A DNA stretch of 64,000 nucleotides, taken from NCBI RefSeq assembly GCF_000379025.1, contig NZ_KB900617.1, forward strand, positions 245,547 to 309,546. Reading direction: 5' to 3'. The notes beneath the pieces are model-generated. The model ran no database searches, was not told the origin of the DNA, and saw only the letters and a list, made by a program, of their open reading frames with translations. The position numbers and the translations under genes were made by a program. This DNA comes from Orenia marismortui DSM 5156. GTDB taxonomy: Bacteria > Bacillota > Halanaerobiia > Halobacteroidales > Halobacteroidaceae. Position 1 is the stretch's first letter; the number at the start of each line of letters is the position of its first letter. Below, piece by piece: positions 1 through 64,000 of the stretch.

Positions 1-2
1 AA

Positions 3-41
3 ATATTTGAAGATAAATTAAAACAAATTCTTTATGACTAA
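3..41 (+). CDS. Possible 3' end of a gene entering from the left edge
   Basis: One plus-strand frame is open from the window edge for 12 codons (IFEDKLKQILYD) and ends in TAA at 39-41. The residues look like a plausible amphipathic protein tail. The tract is short enough to be open by chance, and no function can be assigned. Confidence 0.3.
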   Translation: MFEDKLKQILYD

Positions 42-124
42 ATAACCAAATTATTACAGTTTGAAAATGTTCAATTTATTATTGCAATTTAAGAATTACA
101 AACGGTTTCAAAAAAGATTAAATA

Positions 125-155
125 ATATGGCTCCTGTAGAATACAGAAGCCATAT
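125..155. terminator. Stem-loop downstream of the bat operon
   Basis: Inverted repeat ATATGGCTCCTGTA / TACAGAAGCCATAT with one mismatch and a 3-base loop. Read on the minus strand it is followed by A+T-rich sequence with a T run, so it may end the bat-type operon, whose last stop codon is about 95 bases away. It could also end a plus-strand gene entering from the left. Confidence 0.5.
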
Positions 156-248
156 GACCACAGGTGTAGCTTTTTAAAGAAATGTCTACTTATTGGGGGT
201 AAAACCATTTAGCCTGTGGCTATTAAATCTATACTATAATTGCCATAA

Positions 249-1892
249 TTATAGCATCTTATATATAGTTGAGATTTTATCTTTCACCTCTAAATCTCTA
301 GCTTCATATCTTTTATTCTCCATATAATCAATAATCTCATAAAGCTCTCGAAGTAAATCAATATCATCAATTTTATTTGAAATTTCATGCTTAGAATTTG
401 CCTTCAGACTAATATTAAATCTGTATTTTATCATTTGATTTAATAAGTTATAAATTTCATCCTCATTATCTTCTTTTTTTATCTTTTCATAAATCTTAGC
501 CAAATTATTATTTTTTTTCAGTTTATTTCTTCTAAGAATAATGATAATAATCAATAAAAATACCGTTACAGTTAATATTATAACAGCAATTTTAAGATAG
601 GATTTTTTAATTCTAAAGCTATAATACTCTTCATTATTGTCAGTATTTGACTGGTCATTAATCTGAGTTATTTTAATAACCTCTTTGTTATTAGATTGAG
701 AATCATCTATTAAATTCTGATCATTATCACCTTTACCTTCTCCACCACTAACTTCTATTGTAGATTTTTTTATCTTGGCATATTCATACTTTTGACTTTG
801 AGGATTAAAGTATGCTATCTTAATTCCAGGAATTCCTAACTTACCTTTCTTATTAGGAACTAAGATAATATCAAAATCTTTTTCCGTATAATATTCCATT
901 CCTCTAACTTCTTCTTTGTTATCCTTTTCTGTTTGATAAACTTCAAAGCCATTGATCTTATCTCCAAAAATATTGTCTAAACTATCTAAATTAACATTAC
1001 CAGAAAGCTTAACATTTAAGGTTGTAGAGTCACCATATTCAACTTTCTGCTTAGATAAATTGCTTTTAATATCCAAGGATCCAACTATCCCTGTAAAGCC
1101 TTTAGGTTTTTTAGTTTGAGGTAAGGGCAATACTTTGATATCCTTTGCATCTGTACTAAGATAGATTGCTTTAGATGAAAAACTTCCCGTACTAACATTA
1201 GTTTGAAGATTATATGATGGTATCTTTACTTCTCCTGTCTTTGTAGGAGTTAATATTAGCTGGGCAACTTCATACTTTATATATTTCTTTCCATCTAGAT
1301 AAACATAACTAGCCTTTAATTGATTATTTCCTAGACTCTGACTTATAAAATTATTAAATTTTAATTCCTCTGCAAATTGATATCCTCTTAAATTATACCT
1401 AGTAAAGAGATCATACTTTAATACGACCTTCTCGCCAAAATATATCCTGTCTTTTGAAAGAGTTGTTCTAAGAAAGATATTAGTATTTTCTCTCTTTTGG
1501 TTTTGGCCACGCTTACTAACTGTCAAATTTAATTCATTCGTCTTATAAAGCTTTCCTTTATACTTTACTATCCCCTGCAAAGTAAATTTCCCTGTCTTTT
1601 CAACTAAAATATTATAGTGGTACTTCTTAATATAACTCTTCTTAAAATTTATAATATTAGTTTGACTACTAGTACCTTTAGATAAGATCTTAAATTTATC
1701 TATACCCTTAATCTTTTCTACTTCAGCTCCCTGAGCATTCTTTAATGATAACGTTAAATTGCTACTAACTCCTTCCACTAAATTAAGACTATCTATATCT
1801 AATCTAAATTCTGCTTCTGCTGCAAAAGTTAATGTTGAAGAAGATAGAATTATTAACAATAAGATTAATAATATCTTTGATGACTTATTCAC
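249..1892 (-). CDS. BatD-like oxygen-tolerance/protein-protein interaction protein
   Basis: Last gene of a Bat-type (Bacteroides aerotolerance) operon. It has an N-terminal signal peptide (hydrophobic LLILLLIILSSS, then Ala-rich site), a large exported beta-rich region of the BatD type, one membrane segment at about residues 440-460 followed by basic residues, and a cytoplasmic helical tail. I place the start at GTG 1892, because GGGGTGA lies just upstream; the frame extends to 1913 but overlaps the preceding stop codon. By family, BatD-like proteins work with MoxR/VWA proteins at the membrane, perhaps in stress-linked assembly. The molecular role is unknown. Confidence 0.75.
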   Translation of the reverse strand: MNKSSKILLILLLIILSSSTLTFAAEAEFRLDIDSLNLVEGVSSNLTLSLKNAQGAEVEKIKGIDKFKILSKGTSSQTNIINFKKSYIKKYHYNILVEKTGKFTLQGIVKYKGKLYKTNELNLTVSKRGQNQKRENTNIFLRTTLSKDRIYFGEKVVLKYDLFTRYNLRGYQFAEELKFNNFISQSLGNNQLKASYVYLDGKKYIKYEVAQLILTPTKTGEVKIPSYNLQTNVSTGSFSSKAIYLSTDAKDIKVLPLPQTKKPKGFTGIVGSLDIKSNLSKQKVEYGDSTTLNVKLSGNVNLDSLDNIFGDKINGFEVYQTEKDNKEEVRGMEYYTEKDFDIILVPNKKGKLGIPGIKIAYFNPQSQKYEYAKIKKSTIEVSGGEGKGDNDQNLIDDSQSNNKEVIKITQINDQSNTDNNEEYYSFRIKKSYLKIAVIILTVTVFLLIIIIILRRNKLKKNNNLAKIYEKIKKEDNEDEIYNLLNQMIKYRFNISLKANSKHEISNKIDDIDLLRELYEIIDYMENKRYEARDLEVKDKISTIYKML

Positions 1893-1906
1893 TCTTTCAC
1901 CCCACT

Positions 1907-2815
1907 TTACCAATCATATTTCTCATTCTGATTATCTCCATTCTTTACTTTTTGATTATTCTTCAAACTATCCTTCTCTTCCTGCTCTAAAGCCTTTAAT
2001 ATTCTTAATGCTTCTTCTAATTTTTCTTGACTCTGACTATCTTCTTTAGCTGAATTACCCTGTTGAGAATTACTTGCCTTCTGAGATTCTTCTTGTGATT
2101 TATTAGCTTTTTTGTCCTGCTGCTTTTGATCTTTCTGCTCTTTATTTTTTTGATTAGCTTTATTTGCATCTCCCTGTTGACTGTTATCTCTTTTTTTATT
2201 ATTTTCTTCTCGATCTTCTTTTTGACCTTTAGGATCTTGTCTTTTGTTACTTTTACTCTTTTGCTTCTTTTCCTGCTGATTCTTCTGTGACTTATCTTTA
2301 TTTTTTTCTTGGTTTTTATCTTGTGAATTTTGATTATTCTTTTGCTTTTCTTGCTGTTCTTTTAACTGCTTTAATAATTGATCAACATATTCATAATTAA
2401 ACTTCAACTTTTTATTATGACTATCTAACTTAATTCCAGCTTTATAATTATCTAAAGCCTGCTCATAACTTTTAATTTTATCTGTTAATTTTCTTCTCTG
2501 ATCTCCAATCCTCTTATAGGTAGCACCCAAATTTGGTACTACACTTTTATCTTTACTTAGCTTATTATAATAACTTAAAGCATCTTCATATTTCTGCAAT
2601 CTATAATATGTATTGGCAAGATTATAATTTAATATATCATTCTTACTATTCTTCTTAAGAGCAGATTGATAGACCTCCAAAGCCTCTGAATATTTTTCTT
2701 GATTATAAAGTCTATTAGCTTTTTCAATTCTTTTTCTAATATTACCTTGAGTACATCCTGATAGTAAAAAGATCAAAATAACGCTAAATAATAAATAACT
2801 ACATATCTTCTTCAA
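1907..2815 (-). CDS. TPR lipoprotein, BatC/BatE-like
   Basis: About 300 residues. A lipobox (LLSGC) near residue 21 predicts a membrane-anchored lipoprotein. Residues about 30-150 contain TPR-type helices (YNLANTYYRLQKYEDALSYY). From about 150 on, the protein is an extreme low-complexity stretch of Lys, Gln, Asn, Glu and Asp, probably disordered and highly charged. The start overlaps the upstream VWA gene by four bases (ATGA), which implies translational coupling. It fits the TPR component of Bat operons. The charged tail is longer than in most homologues I know. Confidence 0.75.
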   Translation of the reverse strand: MKKICSYLLFSVILIFLLSGCTQGNIRKRIEKANRLYNQEKYSEALEVYQSALKKNSKNDILNYNLANTYYRLQKYEDALSYYNKLSKDKSVVPNLGATYKRIGDQRRKLTDKIKSYEQALDNYKAGIKLDSHNKKLKFNYEYVDQLLKQLKEQQEKQKNNQNSQDKNQEKNKDKSQKNQQEKKQKSKSNKRQDPKGQKEDREENNKKRDNSQQGDANKANQKNKEQKDQKQQDKKANKSQEESQKASNSQQGNSAKEDSQSQEKLEEALRILKALEQEEKDSLKNNQKVKNGDNQNEKYDW

Positions 2816-3783
2816 GAATGATCACTCCGTTCCTTGAGAAAGTACCCTATTAAAAAAATTAATATCCCAGTTCCTAAGAAGTACTGATATATCTTAGTAA
2901 ACTTCTTTATCTTATCCTTTCTATACTCTTGCCGCTTCAACTTCAAAATATTATCAATAAGGTGGTCAATCTCATCTCCCTTTAAAGTAGAGAGATAGAA
3001 TTTACCTGCTCCAACTTTAGCAATCTCTTGCAAAGAGTTTATATTTAATTTTGAATTAACATAGTTACCTACTTGATCCTTCTTATACCCTATCTTCTGT
3101 CCTGAATCACTATATTCAGGAATTAATGCTCCTTCTTTAGTTCCTAATCCTATTGTATAAATTTTCTCATTTTCTATCTCTTTAGCTACTCTTACTGCTC
3201 CTTGATTATGTTCTTCTCCATCGCTAAAGATCAATATAACTTTATCTCCCTTAGCAGATTTATCAAAAGACTCTTGAGCTAAATCTAATCCCGCTGCAAT
3301 ATTTGTTCCACCACCAGCAATCATATCGGTATCGATAACCTCTAGAAACATCTTTGCCAAATCATAGTCATCGGTTAATGGCATTTGAATATAAGCATCA
3401 GAAGCAAAGGGAATGAAGCCAACCCTATCCCCCTGCAAAGAATTAAGTACCTTCTCTATACTCTTCTTCATCCGAAATAGACGGTTAGGCTTAATATCTT
3501 CAGCCAACATACTTTTAGAGGTATCAAGCAATATATAGATATCTAAACCTTTTTTCTCTACTTCTTTATATCCCCGAAAAATTTGTGGGTCCAGTAATGA
3601 AAAGGCTATCAAGATAATACCTAAGACTATTAATATGGTTTTAGCTATTTTAAATCTATAAATCGCTTTAAAATTAAAGTATTTAATAATGTTATCTCGT
3701 TTTCTATAACCTAAAATTAAGATAATCAGAGCTAAAAAAGGAATAATTAAATAAACTATATTATCCAACTTACTAAATTCCAT
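2812..3783 (-). CDS. VWA-domain membrane protein, BatB-like
   Basis: Membrane segments near the N-terminus (two, at about 10-70) flank a von Willebrand A domain, and a final membrane helix lies near residue 300. The MIDAS metal-site motif DTSKS is visible near residue 90, with a later conserved SDGEEH. The topology is that of BatA/BatB proteins, with the VWA domain outside the membrane. Start chosen at ATG 3783 because GAGGTG lies 9 bases upstream; the frame extends to a GTG inside that ribosome site. It sits between the BatA-like and TPR genes. Confidence 0.8.
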   Translation of the reverse strand: MEFSKLDNIVYLIIPFLALIILILGYRKRDNIIKYFNFKAIYRFKIAKTILIVLGIILIAFSLLDPQIFRGYKEVEKKGLDIYILLDTSKSMLAEDIKPNRLFRMKKSIEKVLNSLQGDRVGFIPFASDAYIQMPLTDDYDLAKMFLEVIDTDMIAGGGTNIAAGLDLAQESFDKSAKGDKVILIFSDGEEHNQGAVRVAKEIENEKIYTIGLGTKEGALIPEYSDSGQKIGYKKDQVGNYVNSKLNINSLQEIAKVGAGKFYLSTLKGDEIDHLIDNILKLKRQEYRKDKIKKFTKIYQYFLGTGILIFLIGYFLKERSDHS

Positions 3784-3833
3784 ATCTATTCTCACCTCTT
3801 AATCAATAAAACCTGCTGCACTAATAATACCTT

Positions 3834-4808
3834 TTAAGGTATTTTTATATAAAAATATCTCTCCAAAAATATTCCAAGCAAAATTAATATTAGTCCTCCT
3901 TTAATAAAATTAAAGGCTAATTCCTTATATTCTAAATAATTATTTATATCAAATTTTGATTTCTCTAATTGATCAATCTTCTTAAATATATTAGTCAAAA
4001 CCTTAGGATCTTTAGCTCTAAAATATTCTCCTCCTGTTTGCTTGGCTATCTTCTGCAATAACCTTTCATCTAATCCACCTTCATAACTTTGATATCTCAT
4101 CTGACCAAAAAAGTCTCTTCCTATAGGAATCTTAGTAATATCACTGCCTACTCCTATAGTATAAACTTTAATTCCTATCTGACTAGCAATTTGTATAGCA
4201 GTCTCAGGACTGACCTTACCAGCATTATTCTCTCCATCAGTTACTAAGATAATTATCTTGGACTTAGCATTACTCTTTTTCAAACGATTGATCCCGACTG
4301 AAAGTCCCATCCCAATAGCTGTTCCATCCTTATTCACATCTTCAGAACTTGTCTTTTCTAACATCTCTCTTAAGATATTATGATCTAAAGTCAAAGGTAC
4401 TTTAGTATAGGCTGTTCCTGAGAAAACTGCTAAAGACAACCTATCATTCTTTCTACCCTTTATAAACTTATCGATTGTTTTTTTAGCAACTTCTAATCTA
4501 CTTGGATCAAAATCTACTGACTTCATACTTCCTGAAAGATCTAAGGCTAAGACAATATCTATTCCTTCTTTTTTTATATTATTCACTTCTTTTCCTGATT
4601 GTGGACGGGCTAAGGCGATTATAAGTAAGATAACTCCCAAAAGTATTGTATATCTCCCTATCTTATGCTTAATTGTAGCTTTAACTCCAGAATCCTTGAT
4701 TAACTTTATACTTGAAAATTTAATCGCCCTACTGCTATTGTCTTTAAAAAAAAGATAGATAAACAGTGGGATTAAAAATAATAAGTACCAATGTAGAAAC
4801 CTGAACAT
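3834..4808 (-). CDS. VWA-domain membrane protein, BatA-like
   Basis: 324 residues with N-terminal membrane segments (LLFLIPLFIYLFF; YTILLGVILLIIALARP), a VWA domain with a MIDAS motif DLSGS near residue 90 and a TDGENN motif, and a C-terminal membrane helix. The RPQSG sequence after the second helix is typical of the BatA/BatB family. It follows the 260-residue membrane protein by four bases and precedes the second VWA gene by about 50 bases. The two VWA proteins are paralogues and probably form one complex with the MoxR ATPase. Confidence 0.82.
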   Translation of the reverse strand: MFRFLHWYLLFLIPLFIYLFFKDNSSRAIKFSSIKLIKDSGVKATIKHKIGRYTILLGVILLIIALARPQSGKEVNNIKKEGIDIVLALDLSGSMKSVDFDPSRLEVAKKTIDKFIKGRKNDRLSLAVFSGTAYTKVPLTLDHNILREMLEKTSSEDVNKDGTAIGMGLSVGINRLKKSNAKSKIIILVTDGENNAGKVSPETAIQIASQIGIKVYTIGVGSDITKIPIGRDFFGQMRYQSYEGGLDERLLQKIAKQTGGEYFRAKDPKVLTNIFKKIDQLEKSKFDINNYLEYKELAFNFIKGGLILILLGIFLERYFYIKIP

Positions 4809-4812
4809 AAGT

Positions 4813-5595
4813 CTACACCTCTTTATTTGCTTCTATTAAGTCAACTATTTTGATTAATTCATCATACTGATCTTTCTTCTCTTCTTCACTGGCTTCTTTA
4901 GATGTATATTTGCATAAATCAGAAAAACTTAACCACTCTTCTATTCTATTTAAATAGTCTTCTAGCATTGATATAGGTCTAATCTCCTCCATTATCTCAG
5001 CTGAAGTTTTTCCAATGATTTTTCGTTGAAAACTAAGCTCCAAATAATCCTTAAAAGCCAAAGTTAATAATACAAAATAATTCTCATTATCTAGTTTTAG
5101 ATCCTCAACTCTTGTTCTAAATTGTCCATAAATACTTAAGTTCTGATTACCTCTATTCATAAATCCCCTTCTGAAACGAATTAATAGCAGAATAAAAATC
5201 ACAATAATTAAGCTTATTAAAAGTCTCTGTAAAGGTAATACTTTCTGAGCTTTCTTAGGAGATAACTTAGCTTCATAAATATCATCTCTTTTTACCTCAT
5301 TTAAAGTAGATTTAACTTTAATCTTTAAGTTCTTATCACCTAAATCCACTATTTTTTCTCCAGCTTCAAAACTTCTAATAGCTATTTTGTATCCATTATC
5401 GGTCTCCTCTATTTTTTGAATATCAAAATCTTTGAATTTCTCCCTTAATTCACTCTTAGTTAAGGTAATATTATCAATCTTAAGCTTAACTAAATCTCCT
5501 ATATAGATCTCTCTTTCTGCTGCAAATCCTAATGTAGAAGAGAGAATAATAGATAAAACTAATAATAATACTATCTGATATAAAATCTTCTTCAT
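4813..5595 (-). CDS. Membrane protein of the Bat operon, unknown function
   Basis: 260 residues: a cleavable signal peptide, an exported domain of about 90 residues, one membrane helix near 125-142 (LLISLIIVIFILLLI) followed by Arg-rich sequence, and a cytoplasmic helical domain. The layout matches the DUF4381-type protein often found between DUF58 and VWA genes in such operons, but I cannot confirm the family by eye. It touches the DUF58 gene (shared base 5595) and the BatA-like gene, so all are probably cotranscribed. Confidence 0.6.
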   Translation of the reverse strand: MKKILYQIVLLLVLSIILSSTLGFAAEREIYIGDLVKLKIDNITLTKSELREKFKDFDIQKIEETDNGYKIAIRSFEAGEKIVDLGDKNLKIKVKSTLNEVKRDDIYEAKLSPKKAQKVLPLQRLLISLIIVIFILLLIRFRRGFMNRGNQNLSIYGQFRTRVEDLKLDNENYFVLLTLAFKDYLELSFQRKIIGKTSAEIMEEIRPISMLEDYLNRIEEWLSFSDLCKYTSKEASEEEKKDQYDELIKIVDLIEANKEV

Positions 5596-6413
5596 TACCT
5601 CATTCTCCTTTTAAAGAATAGCATTAATGGTTTAATAAAATCTTCATTAGTATAGATATTTATTAAATTTCTAGTAGGTAATTCAACCTTTAGATTTAAG
5701 CGTTTCTCTTGCTTTAAATTATCTACTACAATATTTTCCCCAGTCTCCAAATCTTCAAATTCAAAAATAGCCCCTTTAGGTATTTTCTCTTCATTAGGAT
5801 CAATAACTCTTATCAACACTAAATCATGCTTTTGATTAGTTATCTTCAATTCCCTCTCATAATTTTGATCAATAAAATCAGAGATAAGAAATACTATGCT
5901 TCTTCTCTTCTGAATCTTATTCAAGTATTGTAGGGCTTTCTTAATATCTGTACCTTTATTATTCACTTGAAATCGCAGTATATCTTCAATAATAGAAAGT
6001 ACATGTTTCTTTCCTTGCCTAGAGGGAATCATCTTCTCTATTTTATCGGTAAATAAGATACTACCTACCTTGTCATTATTCTTAACAGCTGAAAAAGCAA
6101 GTGTAGCACCAATCTCTGCTATTAAGTCTTTCTTTTTAGCAAAGCTATTAGAATTAGACATGTCAATTAACAAGAACATATTGAGTTCTCTCTCTTCATG
6201 AAATTTCTTTATGTAAGCCTTATTCTGTCTAGCCGTTACATTCCAATCTATATTTCTAATATCATCACCAGGATAATATTCTCTAATTTCATCAAATTCC
6301 ATCCCTTTACCTTGAAAGGCAGAACGGTATTCTCCTGAAAATATCTCTTCAACAATTCTATTTGATTTAATCTCTATCTTCCGTATCTTCTTGATTAACT
6401 CTGTAGAAACCAT
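5595..6413 (-). CDS. DUF58 domain protein of the MoxR-VWA operon
   Basis: About 272 residues with the DUF58 signature YYPGDDIRNIDWNVTAR near residue 50, followed by a VWA-like fold with LLIDMSNS in the MIDAS position. No membrane segments. By family it is a cytoplasmic partner of MoxR AAA+ ATPases and VWA membrane proteins. ATG 6413 is preferred over the GTG one codon upstream because it has the better spacing from AGGAGGGG. It lies about 50 bases after the MoxR gene. Confidence 0.82.
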   Translation of the reverse strand: MVSTELIKKIRKIEIKSNRIVEEIFSGEYRSAFQGKGMEFDEIREYYPGDDIRNIDWNVTARQNKAYIKKFHEERELNMFLLIDMSNSNSFAKKKDLIAEIGATLAFSAVKNNDKVGSILFTDKIEKMIPSRQGKKHVLSIIEDILRFQVNNKGTDIKKALQYLNKIQKRRSIVFLISDFIDQNYERELKITNQKHDLVLIRVIDPNEEKIPKGAIFEFEDLETGENIVVDNLKQEKRLNLKVELPTRNLINIYTNEDFIKPLMLFFKRRMR

Positions 6414-6460
6414 CACAACCCCTCCTACTACTTAGTAAGCAGCAACTAGTAGTTCTATGC

Positions 6461-7429
6461 TTATGGCAACTTTACATTCTCCAAAATCTCAGCAATAATA
6501 TCCTCTTCACTAATTTCCTCTGCTTCCGCCTCATAACTTAATAAGATTCTATGCCTTAAAACATCATAAACTATAGCTTTAATATCATCTGGTAATACAT
6601 AAGCACGCCCTTCTAAAAAAGCACGTCCTTTGGCTGCTAAAATCAAATTAATCGAAGCTCTAGGTGAGGCACCAGAAGATATATACTCAGAATGCTCTCT
6701 AGTTTTAAAAACAATATCTAAGACATAATCCTTTAAATTATCATCTACATAGATATCCTTTACTATATTTCTAATTTCAAATATAGTCTCTTTATTCAAT
6801 AGATCTTTTATCTCAATATCTTCTAAATCATTTTTTGAAGCAATTAAGTTGATAATCTTCTTCTCCTCTTCTTTACTTGGATAGTCAACTTTAAGCTTCA
6901 TCATAAATCTATCTTGTTGTGCCTCTGGTAAAGGATAAGTCCCTTGTTGCTCTAATGGATTCTGTGTTGCTAAGACTAGAAATGGTCTTTCTAAAGAATA
7001 GCTCTTATCGCCAATAGTAATCTGCTTTTCCTGCATAGCTTCCAACAGAGCCGATTGCACCTTGGCTGGAGCACGATTGATCTCATCTGCTAAGACCATA
7101 TTAGAAAATATTGGCCCTTTTTTGGTAATAAACTCTCCTGTATTTTGCTTATAAATCTCTGTCCCTAAAATATCTGCTGGTAATAAATCAGGAGTAAATT
7201 GAATTCTTTTAAAATCTGTTCCCAATACTTTAGAACAGGTGTTTACAGTTAATGATTTTGCAAGGCCAGGAACACCTTCTAATAAAATATGTCCACCAGT
7301 AAAGACTCCTATTAATATTCTATCAATCATATACTCCTGCCCTACTACTACTTTAGATATCTCCTTTTTAACTGAAGATATAAGCTCCTTTTTTTCTTCA
7401 ACTATAGTTTTTAACTCTTCTACTTCCAT
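6461..7429 (-). CDS. MoxR-family AAA+ ATPase
   Basis: 322 residues. Walker A (EGVPGLAKS) near residue 57, Walker B (VLADEINRAP) near 115, the sensor-1 region (VLATQNPLEQQGTYPLPEA) near 155 and the arginine-finger region (ASPRA) near 255 give a complete MoxR AAA+ core of normal length. First gene of the Bat-type operon; AGGAGG lies 10 bases before its ATG. MoxR proteins are chaperone-like ATPases that act on or with VWA proteins. Confidence 0.9.
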   Translation of the reverse strand: MEVEELKTIVEEKKELISSVKKEISKVVVGQEYMIDRILIGVFTGGHILLEGVPGLAKSLTVNTCSKVLGTDFKRIQFTPDLLPADILGTEIYKQNTGEFITKKGPIFSNMVLADEINRAPAKVQSALLEAMQEKQITIGDKSYSLERPFLVLATQNPLEQQGTYPLPEAQQDRFMMKLKVDYPSKEEEKKIINLIASKNDLEDIEIKDLLNKETIFEIRNIVKDIYVDDNLKDYVLDIVFKTREHSEYISSGASPRASINLILAAKGRAFLEGRAYVLPDDIKAIVYDVLRHRILLSYEAEAEEISEEDIIAEILENVKLP

Positions 7430-7936
7430 ATTGATTCAACCTCCTATACAAATATATTCTCCAGTAAATTATTAGATTAATTTTGTAAATAATAGTGATA
7501 TTATTATTATAAAATTTATTTTTTACGAAATTATGACAAAAGTAGAATTTTATATTGTATAATTCCTTATTTTATACCATTCATACCTTCTATAAATGAA
7601 AAGACTCCAGGGCCACACTCAGAATAGATAATATGAGACTTTAATATTAATTTATAATTTATACTTGATAAAGTACAATTAAAAGGCTAAAACCTTAAAT
7701 TCTCTAATCAATTTAAAAATTGATGAAAAATTTATAACTTATTATCTGATTTTTGGGGTTTAGATGGTCTTAATTATCAATTAGCAATTATACATTGTAA
7801 ATTATTAAAGCATCGCTTGATTCTTATCTATTATATTATTTCTGCTAGTAAAATTCAATTTTCCCAAATAGCCAAAAACCTATAATTAGCAAAAATAGCA
7901 TAAGAAGAATAGAATAACTTAAGGTTCTATTAATTC
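7430..7936. other. Intergenic stretch without recognisable genes
   Basis: About 500 A+T-rich bases between the divergent MoxR operon and PHP gene. I see no ORF with a ribosome site and no long inverted repeat. It should hold the MoxR operon promoter on the minus strand; TATAAT-like sequences occur near 7505-7525 but no convincing -35 was found. Confidence 0.4.
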
Positions 7937-7965
7937 TTGTCGAATTAAATAATTACTGATATAAT
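7937..7965 (+). promoter_or_regulatory. Sigma-A-type promoter of the PHP gene
   Basis: TTGTCG at 7937-7942 and TATAAT at 7960-7965 with a 17-base spacer, about 35 bases before the start codon. A ribosome site (AAGGAG, 7988-7993) follows. Confidence 0.7.
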
Positions 7966-8000
7966 GAATTTACAAATAAATTTTAATAAGGAGCAAATTC

Positions 8001-8738
8001 ATGTTAGAAAAAAATAAGCTCTCATCTTTCTTTAATAGTTTTTTACAGAAAAAAAATAAATCTTATATTGACTTACATATCCACACTAATGCTTCTGATG
8101 GAATAATTGACCTTCAATTTTTGAAAAATTTTCTAAGTAATACTCCACATTTGATATCTATCACTGATCATAATGAAATAAGAAGCAATGTCAAACTTTA
8201 TGAAGCAGGATTTAATACTATTCCTGCTATAGAAGTTGGATGCCAAGATGGATTTGAGTTTTTAATTTACTTTAATAAATTAGAAGAGTTAGAAAAATTC
8301 TATACCAATAGTGTAGAGCCTTTTAAGAATAAAAATAAGATTACCCGAACCAATAAAGATCATACTTTCTACTTACACGAAGCTAGAAAATACAACTCTT
8401 TCATTTCTATCCCACATATTGCAGGATTAGCACAAAAAAATTATTTGAAGAATAAAAGTTATATTCATAATATCACCACACAAGTAGATGCAATTGAAAC
8501 TTATAATCACACTCTATCTAAAAAGAGAAATGCTATTGCCAGAAAAGTAAGGAAAACTAAGAATAAATATGCTACTTTTGGTAGTGATGCTCATATTAAA
8601 AGAGAAATAACCTCATTTTATAATTATCAAAATAGTAAATTCACTAAAGCCCTTTATCTGAAGAAAAACTTTTATAATCTATGCTCTATTATCGCTCTAT
8701 TTGGAAAACATCTACATCACTTTTTAGATTTACATTAA
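8001..8738 (+). CDS. PHP-domain phosphoesterase
   Basis: 245 residues. Metal-binding motifs of the PHP superfamily are in order: DLHIHT near residue 25, TDHNE near 55, a Glu in IEVGC near 75, IPHIAG near 137, and GSDAH near 195. This supports a cytosolic metal-dependent phosphoesterase of the histidinol-phosphatase/YciV-like group. Substrate unknown. It is a single-gene plus-strand unit with its own promoter and terminator in a window that is otherwise almost all minus strand. The final 40 residues are basic and aromatic and do not look like part of the PHP fold. Confidence 0.78.
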   Translation: MLEKNKLSSFFNSFLQKKNKSYIDLHIHTNASDGIIDLQFLKNFLSNTPHLISITDHNEIRSNVKLYEAGFNTIPAIEVGCQDGFEFLIYFNKLEELEKFYTNSVEPFKNKNKITRTNKDHTFYLHEARKYNSFISIPHIAGLAQKNYLKNKSYIHNITTQVDAIETYNHTLSKKRNAIARKVRKTKNKYATFGSDAHIKREITSFYNYQNSKFTKALYLKKNFYNLCSIIALFGKHLHHFLDLH

Positions 8739-8779
8739 TTTTTAGTTTAAAATAAATTTATAACTTAAATAAGTTATAA

Positions 8780-8821
8780 AAAAAGACCATGGTATTGTGT
8801 ACACAATACCATGGTCTTTTT
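8780..8821. terminator. Bidirectional terminator, 42-bp perfect palindrome
   Basis: Perfect palindrome with 21-base arms centred on GTGT/ACAC and flanked by A and T runs. It lies between the convergent PHP gene (+) and outer-membrane protein gene (-), so it can terminate both. Confidence 0.88.
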
Positions 8822-8825
8822 AACT

Positions 8826-9884
8826 TTAAAATTTAAAAGTTCCAGAAAGACTGACATAATCATCAGTATCTGCCGCTATATTCATATCTATAAAAGGAAG
8901 ATTTATTCCTAAGCCTCCTGTATAAATTCTATCTTCACCACTTTGTTCATAAGCACCTAATCTTAAAGAGATTAAATTAGCAATAATTCTCTTTTCTAAT
9001 CCTAGATGATAGATATAATCATCAGCACCTTCAGGCATTTCCACATCTGCTGCTACTGTTGCAGCAATTGGATATGGTAGCTTAGCAGCTGCTCCTAAAG
9101 TAACTATTCTCTCTAATTCATCTTCTAATCCATAATCATCTTCCCAATCTAGCTCTGAAACAACATTTCTTACACTTAAACCTATGTTCACCATATCAGT
9201 TACTTTAATCAATGCCCCAGCATCTAATCCATAACCAGTAGCATCAGTATTAATTTCTTCCTCTGTAAAAGTAGTACTACCATCATAAGTATAACTAACT
9301 CTATCATAACGACCATATAAATATTTAGCATTCATTCCTAAAGCTATAGAACCAATATTTAATGGAGGCTCTACTATATTAGTTCCCAAGGAAATAATAC
9401 CTTCTCCAATCACTTTATTAGAAGCTCCTCTACTAAATGAAGAATTTTCTGATACATCTCCTTGAGCAGAAGTTTCAAAATGACTATTAGAAATCATTCC
9501 TAAGCCTAAGCTATTTAGATTAAGAGTTAGCATTCCATCAAGATCTAGCTTAGTATCCTTTGGAAAATCTAAATTTTTAACAGCTTGAATCTTTTCTAAA
9601 TCAGTTCCTGCATTTTCTACAGTATCAATACTATCAATAAAGTCTTGGATTTCCTCTAAATCATCACCATTAAATTTTGCCCCAAGATTGGCTTGTAAAC
9701 CAAAGAGACCACTTTGAGTTAGCCCAGCTGGATTCCAATAAATTGCACTAGAATCATCTGCTACTGCTGTAAATGCGCCTCCCATACCATAAGCCTTTGC
9801 GCCAAATTTGTTAGCTGCATCAGCTGGATTAATAACTACTGTTAATAATAAAAGTACGATTACTAAAGTATAAATTTTCTTCAT
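8826..9884 (-). CDS. Outer-membrane beta-barrel protein, PorV/TraF-like
   Basis: 352 residues with a clear signal peptide (VIVLLLLTVV, then ADA cleavage site). The mature N-terminus has the motif AYGMGGAFTAVADDSSAIYWNPAGL seen in PorV/PorQ/UPF0164/TraF_2 barrels. The rest alternates short amphipathic strands and acidic loops, and the protein ends in SGTFKF, a C-terminal aromatic as in outer-membrane barrels. Single-gene unit. The presence of such a barrel supports a diderm cell envelope. The substrate or partner is unknown. Confidence 0.72.
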   Translation of the reverse strand: MKKIYTLVIVLLLLTVVINPADAANKFGAKAYGMGGAFTAVADDSSAIYWNPAGLTQSGLFGLQANLGAKFNGDDLEEIQDFIDSIDTVENAGTDLEKIQAVKNLDFPKDTKLDLDGMLTLNLNSLGLGMISNSHFETSAQGDVSENSSFSRGASNKVIGEGIISLGTNIVEPPLNIGSIALGMNAKYLYGRYDRVSYTYDGSTTFTEEEINTDATGYGLDAGALIKVTDMVNIGLSVRNVVSELDWEDDYGLEDELERIVTLGAAAKLPYPIAATVAADVEMPEGADDYIYHLGLEKRIIANLISLRLGAYEQSGEDRIYTGGLGINLPFIDMNIAADTDDYVSLSGTFKF

Positions 9885-10181
9885 TTTTATCCCTACCTTT
9901 CATACTATTTTAAAATTAGCTACTTAATTGATATAATTCTTGACCTAGTATTTAAATCCTCTTTTTAAATTATTTATATGATGTAGTAAATCATTAATAA
10001 TTTTATTCTAACATAACTTCAATTAATCTTATGTGTCTTTTCATACCTTTTCAAAACATAGATTATTTTTCTTTAATAGATCAAAAATACTCTTAATCTA
10101 ATTATAAAGTAGTAGTAAAAGGTAAATTGTCAAAGTTAACAATTTAAGTTATTTGTTTCTTGCTAAAATTCCAATTAAAAA
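9885..10181. other. Intergenic stretch upstream of the outer-membrane protein gene
   Basis: About 300 A+T-rich bases holding no ORF with a ribosome site. On the minus strand a TATAAT (near 10100) and a TTGACA (near 10130) occur but are 21 bases apart, too far for a confident promoter. Confidence 0.4.
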
Positions 10182-10215
10182 AGAATAAGCGTTAGATTAA
10201 TCTAACGCTTATTCT
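10182..10215 (-). terminator. Terminator of the first GH13 gene
   Basis: Perfect 34-base palindrome (17-base arms, AGAATAAGCGTTAGATT and complement), followed on the minus strand by six T residues. It lies about 20 bases after the stop codon of the GH13 gene. Confidence 0.88.
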
Positions 10216-10233
10216 ACGATAAACATAATTTAA

Positions 10234-12078
10234 TTATCTAACACTTAAAAATCGTCCAGTCAAAGCATCTACAGGAATATCATAACTACCTGAACCTATT
10301 ATCTCTTCACCTGTTAATAGATCTACTAACTTACTTCCTCCAACATTAGATACTGAGATTGTAGTTTCACTTGTACCTGCATTCAATACATATACTATCC
10401 TATCTCCTGTATCAGGATCAACTTTAAGATCTGCATATTTAGTTGTACCTGCTATCAGATTAGTTCTTTCTCCATTCCATAATGCAGGATTATTATCCCT
10501 CATCTTCATCAGTCTACTAAGATAATTTTTCAAATCTTTCTCTTGAGGAGTAAAACCAGCAACCTTAGCTGAATCTCTAGCAGCATGGTCATCATAGATT
10601 TTTTCTCCATCAACAATATCTTGTTCATTGATAAACCCTTCTACCTCTCTACCAATCTCATCTCCATAATAAATAGTAATTGGTCCTGTATATGATGCCA
10701 TAAAACTAAAAGCTGCTTTATGTCGTTTCCAATAATCAGGATGTTCTTTGCCATAGCCTAAATGTGGTGCCCTTTGAATTAAGTCACCAAAACGAACTAC
10801 ATCATGGGTCGTTAACATAAGATTTGGTTGAGCATCATCAGGATATTGCTCGTGATTACCATATCCATAAGCTCCATTTAATTTAGATACAGGTTGATTA
10901 TATCCATAAGATACAGATGTATCTTCTTGACTGGCCAACACTTGAACTAAGGAATATCTCAATGGAAAATTAAAAATTGATTTCAAGCCATCTTGACTAT
11001 AACCGATACTGTTTATCTCTTTTCCAGAACCATCCCATATCTCACCAACTAAGTAGCCCAATGTTCCCCATTCTTCTCCACGGGCTTTTCTTTCTTCACA
11101 AACTTCTTCTACTGCTTTTCTTATATCATACAAATAGTTAGTTCCACCTTGATTCATTTGAAAGGCCTGATCCAATCTCCAACCATCAATTTCATACTCT
11201 TCAATCCAATAAGTAGCTACATCTTTGAAATACTCTAAACTCTCTGGGTATTTCACCTTATTACCATACCATTGGCTATCATAATCAACTACACCTTCTA
11301 TAGGATCTGATCCATGATGTCCAAAGACTCCATCCATGAATACATATAACCCTAATTCATGAGCTTTATCTACTAACTCTCTTAAATCCTCATTAGTTCC
11401 AAATTTAGGGTCAACATTATAAAAATCATCAGGAAAATAACCTGTCGCTTGTCCTTTTACTAGACCAGTTTTTGAATCAAATATTGGAGTCATCCAAATA
11501 GCATTAACTCCAAGCCCCTTAATATACTCTAAAGAATTAATAATACCTCTCAAATCACCATTATGATGACTTGGCCCATAACCTGTTCCATATCCACCTG
11601 GCTCTCCATCTCGAAAGGCTTCTACCATAATTTCATATATTCTCAAATTATTGAAATCACTTCTCTTTTCTATCTTTGAAAAGTTATCTGCTCCTACAGT
11701 AATACTAGTTGAGTCTATAATAGTAGCAGAAGCAATGTAAAGATCTTTTTCTTTTGAGCTTTCTGCCTTAGCAATTACATTATAAGTATTTCCCTTTAGA
11801 TCTGAAAAAGGAAAAGATAACAAGCCATTCTCATCTATATCACTTACTGCTTCAGTTTTAGAAGCTATATATTCTTCCATATCTGTATTCCTAAGTGAAA
11901 CTGTAATTTTTTCTATAGCACTATCACTAGGCACTTTAACATTTACCATCACATTTTTTATTGCTTCTACTGCTATATCTTCACTAGTATTCTCTTTATC
12001 ACATCCTACAAATAAGCCTAGACTTAATATCAGTATAGATAATAAAATAATCTTTTTACTGTTTATCATTTTTCTCAT
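10234..12078 (-). CDS. Secreted GH13 alpha-amylase-family lipoprotein
   Basis: 614 residues. The lipobox LFVGC near residue 25 predicts a lipoprotein. Residues about 40-140 form an N-terminal beta domain, and then comes a GH13 (beta/alpha)8 barrel. Conserved regions: I DGVFGHH, II GWRLDQAF (nucleophile Asp), III VGEIWDG (acid/base Glu), IV LTTHDVVRF (second Asp). Region I has Gly where DAVFNH is usual. The C-terminus is a beta-domain. It should cleave alpha-glucans outside the cytoplasmic membrane. GGAGG lies 9 bases before the ATG. It is followed by a perfect terminator, and a hairpin repeat separates it from the upstream kinase gene. Confidence 0.85.
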   Translation of the reverse strand: MRKMINSKKIILLSILILSLGLFVGCDKENTSEDIAVEAIKNVMVNVKVPSDSAIEKITVSLRNTDMEEYIASKTEAVSDIDENGLLSFPFSDLKGNTYNVIAKAESSKEKDLYIASATIIDSTSITVGADNFSKIEKRSDFNNLRIYEIMVEAFRDGEPGGYGTGYGPSHHNGDLRGIINSLEYIKGLGVNAIWMTPIFDSKTGLVKGQATGYFPDDFYNVDPKFGTNEDLRELVDKAHELGLYVFMDGVFGHHGSDPIEGVVDYDSQWYGNKVKYPESLEYFKDVATYWIEEYEIDGWRLDQAFQMNQGGTNYLYDIRKAVEEVCEERKARGEEWGTLGYLVGEIWDGSGKEINSIGYSQDGLKSIFNFPLRYSLVQVLASQEDTSVSYGYNQPVSKLNGAYGYGNHEQYPDDAQPNLMLTTHDVVRFGDLIQRAPHLGYGKEHPDYWKRHKAAFSFMASYTGPITIYYGDEIGREVEGFINEQDIVDGEKIYDDHAARDSAKVAGFTPQEKDLKNYLSRLMKMRDNNPALWNGERTNLIAGTTKYADLKVDPDTGDRIVYVLNAGTSETTISVSNVGGSKLVDLLTGEEIIGSGSYDIPVDALTGRFLSVR

Positions 12079-12142
12079 AAGTATTTACCTCCATTAATTT
12101 ATTTAAGTTAATCTAATTACTAATAAAATTGATTTAATAGAT

Positions 12143-12247
12143 AGATAAAGCGACAGTTTCGGCGATAGGAGATAGGTGATAGGTATTAGGAAAAACTAAC
12201 TGCCAACTCCTAGCACCTAAAGCCAAAAAGTGTCACTTTATACCCAC
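12143..12247. repeat. Heptad-hairpin intergenic repeat, copy A
   Basis: About 105 bases ending in the family's terminal motifs (AGATAAAGCGACAG at the left, TGTCACTTTATACCC at the right). The inner arms are runs of heptamers such as GGTGATA and complementary CTAACTGCC/CTAGCACC. Same orientation as copy D and opposite to B, C and E. Confidence 0.75.
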
Positions 12248-12289
12248 CAACTGTCACTAGCTATATTCAATCTTAATCAGTATAAATCA

Positions 12290-13177
12290 TTACCCATAAT
12301 ACTTATCATATTCTACCTCAATCAAATCTTCATTTAATTTTTCATAAGCCAGTTCATAAGATGTGATACATAAGCCAGCTACAATCGTTCCTATTCTTAA
12401 AGATCTTTCTATACAGTATCCCTTTGAAAATCCATATAAAAAGCCAGCAAAAAAGCTATCCCCTGCTCCATTGCTATCAAGCATTTCATAATCAGCAATA
12501 ATTGGAACCTCTATCCACTCACCATCTTTAGTTAAAGCAGTTGCTCCGTCTTTCCCATGGGTACAGACAACTAACTTTTTCCCTTTATTAATCATCTTCT
12601 CCATAAATTCTTTATAATTATCTAAACTGTCAGAACTCATAAATAGATAATCAGCAGATTCGATAAAGTCTTGATGATATTCATTTTCTCCATCATAATC
12701 ATGAATATCACACCAAATTTCTTTATTACATTTTTTCGCTACAGGTATTAACTCTCTAGCATAGTTAATAATATTCAAGATAAGATAATCACTATCTTTT
12801 ACTTTCTCTTCTAACTTACTATAATCAATTACTGGTTCAAAAGTAGCATAAGAAGTATAGATACTAATTCTACTACCATCTTTATCTATAATATTAGTAT
12901 GCCTTTCTGTACCCTTAGGATCAATATCATAGATAAAATCAATCTTTTTATCTGCAAATGACTCTTTAACCTTTTCCCCATAAATATCTTTACCTATCAT
13001 AGCATGAAAGACTGTACTAAAACCTAATCTCCCTAAATTCAATGCCTTTCCAACCCCAGTTGAGCCGACAGTTTCATTAAAATCTCTACTAAAAAATGTT
13101 CCACTTCCCTCAGGCAAATCATCTATATAAATAATCGAATCATAAGATGCTCCTCCAACTACTAATAACTTTTTCAT
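12290..13177 (-). CDS. PfkB-family carbohydrate kinase
   Basis: About 295 residues. N-terminal VVGGASYDSI and the C-terminal PfkB signature SNGAGDSFFAGFLYG, with the catalytic Asp in GAGD near residue 240, define a ribokinase/fructokinase-like sugar kinase. Start placed at ATG 13177, 9 bases after AAGGAG; an ATG three codons earlier lies too close to the ribosome site. It lies between two GH13 lipoprotein genes but is separated from both by hairpin repeats, so cotranscription is uncertain. The substrate cannot be told from sequence. Confidence 0.8.
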   Translation of the reverse strand: MKKLLVVGGASYDSIIYIDDLPEGSGTFFSRDFNETVGSTGVGKALNLGRLGFSTVFHAMIGKDIYGEKVKESFADKKIDFIYDIDPKGTERHTNIIDKDGSRISIYTSYATFEPVIDYSKLEEKVKDSDYLILNIINYARELIPVAKKCNKEIWCDIHDYDGENEYHQDFIESADYLFMSSDSLDNYKEFMEKMINKGKKLVVCTHGKDGATALTKDGEWIEVPIIADYEMLDSNGAGDSFFAGFLYGFSKGYCIERSLRIGTIVAGLCITSYELAYEKLNEDLIEVEYDKYYG

Positions 13178-13240
13178 AGTGCTCATCTCCTTATTTATAC
13201 TGATTAAATTTCTAGCTATCCAATCCTAAAGTAAAATAAA

Positions 13241-13355
13241 ATGGGTATAAAGAGACACTTTTAGGTGCTAGGTGATAGGTCATAGGAGTTAGTAAGATCT
13301 TTCTATGTCCTAGCTCCTAACGCCTAACTCCGAAACTGTCGCTTTATCTTTCTAT
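13241..13355. repeat. Heptad-hairpin intergenic repeat, copy B
   Basis: 115 bases, starting ATGGGTATAAAGAGACAC and ending TGTCGCTTTATCTTTCTAT. The left arm is a run of heptamers (GGTGCTA, GGTGATA, GGTCATA, GGAGTTA) and the right arm the complementary type (TAGCTCC, TAACGCC, TAACTCC). It matches copy C at 54384-54498 at all but one base. Confidence 0.9.
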
Positions 13356-13365
13356 GACGTCAAAT

Positions 13366-15165
13366 TCAAATTACTGGTACCCAAACACTCCATCCAGTAT
13401 TCTCATCATTTCTAACCTTAAATTCACCATATCCCTCTCCATCAGTAACTACTCTTCCCTCAATATTACCAGTAATATCATAAAATTCAGTATTACTCTT
13501 ACCTGAATCTATTCTCTTAGTAGTCAAATCACCAGAAGTACCCTGAGATATCATCATAACTAGACCAGTACTTGGAATATTTTTTAATCCTTCTCTAACA
13601 TAAGAATAGGTATCTCTATCATTATTCTCCACTTCCCGACCAGGTCCATAGGCATAATGAGTCCTAGCCTCAAGTAATTTATCAAGTCCAGATTTCATAT
13701 TATCCTGATAATAATCTTTCCAATAAACCATAGGAAGCCCTGTTTCTCTAAGTAAAATATAAGTGTAGGCTTGATATTTCCTTTTAGTTATTGGGTAGGT
13801 ATATTCCTTATGGTCACGCCCTGTATCATGATTATCTACAAAAGTAACAGCTTTATTGGAGGACCTTCTGTTATTTACTAAACCAGCTCTAGATAAAGCT
13901 GCCATATTCAAACTACCATCTCTCATCTTTTCAAAATAATTTTTTCTTAAAGGAAAGTCAAAAACTGTTAAATCTGGATGGTTAACATCATATAAGAAGA
14001 AGTTCAATCCCATAGTATTTCTAATCCAAGCTTCCCCTACAAAAAAAGTTTTCTTTTCTGTATTTTGCTGTACATAAGAAAGCCACTGCTTCATATATTC
14101 AGACTCTGTATGTTGGATCGTATCAATTCTAAAACCATCAAACCCTATTTGATTTATGATCCATGCTCCCCATTCTTTAAGTTCATGACGAACATTTTCA
14201 TTCTCATAATCAACATCTAAAGCCATTAAATAATCTTTAGCATAACTATTATCCCAGCTCTTACCTAAAAATAAATTACCCTTTAATGATTCTTTTCCCA
14301 CAAGATGATCAACACCATCAAAGGCTCTCCAATCCCATTGCCATTCTTGAGCTCTACTATAATATTTCTCTCTCCCTTTTAAAGGAGAAAGCTTAGTATA
14401 TGCCTTTGCCTTTTCTCCAGTTGCTAGTGGAACTACTTCTAAATTCTGATTGCCTGCTGCTATCCGATGGTTAAAGACTACATCATAATAAGCTTTAATG
14501 CCAACTTGATGCAAACTATCTATAGCTTCTTCTAATTCTTCTTTAGTACCATATTTAGTTCTAATAGACCCAGCTTGATCAAACTCCCCCAAATCCCATA
14601 AATCATAAGTTCCATATCCTTCATCAATGGGCTCATGAACCTTATTAGCTGGAGGAAACCATAATTCACTAATTCCTACACTAGCCAACTCTTCAGAGCG
14701 CTGACCTAATAGCTGCCAAAAATTATGTTCTTCAGGATATTTTTTAGCATACTCACCTTTATCCAGCTCCCAATAGAAGGCTTGCATTAAAGTTGGATTA
14801 CTAGCTAATAACTCTTTTTTAAGATTCAAACTGTTACCTTGTTTATCGCTTACTTTTAAAAATATTTGATAGACTGAACCTGCTTCTAAGCTTAGATTAG
14901 AAATACTAATCTTATTTCCTTCATTAGATAAATCAAAGTCTTTAATTTCAACTTGCTTTTCTTTAATTATAGCCTCAATCTGCTTAATTTCATGATTAAA
15001 TTCAACCTTAACTGTACTTAAAGAAGATAAAATAACTTTATCATCAAGTATATTAGAATCAACTACCATTAGTTTGTCTTGCTTACAACCTGTTAATAAG
15101 AGTAATATTATAGTAAAAACCACTATTAATAAATTCATCTGTTTTCTTATTATTTTTACCTTCAT
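13366..15165 (-). CDS. Secreted GH13 alpha-amylase lipoprotein
   Basis: 599 residues with a lipobox (LLLTGC) near residue 27 and a short N-terminal Ig-like domain (about 40-120). The catalytic barrel resembles liquefying/GH13_5-type alpha-amylases: LMQAFYWE start, region I YYDVVFNH, region II GFRIDTIQH with nucleophile Asp, region III VGEAW with acid/base Glu, and region IV FVDNHDTG. A C-terminal beta domain follows. It differs clearly from the other GH13 gene, so the two probably attack different bonds or chain lengths. GGGAGG precedes the ATG. Predicted to act outside the cytoplasmic membrane on starch or glycogen. Confidence 0.88.
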   Translation of the reverse strand: MKVKIIRKQMNLLIVVFTIILLLLTGCKQDKLMVVDSNILDDKVILSSLSTVKVEFNHEIKQIEAIIKEKQVEIKDFDLSNEGNKISISNLSLEAGSVYQIFLKVSDKQGNSLNLKKELLASNPTLMQAFYWELDKGEYAKKYPEEHNFWQLLGQRSEELASVGISELWFPPANKVHEPIDEGYGTYDLWDLGEFDQAGSIRTKYGTKEELEEAIDSLHQVGIKAYYDVVFNHRIAAGNQNLEVVPLATGEKAKAYTKLSPLKGREKYYSRAQEWQWDWRAFDGVDHLVGKESLKGNLFLGKSWDNSYAKDYLMALDVDYENENVRHELKEWGAWIINQIGFDGFRIDTIQHTESEYMKQWLSYVQQNTEKKTFFVGEAWIRNTMGLNFFLYDVNHPDLTVFDFPLRKNYFEKMRDGSLNMAALSRAGLVNNRRSSNKAVTFVDNHDTGRDHKEYTYPITKRKYQAYTYILLRETGLPMVYWKDYYQDNMKSGLDKLLEARTHYAYGPGREVENNDRDTYSYVREGLKNIPSTGLVMMISQGTSGDLTTKRIDSGKSNTEFYDITGNIEGRVVTDGEGYGEFKVRNDENTGWSVWVPVI

Positions 15166-15259
15166 TTTTAGATAACCTCCCTTTAATTACCTCAAATAAG
15201 AACTAGATATAATATTTTTAATTATTATAGACTCAATTTAAATAAACTCCCATGTTCTG

Positions 15260-16480
15260 TTAATTCTCTTCTTTATTTAATACAATTTCTCCATTATGTA
15301 CAACCATATATGTCTCTTCTAAAGTCTCAATATCTTTTAATGGATTCCCAGAAACAATTAATATATCTGCAATCTTCCCTTCTTCTAGAGTTCCAAGATC
15401 CTCTTCTCTATCAGATACGAAAGCTCCATTTTTGGTTCCAGCAACAATGATATCCATATTAGACATACCTGCTTTTTTCATTAATTTGACTTCCGTAATT
15501 GGAAAACCACTATCAAAAGTACATTCATAACCTCCAAAGTCAGTTCCTAAAGCAACTTTTCCTCCTGCTTTATAAAACTTGGCAAGATTCATTCTAGTTA
15601 TAAAATTATAATTCAAATGATATATTCTACCTACACGATTCCATACTTCCAAAGTTGGAAGCAAATAAATGTTTTTATCAACAATCTGCTTAATGATTTT
15701 ATCATTTAAAGGGGTCAGAACCATGTGAGCAATATCATCAACACCTAGTTTAACTACCCATTGCAGATATTCAGTATTAGTAATATGAACTGATGTCTTT
15801 ATTCCTCTAGCATGTGCAGTATCTACAATAGCCTTCACCTGCTCAAAGGTCGGCATTTCCCAGCTACGATTCTGGTCAAAATCTGTAATTGCAAATTTTA
15901 TAATATCAATATTATCATCTATATAGCCATTAACCATCTCCTTAGCCTCTGCTAAAGAATGGAAAGTAGCATTACCATAACCTCCTGGCACCCCTAATAT
16001 AGGTGATGCCGATATCACTCTAGCCAAGTCTGTTCTTTGATTGAATTTATCTCTTCTAGCAATAGCCTCTCTAGCATCTATTTGTGGTGATAAATCTCTA
16101 ACTGTAGTAACTCCTGCATTTAGCCAGTTTTTTAAATTATCTTCTGTATAAGCATGATGAACATGGGCATTTATAAAACCTGGCAAAAGAGTTTTGCCCT
16201 TTAAATTAATCTTTGTAGCACCTTTAGGAATTTTAATTTGATTACTTTTCCCAAGCTTCTTTATTCTTTCACCTTCAACCAAAACAACACCATCTTCTAT
16301 TGGTTTTGCACCTGTACCATCGATAATGGTAGCATTATAAAAGGCTAATAATCTTTGATTAGAATTATCTAGATTACTTCCTCTAGTATTGATATCTTTA
16401 GTATTTAAACTATATAAACTTAGTAATAGAAGACAAAGAATAATTAATAAACTGAGAAAATGAAACTTTCTTTCAGACAA
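15260..16480 (-). CDS. Membrane-anchored amidohydrolase
   Basis: 406 residues with one N-terminal hydrophobic segment (LLIILCLLLLSLYSL) that may anchor it outside the membrane. It has an amidohydrolase metal site: HVHHAY near residue 105, a conserved Lys in DIIKFAI near 195, VHITN near 230, HMVL near 250, and GTDFGG near 310. The C-terminal GTLEEGKIADILIV is typical of imidazolonepropionase/prolidase-like members. The start appears to be TTG behind GGAGG. Substrate unknown. It lies between the glucan genes and a nucleotidyltransferase. Confidence 0.75.
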   Translation of the reverse strand: MSERKFHFLSLLIILCLLLLSLYSLNTKDINTRGSNLDNSNQRLLAFYNATIIDGTGAKPIEDGVVLVEGERIKKLGKSNQIKIPKGATKINLKGKTLLPGFINAHVHHAYTEDNLKNWLNAGVTTVRDLSPQIDAREAIARRDKFNQRTDLARVISASPILGVPGGYGNATFHSLAEAKEMVNGYIDDNIDIIKFAITDFDQNRSWEMPTFEQVKAIVDTAHARGIKTSVHITNTEYLQWVVKLGVDDIAHMVLTPLNDKIIKQIVDKNIYLLPTLEVWNRVGRIYHLNYNFITRMNLAKFYKAGGKVALGTDFGGYECTFDSGFPITEVKLMKKAGMSNMDIIVAGTKNGAFVSDREEDLGTLEEGKIADILIVSGNPLKDIETLEETYMVVHNGEIVLNKEEN

Positions 16481-16568
16481 GATATCTCCTCCAATTTTGA
16501 TAAATTAAAATAAATTTTTATCAAAAACCTTTAATTATCTTCTACATCTTTGGAGATGAATTATAAAT

Positions 16569-17348
16569 TTAATTATCAGCCTTCAATTCAGTTGCTAAAT
16601 TAATAATCACTTGCTTCATGGCTTGATTAATCTCAAAATTATCGTCCATAAACTCAACAATTGCTATAGCTGACTCAGGACATCTATCATAGCCTTGTAC
16701 CATATCAGACAATTCTTTTGCAATCTCAGGATAACGCTTTTCATACCTGCGTTCATTCTGGTATTTATCCTTATAATAATCTACTTCATCAGTAATGAAA
16801 TTAGAGAGAGATAACATATTATCTAATGCATAACTCTGTATAAATCTAGTTGCTGATAGTTTTTCTCCTCTAGCAAATCTAGTTAAGCCTACATAAAGGC
16901 AAGTTAAAGCCTCACCAATAGCCCAATCTTTAGATTGAGGCTTCCATCTTATATCTTTATCCTGAGGAGAACAGATACTTTCATCAAAACCCTCCTCCTT
17001 CCAAACTATTCTACCTTCTGCAAAATCAATCTCTGCTAACTCTTTCTCTTCAAATACAGCAAATTCACAATAGATCCCATCCTTATACAGTAACTTATAA
17101 CCGTCATCAGTATTCTGAAAATGATATGCTACTGGTGAAATTGAGGTAAGCCAATCTAAATCATCAATAAATCTCATCTTACTACCCTCTTTAGCTATAA
17201 CAAAAAAGTCTAGATCTGAATACTCATCTAACCTATCTAACTCCTTTCCTACAGAACCAAGCCCCAATAATGCCAATGCCTCACCAGTACTTTCAAGGGA
17301 TTTTCCAATCTGATTCAATCTCCTAAGTAATAATTCTTTTTTACTCAT
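16569..17348 (-). CDS. Nucleotidyltransferase-fold protein
   Basis: 259 residues from ATG 17348, which has GGAGG 9 bases upstream; the frame extends to a TTG at 17378 that overlaps an operator. The polymerase-beta-like motif is present: LGLGSVGKELDRLDEYSDLD near residue 40 (GS-x9-DxD), followed by a helical C-terminal domain as in kanamycin-type nucleotidyltransferases. It may adenylylate a small molecule, but resistance cannot be claimed. A perfect LacI/CcpA-type operator lies just upstream, and the LacI-family regulator is the next gene upstream. Confidence 0.68.
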   Translation of the reverse strand: MSKKELLLRRLNQIGKSLESTGEALALLGLGSVGKELDRLDEYSDLDFFVIAKEGSKMRFIDDLDWLTSISPVAYHFQNTDDGYKLLYKDGIYCEFAVFEEKELAEIDFAEGRIVWKEEGFDESICSPQDKDIRWKPQSKDWAIGEALTCLYVGLTRFARGEKLSATRFIQSYALDNMLSLSNFITDEVDYYKDKYQNERRYEKRYPEIAKELSDMVQGYDRCPESAIAIVEFMDDNFEINQAMKQVIINLATELKADN

Positions 17349-17363
17349 AATTATTTTCCTCCT

Positions 17364-17377
17364 TGTAAACGTTTTCA
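17364..17377. promoter_or_regulatory. LacI/CcpA-type operator upstream of the nucleotidyltransferase gene
   Basis: TGAAAACGTTTACA on the minus strand fits the cre consensus TGWAANCGNTNWCA at every position. It lies directly before the ribosome site, where a bound repressor would block expression. The same site type occurs upstream of the neighbouring LacI gene. Confidence 0.7.
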
Positions 17378-17425
17378 AATTAACTTAAATAAAAACTTAT
17401 CGATAGTGATCACTTTTAATCTCTG

Positions 17426-18436
17426 TTAATCCTTATTTAAAGACTTTACACTATCTCTAATTACTAATTCCTGTTCTATTATTAATTTCTTAGTCTTCAA
17501 ATCTTTATTATCAATATACTCAAATAACAATTTAATAGCTTCACCACCCATATGATATAACTCCTGCTTAACTGTAGTTAGCTTAGGTATAAAGTGCTGT
17601 GCCATCTCTATATCATCTATGCCCATTACAGAAATATCCTCTGGAACCTCTATTCCCTTTTCTTTCAAGCAGTTTATTGCTCCAATAGCAGTTCCATCAT
17701 TAGAAGCTAATACAGCTGTTGGTGATTCCTTTGACTGACTTAAAATATTCTCCATCGCCTCATATCCTGATTCAATGGAATAATCACTTCCTTGCACATA
17801 ACCCTCTTTAATCTCCAAATTATTTCTTCCCATTATATCCTTATAGGCCTGATATCTTTTTTCTCCTTCTAAATCATAATAAGGAGCTTTTATAAAGGCT
17901 ATCTTTTGATGCCCACAATTTACAAGATACTTCATTGCCTTTACTGCCCCACCATAATTATCAGGTAAGACACTTGAAATACTTAATTCTTCAATAGCTT
18001 GATCTAATAATACTATAGGAATTTCTCTATTTATCTTCTTAATATTCTCTTTCTTATCTTCTGTCATCTTTCCTACAAAATAAATTATACCCTCTACTTG
18101 ACTCTTATAAAGCATATTAAGGTTCTCTAACTCTCCTTCAAATCTACCTACAGAACTTGTAATCATAACTCTATACCCCTTTTGATTACAATGATTAATG
18201 ATAGCATCAACTTGTTCTGTATAATAATCCGTAAATTTGGGTAAAAGTAACCCTATAATATTAGACTTCTTACTAGATAACCCACGAGCAATTAAGTTAG
18301 GCTTATATTCATGCTCTTTGATAATCTTTTTAACCTTTTTCCTAACTTCATCCCTTACCCCAGGCTTATCATTTACTACCCTAGATACTGTAGCAATTGA
18401 AACACCTGCGATTTTAGCTATATCTTTAATCTTCAT
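17426..18436 (-). CDS. LacI-family transcriptional regulator
   Basis: About 336 residues. The N-terminal helix-turn-helix (KDIAKIAGVSIATVSRVVN) with hinge sequence (HEYKPNLIARGLSSKKS) and a periplasmic-binding-like effector domain (IIGLLLPKFTDYY onward) are of normal LacI length. ATG 18436 is preferred to the GTG at 18448, which is one base from AGGAAG. Matching palindromes upstream of this gene (18509-18522) and of the next gene (17364-17377) suggest self-regulation and control of the nucleotidyltransferase. Local context suggests a sugar effector. The hinge does not by itself tell it from CcpA. Confidence 0.85.
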   Translation of the reverse strand: MKIKDIAKIAGVSIATVSRVVNDKPGVRDEVRKKVKKIIKEHEYKPNLIARGLSSKKSNIIGLLLPKFTDYYTEQVDAIINHCNQKGYRVMITSSVGRFEGELENLNMLYKSQVEGIIYFVGKMTEDKKENIKKINREIPIVLLDQAIEELSISSVLPDNYGGAVKAMKYLVNCGHQKIAFIKAPYYDLEGEKRYQAYKDIMGRNNLEIKEGYVQGSDYSIESGYEAMENILSQSKESPTAVLASNDGTAIGAINCLKEKGIEVPEDISVMGIDDIEMAQHFIPKLTTVKQELYHMGGEAIKLLFEYIDNKDLKTKKLIIEQELVIRDSVKSLNKD

Positions 18437-18508
18437 TACAAAATTCACTTCCTTATAATCTTCATACTATAATAATATCCCTATTTTTCCATTATGTCAA
18501 GACTTTTT

Positions 18509-18522
18509 TGTAAGCGTTTTCA
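18509..18522. promoter_or_regulatory. LacI-type operator upstream of the LacI gene
   Basis: TGAAAACGCTTACA on the minus strand, a full match to TGWAANCGNTNWCA, about 75 bases before the regulator's start codon. Probable autoregulation or CcpA control. Confidence 0.65.
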
Positions 18523-18666
18523 TATCTTTTTTCAGATTATTATTTCAAATTACCCTTTGCTTTTATTCTTATTCATAGCTAAACCTTTAATACATAAGTT
18601 TGATTTTAATTAAATTTAATATCTTAGAGCTATAAAAATAACTGATAGAATTCGTGAATATAAAAA

Positions 18667-18694
18667 ATAGAGGCATAGTTAACTATGCCTCTAT
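18667..18694 (-). terminator. Terminator of the threonine operon
   Basis: Perfect 28-base palindrome ATAGAGGCATAGTT and complement, followed on the minus strand by TTTTTTA. It lies 36 bases after the thrB stop codon. Confidence 0.85.
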
Positions 18695-18729
18695 CAAAAT
18701 AAGAATTATAATATTTTAAAATTCCTCAA

Positions 18730-19620
18730 CTAACCCTTCAAAATAACCCCTTGATCTGTAGGATTAAGAACTAAATATTTAGCTTTTATATTATTTTGTG
18801 AAAAGATATCTACCATTTTTTCACCAATCTTTTCCTCTTCCTCTAAACTAAAAGCTACTACTGTAGGTCCAGAACCACTAATTGTGACCCCCAAACAATC
18901 TTCTTTTACTTCTTCTAAGATGGTCTTCAATCCTGGAACCAGTTCCTGTCTATAGGGTTGATGTAATTTATCATCTAAAGCATGTTTGATCAACTTATAA
19001 TCCTCTGTAATTAGTCCAGTTATAAGTAAACCGGTATGACTAAGATTAAAGATAGCATCTTCAAACTCAACCTCTGTAGGTAGAGATTCTCTAGCCTCTA
19101 CAGTGGATAATTGATAATCAGGAATACAAACAACTATATTCAACTTAGGCACTGATAGCTTCTTATAAACTACTTGTCCATCTTTAATAGTTGAGATAAC
19201 AACTCCGCCCAACAATGCTGGTGCCACATTATCAGGGTGACCCTCTATCTCTGTAGCTAAATTTAATAACTCATCTCTACTTAGTTTATCTCCAGATAAT
19301 TTATTAGCAGCTACCAAACCTCCTACTATAGCTGTAGCACTACTACCTAGCCCTCTAGCCAAAGGAATCTGATTATTTAGTTTGATTTTTAATCCTTGAG
19401 GATGATAATCTACTATTTCAAAAACTCTTTTCATTGATTGATAGATCAAATTATTCTCATCTAGATCTAACTCTTCACTACCATAACCAACTACTTCAAA
19501 CTCTAAACCAGATTCAACTTCGCTAACTTCTAATTCATTATAAAGCTCCAAGCTCATTCCTAAAGTATCAAAACCAGGACCTAAATTAGCTGTAGTAGCA
19601 GGTACCTTGACCTTAATCAT
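18730..19620 (-). CDS. thrB: Homoserine kinase
   Basis: 296 residues, GHMP kinase fold. N-terminal VKVPATTANLGPGFDTLG, ATP-loop PLARGLGSSATAIVGG near residue 90 and the C-terminal GVTISGSGPTVVAF near 235 are diagnostic. It phosphorylates homoserine in threonine synthesis. Its start overlaps lysC by eight bases, so the two are translationally coupled. No threonine synthase gene (thrC) lies in this operon as seen here. Last gene before a terminator. Confidence 0.93.
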   Translation of the reverse strand: MIKVKVPATTANLGPGFDTLGMSLELYNELEVSEVESGLEFEVVGYGSEELDLDENNLIYQSMKRVFEIVDYHPQGLKIKLNNQIPLARGLGSSATAIVGGLVAANKLSGDKLSRDELLNLATEIEGHPDNVAPALLGGVVISTIKDGQVVYKKLSVPKLNIVVCIPDYQLSTVEARESLPTEVEFEDAIFNLSHTGLLITGLITEDYKLIKHALDDKLHQPYRQELVPGLKTILEEVKEDCLGVTISGSGPTVVAFSLEEEEKIGEKMVDIFSQNNIKAKYLVLNPTDQGVILKG

Positions 19621-20845
19621 TTTCCATTCCTAATTTATCCAACTCAAATTTACTATGTATAGCTTGAACTGCTTGTTCTGCTTTATCTCTAGCAATTAAA
19701 CAGGATACCTTAATCTCTGAAGTACTAATCATTCCAATATTAATATCTTCTTCTGCTAAAGCTTCAAACATTCTAGCAGCAACTCCAGGGTTAGTCACCA
19801 TCCCAGCACCAACAATAGATACCTTAGCTACATCTGTATCAAAACTTAATTCTCTATATTCTAATTCATCCTTCATAGATTCTAAAACTTCTTTTGTCTG
19901 TTTGAAATCATCTTCATCTACAGTAAAAGTTATATCATTAACTCCATCATATGTGACATTTTGGATAATCATATCAACATTAATAGACTCTTCAGCTAAT
20001 TTAATAAATACTTTTGAAGCAATACCTGGTTGATCTGGTACTCCTAAAACTGACAACTTAACCTCACCTTTATTACATGCAACACCACTTACAACTATAT
20101 TATTCTCCAATTCTTCTACCTCCTTAATATATGTACCTGGATTACAGCAAAAACTAGACTTAACAGCCAATTTAATATTATACTCTTTAGCAATCTCTAC
20201 TGAACGTGGATGTAATACATTAGCACCTAAACTAGCCAATTCTAACATCTCTTCATAGGATATTTCGGGTAATTTTTTAGCCTCTTCTACAACTCGAGGA
20301 TCCGTTGTATAAACACCATCTACATCAGTATAAATCTCACATAGATCTGCATTTATCGCAGTTGCTACTGCTACTGCAGTTGTATCTGAACCTCCACGTC
20401 CTAAAGTAGTAATATCATTATTAATCGTTACTCCTTGAAATCCAGCTACAATAACAATTTTATCTTCTTCTAATTCTTTTTCTAATCTTTCTGATTTAAT
20501 TTCAAGAATTTTGGCCTTACTGTGAATGTCATCAGTAATAATTCCAACCTGTGGCCCAGTTAATGAGATCACATCTTCACCAAGTTCATGAATTGCCATA
20601 GCTAATAGTGATACAGATACTTGCTCACCAGTAGAAATTAACATATCGTATTCTCTTCTAGGAGGATTATCAGTAATTTCCCCTACTAATTCTATTAATT
20701 CATCGGTAGTATCACCCATAGCAGACACTACAGCAACAACTTGATTCCCTGCTCTCTTTCTTTTAACAATTCGATTTGCTACCCTTTTAATTCTCTCGGC
20801 ATTTCCTACTGATGTTCCTCCATATTTTTGTACAATTAAACCCAT
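19613..20845 (-). CDS. lysC: Aspartate kinase
   Basis: 410 residues. KYGGTSVGNAERI at the N-terminus, the catalytic core with GRGGSDTTAVA near residue 150, and two C-terminal ACT domains (about 265-335 and 340-405) identify a class II aspartokinase of normal length. It makes aspartyl phosphate for Lys, Thr and Met synthesis and is usually feedback-inhibited through the ACT domains. It lies in an operon ACT-hom-lysC-thrB, which points to the threonine branch; no lysine riboswitch is seen upstream. Confidence 0.94.
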   Translation of the reverse strand: MGLIVQKYGGTSVGNAERIKRVANRIVKRKRAGNQVVAVVSAMGDTTDELIELVGEITDNPPRREYDMLISTGEQVSVSLLAMAIHELGEDVISLTGPQVGIITDDIHSKAKILEIKSERLEKELEEDKIVIVAGFQGVTINNDITTLGRGGSDTTAVAVATAINADLCEIYTDVDGVYTTDPRVVEEAKKLPEISYEEMLELASLGANVLHPRSVEIAKEYNIKLAVKSSFCCNPGTYIKEVEELENNIVVSGVACNKGEVKLSVLGVPDQPGIASKVFIKLAEESINVDMIIQNVTYDGVNDITFTVDEDDFKQTKEVLESMKDELEYRELSFDTDVAKVSIVGAGMVTNPGVAARMFEALAEEDINIGMISTSEIKVSCLIARDKAEQAVQAIHSKFELDKLGMEND

Positions 20846-20929
20846 AATCTTCTCCTCCCTTGTCTAACAGCTAATTGCCTTAATAATTAATATACAATCA
20901 ACTATTAATGCTACAGTATCCTATTAATT

Positions 20930-22219
20930 TTATTCTTCTACTCTAATTAAACTTGCGATTTCTTTAACATCTTCTAAAGACTTAATTTTTTCTAAAGCCT
21001 TCTGCAGATTACCTTCTTTTATTTGGTGAGTAACTAAGACCAATGGTACAGTACTATTATCACTTCTACCATGTTGAATTACAGATTCAATACTTACTTG
21101 GTTATTACCTAATAATCCCGTAACTTCTCCTAAAACACCTGGTTTATCTATAACATCTAATCTAATGTAGAAACTACTTTCTACTTCCTCTCTATTCTTT
21201 ACTTCCTTTTGATCAAAGCATGTACATGCTATTCTACCCTGAGCACCATAATTAATATTACGTGCTGCAGCGATTACATCTCCTACAATTGCACTACCTG
21301 TTGGCATCTGTCCAGCACCAGGACCATAGAACATTGCTTCACCAATTGCATCACCTTCTATAAAGATAGCATTAAAGACATCATCTACCTTAGCCAAAGG
21401 ATGTTCTTTGGGTAAGAAAGTAGGATGTACTCTAAGTTCTATTCCCTCATTCTGCTTTCCAATAGCTAATAATTTAAGCTTATAACCCAATTCACGAGCA
21501 TAAGTAATATCTTCTTTTGTTATCTTAGTTATACCTTCCATATAGACATCATCAATATTAACTCTAGATTCAAAAGCAATGGAAGCCAAAATTGCTAATT
21601 TATATGCTGCATCATAGCCTTCAATATCAGAAGTTGGATCTGCTTCTGCATACCCCAATTCTTGAGCTTTCTTTAATACAGTATCAAACTCTGCCCCTTC
21701 TTGGTCCATCTTAGTTAAGATATAATTTGTTGTTCCATTAACTATTCCCATTACTTTCGTAATCTTATTACCAGCCAAATCTTCCTTTAAAGGGCTAATT
21801 ATTGGAATCCCGCCCCCCACACTTGCTTCAAAGTAGAAATCTACTTCATTTTCTTCTGCAGCAGCTAATAATTCTTCTCCATGTTTAGCTATTAGCTCTT
21901 TATTTGCACTGATTACACTGCGACCACTTTTTAACGATCTTAAGACAAAATCTCTAGCAGGATTTACTCCCCCGATTACCTCTACAACAATTTCTATCTC
22001 TGAATCATTTAATATATCTTCAAAGTTTTCAGTTAATAAGTCTTTATTAACATCAACTACTAAAGGTTCAGTCTTATCTTTGACTAAAATTTTATTAACC
22101 ACCAACTTAGCACCTGACTTTTTACTAATACTATCAGCATTACCTTCTAATATCTTATAAACACCAGAACCAACAGTACCACAACCTAAAAGACCTATCT
22201 TTATCTCTTTATTATCCAA
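20930..22219 (-). CDS. hom: Homoserine dehydrogenase
   Basis: About 429 residues from a TTG at 22219, chosen because AAGGAGGAG ends 7-8 bases before it; the ATG at 22243 has no ribosome site and would place that sequence inside the coding region. NAD(P)-binding GLLGCGTVGSGVY, the catalytic-domain GIVNGTTNYILT near residue 170, and a C-terminal ACT domain (about 345-420) identify the enzyme. It reduces aspartate semialdehyde to homoserine. Operon partner of lysC and thrB. Confidence 0.93.
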   Translation of the reverse strand: MDNKEIKIGLLGCGTVGSGVYKILEGNADSISKKSGAKLVVNKILVKDKTEPLVVDVNKDLLTENFEDILNDSEIEIVVEVIGGVNPARDFVLRSLKSGRSVISANKELIAKHGEELLAAAEENEVDFYFEASVGGGIPIISPLKEDLAGNKITKVMGIVNGTTNYILTKMDQEGAEFDTVLKKAQELGYAEADPTSDIEGYDAAYKLAILASIAFESRVNIDDVYMEGITKITKEDITYARELGYKLKLLAIGKQNEGIELRVHPTFLPKEHPLAKVDDVFNAIFIEGDAIGEAMFYGPGAGQMPTGSAIVGDVIAAARNINYGAQGRIACTCFDQKEVKNREEVESSFYIRLDVIDKPGVLGEVTGLLGNNQVSIESVIQHGRSDNSTVPLVLVTHQIKEGNLQKALEKIKSLEDVKEIASLIRVEE

Positions 22220-22276
22220 TCTTCTCTCCTCCTTATTATTCATAAGTAGCTCTAATATATCAAATAATGATGAAAA

Positions 22277-22726
22277 CTACTTACTTTTAAAACTTTTACT
22301 AATCAATTCTACTCTTCTAATCCCTACTATATCCTTTATCTTAGCTAATAATTCTTCTAAAGAAATTGATAATTTCTCAACCTTGATTGTCATGGTTATG
22401 TGGGCAACTTCTGCTAATGGAATATCCTGATTTATAGTTAATACACTCGCATGATATTCAGCAATTTTAGATATAATTTCTGATAAAATACCTTCTTGAT
22501 CAACTACCAATAATGACAAGGTTACTAATTCCTCTTCTTCTTCTGAAACAAAAGGAAAAATATAATCCTTATATTTATAATAGGCACTTCTGCTTAAGCC
22601 TACTTTCTTAACTGCCTCTTTTATCTGAAATTCTTCACCAGTCTTTAATAATTCTTTGACTCTAACTGTCTTCTTCATCGCATCAGATAAAATTTTCTCA
22701 TTAACTATATAAAATTTGTCTTCCAC
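22277..22726 (-). CDS. ACT-domain regulator, UPF0735/PheB-like
   Basis: 149 residues: an N-terminal helix-turn-helix-like half (KEAVKKVGLSRSAYYKYKDYIFPF) and a C-terminal ACT domain (LSLLVVDQEGILSEIISKIAEY). It fits the UPF0735 family, formerly linked to PheB. First gene of the threonine operon, so it may sense an aspartate-family amino acid and regulate the operon. The start is GTG with GGGGGTAGAAG upstream. Confidence 0.8.
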   Translation of the reverse strand: MEDKFYIVNEKILSDAMKKTVRVKELLKTGEEFQIKEAVKKVGLSRSAYYKYKDYIFPFVSEEEEELVTLSLLVVDQEGILSEIISKIAEYHASVLTINQDIPLAEVAHITMTIKVEKLSISLEELLAKIKDIVGIRRVELISKSFKSK

Positions 22727-22844
22727 CTTCTACCCCCAATCTAAATCTTAGTCTAATTTCATTTATATCGCAGATATGATGAATCTATAATTTTTTGTTT
22801 ACTCATTTTACACTTGTGTTTTTGTTGTGTGTACATTTTCTAAA

Positions 22845-22873
22845 ATTATAACATTATTAATCTTAACTTGCAA
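22845..22873 (-). promoter_or_regulatory. Sigma-A-type promoter of the ACT-hom-lysC-thrB operon
   Basis: On the minus strand TTGCAA (22868-22873), a 17-base spacer and TATAAT (22845-22850), about 120 bases before the first start codon. The leader shows no T-box or riboswitch-like features by eye. Confidence 0.75.
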
Positions 22874-22895
22874 GGATTTTTATAGTATTTTTTAA

Positions 22896-22927
22896 AAAAC
22901 ACAACCTATTGAAATAGGTTGTGTTTT
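22896..22927 (-). terminator. Terminator of ilvE
   Basis: 15-base perfect arms (AAAACACAACCTATT and complement) with a 2-base loop, T-rich on the minus-strand side. It separates ilvE from the threonine operon promoter. Confidence 0.85.
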
Positions 22928-22935
22928 AGCAAAAG

Positions 22936-23820
22936 CTATTTACTATAGATTGGAGCACCCGTAGTTTCTGCTTTCTTTCTAAACTCTTTAATTAATTTTT
23001 TAGTATAGTCGCCAGGAGTTCCCTCTCCTATCACTCTACCATCTACTTTAATTACTGGAATAACCTCAGCAGCAGTACCACTTAAAAAACACTCATCTGC
23101 TACAAAGATATCATGTCTAGTAAATACCTCTTCTTTAACCTCTAAACCTAATTCCTCAGCTACCTCTAATACAACTCCCCGTTTAATTCCTTTTAAAGCT
23201 CCTATATATGTAGGAGGAGTCATTAATACCCCATCTTTTACGATAAAAATATTATCTCCTGTACATTCCGCTACATAACCCTCATTGTTTAACATAATTG
23301 CTTCTAAAACACCAGCTTGATTAGCTTCAATTTTGGCAAGAATATTATTTAAATAATTAAGGGATTTAATTCTTGGATTTAAGGCTTCTGGAATATTTCT
23401 TCTTGTCGGAACAGTAACTACCTCTAACCCATTTTGATAAAATTCTTCAGGATATAAAGTAATGTCACTAGCAATAATAATTACCGTTGCTTTATCACAT
23501 TTATTAGGGTCTAATCCTAAATCTCCTACTCCTCTAGATACTACTAACCTAATATAAGCATCTTCTAATTCATTTGCTTTAATTGTTTCAATTACTGCTT
23601 CTTTCATCTCTTCTGGAGTCATTGGTATATCTAACATAATTGCTTTAGCTGATTCATATAAACGTTTAATATGTTCTTCAAATCTGAAGATTCTTCCATT
23701 ATAAGCACGAATACCTTCAAAAATACCATCACCATATAAGAATCCATGGTCAAATACTGAAATTTTAGCTTCTGACTTCTCTACTAATTCATCATTTAAA
23801 AATATCTTTTGACTACTCAA
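22936..23820 (-). CDS. ilvE: Branched-chain amino acid aminotransferase
   Basis: About 294 residues, fold-type IV PLP enzyme. FDHGFLYGDGIFEGIRAY near residue 25, the PLP lysine region NPRIKSLNYLNN near 150, EAIMLNNEGYVAECTGDNIF near 175 and FLSGTAAEVIPV near 250 are typical. I place the start at TTG 23820, with AAAGGGTG ending 6 bases before it; the ATG at 23838 has no ribosome site. It interconverts branched-chain amino acids and 2-oxo acids. A D-amino-acid aminotransferase is less likely given the length and motifs. Confidence 0.88.
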   Translation of the reverse strand: MSSQKIFLNDELVEKSEAKISVFDHGFLYGDGIFEGIRAYNGRIFRFEEHIKRLYESAKAIMLDIPMTPEEMKEAVIETIKANELEDAYIRLVVSRGVGDLGLDPNKCDKATVIIIASDITLYPEEFYQNGLEVVTVPTRRNIPEALNPRIKSLNYLNNILAKIEANQAGVLEAIMLNNEGYVAECTGDNIFIVKDGVLMTPPTYIGALKGIKRGVVLEVAEELGLEVKEEVFTRHDIFVADECFLSGTAAEVIPVIKVDGRVIGEGTPGDYTKKLIKEFRKKAETTGAPIYSK

Positions 23821-23888
23821 AATTCTCACCCTTTCCATAAAGTATTATCTATTATTATAATTAATCTTAAACCTATTTGCAACTAAAA

Positions 23889-23923
23889 AAGGAGTAGAAT
23901 GCTTATTTTAGCTTCTACTCCTT
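23889..23923 (-). terminator. Terminator of the M23 peptidase gene
   Basis: Arms AAGGAGTAGAA / TTCTACTCCTT (11 bases), followed on the minus strand by TTTTAG. It lies about 20 bases after the stop codon. Confidence 0.8.
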
Positions 23924-23941
23924 CAATAACATCTTTCACTC

Positions 23942-24982
23942 TTATTTATTTAAATATTTCAATGGATTAACAGGTTTATTATCAATTAAAATTCTAAAAT
24001 CAACATGTGGTCCAGTACTTCTTCCTGTACTACCTGACTTAGCAATAATCTGCCCTTGATTTACTCTTTGTCCTTGTTTTACTAATAATCTAGAGTTATG
24101 AGCATACAAAGTTACAACTCCATTCCCATGATCAATTGTAACAGTCTTACCAAAACCACTAACCCATCCACTACCTAATACTACTCCAGACTTAGCTGCT
24201 TTTACTGAAGTTCCTCTTTTCACAGCTATATCAAGCCCTCCATGGAAATGCTTCTTATTTAAGATTGGATGTACTCTCCAACCATAGCCTGAACTTATCC
24301 TTCCACGAACTGGCCAAATAAAATCCTTTTTTACACTAGTTGTGTTTCTAGAAGTATTTGAAAGGTCAATTACTAATTTAGGAATTTTAATAATTTCTCC
24401 CTCTCTAATATGAACTGTCTTTAAATTGTTAACTTTTTTTATGGTTCTAATAGTGGTATGAAATCTACTTGCTAATTTATCTAATGTATCTCTTCTTTGA
24501 ACCTTATAAGATACAATCTCATAAAAATCTGTATCAATAGGCCCACCTAAAGCAGTTTTAGGAATAATCAACTCTTGATCTATCTTAATAGTATCAGAAC
24601 TTAATTTATTAGCTTCCTTAATCACCGTTACTGGTACATCATATGTATGTGCCAGAGCAGATAATGTATCACCACTTCTTACCTTATATTTATCAAAACT
24701 AATAGCTTCTTTTAGACTCTCCCAGGTAGATTGTCCAACAATACCATCACTAGGTAGTTTAGATTTATTTTGAAATTGAATAACTGCTCTTTTAGTAGCT
24801 GGTCCAAATTTACCATCAATGATTATTCTATGACCTAACATAACTAAATTTTCTTGGAGCTCCCTAACATCTCTTCCCTCCATACCTTGCTGTAATACTC
24901 TATAATTAGCCTCAGCCATTACTATAGAAGAAGATACTAATATAGTAATTAAAATAGCAATAATGATATGATTACATTTCAC
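23942..24982 (-). CDS. Secreted peptidoglycan hydrolase: PG-binding, two LysM, M23 domain
   Basis: 346 residues, GTG start behind GGGAGG. Signal peptide, then a PG_binding_1 domain (about 30-90), LysM 1 (YKVRSGDTLSALA, about 95-142), LysM 2 (YKVQRRDTLDKLA, about 155-200), and an M23 metallopeptidase domain (about 235-346). The zinc motif HGGLDIAV is present, with YAHNS. The usual second motif HxH reads PHVDF here, so the expected second His is Asp; activity is likely altered or uses Asp as ligand. Predicted role is peptidoglycan endopeptidase, or an EnvC/NlpD-like activator if inactive. Single-gene unit. Confidence 0.85.
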   Translation of the reverse strand: MKCNHIIIAILITILVSSSIVMAEANYRVLQQGMEGRDVRELQENLVMLGHRIIIDGKFGPATKRAVIQFQNKSKLPSDGIVGQSTWESLKEAISFDKYKVRSGDTLSALAHTYDVPVTVIKEANKLSSDTIKIDQELIIPKTALGGPIDTDFYEIVSYKVQRRDTLDKLASRFHTTIRTIKKVNNLKTVHIREGEIIKIPKLVIDLSNTSRNTTSVKKDFIWPVRGRISSGYGWRVHPILNKKHFHGGLDIAVKRGTSVKAAKSGVVLGSGWVSGFGKTVTIDHGNGVVTLYAHNSRLLVKQGQRVNQGQIIAKSGSTGRSTGPHVDFRILIDNKPVNPLKYLNK

Positions 24983-25380
24983 TTGTCAAGCCTCCCTATA
25001 ATTATTATTAAAATTCAAATAATCTTTCAAAAAGAATATATTATATCTATTAATTCTACATTTTCTCTATAATTCCTTTAAGAATTCGACTTTAAAATAT
25101 AAATTATTATAAAATAATTTACCTTTAAATTTAAATATAAACAGTTATTAATAATATTTTTCTTCTAAGTATTTTTAGATTACCCAGAATCATATAATTT
25201 ATAATCGACTCAAAGCTCATAAAGTTTAACTTTATTATAGCACCTCCAAAGTAACAATAAATTATATTAAGCTTATAATTTTTATAGTCTTATGTAATAT
25301 ATATTTATTATATCAATTTATAATAAAATTATATCAACTTATAATCTAGCTAACAATGGTAATTATTAAAATATATAAAG
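24983..25380. other. A+T-rich intergenic stretch
   Basis: About 400 bases, extremely A+T-rich, with no ORF carrying a ribosome site and no long inverted repeat. On the minus strand, TATAAT-like sequence near 25235-25240 could serve the M23 gene, but it lies about 250 bases from the start. Confidence 0.4.
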
Positions 25381-25490
25381 GTTAGGAGTTAGGGTATAGG
25401 TCATAGGATATAGGATATAGGGTATAGGTCATAGGATATAGGATATAGGGTATAGGTCATAGGATATAGGATATAGGATATAGGGTTTTC
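25381..25490. repeat. Tandem 28-bp repeat made of GGNNATA heptads
   Basis: Three exact 28-base units (25393-25420, 25421-25448, 25449-25476), each GGTATAGGTCATAG followed by GATATAGGATATAG, with partial units on both sides. The 28-base unit is four GG(N)NATA words. Similar heptads make the arms of the dispersed hairpin repeats, and the left edge reads GGTTAGGAGTTAGG as in that family, so this may be an expanded one-armed relative. Confidence 0.85.
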
Positions 25491-25591
25491 CATCTAGCAA
25501 CTGATACCCATAAGTTACTAGTTATAACTTCTTTTTGCCAGAATTAATATTTAACAACTCAAATCTAAATTAATACAGCTAGAATAAAGAA

Positions 25592-25621
25592 AAAACTGCT
25601 GACAATTTTGTCAACAGTTTT
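25592..25621 (-). terminator. Terminator of argF
   Basis: Arms AAAACTGCTGACAA / TTGTCAACAGTTTT with one mismatch, followed on the minus strand by a T run. Eight bases after the argF stop codon. Confidence 0.82.
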
Positions 25622-25628
25622 CATATAT

Positions 25629-26546
25629 TTATTCCATTAAGGTAGCCATTATAGCTTTTTGTACATGTAAGCGATTTTCTGCTTGATCAAATACTATAGA
25701 TTGACCTCCATCAATTACTTCTGCAGTTACCTCTTCTCCACGATGAGCTGGTAAACAATGTAAGAAAATAGCATCTTTCTTCGCTACTGACATCACTTCT
25801 GAATTGACCTGATAGTTAGCAAAAGCTGCTTGTCGTTCTTCAACCTCATCTTCATCACCCATACTTGCCCATACATCAGTATATAATACATCGGCATCTT
25901 TAGCCGCTATTAATATATCATTAGTTATCTCAATCTTGCTTTCAGTACTTTGAGCAATTTCTTTAGCAACAGATACTACATCTTCTTGAGGTTTATAAGC
26001 CTTAGGAGAAGCAATAGATATATCCATCCCTACCTTAGCTGCTGCTAATAATAAGGAATTAACCATATTATTACCATCACCAATATAAGTCATTTTTAAG
26101 CCTTTTAGCTCACCCTTATTTTCTTTAATTGTAAATAAATCTGTTAAAGCTTGGCATGGATGATACGAATCTGTCAAGCCATTAATTACAGGTATATCAG
26201 CATACTTTGCTAATTCTTCTACATCACTATGAGCAAAAGTTCTAATCATAATACCATCAACATAACGAGACAATACCTTGGCCGTATCTTCAATTGTCTC
26301 TCCTCGTCCCAATTGAATATCATTTGAACTCAAAAAGATTCCTTGCCCACCTAATTGATAAATCCCAACCTCAAAAGATACTCGCGTTCTAGTTGAAGAT
26401 TTGGCAAAGATCATCCCTAGAGTCTTATTTAATAAAATTTTATGTTCAATACCTTCCTGTTTTTCTTTCTTTAGTTTAGCTGACAAATCAAAGATTTGCT
26501 TTATCCCTTCTAAGCTTAAGTCCTTAATAGTCAATAAATCCTTCAT
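25629..26546 (-). CDS. argF: Ornithine carbamoyltransferase
   Basis: 305 residues. Carbamoyl-phosphate site [10 protein letters not shown] near residue 50, HPCQALTD near 130, ornithine-site region DVWASMGDE near 225 and [13 protein letters not shown] near 260 identify OTCase (an aspartate enzyme would lack HCLP). It makes citrulline in arginine synthesis. It stands alone; no other arg genes are adjacent. The promoter is well defined at 26578-26606. Confidence 0.94.
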
Positions 26547-26577
26547 TCTCCCTACTCCCTTCTCTTCTTTTTTTATA

Positions 26578-26606
26578 ATTATACATTATAAAGTATAATT
26601 ATTCAA
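26578..26606 (-). promoter_or_regulatory. Sigma-A-type promoter of argF
   Basis: Minus strand TTGAAT (26601-26606), 17-base spacer, TATAAT (26578-26583). The TTGAATAATTATA here resembles an ArgR/AhrC half-box, but a full box is not certain. Confidence 0.7.
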
Positions 26607-26685
26607 CATCTCTTTTACTTTTTTATTTTTAAAATAAATATATAAGCATCTCAAAATACATTTATGTAAATAGAATAGTGAAAGA

Positions 26686-26800
26686 ATAGATAAAGATTGC
26701 GACACTTTCGGAGTTAGGCGTTAGGAAATGGGAGGTAGGAAGACCTTACTATCCCCTATAACCTAACTCCTATCACCTAAAAATGTCACTTTATACCCAT
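26686..26800. repeat. Heptad-hairpin intergenic repeat, copy D
   Basis: 115 bases starting ATAGATAAAGATTGCGACAC and ending TGTCACTTTATACCCAT. It is close to the reverse complement of copy E (36348-36455); the main difference is about one heptad of length in one arm, with a few mismatches near the ends. Confidence 0.88.
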
Positions 26801-26856
26801 TAAGTTTCAGCTATATATTATAGTAATAATTATACTAAAATAAAAAATCCTCACCT

Positions 26857-28023
26857 TTACTTATCCAATACATTATAAACTATTCTCCCTGCTATTATAG
26901 TCATTAGCACATTAAAATCCTGATCAAATACTACCAAATCAGCATCTTTTCCTATACTAATACTTCCTTTGCTATCAGCAATACCCAATAATTTTGCAGG
27001 ATTAAGAGTTAAGGGTTTAATTCCTTCTACTAAATTTAATCCTGTAATATCAATCAAATTTTTTAGAGCATCATTCAAATCCAAGGTACTTCCAGCTAAA
27101 TTTCCAGCAGAAAGCCTAGCTACACCATCTTTAATAACTGCCTCTAATCCTCCCAAATCATAGCTACCATCTGGCATACCGGTAGCTCTCATAGAGTCAC
27201 TAACCAAAATAATCTTTTCGAAACTCTTCATCTTAATGACAAGCTTAACTATAGCAGGATGAAGGTGGTGATTATCAACAATTAATTCTACTGCTATTCT
27301 GTCATCCTCTAAACAAGCCCCAACTACACCTGGTTTACGATGGTGTAATCCTCTCATCCCATTAAATAGATGGGTAGCACTACGTACTCCACAGTTAAAT
27401 CCTCTTTTGATCTCATCATAACTTCCATTACTATGACCAACAGATACAACTATCCCCTGTTTATAGGCATAAGGAATTAATTTGCTAGCCCCCTCTATCT
27501 CTGGTGCTAATGTAATTAATTTAAGCTTGTTACCTAATATATTTATTATCTCATCTAATTCATAGGTATTAGCTACTCTAATATTCTTGGCATTTTGAGC
27601 CCCCTTCTTATCTATATTGATGTATGGTCCCTCAAGATGTATACCAAGAATATTACCTAAAGAATCTTCTCTATGAAGATATCTATTTAGCAGCTTCGCT
27701 ACATCTAATATTTTTTCTTGACTAGCAGTTAGAGTAGTTAATAAGAAAGAGGTTGTACCTTTGCTGGCTTTGTATTTAGCAATAACTTCAAAAACATTAT
27801 AATCACAATCCATAGTATCCTTTCCCACAGCACCATGAGTATGAATATCAATAAATCCTGGTGCTAAATATAAGCCTTTTAGATCTATAATCTGAGTTGA
27901 GCTATCAAAATTATCTATATCATCAATTTGAGTTATTATTCCATCTTCTATTTTTAGATTTCCACCTCTTATAATCTGATCTTCGCTTATAATATTAGCA
28001 TTTTTTAATAGAATACTATCCAT
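26857..28023 (-). CDS. nagA: N-acetylglucosamine-6-phosphate deacetylase
   Basis: 388 residues. FIDIHTHGAVGKD near residue 58, HLEGPYI near 127, VGHSNG near 193, THLFNGMRGLHHRKPG near 215 and VSDSMRATGMPDG near 275 are the conserved metal and substrate motifs of NagA. It deacetylates GlcNAc-6-phosphate in amino-sugar recycling. No nagB or transporter lies beside it. AGGAGG lies 6 bases before ATG. Confidence 0.93.
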   Translation of the reverse strand: MDSILLKNANIISEDQIIRGGNLKIEDGIITQIDDIDNFDSSTQIIDLKGLYLAPGFIDIHTHGAVGKDTMDCDYNVFEVIAKYKASKGTTSFLLTTLTASQEKILDVAKLLNRYLHREDSLGNILGIHLEGPYINIDKKGAQNAKNIRVANTYELDEIINILGNKLKLITLAPEIEGASKLIPYAYKQGIVVSVGHSNGSYDEIKRGFNCGVRSATHLFNGMRGLHHRKPGVVGACLEDDRIAVELIVDNHHLHPAIVKLVIKMKSFEKIILVSDSMRATGMPDGSYDLGGLEAVIKDGVARLSAGNLAGSTLDLNDALKNLIDITGLNLVEGIKPLTLNPAKLLGIADSKGSISIGKDADLVVFDQDFNVLMTIIAGRIVYNVLDK

Positions 28024-28175
28024 TATATCCTCCTTATCGAAATAAAAAACAACTATAATAATATTTATCTCTAAATTAAATTATACAATTTATTAATACT
28101 CCTTCCAATAGATTTTAAATATTTCTAAAATAATCAGATGAGAATCATCATTACAAATTTTCATTTCAAATCAAA

Positions 28176-28217
28176 TAAAAATATCCTTCTTACAAATTTG
28201 TAAGAAGGATATTTTTA
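28176..28217 (-). terminator. Terminator of glnB, 42-bp palindrome
   Basis: Perfect 42-base palindrome (21-base arms around ACAAA/TTTGT) with T-rich ends, four bases after the glnB stop codon. Symmetry means it could also stop transcription coming from the other side. Confidence 0.87.
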
Positions 28218-28220
28218 CCT

Positions 28221-28559
28221 TTAGATAGCCTTTACACCTTTTTCTCCAGTTCTAATCCTAATAGTTTCTTCTATTGGATAGATAAATATCTTACCGTCTC
28301 CTACCTCATCAGTTCTTACTGCCTCTAAAATTGCATCTACCAATGGTTCAACTTTATCTTCTTCTACTACAATCTCTACTTTTAATTTCTCTTTTAACTT
28401 TACCTCATATTCTACTCCACGATAGATATTAGTAGCACCTTTTTGCTTACCATATCCAGCAATTTGAGTAATATTTAAACCATTTATACCTAACTTCTCA
28501 ACAGCCACTATTAACTCTTCTATTCGACTAGGCCTAATAATACATTCTACTTTCTTCAT
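28221..28559 (-). CDS. glnB: PII nitrogen regulatory protein
   Basis: 112 residues. PII fold with a T-loop GYGKQKGATNIYRGVEYEVKL, including Tyr near position 51 and the Gln (QKG) used in ATP/2-oxoglutarate binding, and the C-loop signature VGDGKIFIYPIE near 88. It lies directly downstream of amtB, the classic glnB/glnK-amtB pair, and likely gates the transporter by the cell's nitrogen state. Whether the Tyr is modified is unknown. It is distinct from the NifI proteins at 47 kb. Confidence 0.93.
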   Translation of the reverse strand: MKKVECIIRPSRIEELIVAVEKLGINGLNITQIAGYGKQKGATNIYRGVEYEVKLKEKLKVEIVVEEDKVEPLVDAILEAVRTDEVGDGKIFIYPIEETIRIRTGEKGVKAI

Positions 28560-28581
28560 CTTCTCAACTCCTTTTTTAAGT

Positions 28582-28692
28582 TCAGTGACAAGGAATGGAG
28601 TAAGCAGTAATGAGTTAAATTATTACTCCTTATTCATAACTGCTAACTCCTTAATCCTAATTACTAATTACTAATTACTAACTCCTAACCAC
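28582..28692. repeat. Heptad-type intergenic repeat, diverged copy F
   Basis: A+T-shifted relative of the hairpin family between amtB and glnB. It begins GTGACA and holds ATTACTA three times in tandem then ACTCCTAACC, opposite a GAGTAAGCAGTAATGAGT arm. Its position inside the amtB-glnB unit means the hairpin would be in the mRNA. Confidence 0.65.
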
Positions 28693-30027
28693 TTACTTCT
28701 TGCTAACTTTAACACTCTTCCAGTGTAATGGTACAAAATCTGGATAAGATACTGAACCATGCTCAGTAATATCTAATCCTTCTAACTCTTCCTCTTCAGA
28801 AACCCTTAATCCAATAGTTCCAGCAATTACTTTAAATAAAACAAATGCTGTTGTAAAGGTCCAAATTGCTACTGCAACTACACCCTTTAATTGAGTAAGG
28901 AATAAAGCAATTCCTCCTCCATAAAACAAGCCACCCTCTGTTGCAAATAATCCTACCATTAATGTTCCAAAAGCTCCACAAACACCATGTACAGCTACTG
29001 CTCCAACTGGATCATCTACATGTATTTTATCTATAAACTCTACTGCATAAACAATCAATACTCCAGCTAAAGCCCCAATTGCTACTGCACCAAAATTGTC
29101 TACATTAGCAGTTCCAGCTGTAATTCCAACCAATCCAGCTAAAGCACCATTTAAAGTCATACTTACATCTGCTTTACCATACTTGATCCAACTAGTAATC
29201 ATAGCTAATGCTGCTCCAGCTGCTGCTGCTAGGTTAGTAGTTACTGCAATATCAGCAATACTTAAGTCAGTACCAGCTACTGTACTACCTGGGTTAAATC
29301 CAAACCATCCAAACCATAAGATAAATACACCTAATGCTGCCATTAATAAGTTATGGCCTGGCATTGCATTTACAGAACCATCTTCATTAAATTTCCCAAT
29401 TCTAGGCCCTAAAACCATTGCTCCTGCTAAAGCAGCCCATCCACCTACAGAGTGAACAACTGTGGAACCAGCAAAGTCAACCATATCACTTAACCAGCCA
29501 CCACCCCAAATCCAATGTCCTACTACAGGATAGATGATTGCAGTAATCACAGCACTATATGCTAAATATCCACTATACTTAGTTCTTTCAGCCATAGCTC
29601 CTGATACGATAGTCGCTGCTGTTGCAGCAAATACTGCCTGAAATAACCAGAAAGCACTTAAAGGTATATCTAATCCAAGATGTTCAAAACTACCACTTAA
29701 AAAGAACCCTTTACTTCCTATAAAAGCATTCCCTGCCCCAAACATAAAGGCAAATCCACAGATCCAATAAATCAATGAACCTACAGAAAAGTCCATCAAG
29801 TTCTTCATAATAATATTTCCAGCATTTTTTGCTCTAGTAAATCCTGCCTCTACCATCGCAAATCCTGCTTGCATAAAAAATACTAAAAATGCTGCTAATA
29901 AAGTCCAAATTGTATCAATTGCAATTGCATTACTCTCTGCTGTTGCATCTGCTGCAAAAGCAACTGATGATAAACTAAGCACCCCTAACATTAACAATAA
30001 ACTTAAACTAACTACTCTTCTCCTCAT
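28693..30027 (-). CDS. amtB: Ammonium transporter
   Basis: About 444 residues: signal-like first helix, then the 11-helix Amt domain. Signatures: [20 protein letters not shown] near residue 40, [20 protein letters not shown] near 190 with the conserved His of the pore pair (the other in AVHGVCGAFGTL near 345), and FGWFGFNPGS near 240. It conducts NH4+/NH3. Downstream glnB probably encodes its PII gate. ATG 30027 fits the AAGGAG spacing better than GTG 30030. Its N-terminal two-thirds is very close in sequence to the transporter half of the fusion at 48.9-51.1 kb. Confidence 0.93.
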   Translation of the reverse strand: MRRRVVSLSLLLMLGVLSLSSVAFAADATAESNAIAIDTIWTLLAAFLVFFMQAGFAMVEAGFTRAKNAGNIIMKNLMDFSVGSLIYWICGFAFMFGAGNAFIGSKGFFLSGSFEHLGLDIPLSAFWLFQAVFAATAATIVSGAMAERTKYSGYLAYSAVITAIIYPVVGHWIWGGGWLSDMVDFAGSTVVHSVGGWAALAGAMVLGPRIGKFNEDGSVNAMPGHNLLMAALGVFILWFGWFGFNPGSTVAGTDLSIADIAVTTNLAAAAGAALAMITSWIKYGKADVSMTLNGALAGLVGITAGTANVDNFGAVAIGALAGVLIVYAVEFIDKIHVDDPVGAVAVHGVCGAFGTLMVGLFATEGGLFYGGGIALFLTQLKGVVAVAIWTFTTAFVLFKVIAGTIGLRVSEEEELEGLDITEHGSVSYPDFVPLHWKSVKVSKK

Positions 30028-30095
30028 CACTTACACTCTCCTTATTGTATTATTTATTTATAATTGAGCTTATAAACCTCAAAATTAACTTAACA

Positions 30096-30821
30096 TTAAA
30101 ACTTTGGAATCGGAGGCAAAGCTAACTTATGATGATTTTTTGCCTCTAAGTTATCAACTATTTCCTTTACTTTAGAACTAGCCTCTCCAGTTAAGATATA
30201 ATGGTCAATCTCTTCATAAGTAATTCCTAACTCATCCTCATCTGTCTGACCAGCCCACAAACCAGCTGATGGTGCTTTAGTAATAATACTTTCTGGAATC
30301 CCTAAAATTTTAGCTACCTCTCTAACCTCACTTTTAACTAAATTACCTAAGGGAGCTAAATCAATTCCTCCATCGCCAAATTTAGTAAAGTAACCTAATT
30401 TCAACTCACTTCGATTATCTGTCCCTACAACTAAATAATCATTTAAACTAGCATAATAATATAAAGTAGTCATTCTTAACCTTGGTTTGATATTAGCACG
30501 GCTTAACTTCTTACTTTCACAATGATCAAGCAGCTCTAACATAGTATTAAAAACAGATTCTAAGTCAATCTCTTTATAATCTATCTCAAAGTTATCTGCT
30601 AATAACTGAGCATCCTCTTTATCTTGAGGCTTACTCCCACAAGGCATAATCAATCCTAAGGTATTATCAGGAAAGGCCTTTTTGCACAATGTGGCTGTCA
30701 CTGATGAGTCTATCCCACCTGATAAACCAACTACAACACCTTTTCCTCCAGCATCTTTTACCTTATCTTGAATCCAAGCTATTAAACTTTTTATAATTTC
30801 TTCATAATTTTTATCCAACAA
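30096..30821 (-). CDS. nadE: NH3-dependent NAD synthetase
   Basis: 241 residues. P-loop VVGLSGGIDSSVTATLC near residue 28, VVGTDNRSELKLGYFTKFGDGG near 135 and APSAGLWAGQTDE near 190 identify NadE. There is no N-terminal glutaminase domain, so it uses free ammonia. It lies immediately upstream of amtB (about 70 bases), a plausible functional link. TTG start. Confidence 0.92.
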   Translation of the reverse strand: MLDKNYEEIIKSLIAWIQDKVKDAGGKGVVVGLSGGIDSSVTATLCKKAFPDNTLGLIMPCGSKPQDKEDAQLLADNFEIDYKEIDLESVFNTMLELLDHCESKKLSRANIKPRLRMTTLYYYASLNDYLVVGTDNRSELKLGYFTKFGDGGIDLAPLGNLVKSEVREVAKILGIPESIITKAPSAGLWAGQTDEDELGITYEEIDHYILTGEASSKVKEIVDNLEAKNHHKLALPPIPKF

Positions 30822-30869
30822 TTTATCACTTCCCTTAAAAACTATTTACTGTCCCACTTTTTAGAACCC

Positions 30870-30931
30870 AGAGAACTCTTAGCTCTACTTCTAAAACTAC
30901 TCCACTACTTTGCTTAAAGCAAGAGTTCTCT
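30870..30931. repeat. Inverted repeat between glnA and nadE
   Basis: 11-base arms AGAGAACTCTT (30870-30880) and AAGAGTTCTCT (30921-30931) around a 40-base loop. It lies downstream of glnA and just upstream of nadE. It could form an mRNA structure, a weak terminator or an operator; there is no T run. Confidence 0.5.
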
Positions 30932-30981
30932 AAGTCTTTGAAGAGTGAGATTATATATAATTAGTCAACACTTAAAAGCTC

Positions 30982-32316
30982 CTAATATACTCTTAAGTAT
31001 TGATCTAATTCCCATTGATGAACTTGAGTTCTGTAGATATCCCATTCAATAATTTTTGCATCTAAGAAGTGTTCTAGGACATGTTCACCTAAAGCACTTT
31101 GAATTACTTCATCATTTACTAAATAATCAAGAGCCTCTTTAAGACTACTAGGCAAGCTCTCAATTCCTAAATCTTCTTTCCTGTCAGCATTCATAGTATA
31201 GATATTATCTAAAACCTCTGCTGGTGGTTCAATCTGATTCTTAATTCCATCCAAACCAGCTTTTAACATAACAGCAAAAGCTAAATAAGGGTTACATGAT
31301 GGATCAGGATTTCTCATTTCTAATCTAGTTCCTAATCCACGAGCTGCTGGAATTCTGATTAAAGAGCTCCGATTAGAACTAGACCAAGCTAAATAAACTG
31401 GTGCTTCATATCCTGGCACTAATCTTTTATAAGAATTAACCGTCGGATTAGTAATTGCAGCAATTGCTTTAGCATGTTTTAATAAGCCACCAATATAATA
31501 TTTAGCAACTTGGCTCAAACCTAATTTATCATCTTCATCATAAAAAGCATTCTCACCATCTTTGAATAATGATTGATGGACATGCATTCCTGATCCATTC
31601 TCTCCAAAGATTGGCTTTGGCATAAATGTAGCATGTAAGTCATGACTATCAGCAATAGCTTTAACTACAAATTTAAAGGTAGCCACATTATCAGCAGTCC
31701 TTAAAGCATGATCATATTTAAAATCAATCTCATGTTGCCCTGGTGCCACCTCATGATGAGAAGCCTCCATCTCAAAGCCCATATTTTCTAAAGCTAAAAC
31801 TATATCCCTTCTTGGGTCTTGGCCTGCATCCATTGGAGCCAAATCAAAATATCCACCCTGATCATTAGTAATAGTAGTAGCTTCTCCATTCTCATCCTTT
31901 TCAAATAAGAAGAATTCTGGTTCAGGACCAACATACATCTCATAGCCCATCTCTTTAGCTTCATCTAAAACTTTCTTCAATACCTGACGTGGGTCACCAC
32001 CAAAAGAAGTACCATCTGGTTTGTAAACATCACAGATTAATCTAGCTACTGAACCACCCTCCTTTGGTCTCCAAGGAAATACTGTAAAAGTATCATAATC
32101 AGGCTTTAAATACATATCTGATTCATTTATTCTAGTAAAACCATCTACTGAAGATCCATCAAACATAATCTTTCCATCTAATGCATCCTCTAATTGATTA
32201 ACTGTAATTGCCACATTCTTAATTATCCCTAATATATCTGTAAATTGTAATCTGATAAACTTAACATTCAACTCTTTTGCTTTCTTTAATACATCCTCTT
32301 TAGTTAAATTATTCAT
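30982..32316 (-). CDS. glnA: Glutamine synthetase, type I-alpha
   Basis: About 444 residues from ATG 32316, with AGGAGG 7 bases upstream. Motifs: FDGSSVDGF near 53, EPEFFLF near 115, [10 protein letters not shown] near 190, the ATP site [18 protein letters not shown] near 230, and [18 protein letters not shown] near 320. The adenylylation loop of GSI-beta enzymes is absent, so it should be the feedback-regulated GSI-alpha form. It makes Gln from Glu and ammonia. Transcribed with a small upstream gene from the direct-repeat nitrogen promoter at 32565-32621. Confidence 0.95.
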
Positions 32317-32330
32317 TTCTTTTCCTCCTT

Positions 32331-32528
32331 TTAAATTAAATCTTTCTTCTGACCTGAAAACCAATTTATAATAGTTTCAGAAACTACATCTGATCCATCT
32401 ATTTCCTTAACGCCATCCATTTTAATGCATTTGCCAACCTTTACAACATGATTATCCTTGACAACAACATCAGACCTATAACTTCCCTGATCACTAGTTA
32501 CATTAACATTCTTCATTACAAAACACAT
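32331..32528 (-). CDS. Small unrecognised protein upstream of glnA
   Basis: 65 residues from ATG 32528, which has GAGGTG 6 bases upstream; the frame extends to a GTG inside that site. It starts [10 protein letters not shown] and is mostly short beta-prone segments ([17 protein letters not shown]) with a basic end. Two Cys (residue 2 and in GKCI). It ends 14 bases before the glnA start and so is the first gene of the nitrogen-controlled glnA mRNA. The Met-Cys start recalls CooT-like metal proteins, but the rest does not align by eye. Function unknown. Confidence 0.6.
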
Positions 32529-32564
32529 TAAAATCACCTCGCTAATTTATTAAATTTGTTTTTG

Positions 32565-32621
32565 ATGTTATCTATATGTTAACTATATGTTAAGTATAAT
32601 CTTTTTGTGATAATATGTCAA
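32565..32621 (-). promoter_or_regulatory. glnA promoter with three 11-bp direct-repeat operators
   Basis: Minus strand TTGACA (32616-32621), 17-base spacer, TATACT (32593-32598). Three head-to-tail 11-base units follow at 32565-32575, 32576-32586 and 32587-32597 (plus-strand reading ATGTTATCTAT, ATGTTAACTAT, ATGTTAAGTAT). The first overlaps the -10 and the others cover the start site, as expected for repression. Confidence 0.8.
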
Positions 32622-32717
32622 GTTTTTTCTAAAAAAATTAACAAAAACATGACATGAGAAGTTAAAAATAAAAATATCGAACCCTTTAACCCCAAACAAT
32701 CCAATACACCTAACATC

Positions 32718-32957
32718 TCATTGATCCTCTAAAACTTTTTTTATTCCTATCGCATTTAAACCCTTGTTTAATAATTCTTTAATTTCGACAAGTCTTTCAA
32801 CATCATTTTTAGAATATAACCTTTGATTCCCTTTGGTTCTAACCGGATTTATCAATTCTGCTTTTTCATAATAACGAATCTGTCTGGCTGTTAAGTCAGT
32901 CATATCTGCAACTACACCAATAGTATAAGCAGGAGTATCTGCGCCTACATCAAGCAT
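32718..32957 (-). CDS. DNA-binding-domain-only GlnR-like MerR-family protein
   Basis: 79 residues, full reading frame with good ribosome site (GAGGAGAGGG, ATG). The winged-helix MerR domain fills the protein: YTIGVVADMTDLTARQIRYY, then ELINPVRTKGNQRLYS and KGLNAIGIKKVLEDQ, the pattern of the GlnR/TnrA DNA-binding domain. The C-terminal half that GlnR (about 130 residues) uses to dimerise and contact glutamine synthetase is missing. It lies between nifV and the glnA operon. It may bind the 11-bp direct repeats nearby (see findings). Confidence 0.8.
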   Translation of the reverse strand: MLDVGADTPAYTIGVVADMTDLTARQIRYYEKAELINPVRTKGNQRLYSKNDVERLVEIKELLNKGLNAIGIKKVLEDQ

Positions 32958-33145
32958 AATACCCTCTCCTCAATATAAATAATCCCTCAAACAAAATCTT
33001 CATTCAACCACCCCTCGCCAGAAAATAGTCTTATGCAAATATTAACCGCACCTTAATTCTACGCAAGAAAGTATATTGGTCAAGTTCTCATTAAAATTTT
33101 ATTTATAATTAAAATAATAGCCCCAAACAATATATATCACTAGAG

Positions 33146-34222
33146 TTATACAGTAATATTAACTTTGCTTTGACGAGACCTTATACTTCTCAAAATTAAC
33201 TCAGCTTGCTCTTTGCTTATGGAAACACCCAATTCTTTATATCTATGCATAATAGAACTCACTCCTGAAAACTTACCAATTATAAATCTTCTTTCCCTCC
33301 CCAAATCGCCTGGAGATAAAAATTCATAAGTTGAAGAATCCTTTAATAAACCATCAACATGTATACCAGACTCATGAGAAAAGACCCCCTCACCTACGAT
33401 AGGTTTATTGGCAGATACTCTTCTGCCAGAATAATCTTCTATCATCTCTGATAATCCTTTCAACCCCTTAACTTTGAAGTCACTCTCACAACCTTCAATA
33501 CATTTCAAGGCCATTACCACCTCTTCTAAAGCAGCATTCCCCGCCCTTTCTCCCAAAGCATTAACAGTACAACTTATATATTTGGCTCCAGCTTTAAAAG
33601 CACTTAAAGCATTAGCTGTGGCCATCCCAAAATCATTATGCCCATGAAAATCTATTTCGGCATCTATAAAATCTCTTATCTTTTTAATATTATCATATGT
33701 GGATATAGGGTCTAATCTCCCTACAGTGTCTGCGTAACGAACCCTGCTAACCCCCGCTTTTTGGGCAATACTGTAGAACTGAACCAAAAATTGGAAATCT
33801 GCTCTAGAGGCATCTTCAGCCCCTACTGAAACATTGCAACCTTTTTCAAGGGCATAGTTTACTATCTTCTCCAACTCACTAAGCACCCATCCTCTATCTT
33901 TATTTAATTTTCGATAGATATGAATGTCTGATGCTGGGGCTGTAATATGCACATTTTTCGCACCAGCCAATATCGATTTATCAATATCTTCCTTTCTCAT
34001 TCTATTCCATGTCAATATAGAAGATTTCAGACCCAAACTCATTATTTCCCTAATAGCCTCTATCTCTTCTTTGCCCATAATGGGTATTCCAGCTTCAATA
34101 ACATCAACACCTATTTCATCCAATTTTCGGGCTACATCTACTTTTTCATTTTTAGAAAAGGCTACTCCGGCAGTTTGCTCTCCATCACGTAAGGTAGTAT
34201 CCACAATATAGAAATCTTTCAT
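33146..34222 (-). CDS. nifV: Homocitrate synthase of nitrogen fixation
   Basis: About 358 residues from ATG 34222 (AGGTG upstream). DRE-TIM aldolase fold: VDTTLRDGEQTAGVAFS at the N-terminus, DFHGHNDFGMATANALSAF near 195, GERAGNAALEEV near 230, and GEGVFSHESGIHVDG near 285. It condenses acetyl-CoA and 2-oxoglutarate to homocitrate, a ligand of FeMo-cofactor. NifV is preferred to isopropylmalate or citramalate synthase from length, lack of the C-terminal LeuA regulatory domain, and nif context. Driven by a direct-repeat nitrogen promoter. Confidence 0.9.
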   Translation of the reverse strand: MKDFYIVDTTLRDGEQTAGVAFSKNEKVDVARKLDEIGVDVIEAGIPIMGKEEIEAIREIMSLGLKSSILTWNRMRKEDIDKSILAGAKNVHITAPASDIHIYRKLNKDRGWVLSELEKIVNYALEKGCNVSVGAEDASRADFQFLVQFYSIAQKAGVSRVRYADTVGRLDPISTYDNIKKIRDFIDAEIDFHGHNDFGMATANALSAFKAGAKYISCTVNALGERAGNAALEEVVMALKCIEGCESDFKVKGLKGLSEMIEDYSGRRVSANKPIVGEGVFSHESGIHVDGLLKDSSTYEFLSPGDLGRERRFIIGKFSGVSSIMHRYKELGVSISKEQAELILRSIRSRQSKVNITV

Positions 34223-34325
34223 CACCTCACCTCCCGTTTTCTTAGTGTTAATCATTTCAAAAGTCTACTGTCCCCTCATCTTTTACATTATATAATTCCA
34301 CTCTGTGTAAACTCCAATCTAAATT

Positions 34326-34382
34326 CATAACATTTCATGTTATGTTTATGTTAATTATACTCTAATGTGAACTATTTATCAA
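34326..34382 (-). promoter_or_regulatory. nifV promoter with direct-repeat operators
   Basis: Minus strand TTGATA (34377-34382), 17-base spacer, TATAAT (34354-34359), then TTAACATAAAC and ATAACATGAAA units at 11-base spacing, followed by an ATGTTATG in the opposite sense (operator span 34326-34354). Same layout as at glnA and nifH. Confidence 0.78.
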
Positions 34383-34689
34383 CAACCCAACTTACTTTTT
34401 TGATAGTTTTAGATTTATTTTGCATATAGTTAACATTATAGTGTGAACTATCCTGTAGTAATTAATCTTTTAGTCTTGCTCCTGAAATGATATGTAATGA
34501 TCACTTATTTCATCCATTAGTTTTCTTAGGTTATTCCCTTTTATGAATTCCCAGCCAAGCCACTTATATCTCTTAGCTATAAATGAGCAAAAATGATTAC
34601 ATTAATTCACAAATGCTATAATTAGGCTGTTCATTCAGGTTAATATTCTTGCATATTTAAGACATGTATATAAACAACTCTAAAAAGTA

Positions 34690-34960
34690 AATTAAAACCT
34701 TATTTTTACCACGAATGAACACGAATTAGCACTAATAAAAGATTCCAAAAAATCTTTTAGACCTTAAACCTTTATAAATATTTTAAGATTTTATCTTTTT
34801 ATTGTTCTTATTCGTGTGTATTCACCCCAAGAGTACTTCCTCAGAAAATAAAAATCAATTCTTCGGGTTTGAAAACACAACCCTTCACGGGATTTTAATT
34901 TCTAAGGTCCTTCTTCAGGGTGCGTGACCATTTGTGGTTTCAAAGTTTTTAGTTTATTTT
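34690..34960. repeat. Repeat-like, partly structured intergenic segment
   Basis: Plus strand holds ACCACGAATGAACACGAAT (near 34708) and, about 100 bases on, a loosely complementary ATTCGTGTGTATTCACC. Next comes a block of higher G+C with words TTCTTCGGGTTTG, CCCTTCACGGGATTTT and CCTTCTTCAGGGTGCG, each able to form small hairpins. It does not look coding on either strand. It looks like a dispersed intergenic repeat or a structured RNA, but only one copy is in the window. Confidence 0.45.
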
Positions 34961-35404
34961 TATTTCACTTTAAGGTTGGATATCTACATTAGCAGTATAG
35001 CATAATTTAAAATTAATTATTTACATTAATTGGTTTGAAATTTGCTCCTTTATAGCTCTTAGCTTTAAAAATATTAATGTCAATTTTTAGATTGGATATA
35101 GGAAAAGTATAGCACCCTCTCTCTATAACATCATATTTCTAGCCTGATAACCAGCTACAACTTATAATCCAATCACTAATTTACCTCTTCTAAAGTTAGC
35201 TCATCATTATAAAACAACTACAAAGAAACAGTTTCTATCAACTTATTTAAAGAAGATCCCTATCAAAACAGTTAAAGATAGCCATTGAAACAGAATATAC
35301 TTGATTATTCCTTAGCCCTTTTAAATTATCACAATTTTTACCCTTCTTTAATAGTACGAAATAATACAGCACTTGCAAGTAGCTTAGTTGTTTCACTATT
35401 CTCC
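34961..35404. other. Intergenic stretch downstream of modA
   Basis: About 440 bases with no complete ORF that has a ribosome site. On the minus strand just after the modA stop, a run of about 24 codons is open (TTKLLASAVLFRTIKEG), then stops accumulate. It may be a gene relic, but I cannot name it. Confidence 0.35.
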
Positions 35405-36223
35405 TTAATCTCTACTTACTTTAATAAAGCCATGCCCTTCTAATATCTCTCCTCCTTCTTGGGAGTAAAGATAATCTAAAAACTTAGCAGCAGCCTCTTG
35501 ATGCTCTGAATCAATCCCTTTTATTGGTGAAATTGGATAAGTAGCAATTACATTATATTGATCCTTAATATTAACCACCTTGACCTTATCCTTATCGCTG
35601 GCATTAGCATCAGTCTTATAAACTACTCCTGCATCAGCCTCTCCTAACTCTACCTTAGCTAATACACTCTTAACATCCAACTCTTTAGAAACTACACTAG
35701 CAAAGAACTTCTCCTTATAATTTGAAGGTAACTGAGGATTGTCATTTTGTTTATTTAGCATCTGGACTGTATACCTACCTACTGGAACAGATTTATCAGC
35801 AATTACTAGACTAATCCCATCCTGTAGCAAGTCTTTAATTCCATTAATCTCTGCTTGTGTTTGCTTAGAAACAACGATAACCAGCTTATTACGAGCAAAG
35901 ATAGTAGGATTAGCTACCATATCAGCTTCATCTAATTGATTCATATACTTGATATTAGCAGAAGCAAAGATATCAGATGTAACTCCAGATGTAATCTGAC
36001 TATATAGAGCCTGACTTCCTGCATAATTAATCTCTAATTTAATATCATCATATTTCTTCTCAAATTCAGCTTTCAAATCATTAAAGACCTCAGTTAAACT
36101 AGCGGCAGCCATAATTCTAATAGTAGTGGGCTCATTACTATTAGCAGTACTTTTACTTCCTTGACAGCCTGCCATTAGCATCATCACTACGATTAAAGCT
36201 CCTATTATCAATTTTTTCATCAT
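35405..36223 (-). CDS. modA: Molybdate ABC transporter substrate-binding lipoprotein
   Basis: 272 residues with lipobox LMAGC near residue 19. The ModA fold is recognisable: IRIMAAASLTEVFNDLKAEFEKKY near 35 with the Ser of the oxyanion site, NYAGSQALYSQITSG near 65, ADKSVPVGRYTVQML near 145, and VELGEADAGVVYKTDA near 190. It captures molybdate (or tungstate) for FeMo-cofactor and other Mo enzymes. Unusually it is the last gene of the mod block, behind modB, a decayed modC and a DUF364 gene, and separated by a hairpin repeat. Confidence 0.9.
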   Translation of the reverse strand: MMKKLIIGALIVVMMLMAGCQGSKSTANSNEPTTIRIMAAASLTEVFNDLKAEFEKKYDDIKLEINYAGSQALYSQITSGVTSDIFASANIKYMNQLDEADMVANPTIFARNKLVIVVSKQTQAEINGIKDLLQDGISLVIADKSVPVGRYTVQMLNKQNDNPQLPSNYKEKFFASVVSKELDVKSVLAKVELGEADAGVVYKTDANASDKDKVKVVNIKDQYNVIATYPISPIKGIDSEHQEAAAKFLDYLYSQEGGEILEGHGFIKVSRD

Positions 36224-36347
36224 TAATCATCCTCTCTTTTAATCTTATAGTCTTATAATTCAATATTAAGAAGCAAAAATTAAAAGATAAATTTTTAATT
36301 CTCAACTCTCAATTATTTATAGCTAAACAATTCTAAAATGAAACTCA

Positions 36348-36455
36348 ATGGATATATAGCGACATTTTTAGGTGATAGGAGTTAGGTTATAGGGGATAGT
36401 AAGGTCTTCCTACCTCCCATTTCCTAACTCCTAAACTGTCGCTTTATCTATCTAT
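36348..36455. repeat. Heptad-hairpin intergenic repeat, copy E
   Basis: 108 bases between the DUF364 gene and modA. Nearly the reverse complement of copy D (26686-26800), differing mainly by about one heptad in one arm. Ends AGCGACATTTTTAGG and CTGTCGCTTTATC. Confidence 0.88.
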
Positions 36456-36482
36456 AACACCAGATTTAAACATTTGCTCTAA

Positions 36483-37235
36483 TTACCTCCCATAAAAACA
36501 TAACTGAGGCAACTCTAATAAGCTAGCAACTCCTGAGATTGTATTCCCAAAGATAAAGTAATTCTTTTGATAATCACTAATCATCTTTAAAAGACCATCT
36601 ATCGAACCATTTATAATAGAAGAACCTGTAAATAAAATTAAATCAGCTTCTTGAATCAACCTCTGATTATATTTACTCCCATCCCAAACTTCAACACCAA
36701 AGCTCTTAGTAGCAATCTTCTTCTGATTTAAGTCTGTTATCATAAGCTGCTTTGCGCCAAAAAACTTAGTACAGGCCTCTAAAATAGCAGGTTGATAGCC
36801 GATAATCCCTATCTTATCTATATTATTTAAATTATCATAAATCCACTTAGCCATTTCTCTAGCACATAATTCAGGCTCTTCATTCTTACAGTGAATAGTC
36901 TTCTCAGCCAAAGCAAGGCTACGCAACACAGCATTAATTGTAGCAAGCAATAATCCTCGCTGATAATTATTCTCTAATGGCAAATCAATAATCTCCTGTA
37001 AATCCCCTTGAAAATTACCAGGATGGTCAGTAAACGCCTGACCATAGTTTCCATTAAATTCCGCTTGAATCATTACTTCTTTCCCTGTTAATAAAGGAAA
37101 ATCATCTCGCTTAGGATTACCAATAGCTTCTTCACTGGATAAACCTCGGGCACTGATCATTATATCTTGGTTTAACAACTTATTTTCCATAATTATCTCT
37201 TTAAACTTCTCCTTGGCTCTTGCTAAAACTCCCAT
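36483..37235 (-). CDS. DUF364/DUF4213-type protein near molybdate genes
   Basis: 250 residues from ATG 37235 (AAAGGAG upstream). The C-terminal half is Rossmann-like (IGIIGYQPAILEACTKFF; ADLILFTGSSIINGS) as in the DUF364 heavy-metal chelation family, and the N-terminal half has the DUF4213-like segment with a conserved Asn-Ala (LLLATINAVLRSLA). No membrane segments. By family and position, next to modA/modB and nif, a role in molybdenum or other metal handling is plausible but unproven. It begins right where the modC relic ends. Confidence 0.7.
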   Translation of the reverse strand: MGVLARAKEKFKEIIMENKLLNQDIMISARGLSSEEAIGNPKRDDFPLLTGKEVMIQAEFNGNYGQAFTDHPGNFQGDLQEIIDLPLENNYQRGLLLATINAVLRSLALAEKTIHCKNEEPELCAREMAKWIYDNLNNIDKIGIIGYQPAILEACTKFFGAKQLMITDLNQKKIATKSFGVEVWDGSKYNQRLIQEADLILFTGSSIINGSIDGLLKMISDYQKNYFIFGNTISGVASLLELPQLCFYGR

Positions 37236-37256
37236 CTTATCATCTCCTTTCCCCAA

Positions 37257-37530
37257 CTTGCTCTGCCACCCCTTAAAATTTTATCTCCCAAAAATTCTGC
37301 TCCCTCTTGATTATGAGTTACATATATAAAAGGGATCTGCCAGATTTCTTGAATCCTCTTGACCTCTTGCTGTAATCACTTACTCAATTCTTGGTCTAGA
37401 GAAGATAAAGGCTCATCTAATAGCAATAAATCGAGTTTACTCATTAAATTCTAGCTAAAGCAATCCGTTCTTTTTCCCCTCCTGATAAAGAACTAGGATA
37501 AGCTTCCTGCAGATGAGCAATGTGACACAT
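37257..37530 (-). pseudogene. modC: Decayed molybdate ABC transporter ATPase
   Basis: Minus-strand translation gives HLQEAYPSSLSGGEKERIAL (the ABC signature), then a one-base frameshift near 37446-37450, then LMSKLDLLLLDEPLSSLDQE (Walker B, D-loop), an in-frame TGA after LSK, and IPFIYVTHNQEGAEFLGD (H-loop). Walker A is missing: the 150 bases upstream, after the modB stop, show only fragments (KADRYDNIFDLK near 37660) that might be its N-terminus. The remains sit between modB and the DUF364 gene, where modC is expected. At least three lesions make function unlikely. Confidence 0.82.
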
Positions 37531-37715
37531 TTCAATGATTATGAACAAAGCCCTATTCACCTTTTAAGCAAATGACCAAAACAATGTAAAATAAAAATAG
37601 CTGTCTGCAAAAGTATTTAAACTCTCTTCAAATCGAAAATATTATCATATCTATCTGCTTTCACTTAGATATAATCACCTTTCAAGAATATAAACTTCTT
37701 ACAAACACCTATATA

Positions 37716-38567
37716 TTAGTCTTTTAATTTTAACTCTAAAATAAGCAAGGGAATTAAAAATATCAAAATAAGTACTACCGCCAAAGATATAGATTGACCT
37801 AAATCCCTTTGGGAAAGAGTATAAATAGCAGTAGATAATGTCTGAGTTTTACCCGATAGATTCCCTGCAAACATCATAGTTGCACCAAATTCTCCAGCTG
37901 CACGTAAACAAGCCATTATAAGTCCAGTCACAAAAGCCCTAATACTCAATGGCAAATAAATAAAAAATAATAATTCCTTCTCTCCAGCACCAAAGACCAT
38001 AGCAGCCTCTTTAATATCCTGATCGATAGTTTCAAAACCACTTCTTAAAGCCTGGGTAAAAAGCGGTAACATCACAAATACCTGAACTATAATTAATGCC
38101 ACAAAACTGAAAGGAATATCTAAGCCAATAACTCTAATTACATTTGCAAAAGCTCCTCTCCTACCAAAGGCCATTAATAAAGCTAACCCAGCTACAGTAG
38201 GAGGCATCACCAAAGGTAAATTTAAAATCATATTTATTATTCTATAAATCTTCCCCTGCTTTTGAGCCATTACATAAGCAAAAGGAACTCCAATAATTAT
38301 TGTCATAACAGCAGAACAAACTATAGAACTAATTGTTATTTTTATCGCTTTCAAGGTGTTTAAATCCTTAATAACAGTAACGACATCTCCTAGCGAGGAC
38401 TTAAAAAACAAAGATAAGATAATCAAAGTAATAAATAGAACATTAGAGATCATTATTCCCCAAATTAAAATTTTAGTTAAATCTATCTTATTGCTCTGTT
38501 TTAATTGATATATATCTATTCTTTCCTTACACCCCTCCACCTTCTGATAAATCAAACTATTGTCCAT
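37716..38567 (-). CDS. modB: Molybdate ABC transporter permease
   Basis: 283 residues, longer than the usual 220-230 because of an N-terminal extension of about 35 hydrophilic residues. Five or six membrane helices follow. The permease EAA-type loop reads AAMVFGAGEKELLFFIYLPL near 195, and PLVMPPTVAGLALL and ARAAGEFGATMMFAGN are typical of ModB/CysT-like permeases. The structure looks intact while its ATPase gene next door is broken, so it must borrow another ATPase or be non-functional. Strong ribosome site (AGGTGAT). Confidence 0.87.
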   Translation of the reverse strand: MDNSLIYQKVEGCKERIDIYQLKQSNKIDLTKILIWGIMISNVLFITLIILSLFFKSSLGDVVTVIKDLNTLKAIKITISSIVCSAVMTIIIGVPFAYVMAQKQGKIYRIINMILNLPLVMPPTVAGLALLMAFGRRGAFANVIRVIGLDIPFSFVALIIVQVFVMLPLFTQALRSGFETIDQDIKEAAMVFGAGEKELLFFIYLPLSIRAFVTGLIMACLRAAGEFGATMMFAGNLSGKTQTLSTAIYTLSQRDLGQSISLAVVLILIFLIPLLILELKLKD

Positions 38568-38720
38568 ATTATCACCTGCTTTCTTTTACCCAATAGCTAA
38601 CTGCCGCTAAAACTTTTGCTTATATAATCCAAAGTAAAAATTAAGCTGCTATTTTTATTCAGATATCCTTTTACTCCTTGCTTTAAGCGAAGAAATATTA
38701 TATGTTTTTCCTATAAATTT

Positions 38721-38752
38721 TTAGAGATATAATCTATAGATTATATCTCTAA
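38721..38752. repeat. 32-bp palindrome over the ferredoxin stop codon
   Basis: Perfect palindrome TTAGAGATATAATCTA and complement. It includes the last codons and stop of the ferredoxin gene. There is no T run after it on the minus strand, so it looks more like an mRNA-stabilising or processing hairpin than a classic terminator. Confidence 0.6.
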
Positions 38753-39046
38753 CCTTTCTACTACCTCTCCATTCTCCAAATGGCTTTCAACTATTTCTTC
38801 CACATCATCAGGGCTTACATTTCCATACCATACCCCTTCAGGATAAACAATTACAATCGGCCCTTTATCACAGATTCCTAAACAACCTGTATTAGTAATC
38901 ATAGTATCAGTCATACCTCTATCTTGCACTTCCATCATAAAATTTTGAATTATCTCTACAGAATCCTTATTGACACAAAAACCTCTTTGCTGACCATTAA
39001 TTCTAGAGCTAGAACAGACAAAAATATGATATTTAGGTTGATTCAC
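38741..39046 (-). CDS. Thioredoxin-fold [2Fe-2S] ferredoxin, C. pasteurianum type
   Basis: 101 residues. It closely resembles the [2Fe-2S] ferredoxin of Clostridium pasteurianum: HIFVC at the N-terminus, NGxQxGFC, NTGCxGIC, and GPIVIVYPEGVWYGNV. Cys 11, 24, 55 and 59 match the four cluster ligands; the non-ligand Cys14 of that protein is Ser here. In C. pasteurianum this protein interacts with nitrogenase MoFe protein. Position right after nifB supports a role in electron supply or cofactor work for nitrogenase. Confidence 0.9.
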   Translation of the reverse strand: MNQPKYHIFVCSSSRINGQQRGFCVNKDSVEIIQNFMMEVQDRGMTDTMITNTGCLGICDKGPIVIVYPEGVWYGNVSPDDVEEIVESHLENGEVVERLEI

Positions 39047-39114
39047 CTTTATTCCACCCTTCTTTTATTTAATTTAAACCTTAAGAAATATAATTACTAA
39101 CTTAATTTTGATCA

Positions 39115-40407
39115 TCAGCCAACATCCTTTAAACCTAACTCCTTAATTGCATATTCAATTCCATCTTCAATTCCATCATATATTTCCAAAGACTTAATAC
39201 CACTTTCTAATAGCTTCTTTTTAGGCTCATAACCAATTCTCATAGATAAAACAGCTTCACAGTCAGATAAGAGATCAACTATATTCTTTATCTTAGCTTC
39301 TTTATCTTCACATTCTTTGCCAATACAATATCTCTCTATATTCCTCTTATCCACTAATGCTATTCCCTGATCTGTATACCTATATACTAAAAAATTATCT
39401 ACATGACCAAAATGCTGATCTATCAACCTACCTGTCTTCGAGGCTATAGCAAATAACAGATCTGTACTTTTAATTTCATCAGCCAAGCTTTTATTTTCAT
39501 CACCTTGATCTGTTTTTCTACCTCTAAATTCAATCGATATATCTTGAGATAATTGACCTATTGCATCAGCTCTACATTGCTTACAATGATACATCTGTTT
39601 TAAATCCAAGGAACATCTATCTCGCAATTCATTCAATTCTTTATTACTTACTAAAGGCATCTCTTCAAACTCACTACCCTCTGCTGGAATAAGCGGCATT
39701 ATATTAGTCATAAATGCTCCATGTTCCTTCACCTTATTAACAACTTCTGGAATATGATGATCATTTAATCCTTTAATCATTACTATATTAACTTTACATA
39801 AGACACCTTTGCTGCTCAAAAATTTCAATCCTTCCAATTGATTATCAAGTAATATTTTTGCTCCTTCTTCTCCAGATAATACTTTCCCCTGATAATGAAA
39901 CCACTTATAGATCAAAGCCCCTATCTTTGGATCAATAGTATTAATAGTAATTGTCACATGTCTTACTCCTAATTCCACTAACTCTTGGGCGTATTCAGGC
40001 AACATTAACCCATTAGTAGAGATACAGATAGTAAGCTCGGGGTCATCCTCTTTAATCAATTTAATCGCTTCTTTAGTCTCTTCAAAATTTGCTAATGCAT
40101 CACCTGGCCCAGCAATACCAATCACCTTTAAATTTGGTAATTTATCTTTAACTAATAGATACTTCTCATAAGCCCCTTCAGGTGTTAGTACTTCACTGGT
40201 TACTCCAGGCCTACTCTCATGTAAACAATCATATCTTCTATTACAATAATTACAACTTATATTACACCTAGGAGCAACTGGAATGTGCATCCTTGCATAC
40301 TCATGGGCACATTCACTATAACAAGGATGCTTAGCAGTCTTTAATATAGTGTCCATCGTTGTCTCTTCTGGAAAATTCAAATTTAAATTAACAGAGCAAT
40401 TACTCAC
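39115..40407 (-). CDS. nifB: NifB, FeMo-cofactor radical SAM enzyme with C-terminal NifX-like domain
   Basis: 430 residues. Residues about 30-300 are the radical SAM part: HPCYSECAHEYARMHIPVAP, then the CNISCNYC cluster motif near 49-56, and further Cys residues for the K-clusters (ECAH; CKQC near 280). Residues about 310-430 match the dinitrogenase iron-molybdenum cofactor (NifX/NafY) domain (FAIASKTGRLIDQHFGHVD). It builds the NifB-co core of FeMo-cofactor. Follows the NifX-like gene by about 110 bases. Confidence 0.95.
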   Translation of the reverse strand: MSNCSVNLNLNFPEETTMDTILKTAKHPCYSECAHEYARMHIPVAPRCNISCNYCNRRYDCLHESRPGVTSEVLTPEGAYEKYLLVKDKLPNLKVIGIAGPGDALANFEETKEAIKLIKEDDPELTICISTNGLMLPEYAQELVELGVRHVTITINTIDPKIGALIYKWFHYQGKVLSGEEGAKILLDNQLEGLKFLSSKGVLCKVNIVMIKGLNDHHIPEVVNKVKEHGAFMTNIMPLIPAEGSEFEEMPLVSNKELNELRDRCSLDLKQMYHCKQCRADAIGQLSQDISIEFRGRKTDQGDENKSLADEIKSTDLLFAIASKTGRLIDQHFGHVDNFLVYRYTDQGIALVDKRNIERYCIGKECEDKEAKIKNIVDLLSDCEAVLSMRIGYEPKKKLLESGIKSLEIYDGIEDGIEYAIKELGLKDVG

Positions 40408-40521
40408 TTATACCACCTCTTCCCACCCCTTATTGTCTTATTTATAGGAGTATTATGCTTTTAAAAAATAATCGCTTTTTAATAATCAAATATTTAGAAC
40501 TTAAGAATTCAACTATAATTA

Positions 40522-40809
40522 TTATAATTTTGATATAGCTTCTATAGGATTAAGTGTCTCTTCATCAACTATAGCTTCAATCCCTAAATCACCCAAGCTA
40601 TTGATCATACCCTCTCCAATCTTTCCAGAGATAACAATATCGCAATCTTTGATATCTTCTATAATATGATTTTGATGATTTCCATCAGTAACTCTAATGT
40701 CTAAAAAACAGATTCCTTCTGGTCCCTTCGAATAAATGTAAAAGATCTTAGCTTTACCTAAATGTGAAACAATCTCTTCACTACTATTTACACTAACAGC
40801 TATTTTCAA
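40522..40809 (-). CDS. NifX/NafY-like FeMo-cofactor-binding domain protein
   Basis: 95 residues forming a single dinitrogenase iron-molybdenum cofactor domain: MKIAVSVNSSEEIVSHLGKA at the start, DCDIVISGKIGEGMINSLGD near 55. It resembles the C-terminal domain of the adjacent NifB. Such proteins carry or store NifB-co and FeMo-co precursors. Lies between nifN and nifB. Naming it nifX would go beyond what the sequence shows. Confidence 0.85.
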   Translation of the reverse strand: MKIAVSVNSSEEIVSHLGKAKIFYIYSKGPEGICFLDIRVTDGNHQNHIIEDIKDCDIVISGKIGEGMINSLGDLGIEAIVDEETLNPIEAISKL

Positions 40810-40908
40810 GATAAGCCCTCCTTTTTTATAGTAGCAGTTATCCTATACATCTATGTGCATCACGGTTAAAATATATTTCTAACTCAAGATATTGGAAGCT
40901 TTTCTAAG

Positions 40909-42264
40909 CTATCCAGTAAAATATTCATCATACATATCTTCACGATAAGAACTATACTTATTCTCTAATAAAGTATTAGTGATCTGATCTAAAAGACTAA
41001 CAGATCCATCATAAGCAACATTAACTTTCCTTTGAGCTCCCATCCTATCATGAATTGGAAAACCTATTCTAACTAAAGGTATCCCATCCTTTTCAGTAAT
41101 AAATTTACCATCAGAATGACCAATTAAGATGTTAACACCTAATTTATTGACATAATCCCTAATAGTTTCAAAGTCAGTATCATCTATTATTAAAATATCT
41201 TCAGCAGCCAACTCAAAGTCTTTCTTTAAAAGTTCTGATAACCTAGATATCTCAACACCTGTAGCTAATAATGCTGGAAAGATACCATTTTCCAAACATA
41301 AAGTTGCAATAGCATATACAAGCTCAGGTTGACCAAAGATAGCAGCTCTTCCTTGAGCATTATACTTATGAGAATCGACCATAGCATCTAACATTCTTCC
41401 TCGAGCTTTAGTCAATTTAACACTAGGTTTTTTGCCAGTAATTTCAACTAATAAATTAATGAATTTATCTACATTAGCCAAGCCAATAGGTAAAGGAACT
41501 CTATATAATGGAACTCCAAATTCATCCTCTAAAAATTGACCAGGAGAAATATTCTCAGCTGCTAAAACTCCTAATTCTATAGTTGCTTTAGACCCTCCCA
41601 TACTTCTAATCTCTTCAATTGTAGTTCCACCTTCAGGCAACTTATGATAGTCATTGGAATAACCACCATCCAAAGTTTCGGAGATATCAGGTAATAAATT
41701 ATAATCAACAGAAAAAGACTCTAATATATCCTTAATCCTTCTAATATCACCAGGAGTTAAATTTCCAGCTATAATATTAAGCTTATCATTTGAACCTTCT
41801 GTCGCAAATCGCTCTACCATCTTTCTTAATGATAGATAATATCCTTCAAACTCTGTTCCTCCATAACCTGGTGTTGCTACTGGAACAAAACTTATCTCAC
41901 CAACCTCTTCTTGCTCCACAAATTCATTTACCAATCTTTCAATATCTTCGCCAATAGTCTCTGCTAAACAGGTAGTTACAACTCCGATTACTTTGGGGTT
42001 ATAAAGCTCAATTGTATTCTTTAAACCTTTCTTTAAATTATCCTCTCCTCCATAAACCGTCCCTCGTTCAGTTAGCGAAGAAGAAGCAATATCTACTGGC
42101 TCATTATAGTGGGTAGCCATATGACGTCTCATATAAGTACTACAGCCTTGAGAACCATGCATCATCAAAATAGCTTTTTCAATACCTTTAAAAGCAATTG
42201 CTGCCCCCATAGGCATACACATTTTACAGGGATTAACATTTAAATTCACAAAATTACGCGCCAT
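40909..42264 (-). CDS. nifN: FeMo-cofactor scaffold subunit NifN
   Basis: 451 residues, NifK-like. NPCKMCMPMGAAIAFKGIE near residue 12, HGSQGCSTYMRRH near 36, VVTTCLAETIGED near 100 and a C-terminal nitrogenase fold identify the NifN half of the NifEN scaffold. It starts two bases after the nifE stop, as expected for equal expression. The order nifK-nifE-nifN and the similarity to the nifK product in the first 120 residues support NifN over a second NifK. It lacks the C-terminal NifK motif region around the FeMo-co site. Confidence 0.92.
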   Translation of the reverse strand: MARNFVNLNVNPCKMCMPMGAAIAFKGIEKAILMMHGSQGCSTYMRRHMATHYNEPVDIASSSLTERGTVYGGEDNLKKGLKNTIELYNPKVIGVVTTCLAETIGEDIERLVNEFVEQEEVGEISFVPVATPGYGGTEFEGYYLSLRKMVERFATEGSNDKLNIIAGNLTPGDIRRIKDILESFSVDYNLLPDISETLDGGYSNDYHKLPEGGTTIEEIRSMGGSKATIELGVLAAENISPGQFLEDEFGVPLYRVPLPIGLANVDKFINLLVEITGKKPSVKLTKARGRMLDAMVDSHKYNAQGRAAIFGQPELVYAIATLCLENGIFPALLATGVEISRLSELLKKDFELAAEDILIIDDTDFETIRDYVNKLGVNILIGHSDGKFITEKDGIPLVRIGFPIHDRMGAQRKVNVAYDGSVSLLDQITNTLLENKYSSYREDMYDEYFTG

Positions 42265-42266
42265 AA

Positions 42267-43628
42267 TTATTCACCCCCACTTTGATTAGCGATAATCTTC
42301 CACACTGGACTATTTAAAGTAGAATCAAGCTCTTTGGCAAAATTAACAGCTCCTACAAAACCAGTTAAAGGATGCTTTCTTTCATGATTATGATCACAAA
42401 AAGCTACTCCTAACTTATAGGCTAAAGGCCTTTCTTTAACACCACCTACCAATATATCTGCTCCTCGCTTCTTCATAAATTTCTCAAGTTCAGTAGGATT
42501 AGCATCATCTAAGATAATAGTGCCTTCATCGGTTAACTCCCTAATCTGGTCATACTCTTCCTTCTTACCAGTTTGAGTACCAACCATAACCGGATTAATT
42601 CCTAAATCTTTAAATTGCTTAATTAAAGAGATTGCTTTAAATCCACCACCAACATAAATAGCTGCACTATAACCTTTTAATCTTTGACGATATAATTCTA
42701 TTTTAGCTTCTACTTTAGACTTTTCTTCCTTAATCAGCTTTTCTACATTATCAACAACCTCTTCATCTCCTAATAATTCAGCAATCTTTCTTAAGGAAGA
42801 AATTGTATCCTCAATTCCAACAAAACTAATCTTAACAAAAGGAATATTATACTTATGCTTCATCCGTTTAGCCAATGATGTCATCGAACCAGCACATTGA
42901 ACTATATTTAACTCTGCCTGAGGTGCTTTCATTATCTCCTGACAGCTTGAATCCCCAGTAAACTTAGCATTGACCTCAATTCCAACTCTATTAAGATAAT
43001 CCTTTAAAATCCACATTTCACCAGCCAAATTAAAATCACCTAAAATATTAATTCCACTTCTTTTAATTGAGGCTAGATTGCTATCCATTAAAGCCAACAT
43101 TGCACTGCAAGCAGCTTTATAGCCACTAGATTTATTACCTGCAAAGCCTGGAGCTTGCACTGGAATTACTCTAATTCCATATCTATCCTCTGCTTTTCTA
43201 CAGACTGCATCTAAATCATCACCAATTACCCCCACTACACAGGTTGAATAAATAAAGATAACCTCGGGATTATAGCTTTCCATTATCTCCTCAATGGCAG
43301 CAGTCAACTTTTCTTCTCCACCAAAGACAATATCCTGCTCCCTTAAATCTGTAGAGAAACTATTTCTAAATATCTCTGAACCACTGCTTAAACTACCTCT
43401 AATATCCCAAGTATAACTAGCACAGCCAATTGGTCCATGAACAATATGAAAAGCATCAGTAATTGGATTAAGAACAACTCTGGCTCCACAATATACACAA
43501 GCCCTTTGACTTACAGCTCCTGCCACACTATCTTGCTCACACTTTAAGCCTTTAGATTTATCCTTTGAATTACATAAAATAAAGTCCTTTCTTTCATCTA
43601 ACATTCCCAATTCTAAAACTTGACTCAT
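42267..43628 (-). CDS. nifE: FeMo-cofactor scaffold subunit NifE
   Basis: About 453 residues from ATG 43628 (AAGGTGGTG 6 bases upstream). NifD-like: SQRACVYCGARVVLNPITDA near 40, HIVHGPIGCASYTW near 65, STCVVGVIGDD near 130, and FCDHNHERKHPLTGFVGAVN near 420. The His-442 region of NifD (HSYDYSGPY) reads FCDHNHERKHPLTGF here, which fits a scaffold rather than a catalytic subunit. Forms NifE2N2 for cofactor maturation. Confidence 0.93.
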   Translation of the reverse strand: MSQVLELGMLDERKDFILCNSKDKSKGLKCEQDSVAGAVSQRACVYCGARVVLNPITDAFHIVHGPIGCASYTWDIRGSLSSGSEIFRNSFSTDLREQDIVFGGEEKLTAAIEEIMESYNPEVIFIYSTCVVGVIGDDLDAVCRKAEDRYGIRVIPVQAPGFAGNKSSGYKAACSAMLALMDSNLASIKRSGINILGDFNLAGEMWILKDYLNRVGIEVNAKFTGDSSCQEIMKAPQAELNIVQCAGSMTSLAKRMKHKYNIPFVKISFVGIEDTISSLRKIAELLGDEEVVDNVEKLIKEEKSKVEAKIELYRQRLKGYSAAIYVGGGFKAISLIKQFKDLGINPVMVGTQTGKKEEYDQIRELTDEGTIILDDANPTELEKFMKKRGADILVGGVKERPLAYKLGVAFCDHNHERKHPLTGFVGAVNFAKELDSTLNSPVWKIIANQSGGE

Positions 43629-43744
43629 CTGACTCACCACCTTATAATATATAATGGTGGTATATTGATAGAGTAGGTGGATTTTAATAAGATTGGTTAA
43701 TTTGATAAAGTTTTATTATCAAATTGAATTAGTATTATAATTCA

Positions 43745-43773
43745 GTATGGCGAATCTACTACATTCGCCATAC
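43745..43773. repeat. Stem-loop between nifK and nifE
   Basis: 11-base perfect arms GTATGGCGAAT / ATTCGCCATAC with a 7-base loop in the 155-base nifK-nifE spacer, just after the nifK stop codon. No T run follows on the minus strand, so a role in mRNA stability or partial termination between structural and assembly genes is likely. Confidence 0.7.
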
Positions 43774-43783
43774 CGCTTATAAA

Positions 43784-45148
43784 TTACATTACCAATTCCA
43801 ATTCTTCTTCACTTGTATCCCTATCTGCTCTATCTAATAAAACACCACTAATTTTTTCTATTAGCCTCATTGCCCCTCTATAACCTACGATCGGCAAATA
43901 ACTTTGCACACTTCTATCTAAGATTGGAAAACCAAATCTAACCAATGGAATATCCTCTTCTTTAGCAATATATTTCCCATAGGTATTTCCTAAAATTAGA
44001 TCTACTGGATCATTTTTGATCCATTGATGTAATTCTAATAAATCCCCTGCACTTTTTACCTTTACATCTTCTATTTCAGCATCTTCTAATATAGCATCAA
44101 TATCTTGGTTAAATTCTTTCCCTGGAGTACCAGTCACAATATAACTAGGTTCCATTCCTAGACTTAAAACAAATTCTGTCATAGCAATTACTAGATCAGG
44201 ATCTCCAAAAATAGCTACCTTTTTACCATGGAAATGGAAATGAGTATCTGTCATAATATCAACTAACTGACCTCTTTCCTCCTCTAAAGCATAAGGAACC
44301 TCTTCTCCAGTAATCTTAACTAATTGCATAATCAATTCATCAGTTGCTTTAACTCCAATTGGAGTCTTTAAAACATAAGGTTTTACATCACATTGTCGCT
44401 CTAATTCAAAAGCACCTTCTTTAGAAGCAAAGCTCCCTAACGCTATTGTTGCTTTAGCATTTCCAGTAGCCTTTATCTCTTCAACAGTAGTTCCTCCTTT
44501 TGGATACATCTCATACTTTCCTGTAATTGGAGAATCAACAACTCCACTAGTATCTGGTAACATCGTAAAAGGAATTCCCATCAAATTGCTTATCCTCTTA
44601 ATCTCTCTTATATCTCCAGGATCTATAAATCCAGGGATAATATTGATCTTTTCACTACTGGAATCTTCATCTTTTTGAGCTAATTGTTTAATCATTGCTT
44701 GCACCATATTCGAATAACCAGTAATGTGAGAACCAACATAACTTGGAGTACTAGCATGGATAATTGTCTTACCTTCTGGAATATCCATTGCTGCTACCAT
44801 AGATCCTACATCATCACCAATTGTTTCAGATAAACAGGTTGTATTAATTGCAACAACATCTGGATCATAAACTTTAAATACATTCTTCATTGCAGTATTT
44901 AGATTTGATCGTCCTCCAAATACCGAAGCTCCTTCAGTAAAGGAACTGGTTGAAGCTACAATTGGATCTCTAAAATGTCTAGTCAAATGCATCCGATGAT
45001 AGGAACAACAACCTTGAGAACCATGACTATGAGGTAAACATTTATTAATTCCCAAAGCTGCATACATAGCTCCAATCGGTTGACATGTTTTGGCTGGGTT
45101 TACTACCAACGCCTTTCTTTCGCTAAGCTCTCTTGGTGTTTCTGACAT
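43784..45148 (-). CDS. nifK: Nitrogenase MoFe protein beta subunit
   Basis: 454 residues, the short clostridial form lacking the roughly 50-residue N-terminal extension of Azotobacter NifK. P-cluster ligands are visible as Cys22 (NPAKTCQPIGA), Cys47 (HGSQGCCSYHR) and Cys105 (INTTCLSETIGDD). SSFTEGASVFGG near 68 is conserved. It pairs with NifD in the alpha2beta2 protein that reduces N2. Its start overlaps the nifD stop codon by one base. Confidence 0.96.
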   Translation of the reverse strand: MSETPRELSERKALVVNPAKTCQPIGAMYAALGINKCLPHSHGSQGCCSYHRMHLTRHFRDPIVASTSSFTEGASVFGGRSNLNTAMKNVFKVYDPDVVAINTTCLSETIGDDVGSMVAAMDIPEGKTIIHASTPSYVGSHITGYSNMVQAMIKQLAQKDEDSSSEKINIIPGFIDPGDIREIKRISNLMGIPFTMLPDTSGVVDSPITGKYEMYPKGGTTVEEIKATGNAKATIALGSFASKEGAFELERQCDVKPYVLKTPIGVKATDELIMQLVKITGEEVPYALEEERGQLVDIMTDTHFHFHGKKVAIFGDPDLVIAMTEFVLSLGMEPSYIVTGTPGKEFNQDIDAILEDAEIEDVKVKSAGDLLELHQWIKNDPVDLILGNTYGKYIAKEEDIPLVRFGFPILDRSVQSYLPIVGYRGAMRLIEKISGVLLDRADRDTSEEELELVM

Positions 45149-46746
45149 TAACTTGCACCCCCTAATTCAGCTTCTATTTCTGGTTCATTCTTCCATGGAG
45201 CTGTGATATAATTCCAAGTAGGAGTATTAATTCCAGCTGAAATATCCCTAGCAAAATTAACAGCTCCCTTAAAGCCAGCATAAGGTCCACTATAGTCATA
45301 ACTGTGTAACTGTTTTGAGAATACACCCATCTTTTGGGCTACATATTTATCCTTAATTCCAGAACCAAAAACAGCTGGTTTTAAAGCTTTAAGCAAAACT
45401 TCAGTTTCATAATGGTTTAAATCATCTATAATAATCTTTCCATCTTCCATATCTGCAATCAAACCTTCATACTCAGCTAATGGCATCTCTTCTTTTAATT
45501 TTTCATATCTCTCTTTAGATAATCTTAATCTATAACGAGCCTCATCTTTGCTAACTTCTAAATCAGGAATATTCCGATCATCAGCAGTCTTCTCAATTTC
45601 TGGAATAATTTCTCTTCCTTCAAAGTCATCACGATGAGCAAATTCATAAGCTGCTAATACAGGTTCAATACCAATCTCTTTAAATAAATTTTGATAATGA
45701 TGAGCTCTTGAACCACCAACAAATAAAAAGGCAGTATTTCCTTGACATAACTTTCTATACCTAGCCAATGGCTCTTCAATCTCTGCCAATTCTTCAGCAA
45801 TAACCTCTTCTGTCCTTTGAATTAACTCTTCATCATCAAAGTACTTGGCCATATTTCTTAAAGTTTTCACCATAGCTTTAGGACCAATAAAGTTAACCTT
45901 TAACCACGGAATACCATATTTCTCCTCAAACATTTCAGCAATATAGTTAATTGATCGATGGCACATTACAAGATTCAAATTAGCTCCATGAGCAGCTTGA
46001 ATATCTTTAAAACTACCATCACCAGTCATAGTAGAAACTATCTCATAACCAATCTTTTCAAAGATTCTATCTATCTCCCAAGCATCTCCACCAATATTAT
46101 ACTCACCTAAAATATTAACGGAATATTTCTTAACTTCTCGCTCTCTATTACCTATTAACTCTGACATAAACTTATTATTAGCAATATGATGTCCTGCAGA
46201 TTGACTTACACCTTTATAACCTTCACAACTGAAAGCTAATACTGGTATGCCATACTCTTTTTGAGCTTCTTTAGCCACAGCATTGATATCATCACCAATT
46301 AATCCTACTGGACAGGTAGCACTAATACTAATTGCCTCAGGATCAAAGATCTCTACTGCTTCTTTAATCGCTTGTTTTAGCTTCTTTTCTCCCCCAAACA
46401 CAATATCAGGATCCTGCATATCAGTAGAAAAAGAATAGTTGATAAAGTTCTTAGCACCTTTATCTACTCTAGCCTTATTTCTTCTTGTTCCCCAAGCATA
46501 ATAAGAACAACCAATTGGCCCATGAACAATATGGATCATATCCTTAATCGGTCCTACAACCACACCTTTACATCCAGCGTAAGCACAACCTCTATTAGTC
46601 ATAATACCTGGTATTGTTCTAGTATTAGCTTTAATCTGTTGCTTCTCCTGACTAGAATCTTTTATCATCATATGTTCTTTCCTGTTCTTCATCGACTTAC
46701 CTGGATAAACATCCAATAGATTATCTAATAAATTCTTATCTATCAT
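45148..46746 (-). CDS. nifD: Nitrogenase MoFe protein alpha subunit
   Basis: 532 residues. P-cluster ligands Cys54 (NRGCAYAG), Cys80 (HGPIGCSYY) and Cys145 (SATCPVGLIGDD); FeMo-co ligands Cys262 (VMCHRSINYIAE) and His481 (QLHSYDYSGPY); and Gln182/His186 (GVSQSAGHHIAN) are all present. The roughly 50-residue insertion near 385-435 is the hallmark of clostridial NifD. This is a Mo nitrogenase, not a V or Fe-only enzyme: no delta-subunit gene lies between nifD and nifK. Preceded by nifI2. Confidence 0.97.
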   Translation of the reverse strand: MIDKNLLDNLLDVYPGKSMKNRKEHMMIKDSSQEKQQIKANTRTIPGIMTNRGCAYAGCKGVVVGPIKDMIHIVHGPIGCSYYAWGTRRNKARVDKGAKNFINYSFSTDMQDPDIVFGGEKKLKQAIKEAVEIFDPEAISISATCPVGLIGDDINAVAKEAQKEYGIPVLAFSCEGYKGVSQSAGHHIANNKFMSELIGNREREVKKYSVNILGEYNIGGDAWEIDRIFEKIGYEIVSTMTGDGSFKDIQAAHGANLNLVMCHRSINYIAEMFEEKYGIPWLKVNFIGPKAMVKTLRNMAKYFDDEELIQRTEEVIAEELAEIEEPLARYRKLCQGNTAFLFVGGSRAHHYQNLFKEIGIEPVLAAYEFAHRDDFEGREIIPEIEKTADDRNIPDLEVSKDEARYRLRLSKERYEKLKEEMPLAEYEGLIADMEDGKIIIDDLNHYETEVLLKALKPAVFGSGIKDKYVAQKMGVFSKQLHSYDYSGPYAGFKGAVNFARDISAGINTPTWNYITAPWKNEPEIEAELGGAS

Positions 46747-46771
46747 CTTACTTCACCTCCAAAAATCAAAT

Positions 46772-47155
46772 TTATATAGCCTCTTCTCCCATCTCTGATG
46801 TTCTTACTCTTATTGCATTACTTACAGGGATAAGAAATATCTTGCCATCACCTGCATTAGCACTTTTATTAACACTAATAATAGTATTAATAACCTTCTC
46901 TGCTTCATCATCATTAACTATTAAAGTTAATAATCTTTTTGGCACCAAACGATGTCCTTCAGATACTGCTTCTGCTACTTCTGGAGACTCTATCTGCCCC
47001 CCAGATAATAATGAATTAATTAATTCATAATCAACCTTCTTCTTACCTCTACCATAAACTTTACGGCAAGTCATTGAATCAAAACCTGCTGCCGAAAGAG
47101 CTTTTTTGGTCTTATTAATCATGTTCATCCGAACAATAGCCATAACTTCTTTCAT
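46772..47155 (-). CDS. nifI2: Nitrogenase-specific PII-like regulator NifI2
   Basis: 127 residues from ATG 47155 (GGAGG upstream). PII fold with an altered, longer T-loop region (GRGKKKVDYELINSLLSGGQ) and the C-terminal signature NAGDGKIFLIPVSNAIRVRT. Position between nifI1 and nifD is typical of anaerobes and methanogens, where NifI1 and NifI2 together inhibit MoFe protein on ammonium addition and 2-oxoglutarate relieves this. The T-loop lacks the Tyr modified in GlnB. Confidence 0.93.
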   Translation of the reverse strand: MKEVMAIVRMNMINKTKKALSAAGFDSMTCRKVYGRGKKKVDYELINSLLSGGQIESPEVAEAVSEGHRLVPKRLLTLIVNDDEAEKVINTIISVNKSANAGDGKIFLIPVSNAIRVRTSEMGEEAI

Positions 47156-47169
47156 CACAAGACCTCCTT

Positions 47170-47493
47170 TTATAAACCTTTTTTACCAGTACTAATTGTA
47201 TAAGCTTCTTCAACTTCACTTATAAATATCTTTCCATCCCCAAAGTTACCTTCTCCTGTTTTAGCAGTCTTGATAATAATCTTAACTAAATCATCCACAT
47301 CTTCATCTCTTGCAACTGTAAGTAACATCTCTTTAGGTAATTCATCATAATGGATATCACCAACTTTAACCCCTCGTTGTTTACCTCTACCAGCTACATC
47401 TATCTTAGTAACAGCTGGAAACCCTGCATCACTTAATTCTGCTAAAATTTCATCAACCTTCTCAGGTCTTACAATTGATCTTACCATCTTCAT
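47170..47493 (-). CDS. nifI1: Nitrogenase-specific PII-like regulator NifI1
   Basis: 107 residues. PII fold: MKMVRSIVRPEKVDEILAEL, T-loop VAGRGKQRGVKVGDIHYDEL and C-loop NFGDGKIFISEVEEAYTIST. It lies between nifH and nifI2. Works with NifI2 as a post-translational switch of nitrogenase. Distinguished from glnB by its operon position and shorter, different T-loop. Confidence 0.93.
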   Translation of the reverse strand: MKMVRSIVRPEKVDEILAELSDAGFPAVTKIDVAGRGKQRGVKVGDIHYDELPKEMLLTVARDEDVDDLVKIIIKTAKTGEGNFGDGKIFISEVEEAYTISTGKKGL

Positions 47494-47534
47494 AATCTTC
47501 CTACCTCCCTCAATTTAATAATCAAAAATAATAG

Positions 47535-47616
47535 AGTCAGTTAATATATCCTAACACTTCATCAATATCTTTCACCTCTTGGCCTTTAGCAAACTACCAT
47601 ATAATATTAACTGACT
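47535..47616. repeat. Stem-loop between nifH and nifI1
   Basis: 13-base perfect arms AGTCAGTTAATAT (47535-47547) and ATATTAACTGACT (47604-47616) around a 56-base loop in the 163-base gap after nifH. Such hairpins after nifH usually set a higher nifH mRNA level than downstream genes by partial termination or 3' protection. Confidence 0.7.
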
Positions 47617-47656
47617 TCAATTAGTAATCAATAATTGAATAGCAGCACATTTTTTA

Positions 47657-48529
<873 letters not shown>

Positions 48530-48618
48530 TCAAAATGTCTTCAAACCACAAATAATTAACATGTGATGTGAACTCTATCACATACCTAACATCTAAAAGT
48601 AATATTATTTTCATTTCT

Positions 48619-48664
48619 ATGTTAAGTATATGTTAATTATAGCCTTGTTTACATCTTATGTCAA
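48619..48664 (-). promoter_or_regulatory. nif operon promoter with two 11-bp direct-repeat operators
   Basis: Minus strand TTGACA (48659-48664), 17-base spacer, TATAAT (48636-48641). Two head-to-tail units (plus-strand reading ATGTTAAGTAT at 48619-48629 and ATGTTAATTAT at 48630-48640) overlap the -10 and the start site. A leader of about 145 bases runs to nifH. This is a sigma-A-type promoter, not the sigma-54/NifA type. Confidence 0.82.
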
Positions 48665-48809
48665 GAAAAAAATAGATTTTTGTGGTAAACTTTACATAAA
48701 GATAACGTATAACTAACCAATAGTTAACATTACTATGTTTTTATCCTTTAAGCGATCAACCCGAAATGTCCCACTCTAAAATTACACCAATCTACAAAAA
48801 AGAAAACGC

Positions 48810-48825
48810 CACCGCCAAAGCGGTG
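48810..48825 (-). terminator. Terminator of the Amt-MCP gene
   Basis: CACCGC / GCGGTG stem with a 4-base loop. Read on the minus strand it is followed by GCGTTTTCTTTTTT. Isolates the chemoreceptor gene from the nif promoter. Confidence 0.78.
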
Positions 48826-48874
48826 ACCTTTTATAAGTACATTATACAGTTATCCATTTTAAAGATTAAAAATT

Positions 48875-51115
48875 TCAAATATCAAAACCGTCTATAGAAA
48901 GTTTTAACTTTTCTGCCAAGGAAATTAATTCTCGAGAGGATAATTTAAGCTCTTGAGACATAGCAGCAATATCATTAGAACCTTCTTTAACCTCTTGACT
49001 TTTTATAGCTAAAGTTTGAGCATCACCAGAAGATGATTGGATATTATCAGCTGCACCAACAATACAGTTCTCTATATCTTTAAAAACACTTCCCGCATTT
49101 TCAATAACACCTTTACCAGTTAGAGCCTTCTCTTCGACATCAGTTATAGCCTCTAAACTCTCCCTAGAAGTAATCTGAGTTTCATTTATCAACTTTCTAA
49201 TCTTTCCGGTCGCTTGGCTAGTATTATGGGATAAGACCCTAATTTCTTCTGCAACCACCGCAAAACCACGCCCTTTTTCACCAGCACGAGCAGCCTCTAT
49301 AGCCGCATTTAGAGCCAACAGGTTAGTTTGTGCAGCAATATCATTAATCAGCTCCACAATATCTTCTATCTGATTTGAGTTACCCACCAGTTGATCAATA
49401 GCCTCAACCCCAACTTTTACAGAATCATTTATCTCTTCCATCTTTAAAACAGCATCTTCTAGACAGTTACTACCAACTTCCGTCTTAGAAGATGCTTCTT
49501 GAGCAAAAGCACTGGCTTCTTGACTACCAGCAGAAATCTGATCAATACCAAAAATCATGTCATCGATATTAGATACAGCATTTTTAGCTATGAGATCACC
49601 CTTCTTAACAGTAGAAGATAACTTTGAGCTAGAAGAAGTTAATGCACTAATCATCTTAGACATATCAGCAATTAATGCTTTAACCTTCCTTGTTGTACCG
49701 TTAAAAACATTCAATAGCCTCGCTTCACTATCATTCAATCCATCTAAAGCCAATTGTATGCTAAAATCACCCTTAGCCATCTTATCCAATCCCAACAAGA
49801 CTTGTTCTATAACCTTCCCACTCAATGAACCAAAGTCAGGATAAGAACTAGATCCATGTTCAGAAATATCTAAACCTTTCATCTCCTCTTCAGCAGAAAC
49901 CCTCAATCCAATAAGCAAATCAGCCAACTTAAAAAGAATAAAGGCTGTCGGGAAAACCCAAAGAGCTACACCGATTACACCTTTCAACTGAAGCAACAAC
50001 AGATTTGTTCCTCCACCATATAAAAGTCCACCTTCTCTAGAAAACACACCCACCATCAAAGTTCCCAAGATACCACATACACCATGAACCGAAATAGCAC
50101 CAACTGGATCATCTATATGTAAACTTTCTATAACTTCCATAGCAAAAACCACAACTACTCCTGCTATAACTCCTATAGCCACAGCCCCAAAGTCATTAAC
50201 TGTCGCTGTCCCAGCTGTAATCCCTACCAAACCTGCCAAAGCCCCATTTAGGGTCATAGCAACATCAGCAGTTCCATATTTGAACCAACTGGTCACCAAA
50301 GCCAATACAGCTCCAGATGCAGCTGCTAAATTGGTTGTCATTGCTATAGAAGCAATATTTAAATCACTTCCAGATATGGTACTTCCAGCATTAAATCCAA
50401 ACCAACCAAACCATAAAATAAAAACACCCAAAGCAGCCATCAATAAATTGTGTCCTGCTATCTTATTAGCTGAACCGTCTTCATTATATTTTCCAATTCT
50501 AGGTCCTAAAACCATAGCTCCTGCCAAAGCAGCCCAACCACCTACAGAGTGCACAACAGTAGATCCAGCAAAATCAACTACATTACTCAACCAGCCACCA
50601 CCCCAAATCCAATATCCAACTACAGGATAAATAAAACCACTAATCACTACACTACATATCAGATATGCACTAAATTTGGTTCTACCTGCTATAGCACCAG
50701 ACACAATAGTTGCTGCCGTTCCAGCAAAAACAACCTGGAATAACCAAAAAGCAGATAATGGAATCTCCAGCCCCAAATGAGCAAAATCACCACCCAAAAA
50801 GAAACCATTAAAAGATATAAATTTATTACCTACACCAAACATGATACTAAATCCTAGACACCAATAAATTAATGACCCCACAGAAAAATCCATCAAATTC
50901 TTCATAATAATGTTCCCAGAATTTTTCGCTTGAGTAAAACCAGCTTCAACCATCGCAAAACCAGCTTGCATAAAAAAGACTAAGAAAGCAGACAATAATG
51001 TCCACATTGTATCAATAGCAACCACTTCTTTCCTATCGATGTTTTCTGCACCAAATACAGCACAGGTGTATAATAGAATTATTAAGATTATTAAAAAAAT
51101 TTCAATTTTTTTCAC
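48875..51115 (-). CDS. Ammonium transporter fused to a methyl-accepting chemotaxis signalling domain
   Basis: About 746 residues. Signal-like first helix, then a complete Amt domain to about residue 430 with the same pore motifs as the 28.7-kb amtB ([32 protein letters not shown]). A linker of about 60 residues ([20 protein letters not shown]) resembles a HAMP segment. Residues about 500-746 form an MCP cytoplasmic domain with the CheW/CheA tip [20 protein letters not shown] near 605. Predicted to sense ammonium through the transporter and signal to the flagellar kinase. GTG start. Own direct-repeat nitrogen promoter. Confidence 0.9.
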
Positions 51116-51137
51116 TGTAACCACCCCTTAATATAAA

Positions 51138-51199
51138 ATGTTATGTTAGGTTTTTGTTATGTTTGTGTTAATTATAAGCTAATCTTTCGATTATATCAA
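51138..51199 (-). promoter_or_regulatory. Amt-MCP promoter with three 11-bp direct-repeat operators
   Basis: Minus strand TTGATA (51194-51199), 17-base spacer, TATAAT (51171-51176). Three units at 51143-51153, 51154-51164 and 51165-51175 (plus-strand ATGTTAGGTTT, TTGTTATGTTT, GTGTTAATTAT) overlap the -10 and run downstream. An extra ATGTTATG sits out of phase at 51138. Confidence 0.8.
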
Positions 51200-51237
51200 G
51201 GGATTTATTTATTTTCTTGAATATTTTTCATATTTAA

Positions 51238-51384
51238 CTAAAATAATTTAAAATTTGATTTGTGCCTATTATTTCTAATAGTCTTTTTAAAATAACGGCA
51301 GTGATCTGTTAAATAAACATGGCATCCTAATTTCTTACAATAAAACCTCTTATAAATAAAATGGATACATTGTTGGCAAGCCAC
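51238..51384 (-). CDS. 48-residue Cys-rich protein with nitrogen-type promoter
   Basis: GTG start at 51384 behind an excellent ribosome site (AGGAGG, 7-base spacing), stop TAG at 51238-51240. It starts MACQQCIHFIYKRFYCKKLG and has five Cys: 3, 6, 16, 21 and 29 (Cx2Cx9Cx4Cx7C), with several His, and a basic tail (KKTIRNNRHK). This suggests a small metal- or Fe-S-binding protein. It has its own direct-repeat nitrogen promoter at 51487-51539 and lies between the asnB terminator and the Amt-MCP promoter. I do not recognise the family. Confidence 0.7.
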   Translation of the reverse strand: MACQQCIHFIYKRFYCKKLGCHVYLTDHCRYFKKTIRNNRHKSNFKLF

Positions 51385-51486
51385 AATACCCCCTCCTTTT
51401 TTATCTGTTACCACTATATAAATACCCCTCTACTCTAATCAAATACTTTCAGACAAGTACAACTGATATCATTAGAATCAAGGTTT

Positions 51487-51539
51487 ACGTTAACTTGATG
51501 TTAAGTATAAGTATAACTCTAAGAATATATTTCTGTCAA
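51487..51539 (-). promoter_or_regulatory. Promoter of the Cys-rich ORF with two direct-repeat operators
   Basis: Minus strand TTGACA (51534-51539), 18-base spacer, TATACT (51510-51515). Two units, ACGTTAACTTG (51487-51497) and ATGTTAAGTAT (51498-51508) on the plus-strand reading, lie just downstream of the -10. It follows the asnB terminator, so it must serve the small ORF and perhaps Amt-MCP. Confidence 0.75.
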
Positions 51540-51573
51540 GGGAGCTTCTTTAATGATTTTAATTTCAATAAAA

Positions 51574-51610
51574 TAAAAGATTCAGTGTGATTTTCACACT
51601 GAATCTTTTA
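51574..51610 (-). terminator. Terminator of asnB
   Basis: 17-base perfect arms (TAAAAGATTCAGTGTGA and complement) with a 3-base loop, T-rich after the stem, about 20 bases after the asnB stop codon. Confidence 0.87.
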
Positions 51611-51630
51611 TCAATTAAGGCTAAGTAAAA

Positions 51631-53472
51631 CTATATGATCTTAACTCCATACTCATCTAACCAGAGGTTAACTTGAATTAAGTATGCAAATAGTTGGGGT
51701 AATCTCATCAACTGTCCAAACCAAGGTATATCAAAATCACCATCACTTTCTGTAAGCTTTCTGATATAAGTAACATCAAGCACATCAATAATTGGTGAAT
51801 TAGAATTGTTCAAGATTTCTAATAACCAATCTCTAGTAGCATCAAAATAAGCTGGATCAAAGGTTTTAGGATAAGGATTCTTAGGTCTTAATCTAACATC
51901 TTCAGGTAAAACCCCCTTTAGAGCTTCTCGTAATATCCCTTTTCTTTTTCCTCCTACATTCTTCATCTCCCAGGGAATATTCCAAACATACTCCACAAGT
52001 CTATGATCACAGAAAGGAACTCGAACTTCTAAACCTGTATACATACTCATTCTGTCTTTACGATCTAATAAAGTTGGCATCCAGCGAGTTAAATTCAAAT
52101 AGAATATCTCTCTCATTCTCGCATCTTCATCATTTTCACCTTTTAACGTAGGAACTTCAGCTAAAGCCTGGAGATACCTCTCTTCCATATATTCTTGAGG
52201 ATTGATTCTATTGATTAAATCCCCCGATAGAATCTTAACTCTTTCTTCTAATTTACGAGACCATGGGAAGGTATTGGCTTTTAAAGCTTCTTGACTATGA
52301 TACCAAGGATATCCACCAAAAATCTCATCAGCACATTCTCCAGAAACCCCCACTGTAAAATTCTTTTTAATCTCTTTACAAAAGAGATATAATGATACAT
52401 CTATATCTGCCATTCCTGGTAGATCTCGAGCATAAACTCCTTCTCTTAAACTTTCTACTAATTTATCATTCTTTAATCTAATATAATGGTGATTAGTATC
52501 AGCATAATCTGACATCTTCTTTATCCACAAATCATCAGGGGCAGGTTGAAATTCATTGGCTTCAAAATAATCTTCATTGCCTTCATAATCTACTGAATAA
52601 GTATCTATTCTACCTTTTCCTTCTCTCATAAAAGCCCGACTTGCTATCGAAGTAATTGCACTAGAATCAAGCCCACCAGATAGCAAAGTACAAATTGGAA
52701 CATCAGAGACCAACTGTCGTTCTACAGTATCTACAAACAAATCTCTAACCCTAGTTATAGTTGTTTCTAAGTCATCCTGATGAGATTTACTTTCTAACTC
52801 CCAATATTGCTCCTCCTTAATCCCATAACGATTGACAACCATTGAATAACCTGGCTTTAACTCCTTAACACCTTTAATAACACCATGGCCTGGAGTTCTT
52901 CCAGGACCAACAGCAAAAATCTCTGCTAATCCTTCTTCATCGATCTCAGCCTCTACCTCAGGATGAACTAATAATCCTTTCAACTCAGATGCAAATAAAA
53001 ATCCATTACCTTGTTGAGTATAAAAGAGAGGTTTCACACCTATCCTATCTCTAGCTAAGAAAAGTCTTTCTAGAGTACTATCCCAAATAGCAAAAGCATA
53101 AATACCATTTAATTTTTTAACACATTCTGAACCCCATGCTATATAAGCCGTTAATAAGACTTCTGTATCAGAGTGACCTTCAAAAGAATGTCCTTCCTGC
53201 TTTAATTCCTTCCTTAAATCTTCTGTATTATATAACTCACCATTATAGACCATAACATATCGATTGGACTGATATCTCTTTTCCATTGGTTGTTTTCCTC
53301 CCGTAGGATCAATAACAACCAATCTTCTATGGGCTAATGCTATATGCTCACTATACCATTCTCCCCTTTCATCAGGGCCACGCCTATGCTGAGAATCAGC
53401 CATCTTTCCAGCTATATCTTGCTCTTTTCTTAAATCACGTTCCCAATTTAACCATCCTGCAATTCCACACAT
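51631..53472 (-). CDS. asnB: Asparagine synthase (glutamine-hydrolysing)
   Basis: 613 residues. The N-terminal class II glutaminase has the nucleophile Cys2 (MCGIAGWLN), with LAHRRLVVIDP near 48 and YNGELYN near 75. The synthetase domain has the PP-loop LLSGGLDSSAITS near 265 and GECADEIFGGYPWY near 375. It amidates aspartate with Gln nitrogen. Two 11-bp direct repeats of the nitrogen-operator type lie upstream (53511-53532). Of the AsnB rather than the AsnO/small-molecule-modifying type, judging by position and conserved Cys. Confidence 0.92.
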   Translation of the reverse strand: MCGIAGWLNWERDLRKEQDIAGKMADSQHRRGPDERGEWYSEHIALAHRRLVVIDPTGGKQPMEKRYQSNRYVMVYNGELYNTEDLRKELKQEGHSFEGHSDTEVLLTAYIAWGSECVKKLNGIYAFAIWDSTLERLFLARDRIGVKPLFYTQQGNGFLFASELKGLLVHPEVEAEIDEEGLAEIFAVGPGRTPGHGVIKGVKELKPGYSMVVNRYGIKEEQYWELESKSHQDDLETTITRVRDLFVDTVERQLVSDVPICTLLSGGLDSSAITSIASRAFMREGKGRIDTYSVDYEGNEDYFEANEFQPAPDDLWIKKMSDYADTNHHYIRLKNDKLVESLREGVYARDLPGMADIDVSLYLFCKEIKKNFTVGVSGECADEIFGGYPWYHSQEALKANTFPWSRKLEERVKILSGDLINRINPQEYMEERYLQALAEVPTLKGENDEDARMREIFYLNLTRWMPTLLDRKDRMSMYTGLEVRVPFCDHRLVEYVWNIPWEMKNVGGKRKGILREALKGVLPEDVRLRPKNPYPKTFDPAYFDATRDWLLEILNNSNSPIIDVLDVTYIRKLTESDGDFDIPWFGQLMRLPQLFAYLIQVNLWLDEYGVKII

Positions 53473-53510
53473 AAAGATATTCTCCTCCTCACAACTTCTT
53501 TATCAACCTA

Positions 53511-53532
53511 ATGTTAATATTATGTTATGTAA
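53511..53532 (-). promoter_or_regulatory. Two direct-repeat nitrogen-type operators upstream of asnB
   Basis: Plus-strand reading ATGTTAATATT (53511-53521) and ATGTTATGTAA (53522-53532), head to tail at 11 bases, about 40 bases before the start codon. No clear sigma-A -10/-35 fits at the usual place, so the promoter assignment is open. Confidence 0.55.
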
Positions 53533-53649
53533 ACCAACAAAATTACTCTTCACACAAATACTTAACGCTAAATTAACATACATCAATATTCATTTTGCTT
53601 TTTACAATATATCTTATGTATGAAATTGATTTTCGTTCTCGTTTTATCC
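53533..53649. other. Rest of the asnB-speD intergenic region
   Basis: Between the operator and the speD terminator I see A+T-rich sequence with a further GTTAAG and TTAAC words on both strands, and no ORF. It should contain the -35 of the asnB promoter. Confidence 0.4.
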
Positions 53650-53703
53650 TATAAATAAAAACACTCTACTCACCCAGTCGGCCTTCTAGTGTTTTTATTT
53701 ATA
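53650..53703 (-). terminator. Terminator of speD
   Basis: 16-base arms TATAAATAAAAACACT / AGTGTTTTTATTTATA around a 22-base loop. About 100 bases after the speD stop codon; T-rich on both sides, so it may act both ways. Confidence 0.7.
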
Positions 53704-53806
53704 ATTTATATGTTGTAAGAATTTCAACTTCACATCATCTCTAATATAGAAAATATCTCTATTTTATCTTTAATTACTCTCTTTTTATAATTATCCAATA
53801 ATTCAA

Positions 53807-54226
53807 CTATTCTATAGTCTTATAAGAAAAATTGACCCCACTCATATCTCTATTAGAAAAGTTTCTAATTTTATCAAAAGACCCTCTTGCTACTTCTGTT
53901 GTCTCTGTTTTTTCCGACTCTAATTTTTCTGCTAAATAATCAAATCCACTCCAAGGATCTACCTCTCCACCACAAGTAAATAGATCAACTGCTGCATAAT
54001 TATACTCTGGCCAAGTATGAATTGTTAAATGTGATTCTGATATAATTACTGCACCACTAACCCCCCATGGATTAAAGTGATGGAAGACACTTTCAACAAT
54101 AGTAGCTTTTGCTTCAAGAGCAGCTTGCTTCATATATTCTTCTATCTGCTTATGATCTCTTAATATCTCACTATTACAATTATAAAATTCTACCAAAATA
54201 TGTCTTCCTAATTCTTCCGATTTCAT
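53807..54226 (-). CDS. speD: S-adenosylmethionine decarboxylase proenzyme
   Basis: 139 residues, the short class-1B (Thermotoga-type) form. The self-cleavage site is visible in [14 protein letters not shown]: cleavage between Glu64 and Ser65 would create the pyruvoyl group. [12 protein letters not shown] near 81, with Cys85, is conserved. It makes decarboxylated SAM for spermidine. No speE lies beside it. A 12-codon upstream ORF overlaps its start codon. Confidence 0.93.
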
Positions 54227-54261
54227 CCTTTGTCACCTTCTATTAGATATTTCTGTATCAT
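54223..54261 (-). CDS. Short upstream ORF overlapping the speD start
   Basis: ATG at 54261 behind GGGAGG (5-base spacing), coding [12 protein letters not shown] and ending in TGA that overlaps the speD ATG. The ribosome site is stronger than that of speD itself. It may be a leader peptide that couples or regulates speD translation. The peptide is too short for homology. Confidence 0.45.
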
Positions 54262-54383
54262 AAAATCCTCCCTTAAGGAATTGACCATTTCTGATATTGC
54301 TACTGCTATACTTCTATAATTAAGTTGATTTTCCCTTCCCTAGTTGTGACTTATATAGATCTCTAAGTCTAAAATTAAATTTA

Positions 54384-54498
54384 ATGGGTATAAAGAGACA
54401 CTTTTAGGTGCTAGGTGATAGGTCATAGGAGTTAGTAAGATCTTTCTATGTCCTAGCTCCTAACGCCTAACTCCGAAACTGTCGCTTTATCATTCTAT
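54384..54498. repeat. Heptad-hairpin intergenic repeat, copy C
   Basis: 115 bases upstream of speD, identical to copy B (13241-13355) except for one base near the right end, in the same orientation. The flanks differ outside the element, which fixes its borders at about ATGGGTATAAAG and CTTTATCNTTCTAT. Confidence 0.9.
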
Positions 54499-54624
54499 AA
54501 CGACATATTCAAATTTCATTCTAAAATCCGATATCTATATTATAGTCATTAAGTAATATCTAATCTATCTTATAAAGCACTTATTATAGTAAAATTAACT
54601 AAAAAATAGAATTTTTAAATAAAA

Positions 54625-54652
54625 AACCACCTTATATTTAACAAGGCGGTAA
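54625..54652 (-). terminator. Terminator of the L,D-transpeptidase gene
   Basis: ACCGCCTT / AAGGTGGT stem (one G-U pair) on the minus strand, followed by TTTTTTATTT. About 25 bases after the stop codon. Confidence 0.72.
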
Positions 54653-54673
54653 AATCAAATAGTAACTCTTTTC

Positions 54674-55516
54674 TTATTTAATTATAACTTTAGTTCTAAG
54701 AGGAATTAAATTATATAAATCTACTATATCCTCTTCTTTCATCCTGATACAGCCCTTAGAATTCTGTTTAGTAATAACTACTTGTGGAGTGGTAGTTGCA
54801 TGAATTCCATATCCACCACCTTTAGTCCAAAGATCAATACCTACCCAATATTCCCCATATCTTTCTTTATCCTCTTTAGATAACCTAGCTTTATTTTTGA
54901 CCCTAAACTCACCGCTTGGCGTTGGATTACTAACTGAACCAATTCCAATGGGATAACTCTTGATTTTATTATCACCTTGAACTAGATATAACCTCTTCTT
55001 TGCTCTAACGATCAAAATCCGATATGGAATAAAATTTATCTCTTGGCTATAATCATCTTTAATATTAGCCCTTAGACTTTCTTTAACTATCTGTTCCAGC
55101 TCAATATCAGTTGGATTATAATACCAACCTCCTGTTAAATCTAGTTCACTATTCACTTGATTAGTATTTGATATAACCTCAACAGGCAACTCTACTAAAT
55201 ATTCACCTAGCAATTCTTCTAATTCTGATGGTAAACGATGATGATCTTCAATATAAAGTAATAATGCCATCCTTAATCTATATAAATTATTTAGAGTATC
55301 AATTAATTTAATACTTTTATGATATTCTTCCTTTTCATCTGCTTTTAGGTACTTATTTATATCATTATATAAGCTATAATCTATTACAGGAGCAATATCA
55401 ATCTGCTTTTCATGATTAGAATAACTATTAGCCAAAACAAACATTAAAATCAACATGATAATTATCAATATGATCAGTATAGTAATCAATACTTTATCGG
55501 AGGTAGACTTCAACAT
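54674..55516 (-). CDS. L,D-transpeptidase (YkuD domain), membrane-anchored
   Basis: 280 residues from ATG 55516 (AGGAG upstream); the frame extends to a TTG at 55573 without a site. One N-terminal membrane helix (VLITILIILIIIMLILMFVL), a 120-residue helical region, then a YkuD domain (about 175-280) with YGIHATT and catalytic Cys in SKGCIRM near residue 258. It should make 3-3 cross-links or attach proteins to peptidoglycan in the envelope. Single-gene unit between two repeats. Confidence 0.87.
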   Translation of the reverse strand: MLKSTSDKVLITILIILIIIMLILMFVLANSYSNHEKQIDIAPVIDYSLYNDINKYLKADEKEEYHKSIKLIDTLNNLYRLRMALLLYIEDHHRLPSELEELLGEYLVELPVEVISNTNQVNSELDLTGGWYYNPTDIELEQIVKESLRANIKDDYSQEINFIPYRILIVRAKKRLYLVQGDNKIKSYPIGIGSVSNPTPSGEFRVKNKARLSKEDKERYGEYWVGIDLWTKGGGYGIHATTTPQVVITKQNSKGCIRMKEEDIVDLYNLIPLRTKVIIK

Positions 55517-55639
55517 CGTTACTCCTCCTTTCTCAAATATTGATCTTCTATTAAGAACTTCTTTTGATCTCAAACAAAATACCTTAGCTTAAAGCTATCA
55601 TAAATCTACTAACCTTATCTTCCTATGAAATAATACAAT

Positions 55640-55735
55640 AGGAGTATAAAGAGACAGTAACGAGTGACTAGTAACAGGTGACTAGTTAAATTATTTACTA
55701 GTTACTAGTTGCTCGTCACTTGTTACTAAAATATG
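55640..55735. repeat. Heptad-type intergenic repeat, diverged copy G
   Basis: About 95 bases beginning GGAGTATAAAGAGACAG. The arms are runs of AGTNACT/AGTAACN heptads on one side and GTTACTA/GTTGCTC heptads on the other. Same start motif as B and C (GTATAAAGAGACA), but a different heptad word. Confidence 0.72.
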
Positions 55736-55774
55736 GTGATTTTTATCTTATAAGAGAATCCTAGCTATCAAAGC

Positions 55775-55806
55775 AAATAAACCTCCATAGATATGGAGGT
55801 TTATTT
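55775..55806 (-). terminator. Terminator of the double P-loop gene
   Basis: 15-base perfect arms AAATAAACCTCCATA and complement with a 2-base loop, T-rich on the minus strand, 11 bases after the stop codon. Confidence 0.86.
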
Positions 55807-55816
55807 CACTATAATT

Positions 55817-56929
55817 CTATTTTAAATATCCCTTAATATCTGCCCAATCTAAGATTTCATTGAATGCATCTACTCTTCTTTCTTCTATTGCCTCAAAGTC
55901 CATTGCTTCTATATAAAACTCTTCTAAGTTATCATGTAAAGCTTTGGCCTGTTGAATACTTGCTAAGGCATTATCCATTACAACATTATATCTTGCTTTA
56001 ACTTGATCTATTTGAGGAGTATTTTTTTCAACTATTTCTGAATCAACACATTCTAGCATATCAACTACTTTATCTCCAACTCTAACTGGATCTACTACAT
56101 GTGGTGCAGTACCATCAATTAATGCTACACTTAATTCTTCGATAACTATCATGTCAATACTAGCCGGATCAAAAGAACAATGGAAATAAGCAACTTCAAA
56201 ACCTCTTTCTCTAGCCGACTCTGCTACCTTCTTCATCAAAGTAGACTTTCCAGTACCTGGTCGACCTTTAATAATATATCTGGTCTCAATATCTTCAGTT
56301 ATATTATCAAAATAATCTACTGCGCCATTAGGAGTAAAGGCACTGCCAAAAAGATGGCGGTCTTTTCCCAATTCATCAGCCAATTTTTCACCATCTAGTA
56401 TCTCTTCTATTAAATCCTTAGTTATCTTATTTGCTGCTTGAAAATCCATACCTTCCAAATAACATTCTTCCCATTCATCATGAATCAATTTAGCTTCAGC
56501 TAGATAAGCATAAGCCCGATTAAAACAATTCCAAATACTCTTACTTAAACCCACTATCTTCTCTTTTCCTTCTTCTATTAATTCTCGGTCCCAATAACGT
56601 CCCAAGTTAATAATCTCATCAATTGCACCTGGATATTTCGGATCAACCATATGAGGTGCAGTCCCATCTAATAGGGCTACCTTTAAATCTGGTATAAGCA
56701 ATCCATCTAAAGATTCATTATCTGAAGAGCACCAATGTAATTCAATATCATATCCTTTATCTACCATATCATAAGCTATTTTTTTCATAAAAGTAGACTT
56801 TCCTGTACCAGGTCCACCCTTAATCACAAATATTCTCTCAGCTCCATAAGGTAGGTACTCATAAAATGAATAAAATCCTTTACTAGTATTACCGCCTGGA
56901 TAATAATTTTTTATCTTTCCTCTAGACAT
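55817..56929 (-). CDS. Duplicated P-loop ATPase-like protein (PRK06851 type)
   Basis: 370 residues from ATG 56929 (AAAGGAGG upstream). Two similar halves each carry a Walker A: GGPGTGKST near residue 40 and GRPGTGKST near 222. Both are followed by related blocks: LHWCSSDNESLDGLLIPDL... DGTAPHMVDP in the first, and FHCSFDPASIDMIVIEEL... DGTAPHVVDP in the second. An internal duplication is obvious. It matches the PRK06851 group of Bacillota, whose function is not known to me. No membrane segments. Alone in its transcription unit. Confidence 0.78.
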   Translation of the reverse strand: MSRGKIKNYYPGGNTSKGFYSFYEYLPYGAERIFVIKGGPGTGKSTFMKKIAYDMVDKGYDIELHWCSSDNESLDGLLIPDLKVALLDGTAPHMVDPKYPGAIDEIINLGRYWDRELIEEGKEKIVGLSKSIWNCFNRAYAYLAEAKLIHDEWEECYLEGMDFQAANKITKDLIEEILDGEKLADELGKDRHLFGSAFTPNGAVDYFDNITEDIETRYIIKGRPGTGKSTLMKKVAESARERGFEVAYFHCSFDPASIDMIVIEELSVALIDGTAPHVVDPVRVGDKVVDMLECVDSEIVEKNTPQIDQVKARYNVVMDNALASIQQAKALHDNLEEFYIEAMDFEAIEERRVDAFNEILDWADIKGYLK

Positions 56930-57064
56930 AAACAACCTCCTTTATAGCTTTCATAATAATGTTTATGTCTCAAAGCTTATTTTTATATCTGGTATAATTT
57001 GTTTGAGTACTATTAGAAATAATAAAAAGACTAATACCTCTGCTCAATTTTATCACCTATAAGT

Positions 57065-58114
57065 TTACAGCCCTTTAATCTTTTTAATCTCCTCTTTGGA
57101 ATAGCCTTCTTCCTGTAGTCGATCTCTAAATTCAACTATATCTTTTATATATGATCTTATCAACTTAGCTTGACCTTTGATTTTATAACTTCCTAAACTT
57201 GCAGGTAATAATACTGTCTCACCTTCTTTTATCTTCATAGCTCCTTGATCATAATAAAGTGTAGCTTCTCCGTCTAACCCCATTAAAATATAAAATCGTT
57301 CATTATCAGTATTACTAACATAGCATTCTTCTATCTCTAAAAGCTCTGTAATGAAATAAGGTGAGGCTACAAGAATATTCTTACTATAGCCTTCTTCTTT
57401 AATCTCTAATCCAGTTACTTTAGCTATAGGCTCTACACCAAAATCAATTACATCTAGTGCAGATTCAATATGTAGTTTACGAGGGGTTCCATCTTGTCCT
57501 AATCGATTCCAATCATAAACCCTATAGGTAGTATCAGAATTCTGTTGAATTTCAGCAATTAATACTCCTTCTTCAATTGCATGAACAGTTCCAGTGGGAA
57601 TATAAAGAATATCGCCTGTTTTAACAGAGATTTCAATTAAAGCATCTTCTAGCCTTCCCTCTTTAATTAAAGTAGCAAACTCTTCTTTACTAATCTCTGG
57701 CTTTACACCATAAATTAACTTAGCATCTTTTTTAGCATCTATTACATACCACATTTCAGTCTTTCCTAACTCTCCATCTTCATATTCATTGGCATAATAA
57801 TCATCTGGATGCACCTGTACTGATAACTTATCATTAGCATCTAAAATTTTGATCAATAAAGGAAATTTCTTATAATAATCATCTTTAGCCTCACTACCTA
57901 GTATCTTCTCTCCCTTTTCTGCAATTACTTCCATCAAGGTCTTACCTGCCAACTTACCATTACTAATTTTGCTGACTCCATTCTTATGAGCTGCTAACTC
58001 CCAACTTTCTCCTATTAACCCTTTAGGAAGAACCCTAGAAAATTTATCTTCTAAACTTCTACCACCCCAAATTTTCTTTTTATAAATTGCTTCAAATTTT
58101 AATGGATACATCAT
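57065..58114 (-). CDS. manA: Mannose-6-phosphate isomerase, class I
   Basis: About 349 residues from ATG 58114 (AAAGGA upstream). Cupin fold: KIWGGRSLEDKF near 15, zinc motif VQVHPDDYYANEYEDGELGK near 95 and IPTGTVHAIEEGVLIAEIQQNSDTTYRVYDW near 165. It interconverts mannose-6-P and fructose-6-P. Position after the PTS genes suggests that the imported sugar is mannose or that it enters the fructose-6-P pool, but a terminator lies between. Confidence 0.92.
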   Translation of the reverse strand: MMYPLKFEAIYKKKIWGGRSLEDKFSRVLPKGLIGESWELAAHKNGVSKISNGKLAGKTLMEVIAEKGEKILGSEAKDDYYKKFPLLIKILDANDKLSVQVHPDDYYANEYEDGELGKTEMWYVIDAKKDAKLIYGVKPEISKEEFATLIKEGRLEDALIEISVKTGDILYIPTGTVHAIEEGVLIAEIQQNSDTTYRVYDWNRLGQDGTPRKLHIESALDVIDFGVEPIAKVTGLEIKEEGYSKNILVASPYFITELLEIEECYVSNTDNERFYILMGLDGEATLYYDQGAMKIKEGETVLLPASLGSYKIKGQAKLIRSYIKDIVEFRDRLQEEGYSKEEIKKIKGL

Positions 58115-58154
58115 TAACCACATCCTTTATTAGCATTTTGTACTTAAATAAAAA

Positions 58155-58175
58155 CTGCCCCAGCACCTGGGACAG
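58155..58175 (-). terminator. Terminator between PTS IIC and manA
   Basis: CTGTCCCAG / CTGGGGCAG stem (one G-U pair) with a 3-base loop on the minus strand, followed by TTTTTATTT. It may end the PTS operon or allow partial read-through to manA. Confidence 0.8.
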
Positions 58176-58270
58176 CCTTTATTTGCTACTTATCTTCTTT
58201 ATTAATCGAAAAATAATCTTAGCTAATAACTTAATTCAGTATTCTATGCTTAAAAATTTAAAACTGCTAA

Positions 58271-59344
58271 TTAATCTAAGTCAAACTCTAATTCTAAATC
58301 ATCTACCTCTTCTTCTACCTCAGGCACTTCTTCTACAACCTCTTTTTTCAGCATATTTACCATAAAAGCACTTACTAACACACCTATCACAACTGCAACG
58401 ATAAACATTAACCTATTATCAACTACTGGTAGAACTATTGGACCACCATGAGGAGCATGGTCTCCTACTCCACTAACAGCAGCAATTGCACCGCCGATAG
58501 CAGAACCAGTCACAATAGAAGGAATAACTTTAACAGGATCTGCTGCTGCAAAAGGTATAGCACCTTCTGTTATTCCTATTAGCCCCATAAAGAATGCGCC
58601 CTTTCCAGCTTGACGTTCTTGAGATGTATATTTATTTGGTGCTAAAGTTGTTGCTAATGCCATTGCTAATGGAGGAATACAAATCGCAACAGCAATTGGA
58701 CCCATAACCGTATAAACTCCTTGCTCAATTAATCCTGCTCCAAACAAAAAGGCTGTCTTATTAATTGGTCCACCCATATCAAAAGCAATCATAGCTCCCA
58801 AAATAATTCCAAATACTATTTGACTTCCACCACTCATAGCTTTTAGCCAGCTTGTTAATCCAGCCATAAAGTTACTAATAGGAACCCCAACTACATATTG
58901 CAATAAACTACCAACAATAATTGTGGATAATAGAGGAATAACAAATATAGGCATGATAGGTTTTAAAACCTCAGGTACAGACCAACCTTTAATCCAATTT
59001 GCTACAAAACCTGCAATAATACCAGCAATAATACCTCCTAAAAATCCTGCTCCAACCTCTCCAGCTAAATAACCTCCAATCATACCTGGAGCTAATCCTG
59101 GTCGGTCAGCAATTGAATAGGCTATATAACCTGCTAAGACTGGAACCATCATCGTAAATCCTGCTACACCTAAACTTAATAAATTTTCTAAAATTGGATT
59201 AGTTACATCTGCTCCTGAACCAGCTTTAATACCACTTAACATAATTGAAAAAGCAATTAAAACTCCACCAGCAACAACAAAAGGAATCATGTGAGATACA
59301 CCAGTCATCAAATGTTGTCTAATTTCATTCAATTTTTTCTTCAT
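58271..59344 (-). CDS. PTS fructose-type permease IIC component
   Basis: About 357 residues from ATG 59344 (AAGAGGTG upstream). EIIC of the fructose family: HLMTGVSHMIPFVVAGGVLIAF near 10, IAFDMGGPINKTAFLFGAG near 195, and ITEGAIPFAAADP near 260, with about nine membrane helices. The C-terminus is acidic (EEVPEVEEEVDDLELEFDLD). IIA, IIB and IIC are on three separate polypeptides here. Sugar is fructose-like or mannose-related; not decidable from sequence. Confidence 0.9.
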   Translation of the reverse strand: MKKKLNEIRQHLMTGVSHMIPFVVAGGVLIAFSIMLSGIKAGSGADVTNPILENLLSLGVAGFTMMVPVLAGYIAYSIADRPGLAPGMIGGYLAGEVGAGFLGGIIAGIIAGFVANWIKGWSVPEVLKPIMPIFVIPLLSTIIVGSLLQYVVGVPISNFMAGLTSWLKAMSGGSQIVFGIILGAMIAFDMGGPINKTAFLFGAGLIEQGVYTVMGPIAVAICIPPLAMALATTLAPNKYTSQERQAGKGAFFMGLIGITEGAIPFAAADPVKVIPSIVTGSAIGGAIAAVSGVGDHAPHGGPIVLPVVDNRLMFIVAVVIGVLVSAFMVNMLKKEVVEEVPEVEEEVDDLELEFDLD

Positions 59345-59550
59345 TATTACACCTCTTTTATTTATATTTAGGCTATTGAATAAATTAAGCATGTCTTAAT
59401 TTTACAACAGAATAAATATAAAATAATTAATTCACCTTATAACCTTATGACCATAGTGATCTCTCTTATCTAGATTAAGTATTTTCTAATTTACTCAATA
59501 ACCTATATCGACAATTATAGAAAAAATTCTATTATAAAAATTAAAGAATA

Positions 59551-59862
59551 TTACTCTCCAAATTTCTCAATTATCTTATCAATAATTTGGTCTGAATGTT
59601 TAATAGCTTTTTGGACATCAAGATTTAGCTTAGGCTTACCTTTAAAGCGTTCAGGTTTAGATATGTTAACATCAGCTGCTATTATTACTGCTACTGCTTC
59701 TTTTATATCTTCCTCAGTAATTTCATTTTCTATACCAATAGAGCCTTGAGTTTCTACCTTAATTTCAACACCTTTTTTCTTAGCACTCTTTTCTAAAGAT
59801 TCAGCTGCTAAATAAGTATGAGCAACCCCTGTAGGACATGCTGTTACTGCTAAAATTTTCAT
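59551..59862 (-). CDS. PTS fructose-type IIB component
   Basis: About 103 residues from ATG 59862. KILAVTACPTGVAHTYLAAE carries the phosphorylated Cys (TACPTG) of the fructose IIB domain. Receives phosphate from the IIA protein and passes it to the sugar in IIC. The GTG three codons earlier overlaps the ribosome site AAGGAG. Confidence 0.92.
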   Translation of the reverse strand: MKILAVTACPTGVAHTYLAAESLEKSAKKKGVEIKVETQGSIGIENEITEEDIKEAVAVIIAADVNISKPERFKGKPKLNLDVQKAIKHSDQIIDKIIEKFGE

Positions 59863-59891
59863 TCTTATCACTCCTTCTTTAAATAATTTAT

Positions 59892-60353
59892 TTATTGAAA
59901 CATCTTAGTTAAGATTTGATTAATCTCTTCTTTATTTTGAGCAGACATTAAACTATCCTTAAACTCTTCATTAAGTAAATTCCTAGATAATGTAGATAAA
60001 ATCTTTAAATGTTCCTTGGAATCATTCTTATCTGGAACAGCCAATAAAAAGACCAATTCTACTGCTTTATCATCAAAAGATTTCCACTCCACTCCTTCTT
60101 TAAGCCTAGCAAAGGCTATTGCTGGCTTATCAACCCCTATAGATTTACCATGAGGAATAGCTATTCCATTTCCGACTCCAGTACTAGACTTATCTTCTCT
60201 CTCAAATACAGTTTGAATATATTTATCTATAGAATTTAAATTGCCGTTATAATTGATTAATTCACTTAATGCTTTAATTACACTATCCCTATTCTCCCAT
60301 TTCATATCAAGAACTATTAAATTTTCATTTATCAAAGAATCCATCTCCATCAC
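59892..60353 (-). CDS. PTS IIA component, fructose/mannitol type
   Basis: About 150 residues. STGVGNGIAIPHGKS near residue 58 contains the phosphorylated His (IPHG) of the PTS_EIIA_2 domain. The exact start is uncertain (GTG 60353, ATG 60350 or ATG 60344 behind AAAGGG). It begins right after the PRD regulator gene and is followed by the IIB gene: a complete IIA-IIB-IIC set in order. Confidence 0.92.
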   Translation of the reverse strand: MMEMDSLINENLIVLDMKWENRDSVIKALSELINYNGNLNSIDKYIQTVFEREDKSSTGVGNGIAIPHGKSIGVDKPAIAFARLKEGVEWKSFDDKAVELVFLLAVPDKNDSKEHLKILSTLSRNLLNEEFKDSLMSAQNKEEINQILTKMFQ

Positions 60354-60358
60354 ACCCT

Positions 60359-62365
60359 TTAGAATAATAATTTTCTGATCTCCTCTTTTGTATTGGCTCT
60401 TTTGATCTCCTCTAATATCTTCTTATCATCAAGAATTCGATGAAAATATTTAAAGAAATTCTTCGACCTTTCCCTTTCAAGGGCCAATAATAGAACAATA
60501 CTTACCTCTTCATTTTCCCATTTTATAGGATTATTTAGGGTAGCTATAGCTATCTTAGACTCTAGAACATAACTATCTCTACCATGAGGAATAGCAACTC
60601 CATTACCTACAGCAGTAGATGTAATCTCTTCTCGCTCTAATGCAGAATTTACAAAGCCTTCTTCAACAAATTCTTTATCTACAAGCTCTTTACTTAAATT
60701 TTTAATAATCTCTTCTTTTGATTTCAAATCTAAACTTATATAAATCAAATCATCAGCAAATAACTCTTTAATTTCATTAGATACTAATTCTGAGTTGAAC
60801 TTTTGATCTTCCTTATCCTTAATTAGATAATTAATCTTATTTTTTATTAAGCTAATATCATCTGCTGTTAATAAAGAGCTAACCTTTACTATAGGCTTGG
60901 ATAAATTACTTATTGGAATAGTACTGATAATCATATCTATATCTTCTAAACTCTTAGTCTTAAGTTCATAAACAGATACTAAATTAACTATCTCTATTCC
61001 TGATAATCTCTTTCTCAATCTAGTAGCTATTAGTTGTGATGTACCAACCCCACTACTACAAGCAACAATAACCTTAATTCTATTATTATTTCTTTCTAAA
61101 GCAGCTCCTAAGTGTAATGCTAAGTATCCAATCTCTTCTTCATTAACCTTAATTCCCAAATGCTTTTCAAAAACTATACTAGTAGCCCAAGCTGCTCCAA
61201 AGATACTAGGATAATTATTCTTGATTTCATCTAAAATTGGATTTCTAAGGCTCATTCCATATTTTAAACGATTAATAGCAGGCCTTAAATGCAACACTAA
61301 CCCTAATAATAATTGCTCATCATCTCTTAGGTCGACACCTAAAACATCGCCAGCCATAGAAATAATATCTTTAGAAATTTCAATTACCTTCTGATCAGTA
61401 TTTTCTAGAACATCACTTATATCTTTGCTTATAATATTCTGTTGCACCTTAGAGCCTAAGATATGAAGAGAGATATATCCTACTTCAGCTTCTGGCAATT
61501 TAACATCCAATTCTTCTTCAAGGTTTTGAGCCACTACCTTAGCAATCTCAAATTCTTCTGTCTCTTTCAAAGAATCTAATTGCTCTCTTTCCATTTTGAT
61601 ATCTTTGCCTTTCCCTAATCTCTTTAAGCTGATAGCAATATGGATGACTAAACCTACGAAAGCTTCATCAGTAAATAAAAAGTCTAATTTCCTTTCTATC
61701 TCTTCTAAAATCATTTCTATCTTTAGAAAATTTACATCTGTAAAAATATCAAGTAACTGCTGATAAGTCTTATTGTCTATTCTACTATCAATTACTATTG
61801 GATCACTTACCTCTTCTAACATCTCTTTTAACTCTTGATTACCTTTAAATTGTGCCAATAAGTCAGCTACTGCTCTTCTCCAATTCTTCTCTCTTCCCTG
61901 TACTTCAATACCATAATTCTGCTTTTTTTCTAAAACTAAATTATATTTACTAAGCCATTCTTCTACAAATTCTAAATCATTATAGATAGTAGTTCTACTA
62001 ACATATAGTTCATTAGCTAAATCTTTCATTGTATACTTTTCTTCAGCCTGCAATAAACATTTTAAAATATACTTCTGCCTAGTCTCTGAAGAAAAAGGAT
62101 CTCTATAACTTTCAGCACTAAACAATTTTTTTCTCAGTTTAGATCTAATTGCAGGATCTACTTCTAGCCAAACTCCAACCCTAGGTTTTTTAATTAACTT
62201 AATCCCTTCATCATTTAAAGTTTCTGCTATCTTATTTAAATCACTTCTGATAGTTCGAGCAGATACTTCAAAGTTCTCAGCTAAATCTTTAATAGTAATT
62301 GCTTCTTTCTGCTCTAATAGAATTGATAAAACCTTGCTACTTCTTTCATTTGGTAATGCTAGCAT
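60359..62365 (-). CDS. PRD-containing PTS-regulated transcriptional activator
   Basis: About 668 residues from ATG 62365 (AAGGTG upstream). Order: HTH_11 winged helix (about 5-60), Mga-like HTH (about 80-165), two PRDs (about 190-290 and 300-405, with HIAISLKRL and HLRPAIN/HLGAAL His motifs), an EIIB-like domain with Cys in VIVACSSGVGTSQL near 435, and an EIIA domain (about 520-668) with STAVGNGVAIPHGRD. This is the MtlR/ManR/LicR-type activator, controlled by PTS phosphorylation. First gene of the PTS operon, which it should activate. Confidence 0.92.
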   Translation of the reverse strand: MLALPNERSSKVLSILLEQKEAITIKDLAENFEVSARTIRSDLNKIAETLNDEGIKLIKKPRVGVWLEVDPAIRSKLRKKLFSAESYRDPFSSETRQKYILKCLLQAEEKYTMKDLANELYVSRTTIYNDLEFVEEWLSKYNLVLEKKQNYGIEVQGREKNWRRAVADLLAQFKGNQELKEMLEEVSDPIVIDSRIDNKTYQQLLDIFTDVNFLKIEMILEEIERKLDFLFTDEAFVGLVIHIAISLKRLGKGKDIKMEREQLDSLKETEEFEIAKVVAQNLEEELDVKLPEAEVGYISLHILGSKVQQNIISKDISDVLENTDQKVIEISKDIISMAGDVLGVDLRDDEQLLLGLVLHLRPAINRLKYGMSLRNPILDEIKNNYPSIFGAAWATSIVFEKHLGIKVNEEEIGYLALHLGAALERNNNRIKVIVACSSGVGTSQLIATRLRKRLSGIEIVNLVSVYELKTKSLEDIDMIISTIPISNLSKPIVKVSSLLTADDISLIKNKINYLIKDKEDQKFNSELVSNEIKELFADDLIYISLDLKSKEEIIKNLSKELVDKEFVEEGFVNSALEREEITSTAVGNGVAIPHGRDSYVLESKIAIATLNNPIKWENEEVSIVLLLALERERSKNFFKYFHRILDDKKILEEIKRANTKEEIRKLLF

Positions 62366-62464
62366 ATATATCACCTTGTTATTTGTTTTAATCTTCCACT
62401 ATTTTTTCCGGAAAAATACCATTAATCAGGAAGTTCTTTAACTATTTGTCTTAACTTTAATTTA

Positions 62465-62534
62465 ATTATACTACAAAAACCCTTGTTTTTCTAGGGTTTA
62501 AAAGCAATAAACCTTTCCGCTTTAATGCGGAAAG
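62465..62534. promoter_or_regulatory. Divergent regulatory region with two inverted repeats
   Basis: Between the PRD operon (-) and hcp (+). A minus-strand TATAAT lies at 62465-62470 with a poor -35. Two hairpins sit at and upstream of it: AAACCCT/AGGGTTT (62477-62499) and CTTTCCGC/GCGGAAAG (62513-62534). They are possible operators for the PRD activator; no T run makes them convincing terminators. A separate symmetric TTTTTCCGGAAAAA-like sequence lies at 62403-62417. Confidence 0.45.
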
Positions 62535-62691
62535 ACTTTGCAAATTGCTTGTAATTAGACTTCTAATAAAGTTTAATTTTAATTTGTTTTTGTATAAGTG
62601 ACTTACCTCACAGAAGCAATAGCAGTAATAGGATATGATTTATATAGAAAAAGAATTAATTTTAATTAATCATAAGGAGGAATAATTTTTT

Positions 62692-64000
62692 ATGTTTGGA
62701 TTGTTTGGAAACAAAAACAAGAATGAAACTAAAATAGTAAAAGATAATTGTGATATGTTCTGTTATCAATGTGAACAGACACCTACAGGAGGATGTACAA
62801 AGTTTGGAGTTTGTGGTAAAAATCCTGATATCGCTAGCTTACAAGATATTATCATCTTTGGACTAAAAGGTGTAGCAGCTTATGCTACTCATGCTAGAGA
62901 ATTAGGATATAGTGATGATGAAGTAAATAATATTACTCATGAGGCCTTATATACTACATTAACTAACTCTAACTTTAACTTAGAAGAACATATTGCTATG
63001 GCTATGAAGGTTGGAGAAGCTACTACTAGAGTTATGGACCTATTAGATCAGGCTCATACAGATAGCTTAGGAGTTCCTAGCCCAGTTGAAGTAAGTCAAA
63101 ATAAAATTGAAGGACATAGTATTGTCGTAACTGGACATAACCTATATGCACTAGAAGAGCTATTGAAGCAGACTGAAGGAAAGGGAATTAATATTTATAC
63201 TCATTCTGAAATGCTACCAGCTCACGGTTACCCAGCATTAAATAAATATGATCACTTAAAAGGTAATGTTGGTAAAGCATGGTATGATCAGCGTAAGCTA
63301 TTTGCTGAATTCCCAGGAGCAATCTTAGGAACAACTAACTGTCTAATGCCAATTAGAGGTGACTATGGAGATAAATTCTTCACTTATGGAACTGCTGGCT
63401 TAGAAGGAGCTAAAAAGATTGAAAATGATGACTTTGGACCACTTATTCAAAAAGCATTAGAATTACCTGTAGCTAATATTGAAAGTGATGAAACATTAAC
63501 AACTGGTTTCCATCACCAAACTGTTTTAGGTATCGCACCTGAAATTATTGAAGCAGTTAAAGAAGGAAAGATCCAAAGATTCTTCGTAATTGCTGGTTGT
63601 GATGCTCCAACTAAAGGTAGAGATTACTATCGAGAATTAGCAACTTCCTTACCAAAAGACTGTGTATTAATCACTACTTCTTGTGGTAAGTTTAGATTTA
63701 ATGATGTAGATTATGGAACTGTACCAGGAACTAATATCCCTAGATATATTGATCTAGGTCAATGTAATAACTCTGGTTCTACAGTTAAGATTGCTCTTGC
63801 CTTAGCTGAAGCCTTCGATTGTGAGGTTAATGATTTACCATTAAGTATTGTATTATCTTGGTTTGAGCAAAAAGCTGTAGCTATCTTACTTGGATTATTC
63901 AACTTAGGAATCCAAGATATTTATGTAGGACCAAGTGTACCAGAATTCATGAGTGAAAATGTAGTTAAAGTACTACAAGATACATTCAACTTACAAACCA
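62692..64000 (+). CDS. hcp: Hybrid cluster protein (hydroxylamine reductase), cut by the right edge
   Basis: 436 residues in the window, no stop before the edge. ATG at 62692 with AAGGAGG 11 bases upstream. The N-terminal cluster motif CYQCEQTPTGGCTKFGVC gives Cys24, 27, 35 and 41 (Cx2Cx7Cx5C). Hybrid-cluster residues in CDAPTKGRDYY near 300 and TTSCGKFRF near 325 are present. By family it reduces hydroxylamine or, physiologically, NO in anaerobes and takes part in S-nitrosylation. A short N-terminal extension of about 20 residues is unusual but common in clostridia. Confidence 0.94.
   Translation, partial: MFGLFGNKNKNETKIVKDNCDMFCYQCEQTPTGGCTKFGVCGKNPDIASLQDIIIFGLKGVAAYATHARELGYSDDEVNNITHEALYTTLTNSNFNLEEHIAMAMKVGEATTRVMDLLDQAHTDSLGVPSPVEVSQNKIEGHSIVVTGHNLYALEELLKQTEGKGINIYTHSEMLPAHGYPALNKYDHLKGNVGKAWYDQRKLFAEFPGAILGTTNCLMPIRGDYGDKFFTYGTAGLEGAKKIENDDFGPLIQKALELPVANIESDETLTTGFHHQTVLGIAPEIIEAVKEGKIQRFFVIAGCDAPTKGRDYYRELATSLPKDCVLITTSCGKFRFNDVDYGTVPGTNIPRYIDLGQCNNSGSTVKIALALAEAFDCEVNDLPLSIVLSWFEQKAVAILLGLFNLGIQDIYVGPSVPEFMSENVVKVLQDTFNLQT

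Follow-up and report, generated by a model that had tools for sequence, protein, structure and literature searches.

A small four-cysteine protein gene behind a nitrogen-type promoter in Orenia marismortui

Between asnB and amt-MCP, a stretch of 64,000 nucleotides from Orenia marismortui DSM 5156 (the whole DNA analysed here, called the window) carries a cysteine-rich frame of only 48 codons, which raises the question of whether so short a frame is a gene and what the cell would use it for. Proteins of this size are commonly overlooked, and only a few that respond to nitrogen have been characterised. An earlier note, made from the letters alone, had proposed a real gene under a dedicated nitrogen-responsive promoter, serving metal delivery to, or regulation of, nitrogenase or ammonium transport.

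On the minus strand the coding sequence runs from a GTG at 51384 to a TAG at 51240–51238 (Table 1), with AAAGGAGGGGG and then TATT preceding the start. Its product, MACQQCIHFIYKRFYCKKLGCHVYLTDHCRYFKKTIRNNRHKSNFKLF, of which LGCHVYLTDHCR is an example peptide, has the cysteine spacing Cx2Cx9Cx4Cx7C. A mechanical reading of the open reading frame (ORF) gives 58 amino acids from a start ten codons earlier (51414); no homologue carries this N-terminal extension, so the GTG start given in the earlier note is right, and the frame, the spacing and the strong ribosome site described there are all confirmed in the sequence. We call this gene copy B, to distinguish it from a second type of copy, copy A, described below.

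Table 1. Features in and around the copy B locus (window positions)
Feature	Position	Strand	Basis or remark
48-aa four-cysteine protein CDS (copy B)	51238..51384	-	sequence, homologues, codon test
Ribosome-binding site AAAGGAGGGGG	51389..51399	-	read in sequence; strong Shine-Dalgarno (SD) site also at most homologues
Sigma-70 type promoter TTGACA-N18-TATACT, 11/12 matches	51510..51539	-	aligned with copy B promoters of two other Orenia
Direct-repeat operator TTAACAT-N4-TTAACGT	51487..51504 (read 51504-51487)	-	adjoins second, tandem TATACT (51509-51504)
16-bp perfect hairpin with T-rich tail, presumed asnB terminator	51575..51609	-	read from sequence; between asnB and copy B
Amt-MCP promoter TTGATA-N17-TATAAT carrying three 11-bp repeats of the TAACA type	51141..51199	-	starts ~40 bp after copy B stop
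Amt-MCP fusion gene, downstream of copy B	48875..51124	-	Pfam PF00909 + PF00015

A search among 61 related genomes placed homologues in six of the eight Halobacteroidaceae genomes examined (three Orenia, Halanaerobacter, Halonatronum and one further genus). E values ranged from 1e-9 to 3e-14 for the second copy in the own genome (8e-11), the two further Orenia and the three other genera, so the conserved frame in close relatives on which the earlier note had made its case depend is present. Fifteen alignment columns are invariant (C3, C6, F9, F14, Y15, C16, L19, V23, Y24, L25, T26, D27, C29, Y31 and F32), including a VYLTD motif and the four cysteines C3, C6, C16 and C29. The proposed signature of five cysteines with several histidines is present in the window protein, but only in part conserved: C21 is replaced by T or Y in some homologues, and most of the histidines vary. 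Comparison of synonymous and nonsynonymous change, which the earlier note had suggested, gave pN/pS values of 0.06–0.41 across all pairs over the core codons, as expected under purifying selection; the copy B orthologues of the other two Orenia genomes (G001 and G002) differ by 11.5 synonymous and 3.5 nonsynonymous changes. Leaders between promoter and start codon have diverged among the copy B genes, unlike the coding part. We regard copy B as a real protein gene with near certainty.

Two family genomes keep the syntenic neighbourhood and have no such ORF there. Searches of 59 class-level and 398 phylum-level genomes, of genome contigs, viral contigs, phages and plasmids turned up no believable further homologue, which indicates a lineage-restricted family, confined to Halobacteroidaceae as far as it was searched. 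Weak class-level matches were rejected: those inspected lacked the cysteine pattern, and several overlapped a long ORF (hisH, for example) in another reading frame.

Copy A occurs in all six homologue-bearing genomes, beside a divergent ydjM and usually upstream of a gene for an FlgT_C-domain protein, and has no nitrogen operator. Copy B is present only in the three Orenia genomes, each of which has two copies, and bears the operator in all three; within the family, nifH is likewise found only in these genomes. In G001 and G002, copy B lies between fabI and an opposite-strand ydcF-like gene, near neither nif nor amt, so the expected link to a nif or amt neighbourhood fails in both. The copy B proteins group together in a tree at a weak 55% bootstrap only, and their shared KKTIRNN/KRTIQKN tail and their promoters agree with this grouping. 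Directly after the copy B stop, G001 and G002 have what may be another mini-ORF, 22 codons long and preceded by an SD site (LNLSDKINGYDKFKILISAILF / LTLTAKINDYCKSTNLISIILS; L024, L026); it is absent from the window. A AGGAAATTATTTCAT-like element is conserved between ydjM and copy A (L022, L023, L025, L027, L029), and has no match within the window.

The operator behind the copy B promoter ranks among the six best dimers of its kind in the window, the other top ones lying at glnA, nifH, asnB and nifV. It stands 6 bp farther from the -35 box, displaced by the tandem TATACT, and has no upstream opposite-strand repeat array. In G001 and G002 the middle repeat unit is degenerate, and an opposite-strand array lies 15–16 nt above the -35 box, compared with 16 nt at glnA of the window and 26 nt at nifH. 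The hairpin on the asnB side escaped our strict terminator scan because its T run falls inside the stem. As the scan found no terminator between copy B and amt-MCP, the copy B transcript may read through into that gene; the suggestion that copy B is set apart by the asnB terminator and the Amt-MCP promoter is therefore sound toward asnB, and toward amt-MCP as regards the promoter, but not as regards a terminator. Full-length Amt-MCP fusions, candidate ammonium chemoreceptors judging by their domains, occur also in G001, G002, G004 and G006, and in G001 and G002 the gene remains next to nifH. The literature searched contained no paper about Orenia nif genes, nor one linking Amt to chemotaxis in Halanaerobiales.

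Across the family, TTGAYA-N17-TATAAT fused to 11-bp repeats of the form TTAACAY-N4-TTAACAT is found at glnA, a glnR-like gene, nifH, nifV and amt-MCP, and this promoter pattern had 50 matches in five genomes against 6 for a reversed control. Operators of this kind lie on the minus strand of the window at 32593 (glnA), 34354 (nifV), 48636 (nifH), 51171 (amt-MCP) and 53528 (asnB), fused to or near the -10 box and often paired with an opposite-strand array above the -35 box; at other promoters such arrays lie 5, 26 or 36–37 nt above it, about one helical turn apart, several of them not significant alone. We trained a matrix on 13 promoters, taken from glnA, glnR, nifH, nifV and amt-MCP and including no copy B; it scored 19.5, 22.7 and 22.3 bits upstream of copy B in the three species and -3 to -11 upstream of copy A (n=6), and among 524,028 background positions the matches listed above the copy B sites were all at nitrogen-type genes. 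This and the dimer ranking uphold the claim that copy B has the same direct repeats as nifH and glnA. The GlnR/TnrA box TGTNAN7TNACA had no exact match at any of eight promoters and one near-match, at asnB. The 11-bp direct repeats may thus represent a nitrogen operator of Halobacteroidaceae that has not been described before.

Two further observations concern these promoter regions: nifH of G002 has two tandem nitrogen-type promoters upstream (L067 4858 and 4597, minus strand), and the glnA leader region of the window contains a 68-aa ORF (32331–32537) without a Pfam match, with an apparent counterpart before Halonatronum glnA (L068 1925–2131).

Copy B very likely shares a regulon with glnA and nifH. 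Its own promoter stands, and a promoter of this type accompanies the gene in all three species, also where the locus differs; the term nitrogen-responsive follows from the identity of the co-regulated genes, and in that sense nitrogen control is well supported, by inference. The product is probably made when nitrogen is scarce. The conservation of the gene, and of its promoter in three species, bears out the view that so small an ORF is a real gene.

Two alternatives would change what kind of element or response this is. If the locus were a leader or small RNA of amt-MCP with an accidental ORF, the failure to detect a terminator before amt-MCP would fit, but amino acids have been kept despite many synonymous changes in four genera, at different loci and behind SD sites, the leader fold is not unusual (z = -0.3), and Rfam gave no match; the conservation pattern refutes an RNA-only reading, to which we give almost no credence. 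The repeats, for their part, might be sites for a PhoB/PhoP-type response regulator, in which case the gene would respond to phosphate and not to nitrogen. Regulators of the OmpR/PhoB type typically use direct repeats with an 11-bp period, and the identical heptamer with the same period recurs near phoU, pstS and phoPR of the own genome (L102 2598, 7073, 10117, 12955; G000:C1:340-351 kb). Because of these sites the repeat alone is no proof of nitrogen control, a regulator of the OmpR/PhoB type is possible, and operators for nitrogen may be difficult to distinguish from those for phosphate. The nitrogen matrix nevertheless gives the nearby pho-region sites distinctly lower scores (13.9 bits at phoU), and it is at glnA, glnR, nifH, nifV and amt-MCP that the repeats are fused to the -10 box in several genera, which makes a phosphate response very unlikely.

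What the protein does must be read mainly from its cysteines. Searches gave no Pfam or NCBIfam family match at or close to the curated cut-offs, a single PHROG match at E 1.3, no PDB sequence matching the family profile even with E values up to 10 allowed, and chance-level matches only when a single member was searched against the PDB. Two AlphaFold runs produced models of low confidence (pLDDT 57 and 62), with which Foldseek found no significant match. The four invariant cysteines suggest one metal site, and metal binding is likely. In the sequence of events that we propose, copy A would be the ancestral, family-wide copy beside ydjM, and a second copy would have arisen or been acquired in Orenia, the nifH-bearing genus, with a nitrogen-type promoter. 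Transcription from this sigma-70 promoter, with TTAACA-type repeats overlapping or following the -10 box, would presumably be released under nitrogen limitation. The product would most likely fold around a single metal ion, Zn2+ or Fe, or around an Fe-S cluster, at C3, C6, C16 and C29 and serve nitrogen-limited cells as an accessory factor that binds another protein, with glutamine synthetase (GS), PII or nitrogenase-associated proteins as candidate partners.

More specific roles can be set against this proposal. A nitrogenase factor, for iron or zinc delivery, Fe-S handling or nitrogenase protection, would explain why copy B occurs only in the nifH genus: the two coincide in the three Orenia genomes and in no other genome of the family, and the copy B promoters of G001 and G002 have a nifH-like two-array architecture. 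Three genomes of one genus nevertheless amount to a single evolutionary event, glnA and amt-MCP have the same promoter in genera without nifH, copy A occurs without nif and has identical invariant residues, and copy B lies away from nif in G001 and G002; we consider such a factor unlikely, and equally doubt that nitrogenase is the target. A regulator that would bind to Amt-MCP or to PII following a shift in nitrogen supply, by analogy to sP36 (PMC10714827), would suit the window, in which copy B is directly upstream of amt-MCP under common regulation. This role seems quite improbable, however, given that copy B sits at the fabI/ydcF locus in G001 and G002 while amt-MCP is still beside nifH, and that Halonatronum and G006 have amt-MCP without copy B. 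A small Fe-S protein of the HiPIP-like kind, serving electron transfer or as an accessory subunit as in glycyl radical enzymes, agrees in size and in CxxC-x9-C-x12-C spacing with subunits already described (PMC12358834), and the small subunit of one such enzyme (PDB 2y8n chain B) is in the Foldseek list at a non-significant E = 7. Model confidence is too low to build on this, the family profile had no PDB match, and no glycyl radical enzyme was recognised beside any copy, so that we rate this role as rather unlikely.

The metal delivery or regulation once proposed for nitrogenase or ammonium transport has thus lost ground: the family occurs in genera without nifH, copy B is unlinked to nif and amt outside this genome, and neither fold nor family evidence points that way. 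A role dedicated to nitrogenase or to Amt is conceivable, though we do not favour it. On balance we prefer to see copy B, judging from its sequence and promoter, as the Orenia member of a Halobacteroidaceae family that has come under a nitrogen-type promoter and encodes an accessory protein that binds a single metal, Zn or Fe, and serves cells short of nitrogen. More speculatively, and with little confidence, copy B might be the first of a group of undescribed nitrogen-induced, metal-dependent mini-regulators in anaerobic halophiles, drawn from a general metal-binding protein by a nitrogen promoter at the onset of diazotrophy and tuning nitrogenase or ammonium uptake by metal or redox state.

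In three species and at two genomic locations, the mini-protein gene comes with the nitrogen-type promoter, alongside a sister copy that is unregulated. This provides a clean natural contrast for asking when, and for what, the cell needs the protein. The common promoter also suggests that Halobacteroidaceae have a nitrogen operator unlike the Bacillus GlnR/TnrA palindrome. As in the GlnR/TnrA regulon of Bacilli, exemplified by Paenibacillus polymyxa nif (PMC6191146), a gene for a MerR-type GlnR-like protein (79 aa) stands beside glnA (window 32718–32957), and nif and gln genes have two operators, one above the -35 box and one located at the start site or below it; here, however, these are 11-bp direct repeats in place of a palindrome, and the TGTNAN7TNACA box is missing. 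The one-domain zinc-finger micro-proteins of Haloferax volcanii, with two C(P)XCG motifs (PMC11241148, PMC10716476), are similarly very small and have four metal-type cysteines, but copy B, which matches no family, has one CxxC (CQQC) and two single cysteines and lacks a C(P)XCG motif. The HiPIP-like small subunits of the glycyl radical enzymes BSS, HPAD and MASS (PMC12358834) are also small, with four cysteines including one CxxC; copy B differs in having no significant sequence or fold match to them and no recognised partner enzyme gene nearby. Methanosarcina mazei sP36 binds AmtB1 and GlnK1 (PMC10714827). Although bacterial and away from the amt locus in its relatives, copy B likewise encodes fewer than 70 amino acids, is probably tied to nitrogen status and, in the window, adjoins an ammonium transporter gene.
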